A DNA stretch of 64,000 nucleotides from Polytrichum commune (lineage: Eukaryota; Streptophyta; Polytrichopsida; Polytrichales; Polytrichaceae), in NCBI GenBank assembly GCA_950295325.1, contig OX485804.1, forward strand, positions 43,822,429-43,886,428, given 5' to 3'. The number at the start of each line of letters is the position of its first letter. The stretch's first letter is position 1. The translations under genes were made by a program, and so were the position numbers. The notes beneath the pieces are model-generated. The model searched no databases. It was not told the DNA's origin and worked only from the letters and a program-made list of their open reading frames with translations. This document shows positions 1-64,000 of this stretch, one piece after another.

Positions 1-384
1 CTAATACTGAAATTTTTGAACCATAAATAAAAAATGGATTAAATATATGCCTCTAGAATGTCCTGTGATATTCATCCATGTAGACATAAAGAATTTTTTG
101 GAACGCTTGATGGGTCCATGACATCCTGCACAATATCGTATTTTAAACACTTCCAGATAAGGACAACACAACATTAGACATGTGCAACTTTAAGTTTCAG
201 CAGGCTCAAGTCTTATACTACTATGACACATGATCGAACTTACAATTCTGAGATGACCCTCTTCATAAATTTCTCTGGTGAAGATAATTACCTTCTATAG
301 CGATTGAGGATTATTCTATAAACACCGAATTTGGAAAGTATACTCACTCCCGTGATTTTAAGAAACGTCTTTTACAATCCGCAG

Positions 385-1579
385 GTTAAAGAGCAACATG
401 CCAAGCTACCCTCCTCGTTATCTGCCTTCTCAACTTTTCTCCTTGGAGAAATTTTTGCCCAAGTATGTTCTGACAATTTACTCATTCAGATTGATGGCTC
501 ATAGGAATATTCTTGAGATGCTCGGTTTAGCTGGTCGTTCGTCAATATATTTTGGCTGCTAGAAATTTGCAGAGGCTCCTCAGCTCATTGTGCTTTGGTC
601 ATGCCACGAATTTGATAAAGAACATGACAATTGATGAAGAGAAGACATTCTTACGACATTTTCGTTTCCAATTTCGTCTGCCGTTCGAGAAATGTACAAT
701 GTTGTGCCCTTCTGTGTACACTGAAGTTAAAAATGCACTGTTGTTCCATATTCGTGTGTCAGGATCCCTTGAAGGCCAGTGACAAACCTTTGTCAGATTG
801 TGGACCCTATATACTAGATGAAGAGGATGCTATGGTTTATCGCCGTCCATATCTCACATCTGGAGCTTCTGGATTTGCATTGACAACTCTGAGTAGGAAT
901 ATGAAGAAGGAACTGAAGGTGATTGGAGCTTTACAACGTTTGATGTGCATATTGTTGCTCTAATACTGTTACGTTGTTGCGCGACATCCAGTGTGTAGTC
1001 ATTATTTAACCTCGTTGCAAATGGCCAATAAACAAACTTAATCACGGTTCATGTTTGTTAATAGCTTAAGGACAATTATGCAACTCATGTTGCGGTATTT
1101 TTCTTCATAATGTCACCTGGTCTAGCAGGACTCTGTGAAAGCATCTCAAGAGATTCTCTCTCCCAACATCTGGACGAAACCAGTTTCCATTATTTGGGGT
1201 CTTAAAGATCGGTGGTTGGATTTCAACGGTGTTGAGGCCTTCGCCAAGTCCGTGAATGCACGTCTTGTGCAGCTTTCGGAGGTAACACCCTTCAGTCTCA
1301 TTGGTTTTATGCATGCCATTCGAATTTGACTATGTAGAACACTCATCTGTCGTGGTTCTTAACTAAAGGAATCCCTCTTCTCTTTACATACGTTATGGTA
1401 TGGATTAAGTTGTATTATTTTCACATAAACCACATGCTACGCAATTACTCACCAGTGCTGCCTCAATTGTATCTTACACAATGTATTATTCTTCGATGGT
1501 GCTTTAGGTCGGCCACCATGCGCAAGAGGACTACGGTGAAGAGGTGGGGAAAGCTCTGAAGAGTTTGCTCAGGCGGTGA
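385..1579 (+). CDS. Alpha/beta hydrolase family protein, C-terminal part (5'-partial)
   Basis: Four exons read on the plus strand: 385-462, 763-918, 1129-1281 and 1508-1579 (stop TGA at 1577-1579). All are bounded by AG and GT and all are in phase 0, giving 152 residues. The order of motifs matches the end of the plant alpha/beta hydrolase family typified by Arabidopsis At4g12830: LLGEIFAQ, then DPLKASDKPL, then AMVYRRPYLTSGASGFAL, then a core strand reading SIIWGLKDRWLDF, then VGHHAQEDYGEEVG. The aspartate of KDRW and the histidine of GHH fit the acid and the His of the catalytic triad by family knowledge. The nucleophile elbow must lie upstream, because nothing coding was found in bases 1-384. 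Members of this family are usually plastid-targeted; the substrate is not predictable here. It converges on the Iojap gene. Confidence 0.85.
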
Positions 1580-2794
1580 ATGGCTCAACATGGTGCGAAT
1601 GGCTGTGAATACTCAAATTAACATCTATATGTACAATAGAGCAGCTCTACTCCCTTTCGTTACTGCACGCCTTTTTCCTCTTACCGCCTTCTTGCGTGTA
1701 ATGATTTGAACACCACGCAGTCCACAGGGGAGCGGACGTTCAACAATTTTTGCAATTTTACACAGTTTACATGCATGCAATGCAATGTGTGTCTACGAAT
1801 GTAATAGTTTCTATCATCTTGTGTTAGCAGAGAGTATGTCGTATTGGCCAGATGTTGGCCTTAGACTCTCACACATGCCTGATGTTGGCAATCAATACTG
1901 TATACTTCTGTTACAAGTAGAGTTACACAAGTATGTGCCTTCGAGAAAGTTTAATGATATAAATACAGATTTTGGAAAAAATTTGTGCTGAATTCCTGGT
2001 GGATTTTAGAAATGCAGTTCCAATGCACCTGCATATTTCCTGAAAGGCACTGCAATGGTGCATGATAGTGAGATGGTTGAAGAGTTTTCTTTCTGTGACT
2101 CGCTCATTAGATTTAAGTCTAGATGCTGGGGACAGTGACATCCTATCTACCCTCACGTTCCAGAGGATAGGAAAATTGTTTTTCACCTAATAAGCAAGAT
2201 GTTGTACATATTTGAGTAGTTTTGTAACTCAAGAGGGGATGAACATGATTAGAGTGCTACAATGGCAATGCTCAACATCTAATTGATGGTAAATTTTGCC
2301 CACATGTGAAGCCTGTGCAGTCATGTGCCTGGACACTCCTGGGGTTTAAGGTATGTCCCAAAATCCACAACTGAGGAAATGAGGCGATCAGCAGAAATTG
2401 GTTCATGAGAAGGTGCGCGCCTTTGTTGATTATTTACTCATTCAAAGTCTTCTTTCAAACGACACAGCTTGGTTCATGTGCAGCTTGCCTTTTATCACTA
2501 TTGATCCACAAAAATTCTTAATTTCATTTTCATCCATTTGACCAACATGTATTGCTGCATAAGATTAGTGTGAAAAACATCCGCCCAACATCATTGAGCA
2601 TTACTAATATTTTGACATGAACTCAAGACTCTCTCGACACCCATGAAAGATGAAACAAAGGTGTTGGAAAAATTTATAAATGATGCTATGTAATTTTCTG
2701 GCTACAAGGAATCATTTGAGTCACAAGCGATTTCGACAGGCGTGAGCCAAAAAATAAAGCGACGCTGCCAAACTTCTTGTATGCTGCTGAGTCG
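1580..2794. other. Convergent intergenic spacer between hydrolase and Iojap
   Basis: This stretch should hold the 3' untranslated regions of the two convergent genes. I see no open frame with family resemblance, no RNA gene and no clear repeat. Base composition is typical AT-rich spacer. Confidence 0.5.
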
Positions 2795-5681
2795 TCACTG
2801 CAACGAACGATTCTCAAACGGCAGTGAGACAAGGGTAGCATTTCCATAAAATTCCTCCAGATTGTAAAATGCACGCTCCTTGGGGAGAAATATATGAACC
2901 ACAACATCCCCTGCAATCCAACACAATGATTTAGCACCTCCGAGCTCGGAAGTGACGAGTCTATACATCAACAGAGAAGTGTCATTAAACTTGATTTGGA
3001 TACTAGATGCTGCCAATTGCCAAAAAGGTCACATAAGGAGAAGATTCATACATGAAAAGTACATAGCCTGACAAGATCGGTCTGACAGATGATCCAATCT
3101 CTTGCTGAAAACATTTCTTTTTGGCAACAACCTGTTTACAAATTCATGATTGATAAACTGACAGGAGGAATTGATGGTTCTGTTACCAAAATCTAGCAGC
3201 GTCCAGGAATTTGGCTTGTTATCGCCTTTCGGGCTGCGGTTGAATTTCTCCTCTGCTATGTCTTTCATCCTCTTCCTACATTACCGCAGAGATTTTTTTA
3301 AGTGCACGTGCAAAAGTCAGGAACACAAGTAACGGGAACGCAATCAGCATCGACATCCATACTTCACAGGTGACCGTTTCATCAGTCAAAGTGAAACTAA
3401 CCAACCACAGGTGAAAGGAGACAGCAGAGATAAAAGTGCCATGGAGGGGAGTATGGACATACCCCACGGCGTCGATCTGAGGCTTTGAGAAGGCAGTGAC
3501 AACGACAAAGAATCGAGCCCAGTAGATGAGTGGCTTCACACACATGACTTGGATCTCATTTCCCTTCACATCATTTGCTGCTTCGGCCATGGCCACCGCA
3601 ACTGCAATAGCTTCGCCCTCAAATTAAGACCTATGCATGGTCTATAAGCATGCGAACGCTTGGCTCGTTACTAAGGTAAGCAGGCTTAATTCAGTCACTT
3701 ATCTTAACCGGACACCTATATTAGAGTGGTGTGTAATCAGGTATGGATCTAAAAACGGACACCAAAAATACACAATTTCAAAACAGATTGGACTATGTGT
3801 CAAAATTTGTTCTCTTACCTTGGCCCTCACTAATAAGCAACCGGATGACATCTCAATAATGCCCATGGTGTGCTTTGGGATCCACAGGAATGTTTAGCAA
3901 TCACAATCAACAAGTACCAGAAATCTCGTGCAGACATAATCACACAGATTGACAGTTATCCTGGTACCTTCAATTCTGTCTGATTGACTGGTTGATTGGA
4001 TATTTTTGAGCCACTTGACATCCCTATTAGGAGGAATGTATCCCCCTTCCAGCACAAAACCCTTGATAAAACTTGATGAAAGGAGCAAAGAGGAAAAGAA
4101 AAGTCGACGAGAGTCCAAGAATACTTACACGCTAGGCTGTCAGAGTCTTCATCGACCTCGGAGGTAACATTGTTTGAATCCTTATCAGACCTCACCACCT
4201 CCCCGAACTCCTCAAACAGCGCATCCAAGTCCTCCTCTTCCAGCTCTTCCAGCTGGTCCACCTCTAAATCCTGCTTCCACTAATCATGGTCAGAATCAGT
4301 CATGCTATGGTGTATTTTCTGTGCTATGTAATTGAGTTCGATAGGGAGCGACACTTGAAAGAAATTGATACAGTACAAACAAAAACAATAGTACGGAGTT
4401 GCCTGAATTGCAGCAGACACAAACGATTTGTTGCTTTTAAAACGTTTCTGAGTATTGGCAGACACAAGCACACATGGCTAGAGGTTTCACCCATACATGT
4501 GGAAAAGAGAAACTTCGGAAAATTTAGGGTTCTAGTCCTAAGAAAGCAATAAATCAAGTTAGTTGCCAACTCCCACCCAATGTCATTGAAGTTCGATTAC
4601 AAGGTTTGAGCTGGAGCTCTTTCAACTGCAGATTTCTGAATGGGAACCCAAAATTTGAGGGGGTTTTAGACTCCAACTCCCAAGGGTTCTCGAAAGGACA
4701 AAATAACAAGGCAAGAGGAAACAATTCTGAAGATAAATTGTATTAGTCGGCTTAAGTCTGAGCATGGGTAGAATGTGTCATTTAGGTTCGATACTGAGGT
4801 CTGAGCTGTAGCTCTTTCAGAAGCCAGTTTGTGAATGGGAACCCAACATTTGAGGGGGTTTTAGGGCTCCAACTTCCAAGAATTCTTGAAAGGAAAAAAT
4901 ACGAAAGTAAGGAAAAAGCATTCTGCAGACAAATCGTAGTAGCCAGCCTAAATCTGAGCGAGGGTAGAAATTTGTCACTAACAATCAACGATGAGGTTTG
5001 AGCTGGAGCTCTTTCCGAAGCCAATTTGTGAATAGGAACCTAAAGTTTGAGGGGGTTTAAGGCTCCAACTCCCAAGGGTTCTAGGAAGGACAAAATACCA
5101 AGGCAAGGAAAAATAATTTGTAGATAAATTGTAGTAGTCCGCCTAAATCTGAGCACCAGTAGAAATGCGTCATTAAGATCCAATTATGAAGTTTGAGCTG
5201 GAGCTCTTTCAACGGCCAATTTGCAAATGGGAGCTCAAATTTGAGGGAGTTTTAGGCTCCAACTCCTACAGGCTATCGAAATGACAAAATGACAAGAAGA
5301 AGAAGGGAGAGAAACAATCCTAGAGTAAACTCCGATGTTACAAGACATGTTGCAAGGAAAGGACAGAGTACTACTGACCTCAATTTCCTCCATGTTGCGT
5401 CCAGTTTGCGAATTCGATACACTTCTGCAACCTTGGTGCGCATCCCTAGACGAGAAATCGAGCCTCTGCGAAGAGGAGAAGAAGGTGACGCTCTGCGGGT
5501 GGCGGCTGCTCGATGACGTTGCTGCTCCTGCTGATGCTTGCAAGACAGGCCGAGGTGTAGATGTACTCACGGCCCGCACAGTGTGACTGCGACCACTGCA
5601 GCTAGTCGGGCCAGGCCACAGCCCCATCGGAGGAGGACTGCATTGTTGCATAGCCAGAACCTGGCGATGATGAAGAAGCAT
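2795..5681 (-). CDS. IOJAP: Protein Iojap / ribosomal silencing factor RsfS, plastid-type
   Basis: Five minus-strand exons join in phase: 5379-5681, 4129-4270, 3463-3601, 3187-3275 and 2795-2910, giving 262 residues. The start is the ATG at 5679-5681, in the context ACCATGC. Residues 1 to about 60 are rich in Ser, Arg and Ala and look like a plastid transit peptide. An acidic linker follows (LEELEEEDLDALFEEFG). The RsfS domain runs from about residue 150 to the end: DVKGNEIQVMCVKPLIYW, ARFFVVVTAFSKPQIDAVG, KPNSWTLLDFG, DVVVHIFLPKERAFYNLEE. RsfS proteins bind uL14 on the large ribosomal subunit and block subunit joining; plant Iojap acts in plastids. The intact domain suggests a working gene. 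Intron 1 is 1.1 kb and holds a 195-bp tandem array. Confidence 0.93.
3690..3830 (+). repeat. Copy of a dispersed repeat family in Iojap intron 2
   Basis: The words 'acacctatatt', 'gtggtgtgtaatca', 'gatctaaaaacggacacc' and 'gattggactatgtgtcaaaa' align, with many changes, to similar blocks near 31680, 43450, 50130 and 53930. The family is described under the copy at 31680. It is unclassified. Confidence 0.45.
4583..5290. repeat. Tandem array of about 195-bp units in Iojap intron 1
   Basis: The phrase 'gtttgagctggagctctttc', with small changes, begins at 4604, 4799, 4996 and 5191, so the period is 195-197 bp. Each unit continues with 'tttgagggggttttaggctc' and 'caactcccaagggttct'. There are about 3.6 units, diverged by roughly 10-20 per cent by eye. 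The array ends about 90 bases short of the 5' splice site of exon 1. No coding frame is kept through it. Confidence 0.93.
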
Positions 5682-6280
5682 GGTACACACGAACCCTACA
5701 ACACACTATCTCTCTCTCTCTCACTCTCTTCTCTTCTTGGCCCACGAAACCCTAACCGAACTCCAGCCGAATTGAACCCAAATTCCTTTCGACCTGTCTC
5801 TGATGTAGTAGCTGCAAGAGCCGGTTGCCACTAACTTACATAGAGCTCGCGTTACTCCTATCGATTCCTGACAAATACAACTATACTGGAAGATTGTACA
5901 AAGCCAGAAACAAAAATCATGGCAAAACTCCTACCCTTGAGTCCTCGCCTGTCCACAGCAAGCGAGAGATGCGGCTAGACAATTAAGTTATCCAAACATC
6001 CGGTTCGGCTCCTGAGACGCTGAAGCCTGATGACAAGCTCGTTGTTCGTCTGAAGCTCCTCCGCTGCTGTGGACAGAATGTCCAATCCATTATCATCCGT
6101 TGGCCAGGGCCCACCCACCCGCCTCGTCCTTCAACCCTAAACCCTAGTACTAGCCGGTCCCCGGACTTCGGCAGCCGGGTATCAGCCGTCAACGGTGATC
6201 CCCGCTGGATTCGGGACACCGGAATAATTTGATTTAATTTAATTTAGTTTGATTTAATTTATGTATCAATTACGGCCTAA
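5682..6280. promoter_or_regulatory. Upstream region of Iojap with telo-box motifs
   Basis: This region is more GC-rich than its surroundings. It carries a pyrimidine tract (CT repeat at about 5708-5722), a telo-box AAACCCTAA at 5747-5755 and a double telomere-like motif 'aaccctaaaccctag' at 6133-6147. Telo-boxes are common in promoters and 5' leaders of plant genes for the translation machinery, which suits a ribosome factor. This is a promoter by position and motif only. No TATA box was assigned. Confidence 0.5.
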
Positions 6281-6779
6281 GGGCCGCTTCACACAGGAGA
6301 CTGAGAGCCCGTGACCAGTACACTTCAAGCACTCTCATTGGTGGAAAAGGCGGAGCCGGTTGAAGTTCGCTTCCCACTACGCTTGAGGGACCAACTGAGC
6401 ATGTGAATGCAAGATGGATGTAAAGTCTACATGAATTCCTACATGGCATCAAATGGATCATGTTTCATGGTCACTTGGACTATTTTCAAAAACCACCTCT
6501 TGGAGGTTGGCCTAACACAAAACCGCGAGACCATGGCACTCTGAACACTCACAACCGTTGGTTGATTCTATTTTATCATGTGTGAAGACCTGCATGAATA
6601 TATATTCATTGAAATATCATTTGATTAAGGGTTCGGTCACATATGACTTCACACTACACTTGAGGATCCGTGACCACACTACATGAATTTGGAGGTGTCT
6701 TGGGATGGCCTTTGGACACTTTCTTTTGGGCTCTCACAATTTCATGATCACGGCTCTTGGCTCGTGTGTGAAGTGGCCC
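6281..6779. mobile_element. Tourist-like MITE (PIF/Harbinger type), complete, copy 1
   Basis: The 499-bp element starts GGGCCGCTTCACAC and ends GTGTGAAGTGGCCC, and is flanked on both sides by TAA (6278-6280 and 6780-6782). A three-base TWA target duplication with GGGCC-type termini is the signature of PIF/Harbinger MITEs. It is inverted relative to the copies at 29123 and 51933. No transposase frame is present. Similarity to the other copies runs the full length. Confidence 0.85.
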
Positions 6780-6782
6780 TAA

Positions 6783-8009
6783 CATTTCTCAGCACGGGTC
6801 CGGCGTTTAGCACCGGTGAGGGTAGAATCATGGGTCATGCCCCTCGGGCCCTTTCTGGCTAGTAGGTTCGTTAGGCAGAATTGGTAGGCCAATGCCATAC
6901 ACACTGGTCTCACCACCGGCTCCAACGGAGAGGTTGCTAATGTACAACCACTAATATTCTTCTAGCTACCAGTAATTGCAGAATGGGGTCCTAAGGCCAG
7001 TCCAAATTCAGACTGACCCGGCGTTTAGAATTCGCACATTCACAGTTAATGTTGGAATATGATGAAAGTATGTTAAAAACCACAAAATGAACCATATGTG
7101 CTGAGAAATTTTATGGATCAACAAGACTTAATGAATAATATTTTCATTTGTCAAATTTCAAATATTCTAGACAAAGTGGCTAGGGCCTTCATTTGGATTT
7201 GCAAACCATCTCGTACTATGTGCACTCACATATACCCATACATATTTGAAAGGTGCACCCCCCAGGCTCATTGCATGATGCTTCGTGGGGTTACCTCATG
7301 GGGTTGTCACACAATCGGTGGTGAGCTTGGGAACAATGTTCTCAAAGACTAGGGTTTGTCGTTTACAAAGAGGGATCCACCACTTCTCCTCGGTCGTGAC
7401 ACAAAAGAGACTTTATTCTCTACAAGTGTTGTGGCAAAAGAGAAGTGGCACCTACACAAAAATCTAACCTAGACACTAGAATCAACAAACAAAAATCACA
7501 TCACTTGTAAGATGTCAACTTCTTGACATCTACCATCACTTTCAAATGTGAGCAACTAGAATGATTCTCCCACACCCTCAAACACTGAAGTGCAAGGAGA
7601 TTTCTTCTTTCCTATCTCCCTTGGAATTTCTTTTTTTGGTTATTTGTCTATTTATTTACTTTATTCCTTTGAATTTCAGTTGGTAGAGAAAAATTGTATG
7701 AACTCATAGCACCTTGAATTTTTGGAACATCTTAATATTCAAACTCACAGACATTTTTGCTGCCAAAACCCAATTCAATTTGGCACATAGTTGACCATTT
7801 CTCTTCATATTTTATAGCAGGTTTTTGGATTCCAGTAAGTGGAGCAAACCTCAAAAAACCATAGCACCTAGAATTGGTCCATTTGGTACAATCTTCAGGA
7901 GGTCATGAGATTCACACCCACTGCCTCTTTTGTTGCCAACCCACACCATTTTGGTGCAGAATTAACCCTTTCACTTTTAAAAAAATTGAATTTTCAGAGC
8001 ACCGAGCAA
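6783..8009. other. Intergenic AT-rich stretch
   Basis: I see short open frames (for example 7098-7352) but no recognisable protein, no RNA gene and no clear terminal repeats. The phrase 'cggcgtttag' occurs twice near 6800 and 7020, which may mark another decayed element. Confidence 0.35.
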
Positions 8010-8217
8010 CAATGATTGGGGAGAACCGGCAGTTAGTTACAAAAGATGAACTGGTTGAAGTTCAAGACTGCAGGAAAATTACCGATCATTTTAGAGGAAT
8101 GTATAGAATATACTCCAATTTAATAAAGGAAAACTGGAGGATGTCAACATGTAACCAGTTGGACTTGCAAACACTAGGATCTCAACCGATTATGCCCAAA
8201 AATCTCCCCCATCACTG
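8010..8217. mobile_element. hAT-like MITE, copy 1
   Basis: The 208-bp element begins CAATGATTGGGGAG and ends CTCCCCCATCACTG, a 13-14 bp imperfect inverted terminus. It is flanked by ccgagcaa (8002-8009) and ccgaccaa (8218-8225), an 8-bp target duplication with one mismatch, as hAT elements make. Its interior matches the inverted copy at 25507-25732 along the whole length. Confidence 0.82.
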
Positions 8218-8371
8218 CCGACCAAACCATGGAGTATCATGCACCTTAGAAAGTAACAGCTTCATTAACTGCAGGCACAAGCATCCACAAATTACTTCCT
8301 CCCCTTGTGCCAACACATGATCTTAAGCTCTCGCCTCATCGTTTCTTACAACGCTCCAAAAACCAGCCAAC

Positions 8372-8796
8372 TAAGGTAGAAATACCATAACCCGTGAAAA
8401 TAAGGTGATTCACATTGAAGATCTGGTCTAACAATGATGAGATAATTTTCCAAGATAGACGAGAAGGATTCATGAAGAATGCAAGTTGTTTCATATTTTT
8501 TTGTCCTATACAAAAAATGCTACAATTTTTCAAAGTGGAAAGTTGTCTAACTCCCTACTCGTTCACTAGATTTTCCCTACACTGAACACGGTAGTCCGCA
8601 TTTCCATACAGAACATCGCCTAAATCGGTCACCTCATGAGTACATTAACACTTGACTCCCATTGGCTACACTAAGTGTACATGCATTGAAGTTGCTACCG
8701 AGCCATGATCCGTTTTAAAAATGGCGCTTCACCATTATGACGGCGGTCTACTGCATGGCTAGAGGGTGGTTAACGGGTTATGGTATTTCTACCTTA
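8372..8796. mobile_element. MITE with AAGGTAGAAAT termini, copy 1
   Basis: A perfect inverted repeat of 23-24 bp (AAGGTAGAAATACCATAACC plus three more bases) bounds 8372-8796. The bases CAAC lie just outside both ends and may be a target duplication. The superfamily is not clear. The same terminus bounds 11011-11336. Confidence 0.7.
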
Positions 8797-8934
8797 CAAC
8801 ATGTAGAAGCTTGCATTCATGCAAGGTAGACTTCCTTCCAAGTGACATGCCCATTGTCAATGAAATGATGCCCACACACGGATAATTAATCTGTGTGCCT
8901 ATTCCACTCAAGATATGCTAGGACCAACAACAAA

Positions 8935-9490
8935 TAACCCTTAACTTCTTAGAGCGTATTGTGGTTTCGTTAGATCATCTAAACGTAAGCTTTCTAGAGC
9001 TTAATTTTTATTGTACCTAAAAGAAAAGTTGTTGCTAACGATTTTAAGATCACAGCAATATAGTAGCAATATTTAGTAATTTTCATAAATTGTTATAATC
9101 AATTTAGAATCATTAAACTTCAAGAAATCATGATAAAAATATACAATAGAATTATAGTCCAAACTTTCAAGATTATATTAAGAATAGATGTACAGTTTGA
9201 GGTAAGAAAAGGAGTCCATAGAAAATTGATAATTTTCAATCCAAATAATGTGAATGTGCTATATATAGTATTGTATCAACAAAGGGAAAGCTTAGTTCAT
9301 TCTTGACTTGAAAGAATTCTTGTGAACAACCATCTTTTCATATTGGAATGGGATCAATGCCATTGCCAAGAAAATCTCATGAGGAACACAATGATACCTA
9401 TTGTGACCTCCTAGCACCTTCCTTTCGGATAAATTCGTCTTCAAGAGTCATTTATAAACCCAAAAAATGGCCTCTCATGAAGTTAAGGGT
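8935..9490 (+). repeat. Diverged dispersed repeat, copy 1
   Basis: This block aligns with 26765-27345 over its length: 'cccttaacttc' at the start, a TATA-like 'ctatatata' in the middle, and 'acaaccatcttttcat' and 'ggaacacaatgatacctatt' towards the end. The central TATA motif would suit a decayed solo terminal repeat of a retroelement, but no internal region, TG..CA ends or target duplication could be fixed. It is old, judging by the many differences between the copies. Confidence 0.6.
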
Positions 9491-10242
9491 GAAGGTATGT
9501 GTGCCTTATGTAGTCATTTTTCTCAATCGAATTCAAAGCAATATTAGAGTTGTGTATAAGAAGGTTGCCATAGGTATTGCAATTTAACAATATATTGGAC
9601 ACCACGAAGACAGATGGTACAATGAGATTGAACTATGTGCCCCAAAAATAAACATCATACTAGGTTCAATAGTAAACATAATTGGGAGGGCCTATGACAT
9701 TTGCATTTCAATTGGAATTCTTGAATCTCGACATCATAGTTCGTGTGTTTGCAACTGCTAACTGGATGAGACAATTCCTGATTCATTCCAATGGTCAAAT
9801 TCGTCAGTGCATTTGGATGTGCTAGAAAATAAAGCCACATACCTTAAATCAGTAGATAGATGGCGACTCTAGACCTCTTTCGAAACTAGCGTGAATAGAA
9901 TGTATGTTCGTAATGTTAATGACACAATGCCCACCATTAAATCAATACATATAGACATGGGTAATAAGTGCTTGACTAACAACAGGCAATTTAGTCTCTG
10001 AGTTGCATGCCTGCTTGGGATTCTATTTACCTAAACTTGGGAAGCAGAAGTTGGGTTTGGTTAGTTGTGAGGTTGAGCTCCAGATCACATGATGAAGTTT
10101 ATACGGACAAAGTTGAGATTTAGACGTGCACTACAAACAGATGATGATGATGTATGTGGAGTAGGGAACAATCCGACTCCCGCTAAGCGTTTAGCATCAA
10201 AAAACTGCATCAAATTCTTGATGAAATATCAAATCAAAACTA

Positions 10243-10421
10243 CACTGATTATCCCAATTACTGCATGTTACTATTCAGAGTTACGGTTACGCAAGTGCAA
10301 TATTGTCTTACTTAGGAGTTTAATTTTTACCAACAAAAGTTCATTAAGTTGTCCAGACATTATAGAACATAAATGACTTGTGTGGTCGAATAGTAACACG
10401 CACTGATTGGGATAATCAGTG
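10243..10421. mobile_element. TA-flanked palindromic MITE
   Basis: Arms of about 36 bp pair with each other: CACTGATTATCCCAAT at the left and ATTGGGATAATCAGTG at the right, followed inward by 'gcatgttactattc' and 'gaatagtaacacgc'. TA flanks both ends. A TA duplication suggests the Tc1/mariner group. No coding capacity is visible. A second copy was not seen in the window. Confidence 0.72.
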
Positions 10422-10423
10422 TA

Positions 10424-11010
10424 CTGAACCAGTATAGAGTTTAGTATAGAGCAACTAGAACTAGGGGGAGATGGACCAAACATGAGATTGGAGATACAAA
10501 TGGACCAACATAATCAGATTTCACGACACACTGAGAACAGATGATAGGAAACATGTCAACTTGGAAGTTCATGCACTCTAAAACACTACAATGAATAACA
10601 TCAGAGATGCGATAATAATGCCCACACACAACATGAACAACGCACATACCACAGAAGACTCCCATATAACTTAAGCACTTTGATTTTGACTCGTTACGAA
10701 TGCAGAGTGGCTCCCCACTCTCAACTCATTTCCTACTTTCAGGTATCTACCCAAAATGGAAGGCCCTTCCATCTGTAAATTCAGCTCTCATTCCGGAGAT
10801 GCTGAAGGCAACATCCCAAAACTTTCAACCCTTTGGGAAAATGGAGCATTTTGTCCCACACACACTAAGTTTCTCGTTTGTTGTTGACTCCCACAGCGCT
10901 TGCTTCCACGGGAAGAATCCGGTGACACTCAACTGATGCCAAAGGATGAATCGTGAAGCAAAACTTTATGCACATCCTAACCTGTGAAAGTATGGTAAGA
11001 AGAAAAACTA
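10424..11010. other. Intergenic stretch without recognised gene
   Basis: An open frame at 10700-10936 has no family resemblance. No RNA gene or terminal repeat was seen. Confidence 0.35.
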
Positions 11011-11336
11011 TAAGGTAGAAGTGCCCTATTCTGTTAGTGGACCCAATTCCGATACTGGTTCGTAAATCTAAGGACTAAATATGTGGCTCTCTGGTCGTAG
11101 ACAGTATGTCAACGATGACTGCTATCCACTTTGGGAGGGCCTAAGTGACTAGGAAGGGTCAAATGATGTTCATGACTTTGAACATTTCTATGGAAATTAG
11201 ATATGCTCTGGTTCATGTGATCGTAATGTCGTTATGCTCAAAACATAATTGCTAATCCAAACCAAATATAGATGATTAGTATGATGTAGGTACGGACCGT
11301 AGTGCTCAAAGTGTCCACGACAGGCACTTCTACCTT
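11011..11336. mobile_element. MITE with AAGGTAGAAGT termini, copy 2
   Basis: AAGGTAGAAGTGCC at the left pairs with GGCACTTCTACCTT at the right. The terminus is that of the element at 8372-8796, although the interiors look unlike. It lies just downstream of the CLC stop codon, so it may fall in that gene's 3' untranslated region. Confidence 0.62.
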
Positions 11337-11488
11337 CGAATCTGTGAGCTCCAATTGAGAGCTTGCTTGGTTTCCAAATGATGGAAGCAAAAATTTGTAG
11401 GATTCTTGGTCACACTGCTAATCTGCAGCCAGGAATGTGCAGGAAGAGTGCATTGCTGCTGAGAATATGGCACATCACAGCCATAAAC

Positions 11489-14400
11489 TTATGGAAGTGA
11501 GAATAGGATGTTTTTGTTGGTACGGTCATTGAAGTAAGAGCTCCCATCTGAATCTTGTCGTTCCAACATCACCTTATCCTTCACGTGTTCGGCTCGTTTC
11601 TGTGTTTTGGCTATGTCTTTCCGTGTAATCATGCCTATGACCCTGGACACCGTATCAACAAAACGCAGTAATAAGGAATCTTCTACAAAACATCGCGGCT
11701 TAGTACATAACTGGTTGGAATTAATTTCTGCAGTTTGGACATATCTTTCCGCGAAATCATGCCTATGATACTGGACACCTGACCACCAAAACACAATCAA
11801 GTGGGAGTCTTCTCGGAAACATCATAGGGTAGTACACAAATGTTTGGGATTGAATTCTGCGCTTTGGCTATGCCTTCCACATCATCATGCCTGTGCCACT
11901 GGAAACCGCATAAAAGGAACGCAATCAAGCGGGAATCTACGAACAAATCAGCACAGCTTGGTACACAAATGTACGGGATTAATTTCTGAGTTTGCCTATG
12001 CTTTCCGGAGTCATGCCCATGACATTGGACAACTCACAAATGAAACGCAATCAAGTAGGAGTCTTCTAGAAACAGCTTCGCACAGATTAGTACACAAATA
12101 TTTGGGATAACTTTGGTGTGAGGTTTCGACTCATGACAAACATACATAGAATTGAATATATACAAAAGATTTCTATGTATATTTGTCGCAGAAACGGTTT
12201 TTGAAACCAAACCTGTTACTGGAGTCGGTGACACACAAGTGCCTTAATCCTAATGTGCGAAATATTATATATGCACGTTGAGCTGAACATTCTGCACGAA
12301 CCTGCACTAATCCCACAAAAGGAGCTAAGATCGACCGCAAGACTTCCTGCACTTCATACAAAGGGGAGTCCATCATTAGAAGCAGAGATGAATATTTAGA
12401 AACGAATACTATCATGGTGTACATACCAAATCATAACCCATCCTACCGTCACAGGTGCACGATTCATAAAACATCTGAGGTCCAAAGCCAATTCTCTCCT
12501 GCCCTTGGTAGATTGTTCTTCAGTCTTGACTGGTTCGTCAGAACCATTGATCTCCACAGTTGCTGAAGAATTAATTCCATTTGTTGACTCATGCACTCCA
12601 GTTGTTACTGGGTTCTCCTGCAAAAGCACCAGTCACGACAGGCATTTTTATTGTAGGGGATACGATCAAGATGGAAATAGAACAGTTGGCATCTGATTAG
12701 GATACTGGCAGATTTGTCTCATAATTTTAAGGACACTCACGCAAAAGAAGACCTACCTGCAAGATGTCCTCGAGCTCCAACTCCTCCAAGGCTTCAGGGA
12801 AGGATGACAAATATCGCTTATGAGGGTAATGGCTATGATGATACACACGCATCGCATGGTCCAAATACACATGCTCTTTCGTGACCCTTGGTTCTCTCTC
12901 AATTAGTCTCCGAGGAAGAGACTGGTGTAATGTATCCGAATCCACTTCGATCAGAGCTCGCTGTTCTAGGAGCAAGAGGAGCTGATGCCGGAGAATCAAC
13001 CCAACTAACTGGCCCTCATCATAAGGCTCTGCATGTCTAATAACTGGAAAACCGTTGTGGCGAGTGCTTTGCAGAACCTGAACAACCTCGGAAACTGATG
13101 CAATCTGTAGAAACCCAGGTCATTGATAGTTTCAAGACTTTCCTTTCATCAAACACAAGTAGAAATCAAGAAAAGTACACAAGGGTCATAAACTTGGACT
13201 ACAGCTTGTCCGAATGTGCTTGGAGTGCTATTGTGGATGCTTTGTTAATTCACATTCTACGGATCTAATAAATGCCTATAAAACATTTGCAGAATTTGTA
13301 AGCAGAAGAGCTCCCAACTAGTTACCTCTGTAAATGTGATGACATGGGGAGCCATCATCTCAGCTGCAGTAACTGAGACTAGATCGCGAGGTGGCTCACT
13401 TTGGAGAAAACGAACTTCTCCTGAACAATCAGATGGCAAACTGAATTCTCAGTACGCAATGCATGAGCGCCGGGAGAAAGAAATGAGCCATAACAAGGAA
13501 TACAAACAAATAATCTATGTATATAATTTGGATAGCATGCGCCAGTAAAGAGAGGATGGATTTGCATGATGGAAGTACCGAGGCGTTCTAAATCAGCTTC
13601 ATAGGCACCAGCATGATGGATATGATGAGCCACCCAATTGCCAACATAAATAGAAATAATTGCTGGCAAGAGGTACTGGATGCCGCCAGTACCCTCCATC
13701 ATGATAACCACCTATGAAAATTCAATTGACAGGTGAATCAGGAATAGAAAAAATAACCATTTAGGAAATCTGGACCATGTATACTGCATATAAACAGAAA
13801 CTCATAGAAAGGATAAGCACATACATAGTACATAGTACATAGGAAACAGAGCAAGATTGACAGAAAGCCTGGCATAGAAAGCATGTGAAGCCATTCCCAT
13901 GTGGCCTCTTTATATAGAAGTCATCGGTGTGGAAAGTAAGTGGCCATGTTGCAAATTAAGTTGAAAAACGGATTGCTTCGGTACCAAAGACAAAGAAGAC
14001 CGAAAGACACCACCTAGCATTGCTGTTGCTCCAACCAATGCATGAAGACCTGGCTGAATGTTTTCACTGCAATTCCAGAAAAGGTTGATGAACTGTTCAA
14101 AACCTCAAAAAATTTACCAACTACTCTGCACGTTGTAGATATATGTTAGACTGAAAATGGATGCATTAATTCAGTGCACACTTCATATTCTACAGACTCC
14201 AAGATGCATATACTTCAAGAAACTAACAAGTTCTCTGCTTACTCTGGAAAGTATATCTTAAAAACTCGACCCAAGAAGCCTCCGACAGATGCCCCAACCT
14301 ACAAGGCATCACAGGCATTTACAAAAAGGAGCAAAGGACTGAACTATTTTGAAATTGCATCCATAGGGTAGGTACAAAAAGAGTGTCAATAGCTAAGTGA

Positions 14401-17400
14401 TTTACAGATGTGTGTCATTGTGTAGTGCAAGGCAACCATCGAAGCACTTGTGTACATCACTACAGCGTTCCATGATTTGTAAACAACAGTTGAGCAATGG
14501 AAGTCCTTCATCTTTGATTAGGTCAATTTTCCAAAAACACCCTTGTACTCTGACGGTTACTACACAAAATCAGATGCAGTTATGAATTTCAGATTCTTCA
14601 GCAGTGATTTCACTGAATTCTCGGTTGCTTTAACTCATGTTATTCGTGTATTATTCATGTACTGACTGCGGAGTAGTGTGATATTTACAACTTTGAATGA
14701 CAGTGTATGTGGTTGTGAGCTTTTGAGGACTTATGGCATCATTTTTTTTCATAAGAATCAGCTTGTGAGCCCAGAGAAATTGAGTTCTAAACTCTGAGTT
14801 GTACCATAATCGAAGGCATAAAAATGCCTCCCGGAGTTGCAACGCCGTAAGCAAGGTTGAACATAGCAAAAAAAGACATCGAGTGTATAGCCAGACTGCG
14901 TATGGTGAAATATGTATCTGATACACCTCCCATTGCCAGCAACTGCTTGATTGTCTGCCGAAATTGACCAACAATTACATCAATATGGACTACCAGCATA
15001 TGCATAGAATCTTTAAATTTGATCAGAATTATCAAATTATTTCAGAAAGTAATGCAATAATAATATAACTGTAGATGACATACCTGGTGAGGTACGGCAA
15101 AGAACAAGCTTCCAAGGTCATTATAGTAGGCTACCCCAGTCTTGGGATCAGCTTTTGGACATGTGTAACGAAACCAGTATTCATCATCCTTTTGCCTGCA
15201 AGAAAGTCATGTGCTTTATACAAAAAAGCTCCTGGATCCAATTTTCCAAGCAAAGGCTAACGGCATCCAACAAGCGCAACCTTATTGATACAAAATATAG
15301 TGTTCAGACATACCCTTCCTGGATGGGCAAACAGCGACCGAAAAAGTGAGATAGGAGGAACATGTTGCTAACAGCAATGAAAGTGATGAAACACGCCTCT
15401 GCAATCCTGTAGACATTTCCCATAACCAATTATTTATATGATAGAATATAGTAATCTCGTACTACAGGATCCATGAAAAAATTCTGGAATTCATGTTCCA
15501 AATGCTCATTATCAGCCCTGAAATAATACTCTTATCTAGTTGAGAACTTAACATAAACCTCTTAATAAGTTCATGGATGTTTTTTAGAACTTTGGACAGT
15601 TCCTGACACATCCCCATGGTAATATTTGAAGATTAAAAAAGACGAAAGAGTCTGTTATTTGAAGACTTCAGGACTCTACCACCCCATGGGCGTATGTAAG
15701 AGGAGTTACAGTGACATAAAGCGCAACAAAAAGCAATTATTAGAATAATTATAGAATGAGTCTGTTAAATAATGGTTAAAGGACCCTCCCACCCAATGGA
15801 CGAATGCAAAAGCACCTACAGACATAAAGCGCAACAGATGGCACTCTTTCATATTAAAATTCTTTCATCATAACGTTCATAGCCATAACGAAGTTTCTTG
15901 GTCCCTGATACCCACTAATGTCTCAGGTCCCTTCACCAATATTGAAGACAGCTGAGCTACATATATTGCGTTGATGCATTTGAAAGTAATAACACTTGCC
16001 ACTTATTGACAGGTAATCAAATCAAGAGGCTTGAAAGTAAGTCAAAGCCAAATTTTCCCTAGGACTATTTGGCTTGTCAGCAAAACATGGAAGGTATTCC
16101 TCATAAACAAAACCAAAGGACCCGTAAAAAGCAGGTGCAAACCTTACGAGCCTGTGTTTTGATGGAGGCCTAAATTGAGATAGCCAACCATGAGCCGTAT
16201 TGAGTAATGCCCCCAATACACCCAATGATGCAGCAGTAGCCATGATTAGAGGAACAGAGTCCAAATCAACCTCCACCTGTATTCAAATGGCACATTGAGA
16301 ATCAACCTACGTCCTAAATCTGAGAAAATAATCAACTCCTGTTTAGTGGAGGTAGTTCTAAAAGCAGAAATTAATTATCTTACCATGCCGCACACCACAT
16401 TGTCACCACACTATTGGACGAAGTATAGGAGGTCCCTATAGATGATTGCTTGTTCGAGAGATTTTGATAAGAGCTATATAACAATATGGAAAGATGTTCA
16501 CAGGAGTACCTGAAAGCCATGGAAAGCAAGACCCCCCGGCAATGATAGAGAGGAGACGTCCCTGCAGAAGTCAAGGATCCCTATAACTTATACTGTAATG
16601 CAGTGAGATACAAAAGGTTCAACTCAAATAATAGCCACATTACATGGTTAGTTATTTGATAATTAGGTTTCATTTACACTCCAACCTCCCTAATATCACG
16701 CCTGTGACAATCAAAGTGCATGTGATATTCAGGAGGTATGTAATGTTAACTTGGATGCATGATAATAGAGATTTAGTGTAGCATGTACCATTATGGAAAT
16801 AACACAAAATTAACATTGCAATAATGACAATAACTAGAATGATGACAATGTGATGCATGCAAGCGTGTGGTTTGAATTCTTTTATGGATTACTTTAATGT
16901 CAAAACCTGTGATATATTGGAGGGATATAAGAGACAGTGTGACAATACGGAAAGTGATATTACGGAGGCTAGGGTGTAATATCAATATGAAAACTTCAGA
17001 TTGCAATCAAGAATGAAGGACATCCAATAGTAATACCAAAATGTACAAATTTGAAAGTACAAATTCAAATCAAATTGCAAACTAAACACATCCAGAAAAC
17101 ACACCCGTCATTCAACCATGCAAGTACCAAAGTTGCCATTGTTGTGCATAAGAGTGATCGCCACATGACCTGCATCAAAAGAATTCGGATGAAATTGGAG
17201 TGCCGCCAAACGTCAAAATTATTTCACAAGACTGTACAAAGCGTCTTACTATGCTTCATACAGGAAAACTAGACATAGTACCCACAACGGTCAAAATCTG
17301 CCAGCTTAGTTCATATTGTGCAAATCAAGTCATGTATTTACCTTCCTTGACCAGAAGCTTGAGGCTTCCTCCAAAGAGAACAACACTCCACCGATTGGTG

Positions 17401-20179
17401 CACCGAATGCAGCAGCTAAGCTGAGACCAAACCACCAGAACGTCAATGGAGGCCCTTAGCCAGGTGTACTAAACCTCATCCTAAAATAAGTTGGGTATAG
17501 ATACAACTACACACTAAAGCAACTCGAAATCAAGAACAAATAGGTTATCAAGTAGGTGGAGAACAAGTTCCATTCAGTACAAAGCATCTTGATGTGAGCA
17601 TACCCTGCTGCTGTACCAGCTGAGATGAACTCTCTTCGGTCCTTGTCATTGTGAAAGTCCTGAATACAACTCACACCCTGACGTCACACATACAAGTCTA
17701 CAACCTAGAGAGAAAACATAGACAGAATTCGCATTGAAGTTGCTGACAATCTACTGGGCCGACGATACCCTGACAAAAAAACACCATCGTTCAAATCCCA
17801 GATTTACTAATTTCGTTACAAGTTTCTTTCCCGGTCACCGAATTGACACAAAGTGATGAGCTCCCAACCACAAACTTTAGCGTGTCTGAAAGGAGCTAGG
17901 GCCTGAATGGTGCGTCTAGAGCCTGTCAGCTTGGCGCTATTTGATCATTCTTGATAACTAACCCAGTCATCCCTGAAACCGACTGAAACAAAGAACTCGA
18001 CTTACAAATGGCCACGCCTTTCGAGTAAACTTGCTGAGTTTTTTAAGGCACAATCTAGAGGAACCCCTTGAACCCTGCTTTCTCCGTATTGGAAACCGAC
18101 CATGCATCCATGTAAATGAAGAAGCGATAGCAGCACCAATGTGTACCATGGGTCCTTCTTGCCCTATCTGCTCTACATGAAAATGCATACACTTGTGTCA
18201 GCACCTCCAGGACCTGATGCACCTCCAAGACAACACACACAGAATCCTCAACTACTATACACTAAACACTATTGTCGAATCATTCACCAGAGATCATAAT
18301 GAGTATACCACAATAAGCAGTTCCCTTTAAAAACGCCAACTCAAATTGCAAAATAACCTCAGAAAATTCTCCCTGACGTACCGGCAACCCAGATGATATT
18401 GTGCAGATAGTTCCAAAAATCTGCAAGAATACTAACATTGCATTGGCAATTAAGGCTTCTTTCTGGTATCTATAACATTGCTTGATGTGATGCAATACAT
18501 ATCCACATTCACCTGACTAAACAAAATTCAAGAGTTCTACAATGATACATACAGGAGGAAGCCGGGGCTAAGGAGGAGATGTTAGGAAAACAAACTGATT
18601 GACATGGACCTTGCTTTGAAATGAGGTCAATGTTACCTTAGTGACAAGAGTTCGGAATTCAAAAAAGTCTGGAATATCGATCCCATTCAAGTAGGCCATT
18701 ACCAAAGTAACCTGCACAATTTATGAAGAAATTTATAAACCAGGGTTTGCAAATACTTTCCCTGCATCTTTATGGTCAGAATGTTGAAATGTTTAAGATA
18801 GATTTCTGAAGAACCAGACTTAAACAAATAAATCAAGATCCAGGAAACTTGTCATACAATGTACTGGACATAAATCACAAAATGTTCAAAGAATCCTACT
18901 TTAACTTACCCCACCACCCGCAGCAGCAGGGGCCCAAAGAAGAACTAAGCAACTCGATATTAAGACCAGGAAAGAACCAAACGCTGCATAAGCAAGGAAC
19001 ACAAATGGCAAATTCATCCCTTCGTCAATGGTTTTCTGTGTCCAGTCTTTCTGCATCACCAATTCAAAGGTCACTTGTTTGTCAGTTGGAAATTTAAACA
19101 GACAGAGGGTGGACAGAATGAAAACTGCAGAATCACCAACCCTGTACAAAGCAGATTCAAGCCATCCCACGCTCTCAACACAAAATCCAGCAACGTGTAT
19201 CTTAAGCATAGTTATCAAAGCTCAATCCGTAAAAAACTGAAGGAGCGTAATACACCAATGAATACGGTAATATTCGCTCAATATGTAGTACAATTCTTAT
19301 CTTGATCCATAGGAAATGAACCAATAATCTACCTTTGTGGTAATGAGTAATTCTTGCGAGGATTCGACAATGTATGCGACCACACCTGCATAATTAGAAG
19401 AAAAAACTTATTACTCTTGATCTCCTCATCAACCAGGTCATATTTCCGGTCAATAGAAACTCCAAGTACTGTAACGGTCTGACTAATCAAAGGATGAATT
19501 GATGGCTTTAATGCATATAAGTAGAACAATATGTTTCACAAGTATCAAAAACTGTGATAAGAAACTGGATGACATACATCGAATACATAAGTCAAACCAT
19601 ATAGAAAAACCATCAATATTGGAAGAAGTAACGGAAGAAATTTTGAATCAATTACCCTTTCTTAGGGTACGTCACATCACAAAAAACCAGCAAGCCTACT
19701 CCTAAGTTGATCAAGCGAAAGAGAGCTTACCAACAAGAACACCAATGAGGATAGTAATAAGCCATTTAGCCAACGTGAGACCTGTATATCTGCACAAATA
19801 AGACTTATCTGATGAATTACCTGTGGTACAGATACAAGCCTCGAATTCAGAGATGATCTCCAAATCCGCATACATTCAAATCTTATGAGATGAATCAAGA
19901 AGTCAAATTGGCGCACATATAGGTGCACGTGAGCAAAAGTAAATGCTTATAAGCACATGCAAACCAACATTGTACCTCAAACACACTTTCTTACCCATAA
20001 AAATGCCGCCGTTGATTCCCTTTCTTTTGTTGTGAATACACAAGACTGTGAATTGGGTCATAATCTAGACTCTCAACACCAACTTCATCGTCATTAGGCT
20101 CTTCCTCCTGGTAACTTTGGCATTCTTCCAGGTGGCCAAGAAGTAATGGAACCTCAGTCTCTGGTTCTATATCTGCCAT
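11489..20179 (-). CDS. CLC-family chloride channel / anion-proton exchanger with two CBS domains
   Basis: Twenty-three exons join in consistent phase to 860 residues: 19995-20179, 19731-19789, 19333-19385, 18910-19050, 18637-18711, 18382-18420, 18006-18167, 17604-17659, 17342-17420, 17105-17169, 16510-16561, 16143-16276, 15314-15406, 15084-15195, 14805-14954, 14243-14298, 13985-14066, 13579-13711, 13326-13420, 12757-13104, 12447-12617, 12213-12301, 11489-11642. Motifs in order: SLDYD near the N-terminus; [10 protein letters not shown] (about 139-148) in place of [14 protein letters not shown] (185-193) with the gating Glu; [16 protein letters not shown] (260-275) with the proton Glu; GGIFMPS (477-483); AGAYEADL with the pore Tyr; then CBS1 and CBS2, ending [10 protein letters not shown] and [10 protein letters not shown]. 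The tail resembles ClC-6/7, and the two glutamates point to an anion/proton exchanger of an internal membrane (inference). A strong donor at 20804 and an acceptor shortly 5' of the ATG suggest an intron in the leader. Confidence 0.95.
11600..12110 (-). repeat. Fourfold tandem duplication of the CLC terminal exon and its acceptor
   Basis: Four units of 126-128 bp lie in a row. The phrase 'atcatgcc' falls at 11628, 11756, 11884 and about 12010. Unit 1 is the used start of the last exon (acceptor then GGTCATAGGC, reading [15 protein letters not shown]). Unit 2 keeps an AG acceptor and reads [16 protein letters not shown], then 14 further codons to a stop at 11683-11685. Unit 3 reads a few matching codons and then a stop. 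Unit 4 has lost the AG. All three extra units lie inside the last intron. Confidence 0.92.
15643..15842. repeat. Tandem duplication of about 113 bp in a CLC intron
   Basis: Two diverged units share 'gagtctgtta', a 'ccacc(c)aatgg' block and 'gacataaagcgcaacа'-like ends (exactly 'gacataaagcgcaaca'). They sit in the intron 15407-16142. No coding meaning is seen. Confidence 0.75.
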
Positions 20180-21467
20180 CTTTATCTCAAGATAGTCAAC
20201 ATATAGAAGCAAAGAATTAAGCCCAACACAAACTTCACACACCTGCTCTGTCCTCAAAAAGTCCTAAAATGTATATATAACATATTTTCCATTAATAGAT
20301 GTCATATTGAAACTCAAGTGCAAACTCCGTTGTCAACAAAAGAGAATACACCGCACATGATATTATCCCTTGAACTAAAGATCACAATGAACGGTCGCAA
20401 ATTTTGTGCTTGAGCAAGAAGAGTATAATTACCACGATAATTATTCATGGAAAACTTGGAAATAGGAACTACACCAAAATGCAACCCCCCCTTCACATAT
20501 TCCCTCACTCAATTTTTTACCTATTGCAACGAACAGATACGAAACAGGCCTGGAATTTCCTGTGACTGATCAGATGCTTGGCCACAACTTGCTGATCTAC
20601 AGCGTAGTTAATGTGAATTATTTGTTGAAAGAACCTCCATGAACAAGCCCTTCAGCTAAAACAACTCGTCCAATTTCCAACTAATTTGGTTGATCAGTAC
20701 AGAAAGACCAAGACTCTCTGCACTTTTCACGGATGACAATAGGAGTTATCATTGCAAAGTAGCAGGCACAAGGAAAGCGAATAAGGAAAATTTTATCACT
20801 CACCTCTCGCAACAAAGCCACAGCATGCTCCTGATTGCGCCCCTACATGTGACTTGTTCTTAGAGTGGTCTTATTCTAGAGTTGCGTAAAGAAACCCTGC
20901 CCATCCAACCCCAGAAAAAATTGCTCTCGTTAAGGAACCTTCGTAGGACTCCTCACAAAGCGAGAATGGAAGGTTACAACTGAACTACAGTGGAGACCAG
21001 AACCACAGAGCAGAGAAACTTAAAAGGGAGACTGCCAAAAACTACTCCTTGCATGTAAAGTTCAAACTTCAATGTCGAGAACTACGTGATTGACCGATTG
21101 AATACACATTCATGATCAGATACCTTGGAGTTACGCATCCTAAAATCCACTTCCATAACTTCAAAAATAGTATCAAAGCACAACTCTCAACGCTTTAAGC
21201 TGACTTAATCAGGCCATGGCACTGGTGACGACTACTACTTTGATTTCAATCTCAACATAAGGTACTATTGAGTGCTTATACCCTAAACAATGAAGTCCAA
21301 CGTCCAAACTCCAGTAATTTTCAAACGAAGAACTAGGTTATTCTTCTGCTTCCGAGAAAAATTAGCCACAAGAGCTCTCTATGACCACAGATGGTTTTGA
21401 AAATCGAGAGATCATTCAAGCAATAAAAGAGACATCGCTCTACTCGAGAGATCAGCAGGACACTGAA
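20180..21467 (-). other. Probable 5' leader and upstream region of CLC
   Basis: A good 5' splice site (gtgagt, read on the minus strand, with the last exon base at 20804) and an acceptor 'ttttag' about 85 bases upstream of the ATG suggest a leader intron of about 540 bp. The promoter position is unknown. No other gene was seen. Confidence 0.35.
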
Positions 21468-21812
21468 GTTATCCATTAACTCAATGGGAACTTTCGTTGG
21501 GAGTTAGTCCCTTATGATTTCCATTGGTTGTCGTACATACAAAATCGAAATTTTTCTTTCCATTTTATGGTGCATGCTTGGAGGTGGTATTTGACTTTGA
21601 CTGAAGAGCAACCTATCTCAGTTCATTGAGGGATCAAACTCATTTTAGCACCTCTTGAATGCCAAAGCGAGTTTGACACTCAATGAACCGAATATAGTTC
21701 TTCGTTTAAACATCCACACTACCTCCAGGAACGCACCACAAACTTACCGAACGTGGAATTTATGCAAAACAACCAATTCCCAACTTAAAGTCATGTTGAG
21801 TTAGAGGATAAC
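21468..21812. mobile_element. Foldback MITE family, copy A
   Basis: The 345-bp element has arms reading 'gttatcc..taactcaatggga' at the left and 'catgttgagttagaggataac' (minus its last base) at the right. Inside are paired blocks around 'gcatgcttggaggt' and 'cacctcttg'. It matches copies at 37915-38284 and 40255-40617 throughout. It has no coding capacity and its superfamily is not clear. Confidence 0.75.
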
Positions 21813-22024
21813 TCTACTATTCTTCAGACAACTTTCCTCCGATCCTTCAAATTCTGAACGAACCGCTCGAGTACTTCACTGTCACTCTACCGACAATCAT
21901 CAAAATGTACAGAAACTAGCGTCAAGGAGACAAACCTTGTCGAAAAGCAAAGAGAATACCTGAAATCCTCCACTCAAGATTCCGAAGACAACAATTAGAT
22001 TCCGCAGTAAGACAGAAACAAAAA

Positions 22025-22510
22025 GAAGACGAACATTTATCATCATGGATTGACAGACAGGCGATGAAATCGCCATACAAGCACCACAGTACCACACCTT
22101 CATCCCTCAAACTAACGCACAAACGCAGAAATTCTCAATTCTACATTCCAGACTCGCAAATTACGCCCCGTGACTGCAAACTATCCATGGAGAAGATCCA
22201 CCCCATGGAGTTCTGAAACAAATCGTTCCTTAGCATCCACCGACGCGGAAATGCCGGCAGCGCATCCTATAAGCAAGAGCTCGAGATTCATGCAAAATTC
22301 CCATCCAGATATCACATTCGGTGACCAGAAAGCGATGACAGCGATGCCTAGGAAAACCTCAACACTACGACGAAGATTTATCATCACGGATCCACAGACG
22401 ATTAAAATAACTTCATGAAAAAATCCAAATCCACGCCACAGGAGCATGAAATTCAAAATTCTTGATTCGCAAATTAGCTCTCCGAGACTGAGAATATATC
22501 CAAGATTGAG
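22025..22510. repeat. Direct duplication of about 340 bp upstream of CLC
   Basis: 'gacgaacatttatcatcatgg' (first 20 bases) near 22030 recurs as 'gacgaagatttatcatcac' near 22370, and 'gactcgcaaattac' near 22150 recurs as 'gattcgcaaattag' near 22465. The units are diverged. No function is seen. Confidence 0.6.
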
Positions 22511-22627
22511 AGCAGCTGCTCCCTAACACCCATCCAGCCTAGGACGGCATGAGAGCGACGAAAGAATGCAAGTTAGCGCACCTCGCAAGTTCAGCAAGAG
22601 CTAGTGATCCTCCCCAAAATTCACACC

Positions 22628-23077
22628 GAGAGAGAGAGAGAGAGAGTCACATTTGGTCACCGAATTAAAGAAGCTTAGCGTGGCCTCTGAGTGCTCTTTA
22701 AATGCTTGCAAAGTGCATCGAAGTGCTCTTAAATGCTCCTGGAAATGGCCATGAAGTGCAGCGGATGAAGCGTGTGGGGGATTGTTTTCAGTGCGATCTG
22801 GAGCACGCAAGAGCAGGCTGGAGAAAGAAAGATTGGAGTGAAGCAATATGCAAAGAGTGTCTTGTCTGCGCGCGGCGAGCCCGAAGAAGGGGAAAGCAAA
22901 CCTTGTTTGTATGTAATAAGTAGCTTCGGTGCTGACCTGGAATTCCAGGAGATTGATTGATTACGTGGCGTCTCGGACACTTTCTGGCCAATGAGAGCGC
23001 AGCCGTCAGGTGCCATGTCAGATGCAAGGTTCGTGGGCCTCCACTATCTACTGTATGTAGTGCCACGTGGCATTATA
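22628..23077. promoter_or_regulatory. GC-richer upstream region with GA tract and G-box motifs
   Basis: A GA repeat at 22628-22647 is followed by a GC-rich block, TACGTGGC (about 22972-22979, ABRE-like) and the perfect palindrome GCCACGTGGC (23062-23071, G-box). These are candidate bZIP or bHLH sites. It may be the distal promoter of the CLC gene, or of an unseen plus-strand transcript; neither is proven. Confidence 0.35.
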
Positions 23078-23325
23078 TGTCACCGTGGTAACTTTCCTAA
23101 TGACACACCTTATGAATAAGTTCACAAAGATCATCATCTCAACTTACTTGTAGTTCATCCATTTTTTGGTATATTTGCATCCTAACATTTTTGTGATGAG
23201 TATTGTCATGAATGATTGAAATTTCGATGAAAAATCACCTAGTAAGTCACAATAATCATTAAAATTATGAATCTATAATGCCCAATTTATTTTACGTGGA
23301 ATGACAAATAATGTTAGGTTTGCGT
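23078..23325 (+). mobile_element. Truncated copy of the ACTAYACTAAATA foldback family
   Basis: It aligns to the interior of the elements at 38981-39358 and 55032-55551: 'gtcaccgtggtaacttt', 'atgaataagttcacaaa' and 'gtgatgagtattgtcatgaa'. The outer arms are missing or decayed. Confidence 0.55.
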
Positions 23326-25473
23326 TCGGTGTGAACATTGGATATTTTCTTGATGTAGTTATAATAATTGGAAGCGTGTGTTTGTTGATTCCTTGATTGA
23401 TTACAAAGGCCCTCCCCATTGTGTTTCACTATTGATGTGGAATAGTTGATACAATTTGAACACCTAGTCATAATCTTTATTAAACATGTGTTTTTGTGGT
23501 GTTTGTTCTTTGATCTTCACCCAAGCAAACACCACTCATATATAGATGTCCAATTAAAAATATGAGTTCACAGCTATTATCAAGGTAATCTCTCTCTCTC
23601 TCTCTCTCTTAATTGAATAAAAATCGCATGCCTTAGGTAAGCGGGTGTCACATGGTCACTTTAAGCCTTGTGTCCACTTCTCGCAAGTTGTGATACACAC
23701 AATGACTGAAATGATTGCCAAATACCTAATAATGTATGCAGTCATTTGTCTCATAATTTTCATAGCTCATATGATAATCTTATTCATGTTTAAAGTGACA
23801 ATTCTCAATGTTGATAAACCCCTAACATTTTTCACTATTGAGCTTTGGATGTTTACCATATTTTGAGCATGTTACTAGTCCATTCTCTTTTAAACACATG
23901 TCTTTTATGGTGTGCGTTCTCCCTTACATGCCTAACTACGCACCATTCAAACATAGTTGTCCGATTATGAGAAACACCACAATCAATGTGATATACTACA
24001 TGTTGCTTTTCAAAAAGCACACATTCTTTATCAAAGACATATACATAGGACAACTGCCCAGGAAGCACAATTAATCACAAAATGCTCAAAATCGTTGATC
24101 TTGTCTTGGGGGGAGGGGGTTGTTTAACAAGAAAGAGAATCACTTTTGGCTCAAATAATAAGGTTGTAGAAGATCGTTGTGCCACTACTATGATTGGACT
24201 AAAAACACATGGGATTTTGGACAATATTCCTAGAAGAAAGAACCCATGAAAATGGTCGCCTCATGTACTTTATTAAGTGGTTTCTCTACCTTCCATCATG
24301 TATGTGTGTATAAGGATATGCTCTCAACCAATGGTAGTAGTGCATCTCTTATCCCAACAACTATCATGTGAAAGTGCATGTGGGTGCTACCAAAGCAAAA
24401 ATCCTCCCACCCCAATATTGTGATTCCCAACTCATAAGCAAACCCATTAGACTAAAAGGGGCATAACATTGCTTTGGATTGCTATCTTCTCATTTTGGAA
24501 GAACCGCTAAGTATATGCGAGCACAATCCCCTTCATGCCATCATTGGTAAACATGAGGGTTACACTGTTGTTAGGCAATGCCAAGGTTATAACATTGATG
24601 AGACCCAAATACATGTTATATATTTGAACACTTATTACCGCATGTATTGGCAAAGGTGAAATTTTCATATACCATGTCCTATAAGGAACGATTTTTGGGT
24701 TCCAAATACTTGCCCCCGCATTATAACTACCCAAACAAATGAGGATATATATATATATGAAATCATACGCAACCCACACTCATCTTCTGAAACAATGACA
24801 AGATATTTGACAAAACTCCAATTCACGTCCGACAGTATACCATTATTTTAGGGCAAAATCACGATTGCTTGTCGAGAAGAAGTCTATGGGCGATGACAAC
24901 AGCTTCTGGCTTCTGGTGAGGCCACGTTGCATGTGCTTTCTCGACCGTCGGATATGACCGATGTAATCCTCCTACCCTAATCTCCTCCGTTCCTGCCACC
25001 ACTCATCCATTGCATTGTGAATACCCGCAAGCATTTTAATACCCTTGATTATCAAAAAAGCAACTATCACACGTATCCGTATGTCAATAGCGGGGTTTAT
25101 CCGAAGAACCACCGCCGGTGATTTTTCAACTTGTGCACTCAAAGTTAAATTAGGTGGCACATGAGATTTCCCCTTTACATATTACAAACCGCCCAACGAT
25201 GATTTCAAGTACATCTACAAGTTCTAAATTTTTTTTTTTCAAGAGCGTACTATCATGTGGACGGTGAGGGAGGCTCGAGATGGTTCATTACTCATATGAG
25301 GTTGCTTCACCATGTTATGCAATTAGGGCTAATAAGCACGAGCTTCGAAAAGCTCATTTTATGACCGATTGTGGACCTGCTTATTATGACGATTTTTTAA
25401 GAGTCAACTCTAGCTTGTGCTTCTAGATGATTGACATTAATGATAATACGTGCCATAGCAATATATGTATACT
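23326..25473. other. Repeat-derived intergenic stretch
   Basis: It holds a CT repeat (23589-23609) and two minus-strand fragments of the dispersed family described at 31680 (about 23440-23570 and 23870-23960). No gene was recognised. A short TA repeat lies near 24747. Confidence 0.45.
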
Positions 25474-26095
25474 AGCATTGTGGCTTGTTGTGTTTGCACC
25501 TTGGTTCAATGATCGGGGAGCTTTTTGGTCATAATCGGTTGAGATCCTAGTGTTTGCAAGTCCAACCGGTTACATGTTGACATCCTCCAGTTTTTCTTTA
25601 TTAAATTGGGGTATATTCTATAGATTCCTCTTGAATGATCGGTAATTATCCTGCAATCTTCAACTTTAACCAATTATTTTTCAAACTCAACCAGTTCATC
25701 TGTAACTAACTGTCAGTTCTCCCCGATCATTGCCTTGGTTACATGCCATTAGGATATGAACCCATGATATGGTTAATTATTAGTGTTCATGATTTTTTTT
25801 ACTAATAAAGGTTCGGGTGGTACAAAGATTTCCATTTTCAAACACCCTTCAAGCATTACATGGAATTCTCTTATAAATCTCTTGGTTTTGTGTTTGACTT
25901 TGAAACATCGAAACACTAAAATCCCAGATGTCATAACTGCCAAGTTAAGCTATCCAAGACGATTGTTCAACACATTGAAACCTGAAATGTCCTACTTATC
26001 AAGTTAAGTTATCCAAGATGATTGTTGAACACCTTTCCCAAATGACCTCAACCTCAACACCAACATCATCAACTTGCCTGAGCTTGCCTCAACCA
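25474..26095 (-). mobile_element. Helitron-like fragment, copy 1 (with nested hAT MITE)
   Basis: Read on the minus strand, this block ends GCCACAATGCTAG followed by T, which fits the CTRR-T terminus of Helitrons. The same end is seen at 35868. Further in, 'aagttatccaagatgattgtt' (20 of these bases shared) and 'gacctcaacctcaacaccaac' (first 20) also match the second copy. A hAT MITE at 25507-25732 sits inside. Assignment is tentative, because no 5' TC end or Rep/helicase frame was found. Confidence 0.35.
25507..25732. mobile_element. hAT-like MITE, copy 2
   Basis: The 226-bp element begins CAATGATCGGGGAG and ends CTCCCCGATCATTG, a perfect 14-bp inverted terminus. It is flanked on both sides by CCTTGGTT (25499-25506 and 25733-25740), a perfect 8-bp target duplication. 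It is in inverse orientation to the copy at 8010-8217. The perfect flanks suggest it is the younger of the two. Confidence 0.9.
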
Positions 26096-26099
26096 ACCC

Positions 26100-26764
26100 C
26101 ATAAATATAATAGATATTGTGACGTGAACCCAATGAAATCAATAACGTTCATCATGAGATTATGCAATCTAAACATTATTATATTTTTGGTCACACTTGT
26201 CGAAATATAGAGAGTGCTCTACTATCATAGAACACTTTGTATACTAAACCATGCGTCCTAAAAAATAACTTTATCTATTTGTTGTTGTTATTGTGCATGT
26301 GAGTGCACAATCATGGTTGAAATGTGGCCTAATTATACAATCCTACCAGTTGGTTCAATGTAGCCACTTTGGATAATGAGCAATTACATGCCCGCACAAA
26401 TATATTAACATTCTCCATTATTTTTATTTTTATTTTTTCATTACAATAACAACACTCGTGATTTTTTTTAAATAAAATTTTTTTTATTTTATTTTATTTC
26501 CTTTTTTTTTGGAGGTAGTATGGGTGAATGTATAACTTTATAAGTCTTTGTGATCGGATTGTCACCCAAGGTAATTTGCATGAGTAAAGAGAGGCCACCT
26601 ATTTGCAAAGGTAACCTAATTGTATATACCAATTTCAATTTAAAAGTTTTACACACACTCATTTCTTTAAATACATCGCCTTTTCGATGTCTGTTCTTAG
26701 ATCAACCCTCCCCTTAAATATAAGTGTATGGTTAGTAAGATTAGAAAAATTAGGTTTTCTCATC
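26100..26764. other. AT-rich intergenic stretch
   Basis: Homopolymer A/T runs cluster around 26410-26510. A block at 26545-26660 ('gagtaaagagaggccacctat') resembles blocks at 30160-30245 and 51230-51320, another short dispersed repeat of unknown type. No gene was seen. Confidence 0.4.
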
Positions 26765-27345
26765 TTAGTTAACCCTTAACTTCATGGAGTGCATTATGGT
26801 TTCATTACATCATCTAAAAACTGAGCTTTCTAAAGCTCAATTTTGATTGGACCTAAAACAAAACAAAAAAGTTGTTGGTATTGGATTGTAAGATCACATG
26901 GGGATCACACCAATACGGTAGCAATATTTATTAAATTTCATGATTTTCAAATAATAGACATACAATAACTAAACTTCAAAAAATTGTGATAAACATATGC
27001 ATTAAAAACATTTTCCAAAATTTCACAATTACATCAAGAATAGATATACACTTTCCGGGATTTTTTTTAAAAAAAAGTCCATAGAAAGTTGACAATTTTC
27101 TATCAAAATAACACCAAATTACTCTATATAACAACACATCAACAAAGGGGAAAAGTTAGGTTCTCATCTTAAAAAAATTCTCGCGAACAACCATCTTTTC
27201 ATTGTAGAATGGGATCAACCCCATGGACAAGAAAATTTCACGAGGAACACAATGATACCTATTGAGAACTTCCTACTAGCTTCCTTTTGGACAAGTGTGC
27301 CGTCAAGAGTCATTCATAAGCCAAACACATAGCCTCTTAGGAAGT
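26765..27345 (+). repeat. Diverged dispersed repeat, copy 2
   Basis: This is the partner of 8935-9490 in the same orientation, with the same TATA-like centre ('actctatataac') and the same end ('ggaacacaatgatacctatt'). It is unclassified; a decayed solo terminal repeat is one possibility. Confidence 0.6.
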
Positions 27346-27714
27346 TAAGGGCTATTCAATGAAGGTTACAATTAGTCAACGTGGCTTGCTCTTCAAGCGT
27401 TGATTGCTTGCCCGTGATTTCAAAGTCCCGACCACCTTAAAAAGCCTCCCTTGTCATATATGTATATTTGTGCACGGTACCCAAGCATGCCTCCACTTTA
27501 GAAAAATATTTGCATCACCGTGTGATTGCCGAGCATGGAAGATTTGAAGAAGACAATGACCAAGCTTAGAGGCGGAGGAACATGAGCACTAGCCGTCGGC
27601 ATGTAAGTTAGGTCACCGACTAAAGGCCTCACAACGGCACCCGAAACGGATGGCATCTAAGGTGGTACCCGGTAGTACCTTAGGCGGTTTTGGTGAGATT
27701 CTTATAAAATTTTG

Positions 27715-28265
27715 GGGTTTTTTTTAATTGAAAAAAAACTAGGAAATCCCCATTTTTTTGTAAAAGGGAAAAGAAAAAAAGTGAAAATCTAGCAAACCAT
27801 TTCATATGTCAAAATGAAATCTTGAGTTAAATTGATTATTCGACAACAATTTGCTTGAACCGTCATGCGAGTACGGTACATCAGTTACTAAGGCATGTGG
27901 ACCTTATGTTGTCGCTCTTCTTCATTGGATACATGAGGTAGATGGTGCTAACTTAAACCCACGTCTGGAAATCTTGTCCAATCATTACATATCGATTAAA
28001 TTTTTGAAAAAAAAATCCTAAAAAGACATTGTATTTGTAAAGGAAAAAAAGCGACACTCTAACAATCTATTTCATTTGTCAAAATGGAATCTTGTAATTT
28101 AATTAACTATTTGACAACGATTTGCCTCAACCGCCATGGGAATATGGCACATATGTTATGAAGGGATATGGGCATTATGTTGTCCCACTTCTTCATTAGA
28201 TACCTAAGGTGGATCATGGTGCTAACATAAACCCACACCTTAAAATCTTGTCCGCTCAACAAATA
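27715..28265. repeat. Tandem duplication of about 270 bp
   Basis: Two units share 'tttcatatgtcaaaatgaaa' / 'tttcatttgtcaaaatggaa', 'ttatgttgtc', 'cttcttcatt' and 'taaacccac'. The shared phrase starts at about 27800 and 28070, a period of 270. They lie directly upstream of the SINE at 28311. Confidence 0.82.
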
Positions 28266-28310
28266 TCAACCATGAGAATTTGGGCACCTGCACATTAGGT
28301 TTCTTTGTGG

Positions 28311-28577
28311 TCTGAGATGACCCTAAACTACTGGGTGACAGTGGAGAGGTACCCATTTCTGAATGGAGTGGTTGGCGGTTTGATTCCCGCTATGGAATCT
28401 TCTCTCTACTTGATGGAAAAAACTAGCTAGATAGGTAGGAAGCCAAGAGCTCACCCACTGCAAGGTAGGTAGGAAACCCCACCTTGCACCTAGAGGATTC
28501 TTGAGCAGGGTAGGGCCAACGGGCTCAAAGTCACATCGGATTGCTCAACGTTGTTTATATATTTACTTATTTATTTG
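28311..28577 (+). mobile_element. tRNA-derived SINE
   Basis: A polymerase III A-box-like segment (TGACAGTGGAGAGG, about 28337) is followed about 40 bases on by a B-box-like GGTTTGATTCC (about 28378). The body is 267 bp and ends in a T/A-rich tail. It is flanked by GGTTTCTTTGTGG (28298-28310) and GGTTTCCTTGTGG (28578-28590), a 13-bp target duplication with one mismatch. Head, tail and flanks together support a SINE. Confidence 0.75.
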
Positions 28578-29122
28578 GGTTTCCTTGTGGGTTTTGGGTC
28601 ATCTACAAATACAACTTTGAATTCTCATAAAATTTACATACATATCTAAATAAAACACATTTTGATCAGTTGAAAACTATTGTCATTTGTGAGCAAGAGT
28701 CGTGTATAACTTTCAAGTATAATGATATTTCTTATGCTCAACGCTTGCAACAATGGCTTAAGCTTTCTCTACCTTGGTTTTTTAATGATATATGGCAAGG
28801 CTTGGCTAAAGACCAACATCTAAAAGACATGCGTTACGATGAGAATGGAGTGTACATTGTGGTAAATATACATGATATGTATAATAACCATTTTAGGTTC
28901 AATAGTGAACACAATCAGGAGGACATGTTTGATTGTTTAAAGAGCAATATGATATTCGTTTTGAATAACCAAAATTGTATGTGGAGTTTGGAAATGCACA
29001 GAATAGGATCATGTGCCATACAAGGTACATGGGCCTAACATTGTCACTCTCCATGATCAAATGCATGTAAATTGACGATAGTTGGCAAGGATTGTAGTTA
29101 AGAACATACATAAAAAAGACAC

Positions 29123-29520
29123 ATGGTCATGGATCCTCAAGTGTAGTGTGAAGTCACATGTGACCAGGCCCTCAACCAAATGCTATTTCAATGAGTTTCT
29201 ATTCATGCGGGTCTTCATACATGATATAATAGAATAGATCAACGGTTGTGAGCGTTCGCAGTGCCATGGTCTCCCGGTTTGGTGTTAGACCTACCTCCAA
29301 GAAGTGGTTTTTTGAAAATAGTCCAAGTGACCATGAAACATGATCCATTAGATGCCGTGTAGGAATCCATGTAGACTTTACATCCATCATGCATTCACAT
29401 ACTCCGTTGGTCCCTCAAGCATAGTGAGAAGCGGACTTGGAGCGGCTCCGCCTTTTCCACCAATGAGAGTGCTTGAAGTGTAATGGTCACGGGCTCTCAG
29501 TCTCGTGTGTGAAGTGGCCC
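29123..29520. mobile_element. Tourist-like MITE, copy 2, one end missing
   Basis: It matches 6281-6779 (inverse) and 51933-52430 (direct), but about 100 bp of its left end are absent. The right end GTGTGAAGTGGCCC is intact. Confidence 0.8.
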
Positions 29521-29672
29521 TTGGAGTCACGGTCTCTAGCTTGGCATCATGCTAACATTGTTCACCACAATAGGTGAATGTGGGCTAATATTCTCGGAAT
29601 TAAGTGAGCCATTACCATGGCCCACCCAACTCAGTTGCATAGTCGGGTAATTTTTTGGATTTCATACACAAA

Positions 29673-29906
29673 GAGAGGGAATTATTGTATACAAGCGAAC
29701 CTCTCATTCATCCAACATAAAAGCCTTGAACTAGTATACAACCCAGATGTTATTTTTTAAAGCTTGTTTGACACCGGGATTAGCTTTAAGGGCCCTAAAT
29801 TAGTGTACTTGAGGTCATTTGAGATGAATCGGCAAGAAACCTTTAGGGGTTCAAGTTTTAATGTTGGATGAATGAGAGGTATGCTTCTGTACGGTAATTC
29901 CCTCTC
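29673..29906. mobile_element. Foldback MITE with GAGAGGGAATTA termini
   Basis: The 234-bp element has arms of about 58 bp: 'gagagggaatta' with 'taattccctctc', and further in 'cctctcattcatccaacat' with 'atgttggatgaatgagagg'. Related arms bound 43600-44317. No coding frame. Confidence 0.75.
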
Positions 29907-29909
29907 TCC

Positions 29910-31679
29910 CTCATACAACACATACCAAGTAAGGTAGATTCTCCTCTTTCCCATATATAGGAGTCCAGATTCAAACACGTTTATTTTCCTTGGGAATCGG
30001 AACACTATACTATTATATACAATTAGGTTGCCCCATACCAATTTATCAAAGTTACGCACTATTTTGAATATTTCCTACAAGAATTTAACAAAACATAATT
30101 ACTTTTACTTTTTACTATGTGCACTATACGAATGAGAAAAAAAAATTATATGTTTTTTGGTGATATGATTTTACCCCAAGCTAATTTTCGTTAGTAAAGA
30201 GGCAACCTATTCACGAAGGCCACCTAATTGCATATACCAGTGTAGCTTGGGTGAACTCAGCGGTATTCAACAATTATCAACTTCGTAAACTTATCAATGT
30301 TATAGTCTATGATAGACTTTTAGGACAAAGTCATTTATTATAGGTTTTGAGGTCTTTTAGACAAGTGTTTATCCACTACTTACAAGCATTTGAGACTTGG
30401 GCCACACAATCTACATCGATGAAAGAATATGCAAATCCATTACAATGGTAGATATACAAAAATAATATCAGTGATGCAAGACAAATTTCATTGACGTAGG
30501 GCGTGTTGTCCGAATCTTGTTTGCTTGTTGTGATTTCATGATTGTGGTCATGGAAATTTTATGAGAGTGATAGTTGGTGGACATCATGCATAACATCACT
30601 CAACATTATAATCACGCTCAACCACCAAAAGAATGGCTATTGAGTGAATCTTGAAGAGTTTATATAGTCAACATGAATACAAGACAATGTGAGGTGCTCA
30701 AAGCCGATCCATGGTGTATCATATTTCATGGATTAGATCAAGGGTGTAGTGCACGGATTGGGGGATAGGCCAACAATTTATAAATGGGTAGAGAACACTA
30801 CAAACCTCATGCATGATGTTATGTACCTCGGTTGTCATTCTCTAGTGTTCACTATTAATTAGTTATTTTTGTATTCAATTTTATAGCATTGATTCAACAA
30901 TCATCCCCTACTAAATATCTCAGCTTAATGTAATTGAGGGTATCAAATGAAATGCTAATTTGACTCTTGAGATGACAGTTATCTATTATTGATATTGGCC
31001 TCTCACAACCTAAAGTTTTATAATAAGAATATTGTGTTGTTGTTGTTACTGTTGAGGATATAAGTATGTCAACTAAGTTTGTTTTTGAGACACATAGATA
31101 CCTATATTCCATGACCACATAATAACCCAACTGGTCAATGTCCTGAACATGTCTACCCAACCATCCAAAATTGATTTTGCCTTTTATGATTTAAAACTTG
31201 TAACTACTATCACCTATTAGCGTGGTTCACTAGTTCAAGTCATCGCGTTCTATATCTTCTTCTTTCAAAAGAGTATCATATATAACCCAAAATAACATAC
31301 ACAACTAACATGGACATCAAGAAACATGATACACATACTTGGCAAGAAATAATATTCTCTATAAAAGTTACAGTAGTACAAAAACTCCAAGTGATAAAAC
31401 CCACTACCAACATATGAGCCCTAGACAATCGAGATGCGCCACTAAAAAGCATATGCAAGTCGACCACCGTGGTAGATTTATAGATTTTTGAGTGATGCAT
31501 GATAATTTTCCAGTGGCATATGTCAATCACCCATGACACATATGCTTGTAGTGAACACACTACCTAATACTCGATATTATAACAACTGTAACTATCATGT
31601 ACTCACTTGGGAACCACATGTTTGGTTGAAAAGAGAGACAAATTGTACCATAAAGGTAGATGGGTCTTCAATGGCTCGT
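29910..31679. other. Intergenic stretch without recognised gene
   Basis: AT-rich sequence with scattered short open frames, none conserved in composition or family. A copy of the short repeat 'agtaaagaggcaacctat' lies near 30195. Nothing else is supported. Confidence 0.35.
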
Positions 31680-31850
31680 TTTTTTAATTGGACCCCTATA
31701 TTTGATTGGTATGTGGTTCAGTGAGGATCAAAGAGCAAACATCACAAAGACACATGTTCAAAAGAGATTGGACCACATCTTCAAATATTAATAACTACTC
31801 TACACTCAATCGTGAACACAATTGGGAGGACCTATGTATCCAATTAAGAA
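31680..31850 (+). repeat. Best copy of a dispersed, unclassified repeat family
   Basis: Key words are 'cccctatatttgattggtat', 'gaggatcaaagagcaaacat', 'agacacatgttcaaaagaga' and 'acacaattgggaggacctat'. Related blocks occur at 3690 (+), 9640 (+), 23440 (-), 23870 (-), 28890 (+), 43450 (-), 50130 (+), 53930 (+) and 54830 (+). This makes it the commonest repeat in the window. Ends and class could not be set. Confidence 0.65.
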
Positions 31851-31980
31851 ATCAACAAACGCACACTCCCGATAATCATCACTAAATCAAGGGAAGTGCG
31901 ATTTTCAATCCGATTTTTGCATATGTTTCATTATAGATTTGCTAATGCAATAGAGTTTTGTTATGCAAATCGAATCGCAC

Positions 31981-32122
31981 AACATTATTCAGATCCATAA
32001 CAATATTATGTGGGATTGACAGTATTATGTGGAATATTCTCCCACATTTAGACTGAAAGTGGGGAATATTCCGCAAAATATTGTCAATCCCACAGAATAT
32101 TGTTATGAATCTGAATAATATT
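31981..32122. mobile_element. Palindromic GAATATT MITE, copy 1
   Basis: About 142 bp that folds almost end to end: 'acattattcagatccataac' pairs with 'ttatgaatctgaataat', and 'tgggattgacagtatt' with 'aatattgtcaatccca'. Other copies lie at 43860-43999 and 55371-55512. No coding frame. It lies about 300 bp upstream of the EAPP start codon. Confidence 0.85.
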
Positions 32123-32423
32123 ATGCAGTAGAAGTTGGAGAATATTAAAAAAAAATGAACCAAATAACACCCACATACCTTACCATAGTCAAAATTGATA
32201 AAAGAAAATTGTCATCTTGGATCGAAATTAAAATGAATAATTTTAACCAGGCAAAGAGGAAGCAACCTTGAAACCAAGCTCCTCAAAATTAGACACGTGT
32301 CAAGGCCAAATTCCTCTAACCTTTTGCCCACCACTCTCCGTTTCGAAAACCGGCGTTTTCAAACGTGTGTAGCCTCGTCCCTTCGCGGTTGAGCTTGGAT
32401 TGTTTTTTCTCTGTTCTGTAACC

Positions 32424-32868
32424 ATGGACGATCTCATGGAGGACCTTCCGGCGGATTCCTCCGACGGCAGGGGAATGCAGATTTCGCCGTCTACTGGAAT
32501 TAAAGAAGGTAATTAACCTTTATGTCAATCGCCTTCTTCAATCTCAGCCGCTACAGCATGGGGTGTGGGGTTTGTCCTGTCTGTAGGAAACTTTGCGTGG
32601 GCGAGGCTTGTTGAGAGTGCTGGAAGTAACTGAAGTCGAATTTGGAGAATCTTCTCATGTCTTTTGAGTTTTTCTGACTTTAATGCAGGGTTTGTGGTAT
32701 CAGAAACATCAGAGTGAGTTGTGTGTTTAATCACTCAGAATATTGTTGTGTGCTCTGCGTCGGCCATGTGTAGAGAGACTTACATATGACTGTGAACTAA
32801 GACTTTGACCTAATCAGCAACACCGAAACCAACATGTAATATGTTGGGAAGCTACACATGTTGAGAAG

Positions 32869-32921
<53 letters not shown>

Positions 32922-35247
32922 TGTTTCAATCGATCATCTCCACAACCAATTGGGCGCGTTTCTAGTTCTGGACTAGTTGAGCGTATTCTGAATTCGTGAC
33001 TTCAATCCAGTGGTTGAATGGAGTTGAGATTGGGGTTTATTCTTTGAGTGCGACTCTGTTGGATTGAAGTGTAGGAGGCATCATACGTATGTGTTAAATG
33101 AATCACAACATTGTTGTCTACTCTGTTTCGGTGGTATGTGGAGAGGTACATAGTAACTGTGAACTAAGACCTGACCTAATCATCAACAGTGGAAAAATGT
33201 GTTAACACTGCAATCAACATCTTCACATGTTGAGAAGCTCTCTTACTGTTTCAATCGATCATCTCCAAAGCTAATTAAGCGCGTTTTTAAGCCTGGAATT
33301 GCATGGAGCTTTTCGGGATCACATTCACGTGGTAAATGTACGTAGACAAGGGATTGCAAACTTATGGGCACGAAGGGAAGACAAGAAACAAGAAGAAAGA
33401 AACGACTAACAAGAAACTCAGCGGAGGAGTAAGCAACACAGAAGTCTTGTAGTTTTGAATTGTAAAGGAGAATGGACTTATTAAGTCAGATCAATGCGGC
33501 CAGGTCGTCACGGCCATCGAATTAGTGGAAGGCATCGAGCTTCAGTGAGCAGGTTTTCCTTTCCGTGTAAATATAGGTGATGTAACATAATCTGTGCTCT
33601 TCCATGTCACATTTCTTAATTTTTAGTGTTCTACCTTTCTGGAGTGTGTTGAATTGGCTCGATTTGCCAGACTCCTTTGCTGCAGGGACTTAGCTTATCT
33701 TTCCGATCCTCAACCGAGGCCTATTAGTCCACCAAGTCTGTAAGCATCAGCTATGAGCCGAATTTGCCAATTTTGATTTGAACTAAGAAATCAATGTGTA
33801 CATCTTGACCTACCGAGTTCTCACTCTGTGAAATCGCAACGTTTTTGTCCTTTTCGTGTAACTTGAGCTACTTCAAAACATCCAATACCCTCGTTGACAA
33901 GTGTGCAACTGAGATTCCTTCAAATAAACTGTTCTTTGAGAGCTTTCTGCGGCAACAGGAGCTGTTCCTGGAAATTTGTTCTGCCTTCCTTTCTGCTGAA
34001 TGTCTACAGTCCTCCAATTTGGAGATGCGCACTTTTCGTGGAATAGATATATGTTCTAAGTCGTTCAGCGGACGGTTCTTCATGGCATAATCAGTCTCAC
34101 AACATAATGTCGCCGGTTTGTTATCTTGTGCAATGCTCTGCTCCAGTTGGAAGTTCTTAAGTTTGTGTAACGATTTTGGTTTTCTTGCAGAAATCACACC
34201 TGGACCAGTTTCTGAAGCAATCCAGTCTCAAGAAAAGCCAGAAGCTGAAATAGCCCCCTTCTATGATCCCATTGATGATGACAAGAATGACATGTGGGCA
34301 GCCAAGCAACGGCAAGGGCGAAAGTCAGATGCAGTTCTGAGTTGCCCTGCTTGCTTCACCATACTTTGCATAGATTGTCAAAGGTATCCTTGCATATCTC
34401 ATATTTACTTATGATACCTATTCATGTTTGATTCCCTCTGATTTGTTTTCTTTTTGCACTGTTTTCTGTGTTGTAGTCGTCAGAATTGCTTTATGATCCT
34501 TCATGATTCATCATGACAAGGGTGGCTTGAACCCAAGGCCTTAACCTGGATCCCTCGACAACTCCAAGGTTAAGCCGTCTAAGGCCGGAATAATATTTGG
34601 ATGGGTGACCTTCCTAAGACTTGATTTCCCCATGCACTCTACCACTTTGAACCAACCAAGTGGGAACCCAGGAGCTTGCCCTTTGGGGAATTGTGTGCAG
34701 GCTGGGTTGTCCATGCCTGTTCAAGGTGTTCACCTTTAAAAGGAGGCAATTTAGACTTCAAGGGCGATCTTATTCTTGTGATGCCTGTTTCGAGATTATA
34801 TAAGAGTTAGACCAATTTGAAAGTGAAGCAACACCATGATTCATGCCGGTGGCAACATCGGATGACCTCTCCTTTTCTTTGTCTTTTCCATCATGACCCT
34901 TGGTAATTAATGTGTGTTTCACTGAAACCTCTTATATTTTTGTTTGCAGACATGAACTGCATGTGAACCAATATCGGGCAATGTTTGTACGAAACTGCAA
35001 GATCATTGAGACAGAAAGACTTAAATATCCTGCTGATAGGAAGAGAAAGCGGAATCAGCGGCGCAAGAAACAGCATGAAGAAGATAGTAGGGTAGGAGGG
35101 CCTGGCATGATGAGATTAGATCCTAATGATGCAGGAGTTGATGAGGTTTTCAAGCCCGTCCAATGTGGTGAGTGCGGGGTAGAGGTTGCAGTCTTAGATA
35201 GTGATGAAGTCTACCATTTCTTTCATGTTTTTCCAACATTTTCATAA
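32424..35247 (+). CDS. E2F-associated phosphoprotein (EAPP) homologue
   Basis: Three plus-strand exons join in phase: 32424-32508, 34191-34383 and 34950-35247 (stop TAA), giving 191 residues. The start ATG sits in ACCATGGAC and the first residues are acidic (MDDLMEDLPADSSDG). The conserved EAPP core follows: FYDPIDDDKNDMWAAKQR, LSCPACFTILCIDCQR, HELHVNQYRAMFVRNC, a basic stretch RKRKRNQRRKKQ, then FKPVQCGECGVEVAVLD and SDEVYHFFHV. Two CxxC pairs in each half suggest zinc binding. EAPP in animals binds E2F proteins and modulates cell-cycle transcription; the plant role is inferred. It is shorter than the human protein, which has a long acidic N-terminus. Intron 1 (1.7 kb) carries a tandem duplication and intron 2 a 5S-derived retroposon. 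Confidence 0.93.
32712..33297. repeat. Tandem duplication in EAPP intron 1 with CT expansion in one copy
   Basis: Both units carry 'gtgaactaagac', 'acctaatca', 'cacatgttgagaagc' and 'tttcaatcgatcatctcc'. The offset is about 367 bp before, and 325 bp after, a 46-bp CT run (32871-32916) that only the first unit has. So the microsatellite grew after the duplication, or shrank in unit 2. Confidence 0.85.
34512..34834 (+). mobile_element. 5S-rRNA-derived SINE-like retroposon in EAPP intron 2
   Basis: From about 34520 to 34637 the sequence aligns to plant 5S rRNA: start GGGTGGC, then CTGGATCCC, AACTCCAAGGTTAAG, and the intact C-box GGATGGGTGACC (34599-34610). A 200-bp unrelated body follows. CATGATTCAT flanks both sides (34502-34511 and 34835-34844), a 10-bp target duplication. 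Retroposition of a 5S-headed element with its internal polymerase III promoter best explains this. The A-box part has decayed. Confidence 0.72.
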
Positions 35248-35867
35248 ACACATGTTTTCACATTTGGAACTTGACATTGATGTGGATGTCAACATTGCTG
35301 AATTTTTAGTTATTGTGTTCTCTTTGCATCCTTTCCTACAATACATTAAGGATCATTGTGTGTATATTATACACACCGTTCTCCATGTTTCTGCTTCAAA
35401 CTTGAAGTCTTACTCGCAACTGGTGACACTGTTAGAAAAAAGTAGACATTAGCCTTTTATACACAGACAAGACATATTCCTCATGCAATAGTCTTGGTGT
35501 TCAAGGCTGAAGAATTGCTGGAGTTCATGTGCAGCTATGATAGAACTGGTTGTAGCAACCAAATGGCACACTTGCTGTGCATGGTAAGAAAATGTTGATG
35601 ATCTTGCTTTCACTCCTTGAGGTAATTCAAGTTGTTGTGCAGAAGTGAGTTATGGTGTTAGTCTGACTTGTTCTCCTGCAAACAGCATCAGATTGTGGTG
35701 GAGATCAGGGACATGAGTTATGTAACAGCATGAATTAACTCTTAAAGCTCTGAATGGCCCCCACAAACATATCATCACCAGTCCAATTTTAGGCAGTTTT
35801 GCCAGATGGGACCCTAACTTAATATAGGCACATTACCTATTCACTCTCTTCTGATCAGTATAATACA
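35248..35867. other. EAPP 3' side, intergenic
   Basis: Probably EAPP 3' untranslated sequence and spacer. No further coding frame, RNA gene or repeat ends were seen. Confidence 0.35.
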
Positions 35868-36225
35868 TACTAGCATTGTGGCCTGTTACGTTGCAACTTG
35901 GATATGTCAACTATATTGAGTTTAATACCTATATGTATACATAAACATAATATTATACATTTAACACTTCTTTATACACCACATTCCAAGTACACCTCAA
36001 AAGCTTCTCCTGACCACTATGGGCAAGGTGTTTGCAATGGTTTTCAGCGGTTTTATCGCACCCTGGCTGCTTTCACCCTAAGGTCTCTCTATGAGCTTTC
36101 GTCGTTTTTTGCCTTTCTTTTCATTAGTAAGAGGAAATTGGGTTAAGTTATCCAAGATGATCATTGATTAACTTCTCCAGACGACCTCAACCTTAACACC
36201 AACAATTTGCAACCTTGCCCAGTAT
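35868..36225 (-). mobile_element. Helitron-like fragment, copy 2
   Basis: Read on the minus strand it ends TTGCAACGTAACAGGCC, then ACAATGCTAG and T. Its inner part shares 'ttaagttatccaagatgat' and 'acctcaaccttaacaccaac' with 25980-26095. The CTAG-T end with a possible hairpin before it fits a Helitron 3' terminus. Class is tentative and the 5' end was not found. Confidence 0.35.
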
Positions 36226-36954
36226 GTGAACATAACAACCCTTTTGTTGAAATATCCATGTGCATTATGCACATAGCACATCAAGATGTGTTTCAAATTT
36301 AAATTTGTATGACAATTACATCATCATGACATCCACATGTGATGCTTAAGCTTTCCCAATGTGTTGTAGTTTGGCACCCCCATACTCCAAATCTAGATTA
36401 TGATAGTACAGCACCAAAATAACCACAGGAATTGGCTTGGGTATAGTTCAAATAACACAAGTGCTTGCTTCTGTTTGATGACAGTTTTCTGAAGTATTGA
36501 CACTTAATTCTCCAGGTTATGAAGCAACATAGGAATTGCATTATGATGAATGAGTGCCCTCAGATGTACACTGATAAGGCAACTAACCACTAATAAAATG
36601 GAAATAGAATATTGGCGAGGTTTAGATTGCACACTTTACTGGACGCAACAAAAGCCAACCCAGTAAAGTGTACGTTTTTTTATCCTAGAGTGGATTCATA
36701 AAGTCAAGTGTTGCATTTTGCTTCTAAGACAGATCGACACCAGCAACAGAGGGTCCACGAAATAATTACTAATGATTGGTTGGTTGATGAGGGCAAATAC
36801 AACACCCAATAAACATACAAGTCAAATGATTGTCATCTATCCCACCAGTGTAATCTTAAGAATAAGTTGCATGCCGATGCTTTTAAAGCATCATAAAGAA
36901 TAGTATCACTCTTTAAATTTGATCACCCTACAGAAGAACCCTGTGAGGTATGCA
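36226..36954. other. Convergent spacer between EAPP and PITP with a perfect hairpin
   Basis: ACACTTTACTGG (36631-36642) pairs perfectly with CCAGTAAAGTGT (36660-36671) across a 17-base loop. Otherwise only AT-rich spacer was seen. Confidence 0.5.
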
Positions 36955-39900
36955 TCAACTCCGTACAGACACAGAGCTTGGAAGTCGAGACTCTTTCGAG
37001 GGCAGCTCATCCGAAACAGGCTCACTTGTTTTGGATTCCACATTCCCACCATCAGGAATGTTGTCGGCTTCTGAAGGCACAGGCTCCTTCCCCAATACCT
37101 GCGAGTAAAATTATGTGAAATACAGAGTGAAAATAACGCAAACATGTGAGAAATATGTGGAATATATGCAGATTTTTATTCAAGAACATATTCTCAGTAT
37201 ATGTTCTTGTGCTCTGTAGATTTGTATAAAACAGAAAATATCACCTTGACATTAGAGAGACTTTCATTTTATTTCATCTCACTTCATCTTACTACCGTAG
37301 AACCAAAGAGGTCTATACATGTGAATTTGTTCTGTGAAGATAAATATCTGTGTGTAAGTGGGCCTTGGAAGTGCACCTACACAAGGCCAGTGGACACTGA
37401 CTTCTTGTCCTGGCAATTTATGTTGTCGTCTTTGCTTCTTCAAACTTTTTCTGACATAGATAGGTCGTCAGAACAATGTCAAAACTGAAATCTATGGTGT
37501 AAACATGCAAGTTGCGAAGTGTCCACTGTATTTCGACCTAGTCACAGGCATGATGGGACAAGTTGCCAGAACTGAACATGGTTTGAGTTACCATGAATCA
37601 AACTCCTATCGTCTTGTCACCCACTTTGAAGGAGTCTATCTCAAATCTGAGGGACACTTTTCTGTGTTTTACTTACAGAAAATACATGTCCATATACTGC
37701 AATATGTTCTTCTCCGAATCCAATATTCAAGTAAGAAATTGAACCTGATTCAAAGTGGCATCATTTTCGAGCTCCATCTGCCGGACATCTTCATATGTAA
37801 GACCAAACCAGTCATCGATCCAGTGGAAACATCGTTTGTGACTCTCAGAAAACAATGCCCTCTCCGCCTGCTCCATAACACACTACATAAGACCCTGACG
37901 AACACTATTCATCTAAAGAGTTCTAACTCAATTGGACTTTTTATTAGAGGTTGCTCCCCCGTGATTTTCCATTGGTTGGTTTGCCTACAATATCAATAAC
38001 TTATTTTCCACTTGTGATGCATTCGTGGAGTTACTGTTTGAATTTGAAAAGCGCAACCTAATTTTATTCTTTGAAGCCTAAACTCATTTTAACACCTCTT
38101 GGCATGCCAAAATAAGATACCCTCAATGAAACCCATCCTGAATGTTCTTCTTTCAAACCTCCAAGCATGCACCTAAACTACCTCCAAGCATGCACCAAAA
38201 GCCTACCAAACATGGAGGGTGTAGTATGCGAAACAACCAACTCCTGACCAATAGTCATGTTGAGTTAAGAGGATAATTCTAATCAAATTGAAGAGTTTGA
38301 AAATTAGAATCATGACATACCCCAAGAAGCGCTTGTTCCAGTCGATAACCAAAACCCCAATATGGCACATCCACAGTCACCAGCTTGTACGCAGTCATAA
38401 CTGGCTCAGAAGTAGCCTGGCACAAAAAAAATATGGGCCATGTGTAATACAATATAAGGCCACTCCTTTGGTCATTTAAACATTCCTTAGATTCTTGGGA
38501 CAAACCCTAAACCCTATTTGACACACAATATACAAAAAATGAGGTTATCTGAACGGCAAAGAACGAAACGAAATAAATCAGACTCAATGCATAGTTGGCT
38601 ACCGTTGCACACCTGCCAACCATGTGAAAGCATTCCTCTTCCAGTTTTTTGAGATTTAAATTTTGAGAGGTCAATCTCAGGGCCTCCAACTACGTAACTC
38701 CAATAGTCTTTTGCATTTGACGAAATATCTACAAGCTCCACCTTCCTTGAAGATAATGCGCCTGCATTCAAGTTGTGTACCTGAATTTAAAACGTGCCAA
38801 ATGAATCAACACACCTTGCTATAGAGGAAGTAATTTGCCACACCTGCACAAAGATAAATTCTTAAAACTGGGTCTTCAACACTCATCAGTGTAAAATACA
38901 GGAATTTCTATTTGTTTTTATGTCACATTATTTTATGATCTTTAAAAAAATTAAATGAATTTAACAGAATATTTTAGCATAACTACACTAGGTATGATAT
39001 TTAGTGTCAACAATTCTAATTGTCTTGCTCAATACTAATTGTAAGCCACGGTATAGTGTCACCAACACTAAATGTTAACCCAATATTATTTGTCAATCCT
39101 TGTAACTTTTTGGGGGGAATATAGATTTACAGTGTTGTAATTACTGTCCCTTACCACGTGATTTTTCATCCAATTTTCACTCATCCATGACAATATTTCA
39201 TCAAAAGTTGCTGACAAGAAAAGGTATGGTTTTGGCCAATGGATGAACTCATCCATCATCCATAATAGCATTTGTTCACTTATTCATAAGTGTCATCCAA
39301 AAAGTTACCATAGTGGCATTAAATACCATATGACACTAAATATCATATTTAGTGTAATTTATACACCATCAGTTGTAATTTCAACGTAATAATTACACAA
39401 TTGCAAGTTTATGAGAAACACTCTGCATGAGTATGGCACTCACATTTGAAGAAGTGCCGTTATCCGCTACATGTAATGTCTCAATTGTAAGCTTGAATCT
39501 GTTCAAATATGGACACTACACAATATCCGAGTCAGTCACACATCTCAATGTCTTAATACTGTTTCTAAGCAGAGGTATGTTAGCCTACATACACCCATAT
39601 TTTGGATACAAGAATGATAATTCACTAGATCTTTCATAAACTTTACAGATGAGTTGAAATATTAATGTGTGAGAAGAATTGGTCATACCTTGAGCACTGA
39701 CGCCCCAAGCAACAGTGAGTGAAGAGCCCATCACATGCAGAGAAATTTGCACACATTATAAAATGTGGATAGTCCCACCATCTTTTGTATGAGATCTTGA
39801 CAGAAACCCTAATTCAAACTTTCTCCCAAATATTGACATTGTTCTATCAAAACCAAGAACACAATATACATATTGGCTTGTAAAAGCACACTTCTGAGTG

Positions 39901-41149
39901 GAAGTCCTTAATAACAAAAGTCTCCCATAGACAATGGAGCTTACATTCTGAATTATACATTATCCAGGAAATATGTTCTGAATTATATGTTATCTTATGG
40001 TGCCAAAGGAGCCAAGGAGAAGCAATTTCAACCTGTTTTGCACTTTGGGTATGCATTCCATGCCTCCTCCTCAATATGCAATAAATTCGTTGGCGCAAAC
40101 GTTGACAACCACGAGGGGATTTTGCTGCCAAAGGAACATTCCACAAGGCATGTCAAATGATGGTGAAAATAGTATTACTACGTGTAAATCTTGCAAGGTG
40201 CAACTGGATGGTCTTCCAAAACTTGATACATAGTAATACTCTTGATGCATTAAAATTATCCTCTAACTCAACATGACTTTTGGTCAGGAGTTGGTTCTTT
40301 TGCATACAACAAATTCCATATTTGGTAACTATTCAGTGCATGCTTGAAGGTAGTGTGGAGGTTTGAACAAAGAACACTCTATATCAGTTCATTAAGGGTC
40401 AAACTCATTTTGGCATGCCAAGAGGTGCTAAAATAAGTTTGGCCCTCCACAAACCCAAATAGGTTGCTCTCCATTTAAATGCAAACACTACCTCCTAGCA
40501 TGCACCACAAGTGGAACAAGAATTATTGATATTGTATGCAAAATAACCAATGGAAAATCATAGGGGACCAACTCTGATGAAAAGTCCCATTGAGTAGAAA
40601 GACAACTCTATTATCCTCTTTACTTGGGAGTTGGATTTTAAAATGTCACCTTTGCAAGTGGTAGATTTTTGAGGTATATTGTCCCCGACCATATTCCTCG
40701 TTCTCAAAGGGTCTGTTTATCAAGACTTCAACACCCTCGCCTCCTCCTGTCTGCTGCTCTTGCATTTTGGTGACCATGTACATCTGTGCTATCCTATACT
40801 GGAAAATCCAACCAAAAATACCACCCACACAAGTGAGAAATACATATTATGCATTCCAAAAACAAAATCCCATGTTGCATAAACTGCAGGTTTTGGAAAC
40901 CACCCAATATTTCATAATCTTGGAAATTACAACATAACCCACCAATAATGACACTAGTCACCTACCAACAAATTTATAAACCTAATAATGAGCTACTGAA
41001 AAATTCAGGGGAAGAAACGGTCAATCACCTCTTCAAGGCTCAAAGGCATCACCACTCGACTGAAACAAACCACCAAAGGCGTACAAATTTCCTGGTCAAG
41101 GATTCCAATAAATCCCTAAAGTAATTGGCATTACTTCCTTAAAATGCAT
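36955..41149 (-). CDS. Phosphatidylinositol transfer protein (PITP domain)
   Basis: Minus-strand exons that join in phase: 41029-41059, 40650-40798, 40033-40124, 39892-39947, 38613-38780, 38321-38416, 37745-37870 and 36955-37098 (stop at 36955-36957). The order matches soluble PITPs: RVVMPLSLEE, YRIAQMYMVTKMQEQQ, EGVEVLINRPFEN, GQYTSKIYHLQ, EEEAWNAYPKCKT, VELVDISSNAKDYW, KTGRGMLSHGWQ, MTAYKLVTVDVPYWGFG, then HKRCFHWIDDWFGLTYED. PITPs move phosphatidylinositol and phosphatidylcholine between membranes. A 48-residue acidic, Ser-rich tail follows the domain. Two points are unsolved. An ATG at 41147-41149 reads MHFKE, as the family start should, but does not join the next exon in frame. Also, about nine residues of the usual loop between 'ETWH' and 'VHKL' have no exon. 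Two introns carry copies of one foldback MITE. Confidence 0.88.
37915..38284. mobile_element. Foldback MITE family, copy B, in a PITP intron
   Basis: It matches 21468-21812 and 40255-40617: 'ttccattggttg', 'ctcattttaacacctcttgg', 'catgttgagttaagaggata'. It lies wholly in the intron 37871-38320 and fills most of it. Confidence 0.75.
38981..39358 (-). mobile_element. Foldback element with ACTACACTA termini, copy 2
   Basis: The 378-bp element has arms 'actacactaggtatgatatt' and, inverted, 'acactaaatatgatattta'. It lies in the PITP intron 38781-39891. Interior matches 55032-55551 and 23078-23325. Confidence 0.75.
40255..40617. mobile_element. Foldback MITE family, copy C, in a PITP intron
   Basis: The left arm 'attatcctctaactcaacat' pairs with the inverted right end near 40615. 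The centre reads 'ctcattttggcatgccaag'. It lies in the intron 40125-40649 and is the second copy of this family in the same gene. Confidence 0.78.
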
Positions 41150-42600
41150 CAAGTCTTTCAGATTCGTTCACTTTAAAATGTACAATAACAATGTGCGCAT
41201 TGGCTCGCTTATGGTGGATGGCATGTGACTGCAATTCTTTTGCAGCACTTGTCCAACAATTTTATAATCAAACAACTGAATTGGAAGCATGTCCTAAAAG
41301 CTAACATGTGTGAGAAGACCAACAGCAATTTCACAAAAGTGCTGCGGTGGAAAAACACATTGATAAAATTCAAGAATCAAATTTCCTCGCAGTAAACACA
41401 ATGTCTGTGCAAATGTTGGCATTTTGCAGAAATCCTCCGCAGCATTCCACATTCCACCTTCTAAACAACCAACAAAGATAGGCACTCTATAAAATGTGAG
41501 AAAGGCTACCGACAAGTCCAATTCATGTCCTTGTCATTCCCTCCTACATGCCGACATTGAGAAGATGAAAGTTAGAATATGACATCCTACTAAATGGCGA
41601 GATAAGGAGCTGAAAAGACACGTCAATTGAAGGAATGCGCTTAACCCTGCAAAATCAAAAGGAGGAAGGAATGCTTGTACTGAGTGACTTCTCCCTCCTC
41701 GACCTAAACCAAATTGAGAATGATTGATTGAATAAGACTCGCTGAAACAAAAATCTCAAATGAAGTGCGCCAATCAACACGTTAAATTGAGGATACAATT
41801 CTGTGATTTGTACCATGGCTGATGATGATGATGATGATGATGTTACCCTCTTGCACCTGCTGATCCCAAATTGGAAAGAGAAATCCTAAGAGTATAGCCC
41901 ACTCCACGCAAGCTTGCACCCAACCAATTTCACCAAAACCGGATGCTTCCAGAACCGGGTTGAGGAAATTATCCCAGATTTGTGAGACCCATTCAAAAGA
42001 AAAGCCTGCTTTTGGTCGAGGTGCCCGGCCTTTACCCTCACAAGAAGCCAATAAAAGCTCCCTTCGATTGGATTTACCCTACCTCGACGGCCCTAAACGC
42101 ACCGAACCCGCATCGAAACCCACCGCGCAAAACTCCTCATCCCGCCAAAATTAGCACCCACACATGCCCATCCCCTCGGATCTGAGCAGCTCCAAAACTT
42201 GTTCGCGATCGATGGCGCGCTTCCCTGTTCTGCGAGAGGAACACTCTGAAACTTCAGCAACCCATAACTTCACATAAAACCATAAGTTAACCCCTCCCCT
42301 CTCCCTCTCCCTCCCCCTCTCTCCTCTCTTCCTCAAAGAATGGCGAAAGTCAGATCCCTTAACCTTACTTACAGGAATTTGGAGCTGCAACTTCGGGATG
42401 TTCAATTGTGACAAAGAGGCTCACAAATGCGAAAGGCTCCCTTCACTTGTTGTGAATGATGATCATGGCCATAGCTTGGAGGCACACATTGCATTTGTGA
42501 CAAGGAGGTCGCAAGGAAGGCAGGGCTAAGGTTAGACAGCTTGCGACCAGGACTAGATTAGCAACTTGGCAGCCCCAGAATGATCACCACCATCTTCCAC
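41150..42600. other. Upstream region of PITP
   Basis: Likely PITP leader and promoter. It has a GAT repeat at 41821-41842, a more GC-rich block at 41980-42240 and a CT-rich tract near 42290-42335. A minus-strand open frame (41782-42051) has no family resemblance and may be leader sequence. Confidence 0.35.
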
Positions 42601-43599
42601 TCTTTTAACTCCACTCCATCCTGCAAACATGTGCTTTTTGTGGTCAACATTTGAATGAATATTGTCACACTTCAACGATTCTAGCGAGTGAGTCTGTGAC
42701 GAGAACACTATTGTGCAAACTATTTGTGGAGCTCTGCAACATGCTCGGAACATCGTGGAGCATTTGGTGGGCTGGAAACCATCTCCACTCGTTTAAAGGT
42801 ATGTGGGTGTTCTTTAGTTCGTTTTTCGTGTTCTCCAACTTCTACCAATAATTAGACTTACGCAACAAAACGTGTGTTGCATTAGCAAATGCACGACGAG
42901 ATGTATGTAAAAACCGGATTGAAAATCGGACCTACCCTGATTTAGTTATGGTTATCAGAAGTGCATGTTCTTAACTGGATACACACGGTGCCAGACATTT
43001 ATAACTGACAAACCCAATTTTGAGCAGCCCAATTTGAAGCTGGAGAAATTTAATCAGTTGAACTCATTTTAAGTAGGTTCTCAAGTGTCTATTTATATTA
43101 AAAAAATAAGGTGCCTCCAATTGATTGGTTTTTGATGAAAACATAAAAGACTATAACATTTTATGTTCATTTTCATCAGCACTCGTTTATGAATACCAAT
43201 ATTATGCTAATTTGTCTTATCTTTGAGCATCTATGGCTCCGTGAAAAATGAATAATAATTCAAATTGGAAAACGACATAATGAAACTAGAGCAAAGTTCT
43301 TTCTCGTTGCATTCCAACATTATGTCTAACTAGCGTGCATCATTTTCCTTAGCAATTCTAGCAAAGGAAAAAAATATTTATTTATTTATTTATTTATAAG
43401 TGCCTAGCACTATAGGTCCTCCCATTGAGTGTAGAGTCGTCATTATTTGAAAACGCAATCTAGTCTCTTTTCAATATGTATCTTTATGATATTTGCTTTT
43501 CACTTTTCATTGACCACACACCAATCAAATATAGGGGTCCGATTAAGAAAACAAGCCAATTAAGACCCATCTACCTTATGTTCTTTTGGGGGCAAGAGG
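42601..43599. other. Repeat-derived intergenic stretch
   Basis: A block at 42850-42945 ('gttgcattagcaaatgca', 'ccggattgaaaatcgg') is an inverted copy of 31880-31975. A fragment of the dispersed family lies near 43450-43545. A TTTA repeat is at about 43376-43396. No gene. Confidence 0.45.
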
Positions 43600-44317
43600 A
43601 AGTTCTTGCATACTAAGTGTAGGTGTCTCTCATTCATCCAACAAGAATGATCTCAAATGTTATAGGAGTGAGCCTAGTTCAACATTGGAGTGATGTAGTA
43701 CGTATTTATTTTGGAAGCATTTCGTAAGCTTCAACTGAAAAATCAGAGAATTTTCATCACAAGTTCAAAAGTGAATTGTAAACAATAATTCTCATATTAA
43801 AAAATATCCATGTAACCCCTCTTAATTTTCAATAGGAGTTGCAACCCTCATGCTCCCATAACATTTTCAAATCCATACCAATGTTTTGTAGGATTAACGG
43901 TATTCCACCGAACATTCTCCATGTCCAGTTTGAATATGGGAAATATTCCATGAAATACTATCAATCCCACATAACATTGTTATGGATTTGAATAATGTTA
44001 TGACTGTTGACACAAGAGAATGAATGATCTGAACATATAATTGTTGTGGACAATTGAACTCTTGGGCCCAACCATGAGGTCCAATTACTTGACTCCCGTA
44101 TGGATATGTTGTACGAAAATCACCATATTGTACTCTTCTTAGTGGACTAGGCACCAAAATCAACTTGAAGAATCTCATAGTATCCATAAATTGTATGCCT
44201 CTTATTCAAGCGAGGGTAATGTTTCACTATTATGATGGATCATGTTACCAAAAACCTATAGTAGGAGAACACGTTTCCAACATGGGTGGATGAGAGGTAC
44301 ACATGCAAGCAACGATT
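43600..44317. mobile_element. Foldback element related to 29673-29906, with a nested MIT element
   Basis: The left arm 'cttgcatactaagtgtaggt' and 'ctctcattcatcc' pairs with 'ggatgagaggta' and 'catgcaagcaacgattcc' at the right. The palindromic GAATATT MITE (43860-43999) sits inside, which accounts for part of the extra length over the 234-bp relative. Confidence 0.5.
43860..43999. mobile_element. Palindromic GAATATT MITE, copy 2
   Basis: 'caaatccataccaatg' pairs with 'cattgttatggatttg', and 'ggtattccaccgaa' with the inner right arm. It is the most diverged of the three copies. Confidence 0.78.
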
Positions 44318-44542
44318 CCATCCTACGTGCATGTCACTTTATGTTTACTAACGTTTTGACAATGGAATTGGGGGCAGGTTTCATGGAGTCTCGGTAAACT
44401 CGTCCATTGGGAAGGTGAAAATGTAATGAATTGTTTTGTAGCATGGTTTTATGTTTTTTTGTATATTTTTTGGACATGTTTTGAAAATGGAATAATAGTC
44501 TAGTGGACCCAGTTGGAATGAATATGCCTTTAGCTTCCGTTA

Positions 44543-45532
44543 GGGTCTAGCCACACATCCCGGTTAAGGCTCCGGTCAGAGTAAGGAATCACTCGCATTA
44601 GTTATATTGTGCCCGCATTACCTTGTTGAGAGAGTTGGCTAACATATGAAGGTAACCAACCTATATGAGAGCTAATCTATTTCACAGGCACACCCCCTAG
44701 TTGAAATTAAGGTTTAAATTGAAGTTATCAAACTAGAAGTTAGCTAACTTTTGGGACTAATTTTGTGAAAAAATCTCAACTCATTCATACCCCTAATGCT
44801 CACTAACTTTCACAAATGAGTAACCCAAGTGTTTTTTTAATTTTTTGATTTTTACTGAATGCCCGCCTTTGATTAACCTATCTCTTCTCCATTCCGCTAC
44901 AATGTGGACCACATTATTTTTTACATTGTCCTAAATTAGCATACATATAAAATTTTAAAATAATATATAGTGATAAATAAAAATAAAAATGTTCAAATGT
45001 AGGTTAGGTAATATTATTCAATAATAATAGTTTATTATTATTTTGAATCATAATGAAATAGAAATGGTGTGGGCAATATAATTATAATTTATCAAAATTA
45101 GTCATGTTCAAAATTTTGGCAAGTTGAGCAAACTTTGGTCGGTCAACCTTAACTCCTCTCTTAAATTGATCAACTTTTAGTTAGTGGTAATCAGGATGTG
45201 TGGTTGTGCGATTGGTTAGCTCATATATATGAGTTATTATTAAGGGCTCCTTGTTTCATCTTTACATGTATTGGAATGTAGTTTCCATGTGGGATTCAAG
45301 TGGGTCATGGCGAATGTGAACATGACACGCATCAATTTATGAGGGGGAATCAACTATTTTGTGTTGGAATAGAGAGCCCTTTATGGTAGTTGATTTCACT
45401 AACTCACATGGTTAGCTAATTATCCTAGCTAAGTGGTGCGGCTATGGATTTAGTTAGCTAGAATTTTGGTTAGCTAATCCTCACTAACTGTAACTTAGCT
45501 AATTCTCTTAACTAGGTGGTGCAACTAGACCC
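44543..45532. mobile_element. PIF/Harbinger-like non-autonomous element, 990 bp
   Basis: It begins GGGTCTAGCCACAC and ends GTGCAACTAGACCC, with TTA on both flanks (44540-44542 and 45533-45535). Subterminal 'gttagcta' words recur many times near both ends. The interior is very AT-rich and has no transposase frame. Terminus and TTA duplication fit the PIF/Harbinger group. Confidence 0.75.
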
Positions 45533-45539
45533 TTATATG

Positions 45540-46399
45540 GGGACTTGTTTTTATAGACCCCAATGCTTGAGTTTGTCAACCCATCATTAAGCTTGAACAA
45601 TGGAATCATGCCTTGTTATGGCATGAGATTTGTGCGTGTATGTTACATGGAGGGTGTAGTGACCATATGTTGTAAATTAACTTGCACCGACATCAAGAGG
45701 TGTTAAATCAAGTAGCACTACACTAAATACAAACGCATACACTAAATGTCCATAACCCTATGAAAGTATGTAACATTAAATGTAAAATCAACACTAAATA
45801 TCAACTATGGTAGTATGTGAAAGTTACATGTTTGAATTTAGTGCTAATAAGGATATGGAAAAAAAAACGATGATAAAAGGAGAATTTCAGCATATCTTCT
45901 AACATATCTTCTAACACTAGATATCAAGGAATTGAAAATTAGTGTTGAGTATGGTAGGGTAGTAACAACATTAAATATAATCAAACACTACATATCATAT
46001 TTGGTATAGTTTACCATAGATTGCGCAAAGAGTGACCCCTCTTTTGTATTTTCCATAAGATTCTATATGAACACTTCAAATTTGGGAGTAATGTCAACAA
46101 TACTAATCTCATACACTCCATATGGTGGAGGGGGGGGGGGAGGGGTTGTAGCTAACATGTTATGTAGATAGATAGATAGATGTTGCATTGTTGACGAAAT
46201 TGTAGGGTCGAAAAGGGAGATAAAGATATTGATTTAGCGACTACATGAACACACAAGTGAGTTGTTTTGTTGAATTGCACCATTAAATCGGTGGCATGAG
46301 GTTAGAGGTGGTCGATGCTAGGACAAACAAATATTCTTGTATTAGCGGCGTTCAAGTTACATTCAAACTCTAAATTTTAATTTCATGTTAGAAAGATGT
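45540..46399. other. Intergenic stretch with element remnants and simple repeats
   Basis: ACTACACTAAATA-like words near 45718 and 45985 suggest a decayed relative of the element at 38981. A G-rich run lies near 46130 and a TAGA repeat near 46165. No gene. Confidence 0.4.
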
Positions 46400-46453
46400 C
46401 ATTGTCTTCAACTGTTTTGGGTTCTCATATGAGCTCATGGCTATGTTCAAAGT

Positions 46454-46506
<53 letters not shown>

Positions 46507-47545
46507 CTATCTTATAAAAGAACTCTAACGTTAATCTACTTAGCAATAGTCTTTGTGAAAACAAAAAGACTTCAAGCTCATTCAAAATCTACATGTACAT
46601 GGAAGGCTATGGTAGATGAATAGGTAAAATAATCAAAGTTACAAATGTAACCCACATCACTAACCCATTGTTAAAAGTTAGGGTTTATGGGAACTTGCCA
46701 CAATTAAGGTCTTCAATATAAACCCTTGACCCCAAATGAACCTCCTACTTTTCATTCATGTAAGTGAGAGGAGGTGCTCGCATTGTTCATACATACCGAG
46801 GCAATAGATACATGCTAGATGTGGGAGAAGTCAAGGTAAGCCACAAGAGGAGTATTCTACTTGGAGTTACCCAATCATGGCAAAGTAGCAGGTTTGAACA
46901 CTCGTTTGTCATCTTGCAATGAGTGAAGTAGTTGGAAATACCACAATGCATTTGAAGTTTGTTATTGACGTGTGACATGGATGACAACTTGGTTTTGTTG
47001 TTATTTACCTCGTGTACACGACTGATCCTCAAATATTTGTTAGTTGGTGGGATGGGCATAGGTGAGGCATGCCCTTCACTTTCAACACATACAAGTGTGT
47101 ATTGTGCTCAAGAGTTTTTATACAATGTTATTGGATGAAGTTACTAGGAATTTGTACCCTAGTAAGTACTCCATGGTTGTTATAGTAATGTTACATATGT
47201 TTTGTGGTGAAGCAAAGGGTGTTTGCTTCAACTTCCAAGGTACGACACATTCATACTTAAAATCTCATGATTGGGTATCGTTGAAAAATTAAACCCTAGG
47301 TATGGTACACATTCTTGCAAAGCAACTTAGCCCAATACGAAACTTGTGGATACCTCACCATGCACATACTTAGTTGTATTTGAAAACAAATATACTTTAC
47401 CATGCAACCAAGTACTTTGTTACAAATGTGAATGTTGAGAAAAAGTTGAAGGAATCTTAGGGAAAATTCACCCCACCCATCCTTGCATTGCAATGAAGAA
47501 GAGTTTGAAGGGTTTGGCCTCTAAAAAGAGGAAGTTCAAGCTTTG

Positions 47546-47604
<59 letters not shown>

Positions 47605-49665
47605 CAATGCCATGATATTAAATTTTTTGATTATAAACTTTCACATTAATCAACTAGCAATTGTCTTCTTTATAAATAGATGACGATGTGCTCAAAAGAT
47701 CCTAAATATACATACATGGAGAATGGTCATACTTTCCATACCAGATATGTAACAAGGATGTAGATGAATGGAGCAAAATAACCATGGTTACAGTTGTGAC
47801 CCACATCTCTAACCCATGGTAAAAGTAGGGTTTGGAAAAAACTTACCATAGGTAAGAACTCCAATATAAATCCCTAACCCTAAAAGGAGCTTCCCTTTTT
47901 ACTATTCATGCAAGCACAAGGTGGGGTGACTTTGTGCATACTCATTGGAATAGTAGATACGTGTGGAAAGTGAGAGAAACTAAGGCTCATCACCAAGAGG
48001 AGTATTCTACTTGGAGTAACCCAATCATGGCCAAGGAACATGTTTGGACTTTTCTCTTTGTCCATTTGGTTTGGACTGTTCCGCTTGTAAAAAGTACCAT
48101 TATGTAAAGCGTACATACATATCAGAAGGTGAAGGTTAAATAGCTCAGGCCGCGCTTGAACACCCATATGTCATTTTGCAATGAGTGTTGTAATTTGAAA
48201 TATTGCAACGCATTTGATGTTGTTTAAATGTGTGCGACATGGATAACAACTGGGTCATGATGTTATTTACCTCATGTATGTAACTAATCCTCAAATGTTT
48301 GTTGCTTGGTTGCATGGGCATAGGTGAGGCAGGCCCTTCACACTTTCAATATAATGATGTATTATGATTATGACATTTTATGCATATCTATTGGTTGAAG
48401 TTACTAGGAACATTTCCATTGTAAGTAATCCATACATGTGGTGGATTAGATATATATGTACTTTGTGGTGAAGCAAGAAGATAGGTGATTAAACTTCCAA
48501 GGTATGGGGCAGTCAAACTCAAACATTTGTTGGATATCATTTTATAGCATAAACCCTAAGTAAGGTACATATTCTTGCAAAGCAAAGTAGGGTATACCAC
48601 AAAATGTCCAAGTTGTACAACACATAGATAAGCATGATTGCAAACAACTCTATTATGCAAAATGCTATTGTGTTACCAAGTAGGAAGATGCAAAGGAAAT
48701 AAAAAGAGTCTTGTGGAAATTCCCACCCACCCACCCTTGTATTGCAATGAAGAAGATGTTGAAGGATTTGGCCTCTGAAAAGAGGAAGTTCAAACCTTAT
48801 AAAAGTCAACTATATATATATACTCTGTACTTTGTTTTTACCTTGCATTGTATGACTAGCACAACTTTTAACACATAACTTCAAAGAGTTATTATTCTGG
48901 ATTTCGAAAAAGGTTATCTAGGAAATATCCACCATAGATTCAACAATATGTATCTACGGACAAGGATGTTTACTTGATACTATATTAAGAGGAGGGAGAC
49001 ATGAGAGCCTCCTTTCCAAAGTTAAGCCGCATATGTAGTTCACCCTAAGTAACTTCGGGGTCTAATGAATAGTGTGCGGACTTGTGGGTGGTGTAATGCA
49101 TGGGTACAAAATGTATGATTATGCCGTATTTGTTTGTGTGACATAGATAATAATTGGGTTATGATGTTATTCACCTCGTGTGCGTTACTAACCCTCTCTT
49201 TGGATTTGGTTGGTGGCATGGGCACATGTGAGGCAGACCCTTCACAACTTTGACGGCTCTCGTAGGTTTTGTATACCATCTTCTTCTTTTTTAAAAGGAT
49301 GTGTAATATGTAAAGATATTCCACAATGTTGGTTGGAATGCTTAGCGATTATACCTTGCAAAATACTTGGCAAATGTCTTAGAATCCCTTATTGAGTTTG
49401 ACAATACACATACTAGATATGGTTTGCAATATCTTATGTAAGGGTACAAAGTTTTGAACCTTAGCAGTTTGATACTCAAAGGTTTAATATTGTTAGATAC
49501 ATACCAAGATGAGAAGGTTAATAAAGAAAGAGGACAAATATGCAATTATATAGCCATGAGGGATGGTCCCACCCACCCTCCCGGTTTCAAAAGGTACATG
49601 GATATGTGGAAAAATGCTTTGGCCTCTAAACATGAGGATCTCTCTCTCTCCTTTCGATTATATTT
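46400..49665. repeat. Three tandem copies of a unit of about 1.1 kb
   Basis: Each unit carries, in order, a 'gagtattctacttggagt' block (46850 and 48000), 'ttatttacctcgtgt', 'gcataggtgaggca' (47050, 48320, 49225 as variants), 'tttgtggtgaagcaa' and 'tttggcctctaaaaagagga'. Long CT runs lie at matching places (46456-46504 and 47550-47601). The third unit is shortest and most diverged. Short peptides shared by units (HDWVTPSRILLL on the minus strand) do not add up to a gene. Confidence 0.85.
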
Positions 49666-51932
49666 ATGGCATTTTCAAGATTTTTTTAAAGTGGAATTTG
49701 CAAGATTGGTTTATGGGAAGAACACTTTTTAAAAATCATAAATAAATTTCTGGATATTTTGTAAGAATGTTCATTCACGTATAGACATATGTCATATCTT
49801 AAGATGCATACAAATATACAAACACTATTATAAGTCTCTATTTGTAATACAATTAAAAATACATGCATGATCGTTTTAAAAGGAAAGAAAGAAAAAGAAA
49901 AAGAAGAAGAAACAACAACAACAACAACAACAACAACCTTCACTTTTAGCTACAATATAACTTTGCATCTCAAACACAATTCTCCATCTCATAATGATAA
50001 TTTTTGCGATTCGCATTTGCAAGTTGGATGCGACAATTCTAGTTGATTTGATTTAACAACAAAAATTGTATGTGGAGTTGGAGGTGCCCACAACAAGGTG
50101 TGTGGGTGTTATTTGGTTCCTCTTCTTAATCATATCTCTATGTTTGACTGGTATGTGGTTTGACGAGGATCAAAGAACAAACACTATAAAGACACATTTT
50201 TAAAGAAGATTGGATTACATCTTCAAATATTCTTAACTACTCTACACTCAATTGATGTTGATGCTTCATCGTAGATTTGCTAATGCAACAGAAGTTTTCT
50301 TATGCAAATCCAATTGGTAGAAGCCAGAGAACATGAAAAAAATGAAACAAATAACATCTACATACCTTAAACAAGTGTTTCATTTCCTTTTGGAGACTAT
50401 CACTTTGCTAGAAGGTCTACAATAGAACTCGGGTCACGATCAACCATAGGGCGTACTAGGCACCAAACAACACACGTCTCCACTCGACCATCACGAGAGT
50501 GGTTCTTGCAACACGTGAAAATGGTACAATAACTCCAACTTAGAATACATACATTAAAACATCTAGTTGATTGTGGTCCACACCATTCATCATCGATCCA
50601 CGCTACTTATTTAGTGGATGGCATATGTCATAAGGCACTTGGTGCTACATGGCCAGTCATGAATAACACAATATGATGAACACAACCCACTAATTTTAAT
50701 GCCACACAAAATTGTATATGCTAATGTGGTTCATCATTTGAAGTTGTTGGTATAATGGGCACACTAAATAACACGGGCCACAATCAATCATGAAGAGCCC
50801 ACACTTATTGAATATCAATCCATGTCGAATTTGTAGTTGGTATTTAATTAACAAGGAAAACATTTCAAAAGTTCAAGTATTTGTTCTTAGGAGATTGATG
50901 TGGAGTGAGGATGGTTTTATTGTATGCTACTTACATTGAATCTAAAATTCAAGGTGTTGGTCAAAAGTCTTGGACACGATGACTTAGGGAAAGACGTGGG
51001 TTTTTGGGGCTTATGTTATTTCCACCATGGTTAGATCATTAGTGCAACTCACATTAATTTCTCACCCACACCAAAAGGTCCATTAAGTGAACATTGACAT
51101 GTGAAACCAAGTCAACCCACACTAGTTTTATCAACATTCCACACTATTTTGGAATATTCAATACATCTCATTTATTCACTAATGGTTGGCATATGGATGG
51201 ATGAACAAACAACCACTTTAATTTTTTGTGATGTAGTTTTGACCCAAAATAAGTTGCATCGGTAAATGCGTCGACCTATTTGTGAGGAAGTCAACCTAAT
51301 TAAGCATACTAGTGTAATATATACTAATTATCCTAGTTAGCATGTGTGTTACTAATTTCCAAAACACACACACTATTTTTCCAAGTCTCAAATTTTAAGA
51401 GGGCCAAAATTTGTATTGAGTGAACTCACAAATACATGCTCAATTACCATGCATTGCAAGAGAATTAGTGTGTACTTTAAGGTGATTGTAGGAGTGATGA
51501 AACAAATTATATGCAAACACATGCTTGTCAATGAACACAACCAAGATGAAGAGTGCCGATACTTTTAGTAATTATTGATGCTATGAATAGTAATTTCAAG
51601 GAATAATACTGAGATGACCAATGCTTCCTAGATTTAAAAATAAATAAATAATTGGTAGCACTAATTTCATAGCGTAAGTATTACCTTCACTAATTTCCCA
51701 CACACACTATTAGCCCTCCCTCACTAATTGGGATGATTAAAGTAGTTTTGCCACAACGTAATGGATAAGAATATCTTCATGCTACAAATGTTTGAAGCTG
51801 AAGGACGAAATAATAAATCATTTCCTTAAAATCAAGCACCGTGTAAAAGAATCTATGTGTGCGCACAACACTACATATGGTTTCAACAAGTGGATTCTAG
51901 ATAGATTAAAGTTTTGAAAGAAGTGAATTTGA
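49666..51932. other. Intergenic stretch with repeat fragments
   Basis: An AAC repeat lies at 49911-49937, a dispersed-family copy at about 50130-50240, a copy of the 42850 repeat at about 50255-50320 and the short 'cgacctatttgtgagg' repeat near 51270. No gene was recognised. Confidence 0.4.
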
Positions 51933-52430
51933 GGGCCACTTCACACATGAGCCAAGAGCCGTGACCATGAAATTGTGAGAGCCCAAAAGAAAGTGTCCAA
52001 AGGCCGTCCCAACACACCTCCAACATCATGTAGTGTGGTCACGGATCTTCAAGTGTAGTGTGAAGTCATGTGTGACCGGGACCCCAACCAAATGCTATTT
52101 CAATGAATTTCTATTCATGTGGGTCCTCACACATGATATAATAGAATAAACCAACTGTTGTGAGCGTTCGGAGTGCCATGGTCTCGCGGTTTTGTGTTAG
52201 GCCTACCTCCAAGAGGTGGTTTTTGAAAATAGTCCAAGTGACATGAAAAATGATCCATTGGATATCATGTAGGAATCCATGTAGACTTTACATCCATCTT
52301 GCATTCACATACTCCATTGGTCCCTCAAGCGTAGTGTGAAGCGAACTTGGACCGGCTCCGCCTTTTCCACCAATGAGAGTGCTTGAAGTGTACTGGTCGT
52401 GGGCTCTCAGTCTCGTGTGTGAAGTGGGCC
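51933..52430. mobile_element. Tourist-like MITE, complete, copy 3
   Basis: The 498-bp element begins GGGCCACTTCACACA and ends TGTGTGAAGTGGGCC, flanked by TGA on both sides (51930-51932 and 52431-52433). TGA differs from the TAA at copy 1, so the third base position of the target is not strict. Confidence 0.85.
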
Positions 52431-52484
52431 TGATGTAATGATGGATAAATTAAATAGACAAAAGGCACAACTTTTTGAAATAAG

Positions 52485-52753
52485 TACCGTAGTACCATAG
52501 CTGGTTCGTTCAAAAATAATTCTAAAAATAAAAAATGTAAAAATTATGAAATTATGAAGACAAAAAAACGAAAATAAAATAAATTAATTTTTGCAATCTT
52601 TTGGTGTTTCTAAGCCATTTAAGGTCATTTTTACTGATTTTTTGCTAAAAATGAAAATTGAGAAATTCAGTTTTTTGAGAGGCGAACCTTATTTTTTCAA
52701 AATAAATAAATATTCGTTCGCCAGGGGACGAACCAGCTATTGTGTTACGGTAG
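52485..52753. mobile_element. Foldback MITE with TACCGTAGTACC termini
   Basis: 'taccgtagtaccatagctgg' followed by 'ttcgttc' pairs imperfectly with 'gacgaaccagctattgtgtt' followed by 'acggta'. The interior is A/T-rich. A single copy was seen. Confidence 0.6.
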
Positions 52754-53182
52754 CCATCGAGAAATATGTCAAAGTGAAAATTATCACTCTTTAAACATTC
52801 ACGTAGGTCCTCTTCAATAATTATGCTAACTACTAAACCTACAATGTTGAACATAATCCAAACATGATTTATAAGAACCCAAACCTTCCAACATCTCTTT
52901 TTATGTATACGTATGCCCCGATTGGGAGAATTCAATTGATACATGGGTTTATATCATGAGGACATTTTTCACATTTTCAGCTAGAAACAACAACAATTAT
53001 CCTCCATACGACACTTTGATGCCCATAATGGGCCTCACAGGCATTCAAATTCTGAGGTAAGTGGGCCAAAAATATGCACTTTCGGCTACAATATTAAATG
53101 TTGGAGTGACACATACAAAGTGATTAACGTACCCAGATCGAGGTTGTAGTCAATTTCCTCATAACTTTGTAGAGCTCGTATC

Positions 53183-53611
53183 CATATCATGGCACGGGTA
53201 GATCACTCCATTGTCAAGTTGAACATCACGTGCGACCAAAAAAAATCTTCTTTTGGTAAGTTGCACCACCAAAATGGGTCAAAATTTTATCAAAAAATTT
53301 TCATGAGTAGATATACACAGTACCTATGACATACTTAAAAATGGTAACGAAATTTGATGATTTGTTTTTTTCATAAAACATACCGTTTCTAACTAGAATG
53401 ACACAGAATTGAACTAAAAAAATTACTAAAAAAAATAAAGATGACTAAAAATTTCAGAAAACTATTCAAAAGTTACTATCAATGGTTATGTATATGTAGA
53501 AAAAAAATCATAAATTTTAAAATTATATATGGCATGTAATATAGGGGTAGGAAACTTTGTCCGCACGTGGTGTTCAATTTGACAAGGAGTGATCTACCCG
53601 TGTATCATGGT
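53183..53611. mobile_element. Foldback element with arms of about 54 bp
   Basis: Left arm 53183-53237 ('cacgggtagatcactccat', 'gaacatcacgtgcgacc') pairs with right arm 53559-53611 ('gtccgcacgtggtgttcaa', 'gagtgatctacccgtg'). The interior is A-rich with no coding frame. The target duplication is not clear. Confidence 0.68.
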
Positions 53612-53929
53612 CATTATCAAAGTGAAATTCCTCTTTCTTCGTAGATGATCATATGTTTTGTATGTCTAAACAACAAGTTAGATCCACACCACTCAAATCG
53701 TTTTATCAAGATAGACGCCATAACATTTTCAACTACCATAAGCCATTCCATTATAATAATATTAAGTGACAATGCTTAGCCGAATGTCACTTGTTTTTTC
53801 CAGGCTGGATATACTTATTAACAAGCATCCATAAGGTATAAATCTAGCACCTTTGTATGACATATTCCCGGTCCCACCCAACCTGGTCATTCATATGAAT
53901 ATTGTTGTGGTGTTTGATTTTTTTAGTGA

Positions 53930-54250
53930 TCTTAAGCAAACACCCACATTTGAGTTGTATGTGGTTAAGTCCAACTCCACGAACACATACCAAAAAGACA
54001 TGATGTGTTTAAAATGAGATTAGATTACATACTCATAACATGAAAACCATTGTAGGTTCAACAATCAACATAATTGTGGGGACCTACATGACCATTTAAT
54101 GAAAATCTTCACTTTGACAATGAATAAGATATTTATATGCTTTCTAAAAATGCTATGGCCTCGATTTGAATTTGCTGACCATCTTGCACAAATAGTAGCA
54201 TGATTCAATTCATAGGAGAAGTGGGTTGATTGAAGAAAGTAACCATTATA
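53930..54250 (+). repeat. Dispersed-family copy and paralogous empty site
   Basis: 53930-54090 belongs to the family described at 31680. 54026-54250 is also a near-duplicate of 54832-55028 plus the bases just right of 55551, and so shows what that locus looked like before an element entered it. Confidence 0.65.
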
Positions 54251-54256
54251 GGTTTA

Positions 54257-54829
54257 CAATAATTCAAAGTGCTTAAGTACACACTTTGAATTGGAGCCAT
54301 TGGTGCGCACTTAGTTGGTAGGTGCGTACTTTGTAGATCTCCGTCGAACCAAAAGAAATAAGCAGTTTGTTAAATATCGATGATGCAAACAACAAAGAAT
54401 ATTGTGTTGTTATGTTGGAGGACGTTGAAGAAGTTTTGGAAACAATGCAAATTGAAGAAGAATCACCTATCGATGACGAAATCCAACCTATCGAGACATT
54501 TGTTGCATCTGAAAGTGATATCGACTTCAAGGGTTTTGAAGCTTTGCACATCATTGTCCTCAACGTCGATGACCAATTGCTTTGCTCCGATGTTCAAACC
54601 GAAGTTGGATAGATGTATGATGAACTGCGATGATCGTTTGAGACGTTTAAGTGAAACGCTAACAAACTGACGTTGAGTGTTGAGTGTAAAAAAATCATGC
54701 ATTCGTGACAAATGACTCTACATGATATGTTCAAACAATCAAATATGAACCATGAGTTTTGTCAAAAAAATTGCGCACTTAACCGGGATGCTTACTTACA
54801 CGGGTGCGTACTTAAGCGGGAGATTACTG
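54257..54829. mobile_element. Tigger/pogo-like element, 573 bp, internally deleted
   Basis: The right end read inward is CAGTAATCTCCCGCTTAAGT followed by ACGCACCC; the left end is CAATAATTCAAAGTGCTTAA followed by GTACACAC. TA lies on both flanks (54255-54256 and 54830-54831). CAGTA-type termini with TA duplication fit pogo/Tigger in the Tc1/mariner group. A plus-strand open frame at about 54367-54612 is strongly acidic (LEDVEEVLETMQIEEESP) and may be the tail of a lost transposase. The DDE core is absent. Confidence 0.72.
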
Positions 54830-55031
54830 TACATACTCAAAATATGATAACCATTCTAGGTTCAACAATTATCATACTTCGGAGGATGTATATGACCATT
54901 TCTTGAGCACGACGAGAATCTTCACTTTGACAATGAATAAGATACTCATATGTGCTCCAAAAATTATACGATTTGCTAGCCATCTTGTGCAATATACTAG
55001 CATGATTCAAATCCTACGAGAAGTGTTCAAT

Positions 55032-55551
55032 AACTATACTAAATATGATATTTCGTGTCACCATGGTAACTTTTTCGGATGACACTGCTCATGAATAAGT
55101 GAACAAATATCGTCATGAATGATGGATGAGTTCATCCATTGGCCAAAACCCTACCTTCTCTCGTCAACAACTTTGTGATGAAATATTGTCATGGACGGTT
55201 GAAAATTGGATGAAAAACCACGTGGTAAATGACAATAATTGCAACACTATGCAAATCTATGACCCCCCGGAAAATTTACAAGGAAGGACAAATATTGTTG
55301 GGCTAACATGTAGTGTTGGTGATACTATACCGCGGTTTACAATCAGTTTTGAGCAAGAGAATTGGACATAAAACATTATTCAGATCAATAACAATGATAT
55401 GTGGGATTGACAATATTCCATGGAATATTCATCACATTTAGACTGAATGTGGAGATCATTCTATGGAATATTGTCGGTCCCATAGAACATTGTTATGAAT
55501 CTAAATAATGTTAGGGAATTGGTGACACTAAGTATCATATTTAGCGTAGTT
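55032..55551 (+). mobile_element. Foldback element with ACTATACTAAATA termini, copy 3, with a nested MITE
   Basis: Arms of about 30 bp ('actatactaaatatgatatt' and inverted 'aagtatcatatttagcgtag') bound it. Without the 142-bp GAATATT MITE at 55371-55512 it would be about 378 bp, the same length as the copy at 38981-39358. That supports the boundaries. Confidence 0.82.
55371..55512. mobile_element. Palindromic GAATATT MITE, copy 3, nested
   Basis: 'aacattattcagatcaataa' pairs with 'ttatgaatctaaataatgtt'. 'gaattgg' occurs on both sides just outside and could be part of a target duplication. Confidence 0.82.
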
Positions 55552-57678
55552 GAAGAAAGTAACCCATTTAAGAAAAATCCTACCTTTGCTAGGTGGAACT
55601 GAATTAAGCTCGGTGGCGTTAAAGCAAAGTCCGACTTTGGAAGCCGGGCTAGTCCACCCAAAAGTACAATTACAATGGGACATGTTTCTCAAGTATAGAG
55701 CCAAATAGCAACATTTCACGTCGAAGATCGGCAACTGGGCACATCGCCTGGTCATGAATCATGATGAATCGCAAGTGTTCGGAAGGAGCGGATCATACTT
55801 ATTATATTTCGGGCTTGACTCAAAAAGGGGCAGCCCCTCGATCGGCCCAATTGCAAAAGGACGAGGGAAACTAAACTAAACATGTACTTTTTACGTCTGA
55901 AACTTTGAAGTGAGATGAATGCGCGACTCAAGCGAGGAATTGTCGGCGAGAAGAGAGGATTTGTGGGGGAAATGGGCTTGGCGACTACTTGGTACGCGGC
56001 TATGGCGGACTGCACCAATTGCATCTGCCCCTTTTAGCCCTTGCGCCTCCACGCCTCGCATTCCCCTTCTTGGCTTCGCTTTCCTGTTCCTTTCCCTCTG
56101 TCCCTCCGGTGGATGTCAGTGGAGGAATCAATCATTCCTCCCCGGCTCATTCTTACTGATCTGCCGCTGCGCTGTTCGATTCATCAAAGCCTTGGAAGAA
56201 GTTTTGGGTGGCTTTTGGTTGATGGAGTTCACATAAGTTTCTGTCAAGAACTTCAACATCTGCTGCTGCTGCTGAATCTATTCGATCTCTTTGTTTCGTA
56301 GCCGGCGGTGGATTGATTCCCACGAGAAAGCTGGTCGGGAGAAATCTGACGTTGGTCTTGGAGTTCAAACTCTGGAAAGGTTAGTGACCTACTTCTCTCC
56401 TCTTCGTGCAACTCGAAAGTGCTAGTTGACTCGTCCTTCCTTCCGACACATTGGTTGGTTCAGACCAGCAACAACATCTGCTGTTGCTGAACTGGATCTA
56501 AGATGCGTAGCTTTTGTAGCTGGTGGATTGATTTCTGTGACGAGAAAGATGGTGGAGAGGAATGTGACGTTTAGCTTGGGAGTTGAATCTGTGAAAGGTT
56601 GTTGGTGGCGCTTCTCTTCTCTTCTCTTAGTGCAACTTGTCTGCTGGTTGAAGCATTCTTCTTCCGACACATTCGTTGGTTTCTATCAACAACAGCATCT
56701 GCTGTTGTTGAATCTAAGCTACTTCGCCTATGTAGCCGGTGGATTGAGTACTGTGACGAGGAAGGCGGTTGATAGAAATGTGTGTTTGTCTTGGGAGTTG
56801 GATCTCTGGAAGGTTATTGGTGGTGCTTCCTTCTCTTGGTGCAACTAGTCTGCTGGTTGAATCATTCTTCTTCCGACACAGTCGTACAGATCATCATCAT
56901 TCTCTACTTAATGTCGCCTACCCCCCTGCAGGCAGTCCTTGCCAGGGGCAATGTGGATTAGGGACCACAAGTTTGCTTGCAGTGAGTGAGATTGGAATCT
57001 GTCTATCTTTCTATCAGTAAGGTTGATGTTGTCCTGTTTTATGTGTCCCCGATCTTAAAGCTTATTAGGTTGATGTCCCTTCCTTATCTTCACGGAGGCT
57101 CTTCGACAGAAAACCACGCATTGTCACTGATCCACCTTCCTGTCTTCCCTTGAAGGACAAGAATTTACATTCCGAGCTGGATACTGGGTTGCAATGTAGG
57201 TTAGTGGCTGCAAGCAGCTTGTACATTTGCCATGGTCATAGATTTGTCAGAAGTTGTCTGTCTACCTGCCTGCCTTTCCGATTTTTAAGAAAAAAGTGGC
57301 TCTCGCGTTGTCAAGGTACGGTTTCGGAGGAGTTGCTGGCAACCACTGGCACCTGACCACCCACCTCATTATGTATCGACACATTTATTCAAGCTGCAAC
57401 TACAAGTAATGAGCAAGACAAAAACAGCTGGACTACTCGCTGGTGATCACTGTGTGTGTGTGTGAGAGAGAGAGCTTAGAGCAGTTTGTTGATGAGCATT
57501 CAAACAAACATTTGGCATCCGAATCGTTCATATTTCCTCGGACTCAGGTTGTTTGAATCTCTTCTGTCGACACTCAGGTCTGCGTTTGGTGGCTCAGCAG
57601 ACACACATTGTCGACATACTTACTTAGGAGGTTTAAATCTTGTGGACTGAAGAAAGAAAAACAGATCCTACACCAACA
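55552..57678 (+). promoter_or_regulatory. Upstream region and probable long leader of the proline-rich gene
   Basis: From 55900 the base composition becomes GC-richer and pyrimidine-rich. A triplicated block (56235-56885) lies here, and each unit ends in a donor-like AAGGTT. A GT/GA repeat is at about 57451-57473. Acceptor-like 'actcag' words occur near 57545 and 57575. A leader with introns is plausible; transcription start is unknown. Confidence 0.4.
56235..56885 (+). repeat. Three tandem units of about 210-220 bp upstream of the proline-rich gene
   Basis: The phrase 'cttccgacac' falls at 56440, 56661 and 56870 (spacing 221 and 209). Each unit has a CTG-rich stretch, 'tagccggtggattga' or a near form, 'gacgagaaa', and 'ctctggaaaggtt' or a near form. 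One frame reads similar peptides in each (VAGGLISVTRKMVERNVTF, VAGGLSTVTRKAVDRNVCL), but spacing is not a multiple of three. Confidence 0.85.
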
Positions 57679-58413
57679 ATGGCGACCTCAGCAGGGCGGC
57701 GTTCGTTTGTCGTCCTAGCCGTCGCTCTTGCTTGTTTCTGTTTCTTCATCAGCGACATTGCTGATGCTTCCGCTCCCGCTCTGAACTCAAACTCGCAGCA
57801 GCAACAACAGATCGGTTACGGCGTCTTGTCACGAGGATTTCGACGGACCCTCCTCCTACAAGCGCCAGGGCCATCCCCAACTGGCGTTCCTCCAATCCCA
57901 CCGACACCTCCATCGGCACCTCCAACTCCAAGCATAGGAAGCCCTCCCGCTCCATCACCTCCAGCAACATCACCATCTCCATCGCCAGGCACCACCATCC
58001 CTCCGTCACCAACACCATCCGCAAATGGTCCTCCATCTCCAACACTATCCCCATCTGATGTTCCTACACAATCTCAACCTCCACCCTCTCGACCTCTAGG
58101 GAATTTCTTCACACCCACCCCTGCACCAGCCCCTGCAGATAGCGGTGCAGGCACCAACCCGCCTCCATTTGAGCCGTACACACCGCCTCCTCCTGGCTTC
58201 GTCATTTCAACTCCTCCTCCCCCTGCCGACAACAACAATTCTTCCTCGAAGAAATCTACCACTAGGGCAGCGGTGGGGGCAACTGTGGGGATTGCGTTGG
58301 TATTTTTGTTGGCTCTAGGGGCGGTTGTGTTCTTCAAGCCGGAGTGGTTGCCTTGTTGCAAGGAGGATAGGAGGCGGCAGTCGCAGTATGAGCGTCACAT
58401 GACCGATTTCTGA
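57679..58413 (+). CDS. Proline-rich secreted protein with C-terminal transmembrane segment
   Basis: Single exon of 244 residues, ATG at 57679-57681 in the context ACAATGGCG, stop TGA at 58411-58413. Residues 1 to about 31 form a signal peptide (hydrophobic FVVLAVALACFCFF). A short Gln run follows. Residues 61 to about 185 are dominated by Pro, Ser, Thr and Ala, with SPSP, APAPAP and PPPP motifs typical of arabinogalactan and extensin-type O-glycosylation. A transmembrane helix (about 197-219) precedes a 25-residue basic tail starting KPEWLPCCKED. It looks like a cell-wall or plasma-membrane arabinogalactan-type protein, or the outer half of a PERK-like receptor without kinase. The exact family is not recognised. 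Confidence 0.85.
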   Translation: MATSAGRRSFVVLAVALACFCFFISDIADASAPALNSNSQQQQQIGYGVLSRGFRRTLLLQAPGPSPTGVPPIPPTPPSAPPTPSIGSPPAPSPPATSPSPSPGTTIPPSPTPSANGPPSPTLSPSDVPTQSQPPPSRPLGNFFTPTPAPAPADSGAGTNPPPFEPYTPPPPGFVISTPPPPADNNNSSSKKSTTRAAVGATVGIALVFLLALGAVVFFKPEWLPCCKEDRRRQSQYERHMTDF

Positions 58414-58479
58414 GGGGAGAGACAAAGAGAAATTTGTATCTGAGTAAGTATATACCAAAATTTCGAGTAATCTGATGAT

Positions 58480-59370
58480 GGTGATGTTTCTGATCGAGGT
58501 TGGAGTGAAAATTTTTGGGGTTAGGGTAAGCATCAAGCAGGTGATGATGTTGTTGTGGACTGCAAAGTTGTCACAGAATTGGAGGATGCAGACCTGATCG
58601 AGGTAGGTTACACAGATGAGAAGAGACACTTCCCAGAGTGGACGTCTTTGTAGATTACATATATATGGTACTGTTGTAGGATTCTCCGACAACCATTGAG
58701 CAGTTTAGAGAGATAGAGTAGGGAGTTATTTCTTTGTCTTTCGCGAGGATGGAATATGCCCAGTGATGTAGTGCAGAGGCATGTTGTTACATTTTTAGTT
58801 TAGGTAGACACTATCTCATTGATCAACGTGCCGTAGGAATCTTTGATGATGGCAACACAATTGTTGCAGTTTGCAATTCAAGGGAAATTGAATAGGCATG
58901 TTTTTGGCGTTCAAGTTGTCTCAGGTAACCATACACCCAAGTATTCATTCTGTGATTGCACCCCCACTTCATCACTTTGAGGAAGGAAACTAGAGGTAGT
59001 GGATTAAAATGTAGATTCTTCATGTTGAGACTAACATATGCTGTCCCGGATCGAGGTCTGAGTGCGCTTCCTCGAGTTTTACGTTTACGGTAGTTTTTGA
59101 CTCTCCGGGAGAATCGACAGGACCACAAAGTTGGAGCATGCAAGATTATACAGATTCAATATTCCTGAGTGCACAATTACTTGAGATTAATCACAACAAT
59201 ACTGTTGCGGTTCTCCGACCACCATTGAGCAATGTGGAGAAGCTCTGCAGTGATTTGTTTGTTTAACAGTATAGTATACTCAACATGTAATAGGAATGTT
59301 TGATGGCAATACAACTATTGCAGTTCAAGGAATATTGAATCGGCAGGATTCTCACATTTTTGTTTTTGTT
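58480..59370. repeat. Diverged direct duplication downstream of the proline-rich gene
   Basis: 'ggattctccgacaaccattg' near 58680 recurs as 'ggttctccgaccaccattg' near 59208. 'gatcgagg', 'gcaacacaattgttgcagtt' and 'ggcaatacaactattgcagt' also pair in order. The offset is about 530-555 bp. No coding frame. Confidence 0.7.
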
Positions 59371-60466
59371 ACTGCACAGACACTACTGAGCTCTTAAGAC
59401 CACCAAAATGTCAAATTAGCGTGGATTATATTAATTTCGTACAACTGGATTAGGTCATATTTCATACGAGTACGTGAAATAAAATGAAATAGGTTTTAAA
59501 GTCTGGGAAGCCAAGAAGGGTCTGCATCAGGATGGTTTCAGGAGCGGTGGAATGCGGTAGCCTTCGAAAGGCTGATGTCAACTTGATGGTCCAATTGATA
59601 GAAAGACACAAGCCTCCCTCGAATTACTGTTTCAAGTAGTGATGGGATAAAGTTGTTTTGGGATAAAGCCTACACTTCACTTTCAAACATGTCTGCTTGA
59701 TGAAAAGGGCCTATTTTCAATTCTTTTTGCGAACATGGATATAAACTCTGTAGACTGAGCACTGAACAGTTTCCAGTGTTAATGAACAAGACCAGTGCAC
59801 TGAACAAGACCCAGGCTACTCATCAAGTGTATTGCAAGTGTACTAAATGAAATTGAATCTAACAATCTGGTCAATGTAACATCTCTTATATTGCCCACTT
59901 TTCATCGATACAAATCTCTCAAGTATGGTGTTTCCCTCCGCAATGATTGACAACGCCAAGACAGTTCTCAGGTACACTAATGCAGAAGCTTGCCTGTCTT
60001 ATCTACATTACACAAGTTTTCACCATTTGTGACTAGTGAATGTTGGTACCATGGTTTGATCAGTTTCTAAACATTTGAGCTACTGCTCAATCACAAAGCT
60101 TAGATGTGGATAAACACCATCCACTTGGTGCTTGGTCTTGTTGTACTTATTATCACATCAAAGACCTTAATTTCATGTGCCCCGCTTGAAACAGAACTAG
60201 TCATCAACCTAGCTCTTGTTGCATTTACGAAGGATTGTTAATGCTAAACAAGAACAAAATATGTATACAACATGGGGGAAGTATGCTTCTCTGCTTTTCA
60301 ATTTTAAATGTTACATGTAATGCTCCAATCCAAGGTAATTAATTGACACATTTCGGCCATGCTCCTTAATATGCTGCACTATTCCAAGATCTTTGGTGTA
60401 ATGTCACATTACTCACCTGCATCCAAATTGCAATAAGTCAAGATAAGAGTACGATTCAGGACGTTT
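59371..60466. other. Convergent spacer between proline-rich gene and separase
   Basis: AT-rich sequence with no recognised coding frame, RNA gene or terminal repeat. Confidence 0.4.
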
Positions 60467-60779
60467 CTACTCCAAGCTTAAGAGAATTTCACAAATTTCA
60501 AATTGCAGATCAGACTCAAGTTTTTTTTTGTGACTACAAAGCTTTTTGCAATTTCTCTCTACGCTGTCAGAGCTGAGAAGACAGAGAACGTACCTCCATC
60601 CCACTGAGAGAGAAACCATCAGCGTCTTTTCTGGTAGACCTGCTAGACATACTGATAGGTGACAATCGCTTTCCACCAAATCTGGCAGAATTTCTGGATA
60701 ATTCGAATTGGCCAGCTTCAGATTTGCCACTAATGGAATAACTTTTCCATTTCATTTCTAATACAAACCATGACAAGAA

Positions 60780-63700
60780 CTAAAGAGTTTCCTTTCTCAC
60801 AATTCTGGTCGGAACTCCATAGTAAACTGGAGAAGCACCAATCAAGTAGGGTAATCGACACAGATCCCTGCCCTCCCCAATGAAGGATCCCATCTTTAAC
60901 GACTGCCCCCCCCCTGCTTTTAATGAAACTACATCCAGATGTTTGTCACAAGTAGTCGCCTGTTTACTCGCCCTGGAGCTCTTCTTGGCACCAAGACAAC
61001 TCGAACTCCCTGAAGATTGCTCTGTATTGTTGCAAGGCAAAGGCGAGTCAGGTTCATTGGAAGTCCCCAGCCATTTGTGCAGGAGAAACCGACTGAAGCG
61101 ATCAATGTCACCATCAGTAACATCCCACAAATTTGCGATTGCTGCAGGGCACCCACCCATGAGATAGGAGAGAGGAACACCAACAGGTTCATAATCTCCT
61201 CGAGGAGAAAAACGTCCACTACTACAACCCATAAGAAGAGCAGCTGGGCAGTGATCTAAATTTCGTATGAACCTCTCCGGAAGATACTGATCACCTGCAC
61301 ATGAAAAGAGTCACATTAGAAAAAAGGATGCAATTCCAATGACAGCTTTGTCTGTCTTTCAGGAATCTGTGTTGACATCCGAAGCAAGTGCAACTGACAT
61401 GGAAACACACTCATTAGATGCAGTCATGAAATTCTGCTGTACACAAAGCCTCACTGTTGAAATTCTATGATGATGATTGCAGCTCCAAATAAATTCTGTA
61501 TGCCAACATAATAGAAATAAAGAGTTGAAAGTTGACTTTACCACTGCCATGGCCAAGATAGGCATAGAGGTCATGTTTCTGTAGACCATCTGCATACTCC
61601 TCAATTGTGGGCACTTGGCCAGCTTTACCATCCCACCCTAATTGTTCCTTGAACCAACTCTCAAATGCAGCCTGTGTCTTTTCAAGATCTCCACTTGGGT
61701 TCAGCACGTAGAAAGTATTATAAGGGTCCACACAAGGGTCTTTGGCACAAACTTTCAGCCTGTTCAGCTCCTCGAGAGAATCACTGTTTAAATGGTTCGG
61801 ATGGTTGTCACTTTGCTCTGGACTTCTTTTTGCTTGCACGCTGGAAGGAACAGTCAAAGAGCTCAATTGCTGGTGAATGAACAAAGCACAAATGCTTCCA
61901 ATGGATGGCATACGATAAGTATCAGACCCACGGAGCACTGGTAAACTTTCCCAAGGTAGGGCCTGTAATTCTGAGTCTAAGACAATTGTCAAAGGTTTTT
62001 GTGCAGATGGAATACCGGCCAGATCAGTCTTATTCCTGTCTTTCTCGACTGTTGTCACAGACAGCTCTTTTTTCTTCTTCCTTGTCTGCCTACTTCCTGA
62101 AGTGCCAGTTATGACATCAGTACACCCAATTTCTAGGGTGGTTAAAGAAGCAGTTTCAGGTGCAAGCAAGTGTTTCCAAGGGCCAAGCCATGAGTCCTCA
62201 ATGGACTTGAGCAGAGACGAAAGGCGCGCATCGAGTTCCAGCCGCCATCTCCACCACTGTCTTTTCTCCTCTGATGTATCAATTTGTGCATTGCCTGACG
62301 TAGATCTTCGGCTTTCATCCAAGATTGATGCAAATGCACTGGCAACTTTCTGCAAGCGTGCCCCAATAAATTTTGATTTTGGGCTTGCAACTGCTGACTT
62401 TGTGATACTTGAATCTACAGGAGAGTTTGGACCTTGTAAATCGTTCAGATTGTAAGGGCATGTGTCTCCTGATTTTCCAGATTCAGCATCAGTAAGTGGG
62501 TTTGCTGGCCTTAGAACTGTCACTGGTCCCACAGTATCATAACTGCGTGTGATGAGGACCCAAACTGAAGACTCTTCTGACTGAAGCGCACGGTCAGCAT
62601 GTTGCCTTTTCAGAAGAGCAGCCATCTCCCTGTCTACTAGGCTAATACAGCAAATATTACAAGAAGGAACCTCCTTCAATAACTCCATGACAGTGAGCTG
62701 TCCTGTCACAAAGTTTATCGGAGCCACAGAGAGAGCTTGTTGCATCTTTTCTAAGCAAATCTTCAATGCGGCGCTAGCTGATCCCTTGTCTGTCTCAGAG
62801 AGAAGACCCATCAATCTTGAGTCCAACACAGCTAGATGTTGCTGCCGGCTTCCTGCACCAACAGATACTTGATGAAAGTATGCAGCTCGTTCATTCATTG
62901 TAGACGCATCTACTTCCTGAAGTAGACCTGGACCACCGCATGCTATGGGCACGTGCAGAATTGATAACAATTTGGAGATCTTGCGGAGGAGTGGAGGTGT
63001 GCGCGTGGAGAGATTGAACGCATGAACAAGCCAGTTCATTGCCATAACACCTCTTGAATGGTCCCCAATTTGTAACTGAAGATGACTTTTGTGGTATAAG
63101 AGTGTGGCCTCCTCAATAGGAAAATTGCATATTGCTGGCTCCAGGACAGAATCAGATGCAGGACATGTGGACAATTTCAGCAAGTCTGCATTAATACCCA
63201 GTATGTAGCACGCATGCTCATAGATCTCCTCTGCTTTGTCAAGATCTCCAAGCTCTACATACAACTTGCCTGTCTGCATTTTCACTCGAGCCAGCTGCTG
63301 ATGACAATATCGTGTCCACTTGTACGCTATCCATTCATCCATTGAGGCAAACACCACTCGTCTCATAACACATGACCGATTGTCCTTCTCCACAATCAAT
63401 TCACCAGTAGTATTCTGTGAGTATAGCTCACCAATTATAATAGATTCTTCATTGATTGTAGTAACTTGAGCTGCCTTCATATTGATATCTTGATCCACTT
63501 CCTTCACCTGTTTTGATACTGATGATTTGCAAGCTGCTTTTCCTCTAGGCACTGCTTTTACCACCGTTACAACTTCAGATGCAGCAACTTCCTGCACCAC
63601 TGAAGCTTCCTTAGAAGCTAGCCTGCCTCTCTTGATCAAGGGCTTCTCTTTCACTATCTTTTGAGGAGCAGCACAACTGGCTTCGGATTTTTTAGGTCGA

Positions 63701-64000
63701 CCACGTCTCCTGGGGGGTTCCGCGCCAACACATGTTACACTCTCAACCTGCGCCAGTTTCAACTTCGACAATTCTGCTGCCAGATCCACTTCTGCGAGTG
63801 CTTCCAGCCTTTCACTATTCTCTGGACCCAGGTTTTGGTCATCACATTCATTGACGCCTACATTTCTTGCCTTGATAGACTTCATGGATGTCTTCGTATC
63901 AATTTTCCTAGGTCGCCCACGTCTCTTGACAGGCACTTTCTCATCACATTGTTCACCCTTACTCGGCGTCAGTTTCAACTGTGAGAACGGTGCTGCTAAA
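60780..64000 (-). CDS. ESP: Separase (ESP1-type cysteine protease), C-terminal half, 5'-partial
   Basis: Two minus-strand exons are visible: a large one from 61542 to beyond the window edge, and 60780-61294 (stop TAG). They give about 820 plus 171 residues. The catalytic dyad is intact: His in DLYAYLGHGSG (His at 61549-61551) just before the splice site, and Cys in LLMGCSSGR (61224-61226). The family's PLSYLMGGCPAAIANLWD and VTDGDIDRFSRFLL follow. Separase cleaves cohesin at anaphase and is held in check by securin. Near the left of the visible protein are AT-hook-like cores, KRRGRPRK and RRRGRPKK, set about 72 residues apart in similar contexts (QLKL and KLKL). The exon is still open at the edge, so the N-terminal helical repeats lie outside. 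Confidence 0.93.

What the first reader, a model, noticed from the sequence alone, without database searches (positions are those of the whole stretch)
11600..12212. Terminal CBS2 exon of the CLC gene duplicated four times in tandem
The last intron holds three extra copies of the start of the last exon, each with its acceptor region. One (acceptor at 11770/11771) still has an AG and an open frame of 29 codons, which would replace the CBS2 end by [15 protein letters not shown] and a new tail. This could be a cassette of alternative terminal exons that changes how the channel senses nucleotides, or simply decaying duplicates.
Basis: partly seen in the sequence, partly recalled or inferred. Interest (0 to 1): 0.72.

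Follow-up and report, generated by a model that had tools for sequence, protein, structure and literature searches.

The report
Old repeat copies inside CLC intron
A short stretch spanning the last splice site of a plant chloride-transporter gene was copied in tandem to give four copies, and comparison with a sister gene suggests that the three extra copies have drifted like ordinary intron sequence rather than being kept as alternative gene endings.

Summary
The array is real. On the minus strand, the last intron of a 23-exon CLC-7-like gene (20179-11489) carries three extra copies of a ~128-bp unit: about 82 nt of 3' intron plus the first ~46 nt (of 154) of the last exon. The fourth copy is the real junction at 11642. 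The open frame after 11770 is as described (29 codons). Only the start of the exon is copied, and copy B also keeps its AG.

An intact paralogue 1.28 Mb away carries the same four copies in the same order, so the array predates the gene duplication. Between paralogues the real exon start has 0 amino-acid and 2 silent changes. The same stretch of copy C has 7.5 and 1.5 (dN 0.218, dS 0.203; gene-wide dN 0.029, dS 0.199). Copy C drifts neutrally, B' lost 31 nt of its exon-like part, and A lost its AG.

I read it as an old tandem duplication across an intron-exon boundary, its upstream copies absorbed by the intron. A published potato case shows the same kind of event (PMC4974935). Leaky use of acceptor C is not excluded: no RNA was available, and a weak splice-site model does not rule it out.

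The parts
11489..20179 (-). CLC-7-like gene, 23 exons, 860 codons (hand-built model, no RNA)
   Evidence: model; human CLC-7, E 4.4e-104; Voltage_CLC 255.9 bits, CBS 63.1 bits, both above cut-off
11643..12212 (-). last intron (570 nt), donor GTTTGG, acceptor TCCAG
11981..12108 (-). copy A (borders approximate); AA where the others have the acceptor AG
11853..11980 (-). copy B (borders approximate); AG kept, first base 11898, frame stops after 10 codons
11725..11852 (-). copy C (borders approximate); AG kept, first base 11770, frame open for 29 codons; a second AG 8 nt upstream (first base 11778)
11597..11724 (-). copy D, the real junction: about 82 nt of 3' intron and the first 46 nt of the last exon
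11489..11642 (-). last exon (154 nt), coding for the end of the second CBS domain and the C-terminal tail

Best explanation
A segment of about 128 bp spanning the last 3' splice site (about 82 nt of intron and 46 nt of exon) was amplified in tandem to four copies before the gene itself was duplicated. Splicing to the last copy keeps the protein intact, so the three upstream copies fell inside the intron and have since drifted neutrally in both paralogues. Shown: the array, its collinear presence in the paralogue, and the neutral divergence of copy C. Inferred: slippage or unequal crossing-over as the copying step, and main or sole use of the last acceptor.
For: Array in the window and the same four copies in the same order in an intact paralogue. 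A tree pairs each copy with its counterpart, local supports A 0.82, B 0.89, C 0.96, D 0.96. Copy C against C': 7.5 amino-acid and 1.5 silent changes, dN 0.218, dS 0.203; the real exon start: 0 and 2; gene-wide dN 0.029, dS 0.199. Seven or more amino-acid changes have binomial probability 1.3e-4 under the gene-wide amino-acid rate and 0.56 under the silent rate. In copy C the exon-like part (9 of 46 differ) is no more conserved than the intron-like part (14 of 83), P 0.81; in D the exon part (2 of 46) is more conserved than the intron part (18 of 81), P 0.0098. B' lost 31 nt of its exon-like part. The C7 relative's last intron lacks the units.
Against: Both C and C' keep an AG and an open frame, though simulation gives 0.71 survival of both at 10% change and 0.49 at 20%. 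A weak acceptor matrix from 21 sites puts C at 2.7 and D at 4.2, but C' at 6.2 above D' at 4.4. The direct contrast of C with D exon parts is borderline, P 0.0499. In 1000 bootstraps A's nearest copy was A' in only 257, and all four paired in only 227. One paralogue pair and 46 nt are a small sample, and no RNA was seen.
Confidence: 0.88

Rival explanations
1. Functional alternative acceptor: acceptor C (11770) is used in some tissue and gives a CLC with a slightly changed CBS2 end ([10 protein letters not shown]) and a short new tail, which could alter nucleotide sensing.
For: AG and a 29-codon open frame in C, a 45-codon one in C'. The duplicated stretch begins exactly at the part that aligns with the end of CBS2 in human CLC-7. 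The acceptor matrix does not exclude C and favours C' over D' in the paralogue.
Against: Neutral amino-acid divergence of C against C'; unrelated tails; a second AG 8 nt upstream that scores higher (6.1 against 2.7) and gives a stop after 5 codons; other AGs in the intron score above both C and D, so the score is not specific.
Confidence: 0.06
2. The copies act on splicing itself, as decoy acceptors or repeated splicing signals that tune how much full-length mRNA is made, with no useful alternative protein.
For: Several AGs in the array score as high as or higher than the real acceptor; using the B or C acceptors gives early stops; the array has been kept since before the gene duplication.
Against: The intron-like parts of the copies diverge at JC 0.37, 0.22, 0.19 and 0.26 between paralogues, about the gene-wide silent rate or more (0.199), so no constraint is seen. 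Intron 22 as a whole is 0.78 identical, within the range of the others.
Confidence: 0.05
3. Assembly error or chance similarity.
For: Tandem arrays can be misassembled.
Against: Copies within the gene are only about 67-73% alike over their full length, the array recurs in the paralogue, and TRF scores 345 against a best of 58 in 200 shuffles.
Confidence: 0.01

Closest known systems
Tandem genomic duplication across an intron-exon boundary, potato RdRp gene (PMC4974935)
   Different: In potato a cryptic donor was recruited and a new intron arose, confirmed by RNA reads. Here there are four older copies, about 70% alike, at the last intron, and no sign of a new intron; the extra copies lie inside the old intron.
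Intron gain by tandem duplication of an AGGT-containing exon segment (model reviewed in PMC3443670)
   Same: Tandem duplication multiplies splice signals (passages read).
   Different: There the duplicated segment is exonic and supplies both donor and acceptor; here it carries an acceptor, and no new intron is inferred.
Mutually exclusive exons from tandem exon duplication (PMC6071210)
   Same: Duplication takes neighbouring intron along with exon sequence (passages read).
   Different: No whole exon is duplicated, copy C shows no constraint, and the flanking introns are not conserved as they are around mutually exclusive exons in that paper.
CLC-7-type H+/Cl- exchanger (human CLC-7, PDB 7bxu)
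   Same: Domain order, and the end of the second CBS domain: [14 protein letters not shown] aligns with NQVVGLVTRKDLAR.
   Different: A longer C-terminal tail, and GGGVT where human CLC-7 has GSGIP.

Membership tests
Tandem genomic duplication across an intron-exon boundary | Head-to-tail copies that contain intron end, acceptor and exon start | tested here: met
Tandem genomic duplication across an intron-exon boundary | Absent from an outgroup locus with the same intron | tested here: met
   The C7 relative has a last intron at the matching place without the units; local scores of A-C are below the best of 200 shuffles, and D's match is the exon start. One outgroup only.
Intron gain by tandem duplication | A new intron with its own donor inside the duplicated region | tested here: inconclusive
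   GTs at 11778 and 11650 score 4.6 and 3.8, within the gene's own donor range of 2.9-9.4; but exons from either B acceptor to 11778 hold a stop in their frame, and 11650 lies 8 nt from the real acceptor. No RNA.
Alternative (mutually exclusive or terminal) exon cassette | Purifying selection on the protein read from the alternative copies | tested here: not met
   Copy C dN 0.218, dS 0.203 between paralogues; B' exon-like part deleted
Alternative (mutually exclusive or terminal) exon cassette | Transcripts that use the alternative copies | not testable with these tools
   No RNA data available
CLC transporter with CBS domains | Voltage_CLC and CBS profile matches above the curated cut-off | tested here: met
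   255.9 and 63.1 bits against cut-offs of 24.8 and 24

The most novel reading that the evidence does not exclude
Acceptor C is used at a regulated level in at least one of the two paralogues, so that a tandem duplicate not held by selection gives each paralogue a different CLC C-terminus. In the paralogue the C' acceptor even scores above the real one (6.2 against 4.4).
Probability: 0.06. Interest if true: 0.5.

Novelty: new member of a known kind. Interest (0 to 1): 0.17.

Why it matters
It is a clear natural example of one fate of a duplicated splice acceptor: the copies nearest the donor are taken into the intron and decay. Two paralogues sharing the same four copies allow the fate of each copy to be followed. 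It also shows that an open frame next to an AG can outlast a duplication by chance, so it should not by itself be read as an alternative exon.

Tried and rejected
Further copies upstream of A (12113-12212), in exon 22 (12213-12301) or in the rest of the last exon (11489-11596): none above shuffles, lowest P 0.22 in 12 comparisons. Copies elsewhere in the genome: two DNA searches found only the two CLC paralogues; the tool calls its counts lower bounds. An internal cassette exon: two GTs in the array score within the gene's donor range (11778 at 4.6, 11650 at 3.8), but exons from either B acceptor to 11778 contain a stop and 11650 lies 8 nt before the real acceptor. A weak AG (first base 11762, score -0.7) would read through into the real exon after a 40-residue insertion; I read by hand that the paralogue's equivalent frame is stopped. 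Species: not established. PsaA on contig C8 matches PDB entries 8htu and 6l35 best, which I recall as moss photosystem I; one paper search for a moss genome gave no moss paper in the 10 of 182 listed. Paper searches on plant CLC splice variants gave 0 papers and 3 that looked irrelevant from the listing. Searches on duplicated exons and acceptors: 19 papers, 15 listed; 1; 9; 0.

Full report
WHAT IS THERE. The minus strand of the window holds a 23-exon gene (20179-11489) for an 860-residue CLC protein. Its best match among solved structures is human CLC-7 (E 4.4e-104), and it matches the Pfam profiles Voltage_CLC and CBS. The model was built by hand from splice borders and homology, without RNA. 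The last intron runs 12212-11643 (570 nt); the last exon starts at 11642. TRF reports one array at 11597-12108, period 128, 4.0 copies, 68% matches, score 345; ungapped families are spaced 128, 128, 126 and 129, 129, 129. In 200 dinucleotide shuffles TRF gave 33 hits of score 30 or more, the best 58. In gene order the copies are about A 12108-11981, B 11980-11853, C 11852-11725 and D 11724-11597; the alignment used borders shifted by about 4 nt. Each is about 82 nt of intron-like sequence, an acceptor place, and up to 46 nt matching the start of the last exon. D is the real junction.

The last exon is 154 nt, so less than a third of it is repeated. The frame after the AG of copy C is open for 29 codons, as stated. 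Copy B also keeps its AG, but the frame stops after 10 codons; A has AA. A second AG lies 8 nt upstream of the copy C acceptor (first base 11778); it scores higher in my acceptor matrix (6.1 against 2.7) and its frame stops after 5 codons.

THE PARALOGUE. A search of the window's own genome (407.8 Mb, 64 contigs) with 11550-12212 found one other place, C2:42550782-42551352, on the other strand 1.28 Mb away, 75% identical over query 45-663. It is a full second gene: 22 of 23 exons align at 0.90-0.98 identity without gaps, and exon 11 was misaligned at 0.19. A short search found 51 nt of the exon 11 query at 94%; by eye the paralogue's exon 11 differs by a 3-nt in-frame deletion. Within the 45.5 kb fetched around it, the block shared with the window in order covers roughly window 23030-9750; other matches look like dispersed repeats. 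The paralogue's last intron holds the same four copies in the same order. A tree of the eight copies pairs A with A', B with B', C with C' and D with D', local supports 0.82, 0.89, 0.96 and 0.96. In 1000 bootstraps the nearest copy was the counterpart in 257 (A), 918 (B), 940 (C) and 986 (D), and in all four at once in 227; A rests mainly on its place in the intron alignment, and the start of A' is missing. The array is therefore older than the gene duplication. Copies within a gene differ by a mean JC distance of 0.43 in the intron-like part, counterparts between genes by 0.26. A more distant relative on C7 (54% identical over residues 602-724) has the same last-exon start, and its last intron shows no array.

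THE TEST. Leaving out exon 11, the paralogues differ by dS 0.199 and dN 0.029. The first 46 nt of the real last exon show 2 silent and 0 amino-acid changes; the same stretch of copy C shows 1.5 silent and 7.5 amino-acid changes, dN 0.218 and dS 0.203. Seven or more amino-acid changes have binomial probability 1.3e-4 at the gene-wide amino-acid rate and 0.56 at the silent rate. In copy C the exon-like part (9 of 46 differ) is no more conserved than the intron-like part (14 of 83), P 0.81; in D the exon part (2 of 46) is more conserved than the intron part (18 of 81), P 0.0098; C against D exon parts is borderline, P 0.0499 (with intron-like counts). B' lacks 31 nt of the exon-like part. The predicted products are [29 protein letters not shown] for C and RVIGMIFWKDICKMQKLISNNVYNVPIYSERFLIDCIVLIRCPGS for C'.

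AGAINST THIS READING. C and C' both keep an AG and an open frame. In simulation both survive in 0.71 of lineages at 10% change and 0.49 at 20%, so this is not surprising. A matrix from the gene's other 21 acceptors (leave-one-out 1.5 to 14.8) gives C 2.7 and D 4.2; four other AGs of the intron score above D (11890 at 7.4, 11936 at 6.5, 11778 at 6.1, 11682 at 5.1). In the paralogue C' (6.2) and A' (5.9) score above D' (4.4). The matrix is weak and unspecific, but it does not exclude leaky use of the copies. No RNA was available.

MECHANISM. Tandem copying across a 3' splice site leaves several acceptors, of which only the last reads into the rest of the exon. Splicing to the last restores the protein; the earlier copies become intron and drift. 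The copying step is inferred. Acceptor C would not add a cassette: the new exon would run on through D to the old 3' end. Two GTs in the array score within the gene's own donor range of 2.9-9.4 (11778 at 4.6, 11650 at 3.8), but exons from either B acceptor to 11778 contain a stop, and 11650 lies 8 nt before the real acceptor.

COMPARISON. The potato RdRp case (PMC4974935; [quoted passage not shown] there it made a new intron with a recruited donor. A review (PMC3443670; passages) lists tandem genomic duplication among the mechanisms of intron gain. PMC6071210 (12 of 39 places seen) treats mutually exclusive exons from tandem duplication, where flanking introns are more conserved than others; that is not seen here. 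PMC2674458 was seen in two passages. I file the finding as a new member of a known kind.

VERDICT.

Noticed in passing
window gene 11489-20179 (exons 4-5); L003; L031: The CLC subfamily of this gene has GGGVT where human CLC-7 has GSGIP, a motif I recall as the anion-selectivity loop, while the GxEGP glutamate is kept. The C2 paralogue and the C7 relative share GGGVT across the same exon border.
   Followed up: partly
window 6278-6782, 29123-29522, 51929-52431: Copies of a repeat of about 400-500 bp, about 88-91% identical to two inverted stretches beside the paralogue (C2:42533761-42535153), suggesting a fold-back mobile element.
   Followed up: no
window 4602-5266 and 56322-56885: Two other tandem arrays, period 195 (3.4 copies) and 216 (2.6 copies), so arrays of units this long are not rare in this window.
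   Followed up: no
L030 (G000:C3:12486500-12496400), about 4813-4971: An isolated copy of exon 4 of this gene, 87% identical in protein over residues 96-148; no other significant match to the protein in the 9.9 kb fetched.
   Followed up: no
L028 (G000:C5:20284000-20293500): A CLC relative whose C-terminal CBS part gave no significant match in the 9.5 kb fetched; one exon is identical in protein to that of the C7 gene over 34 residues. Possibly a truncated copy.
   Followed up: no
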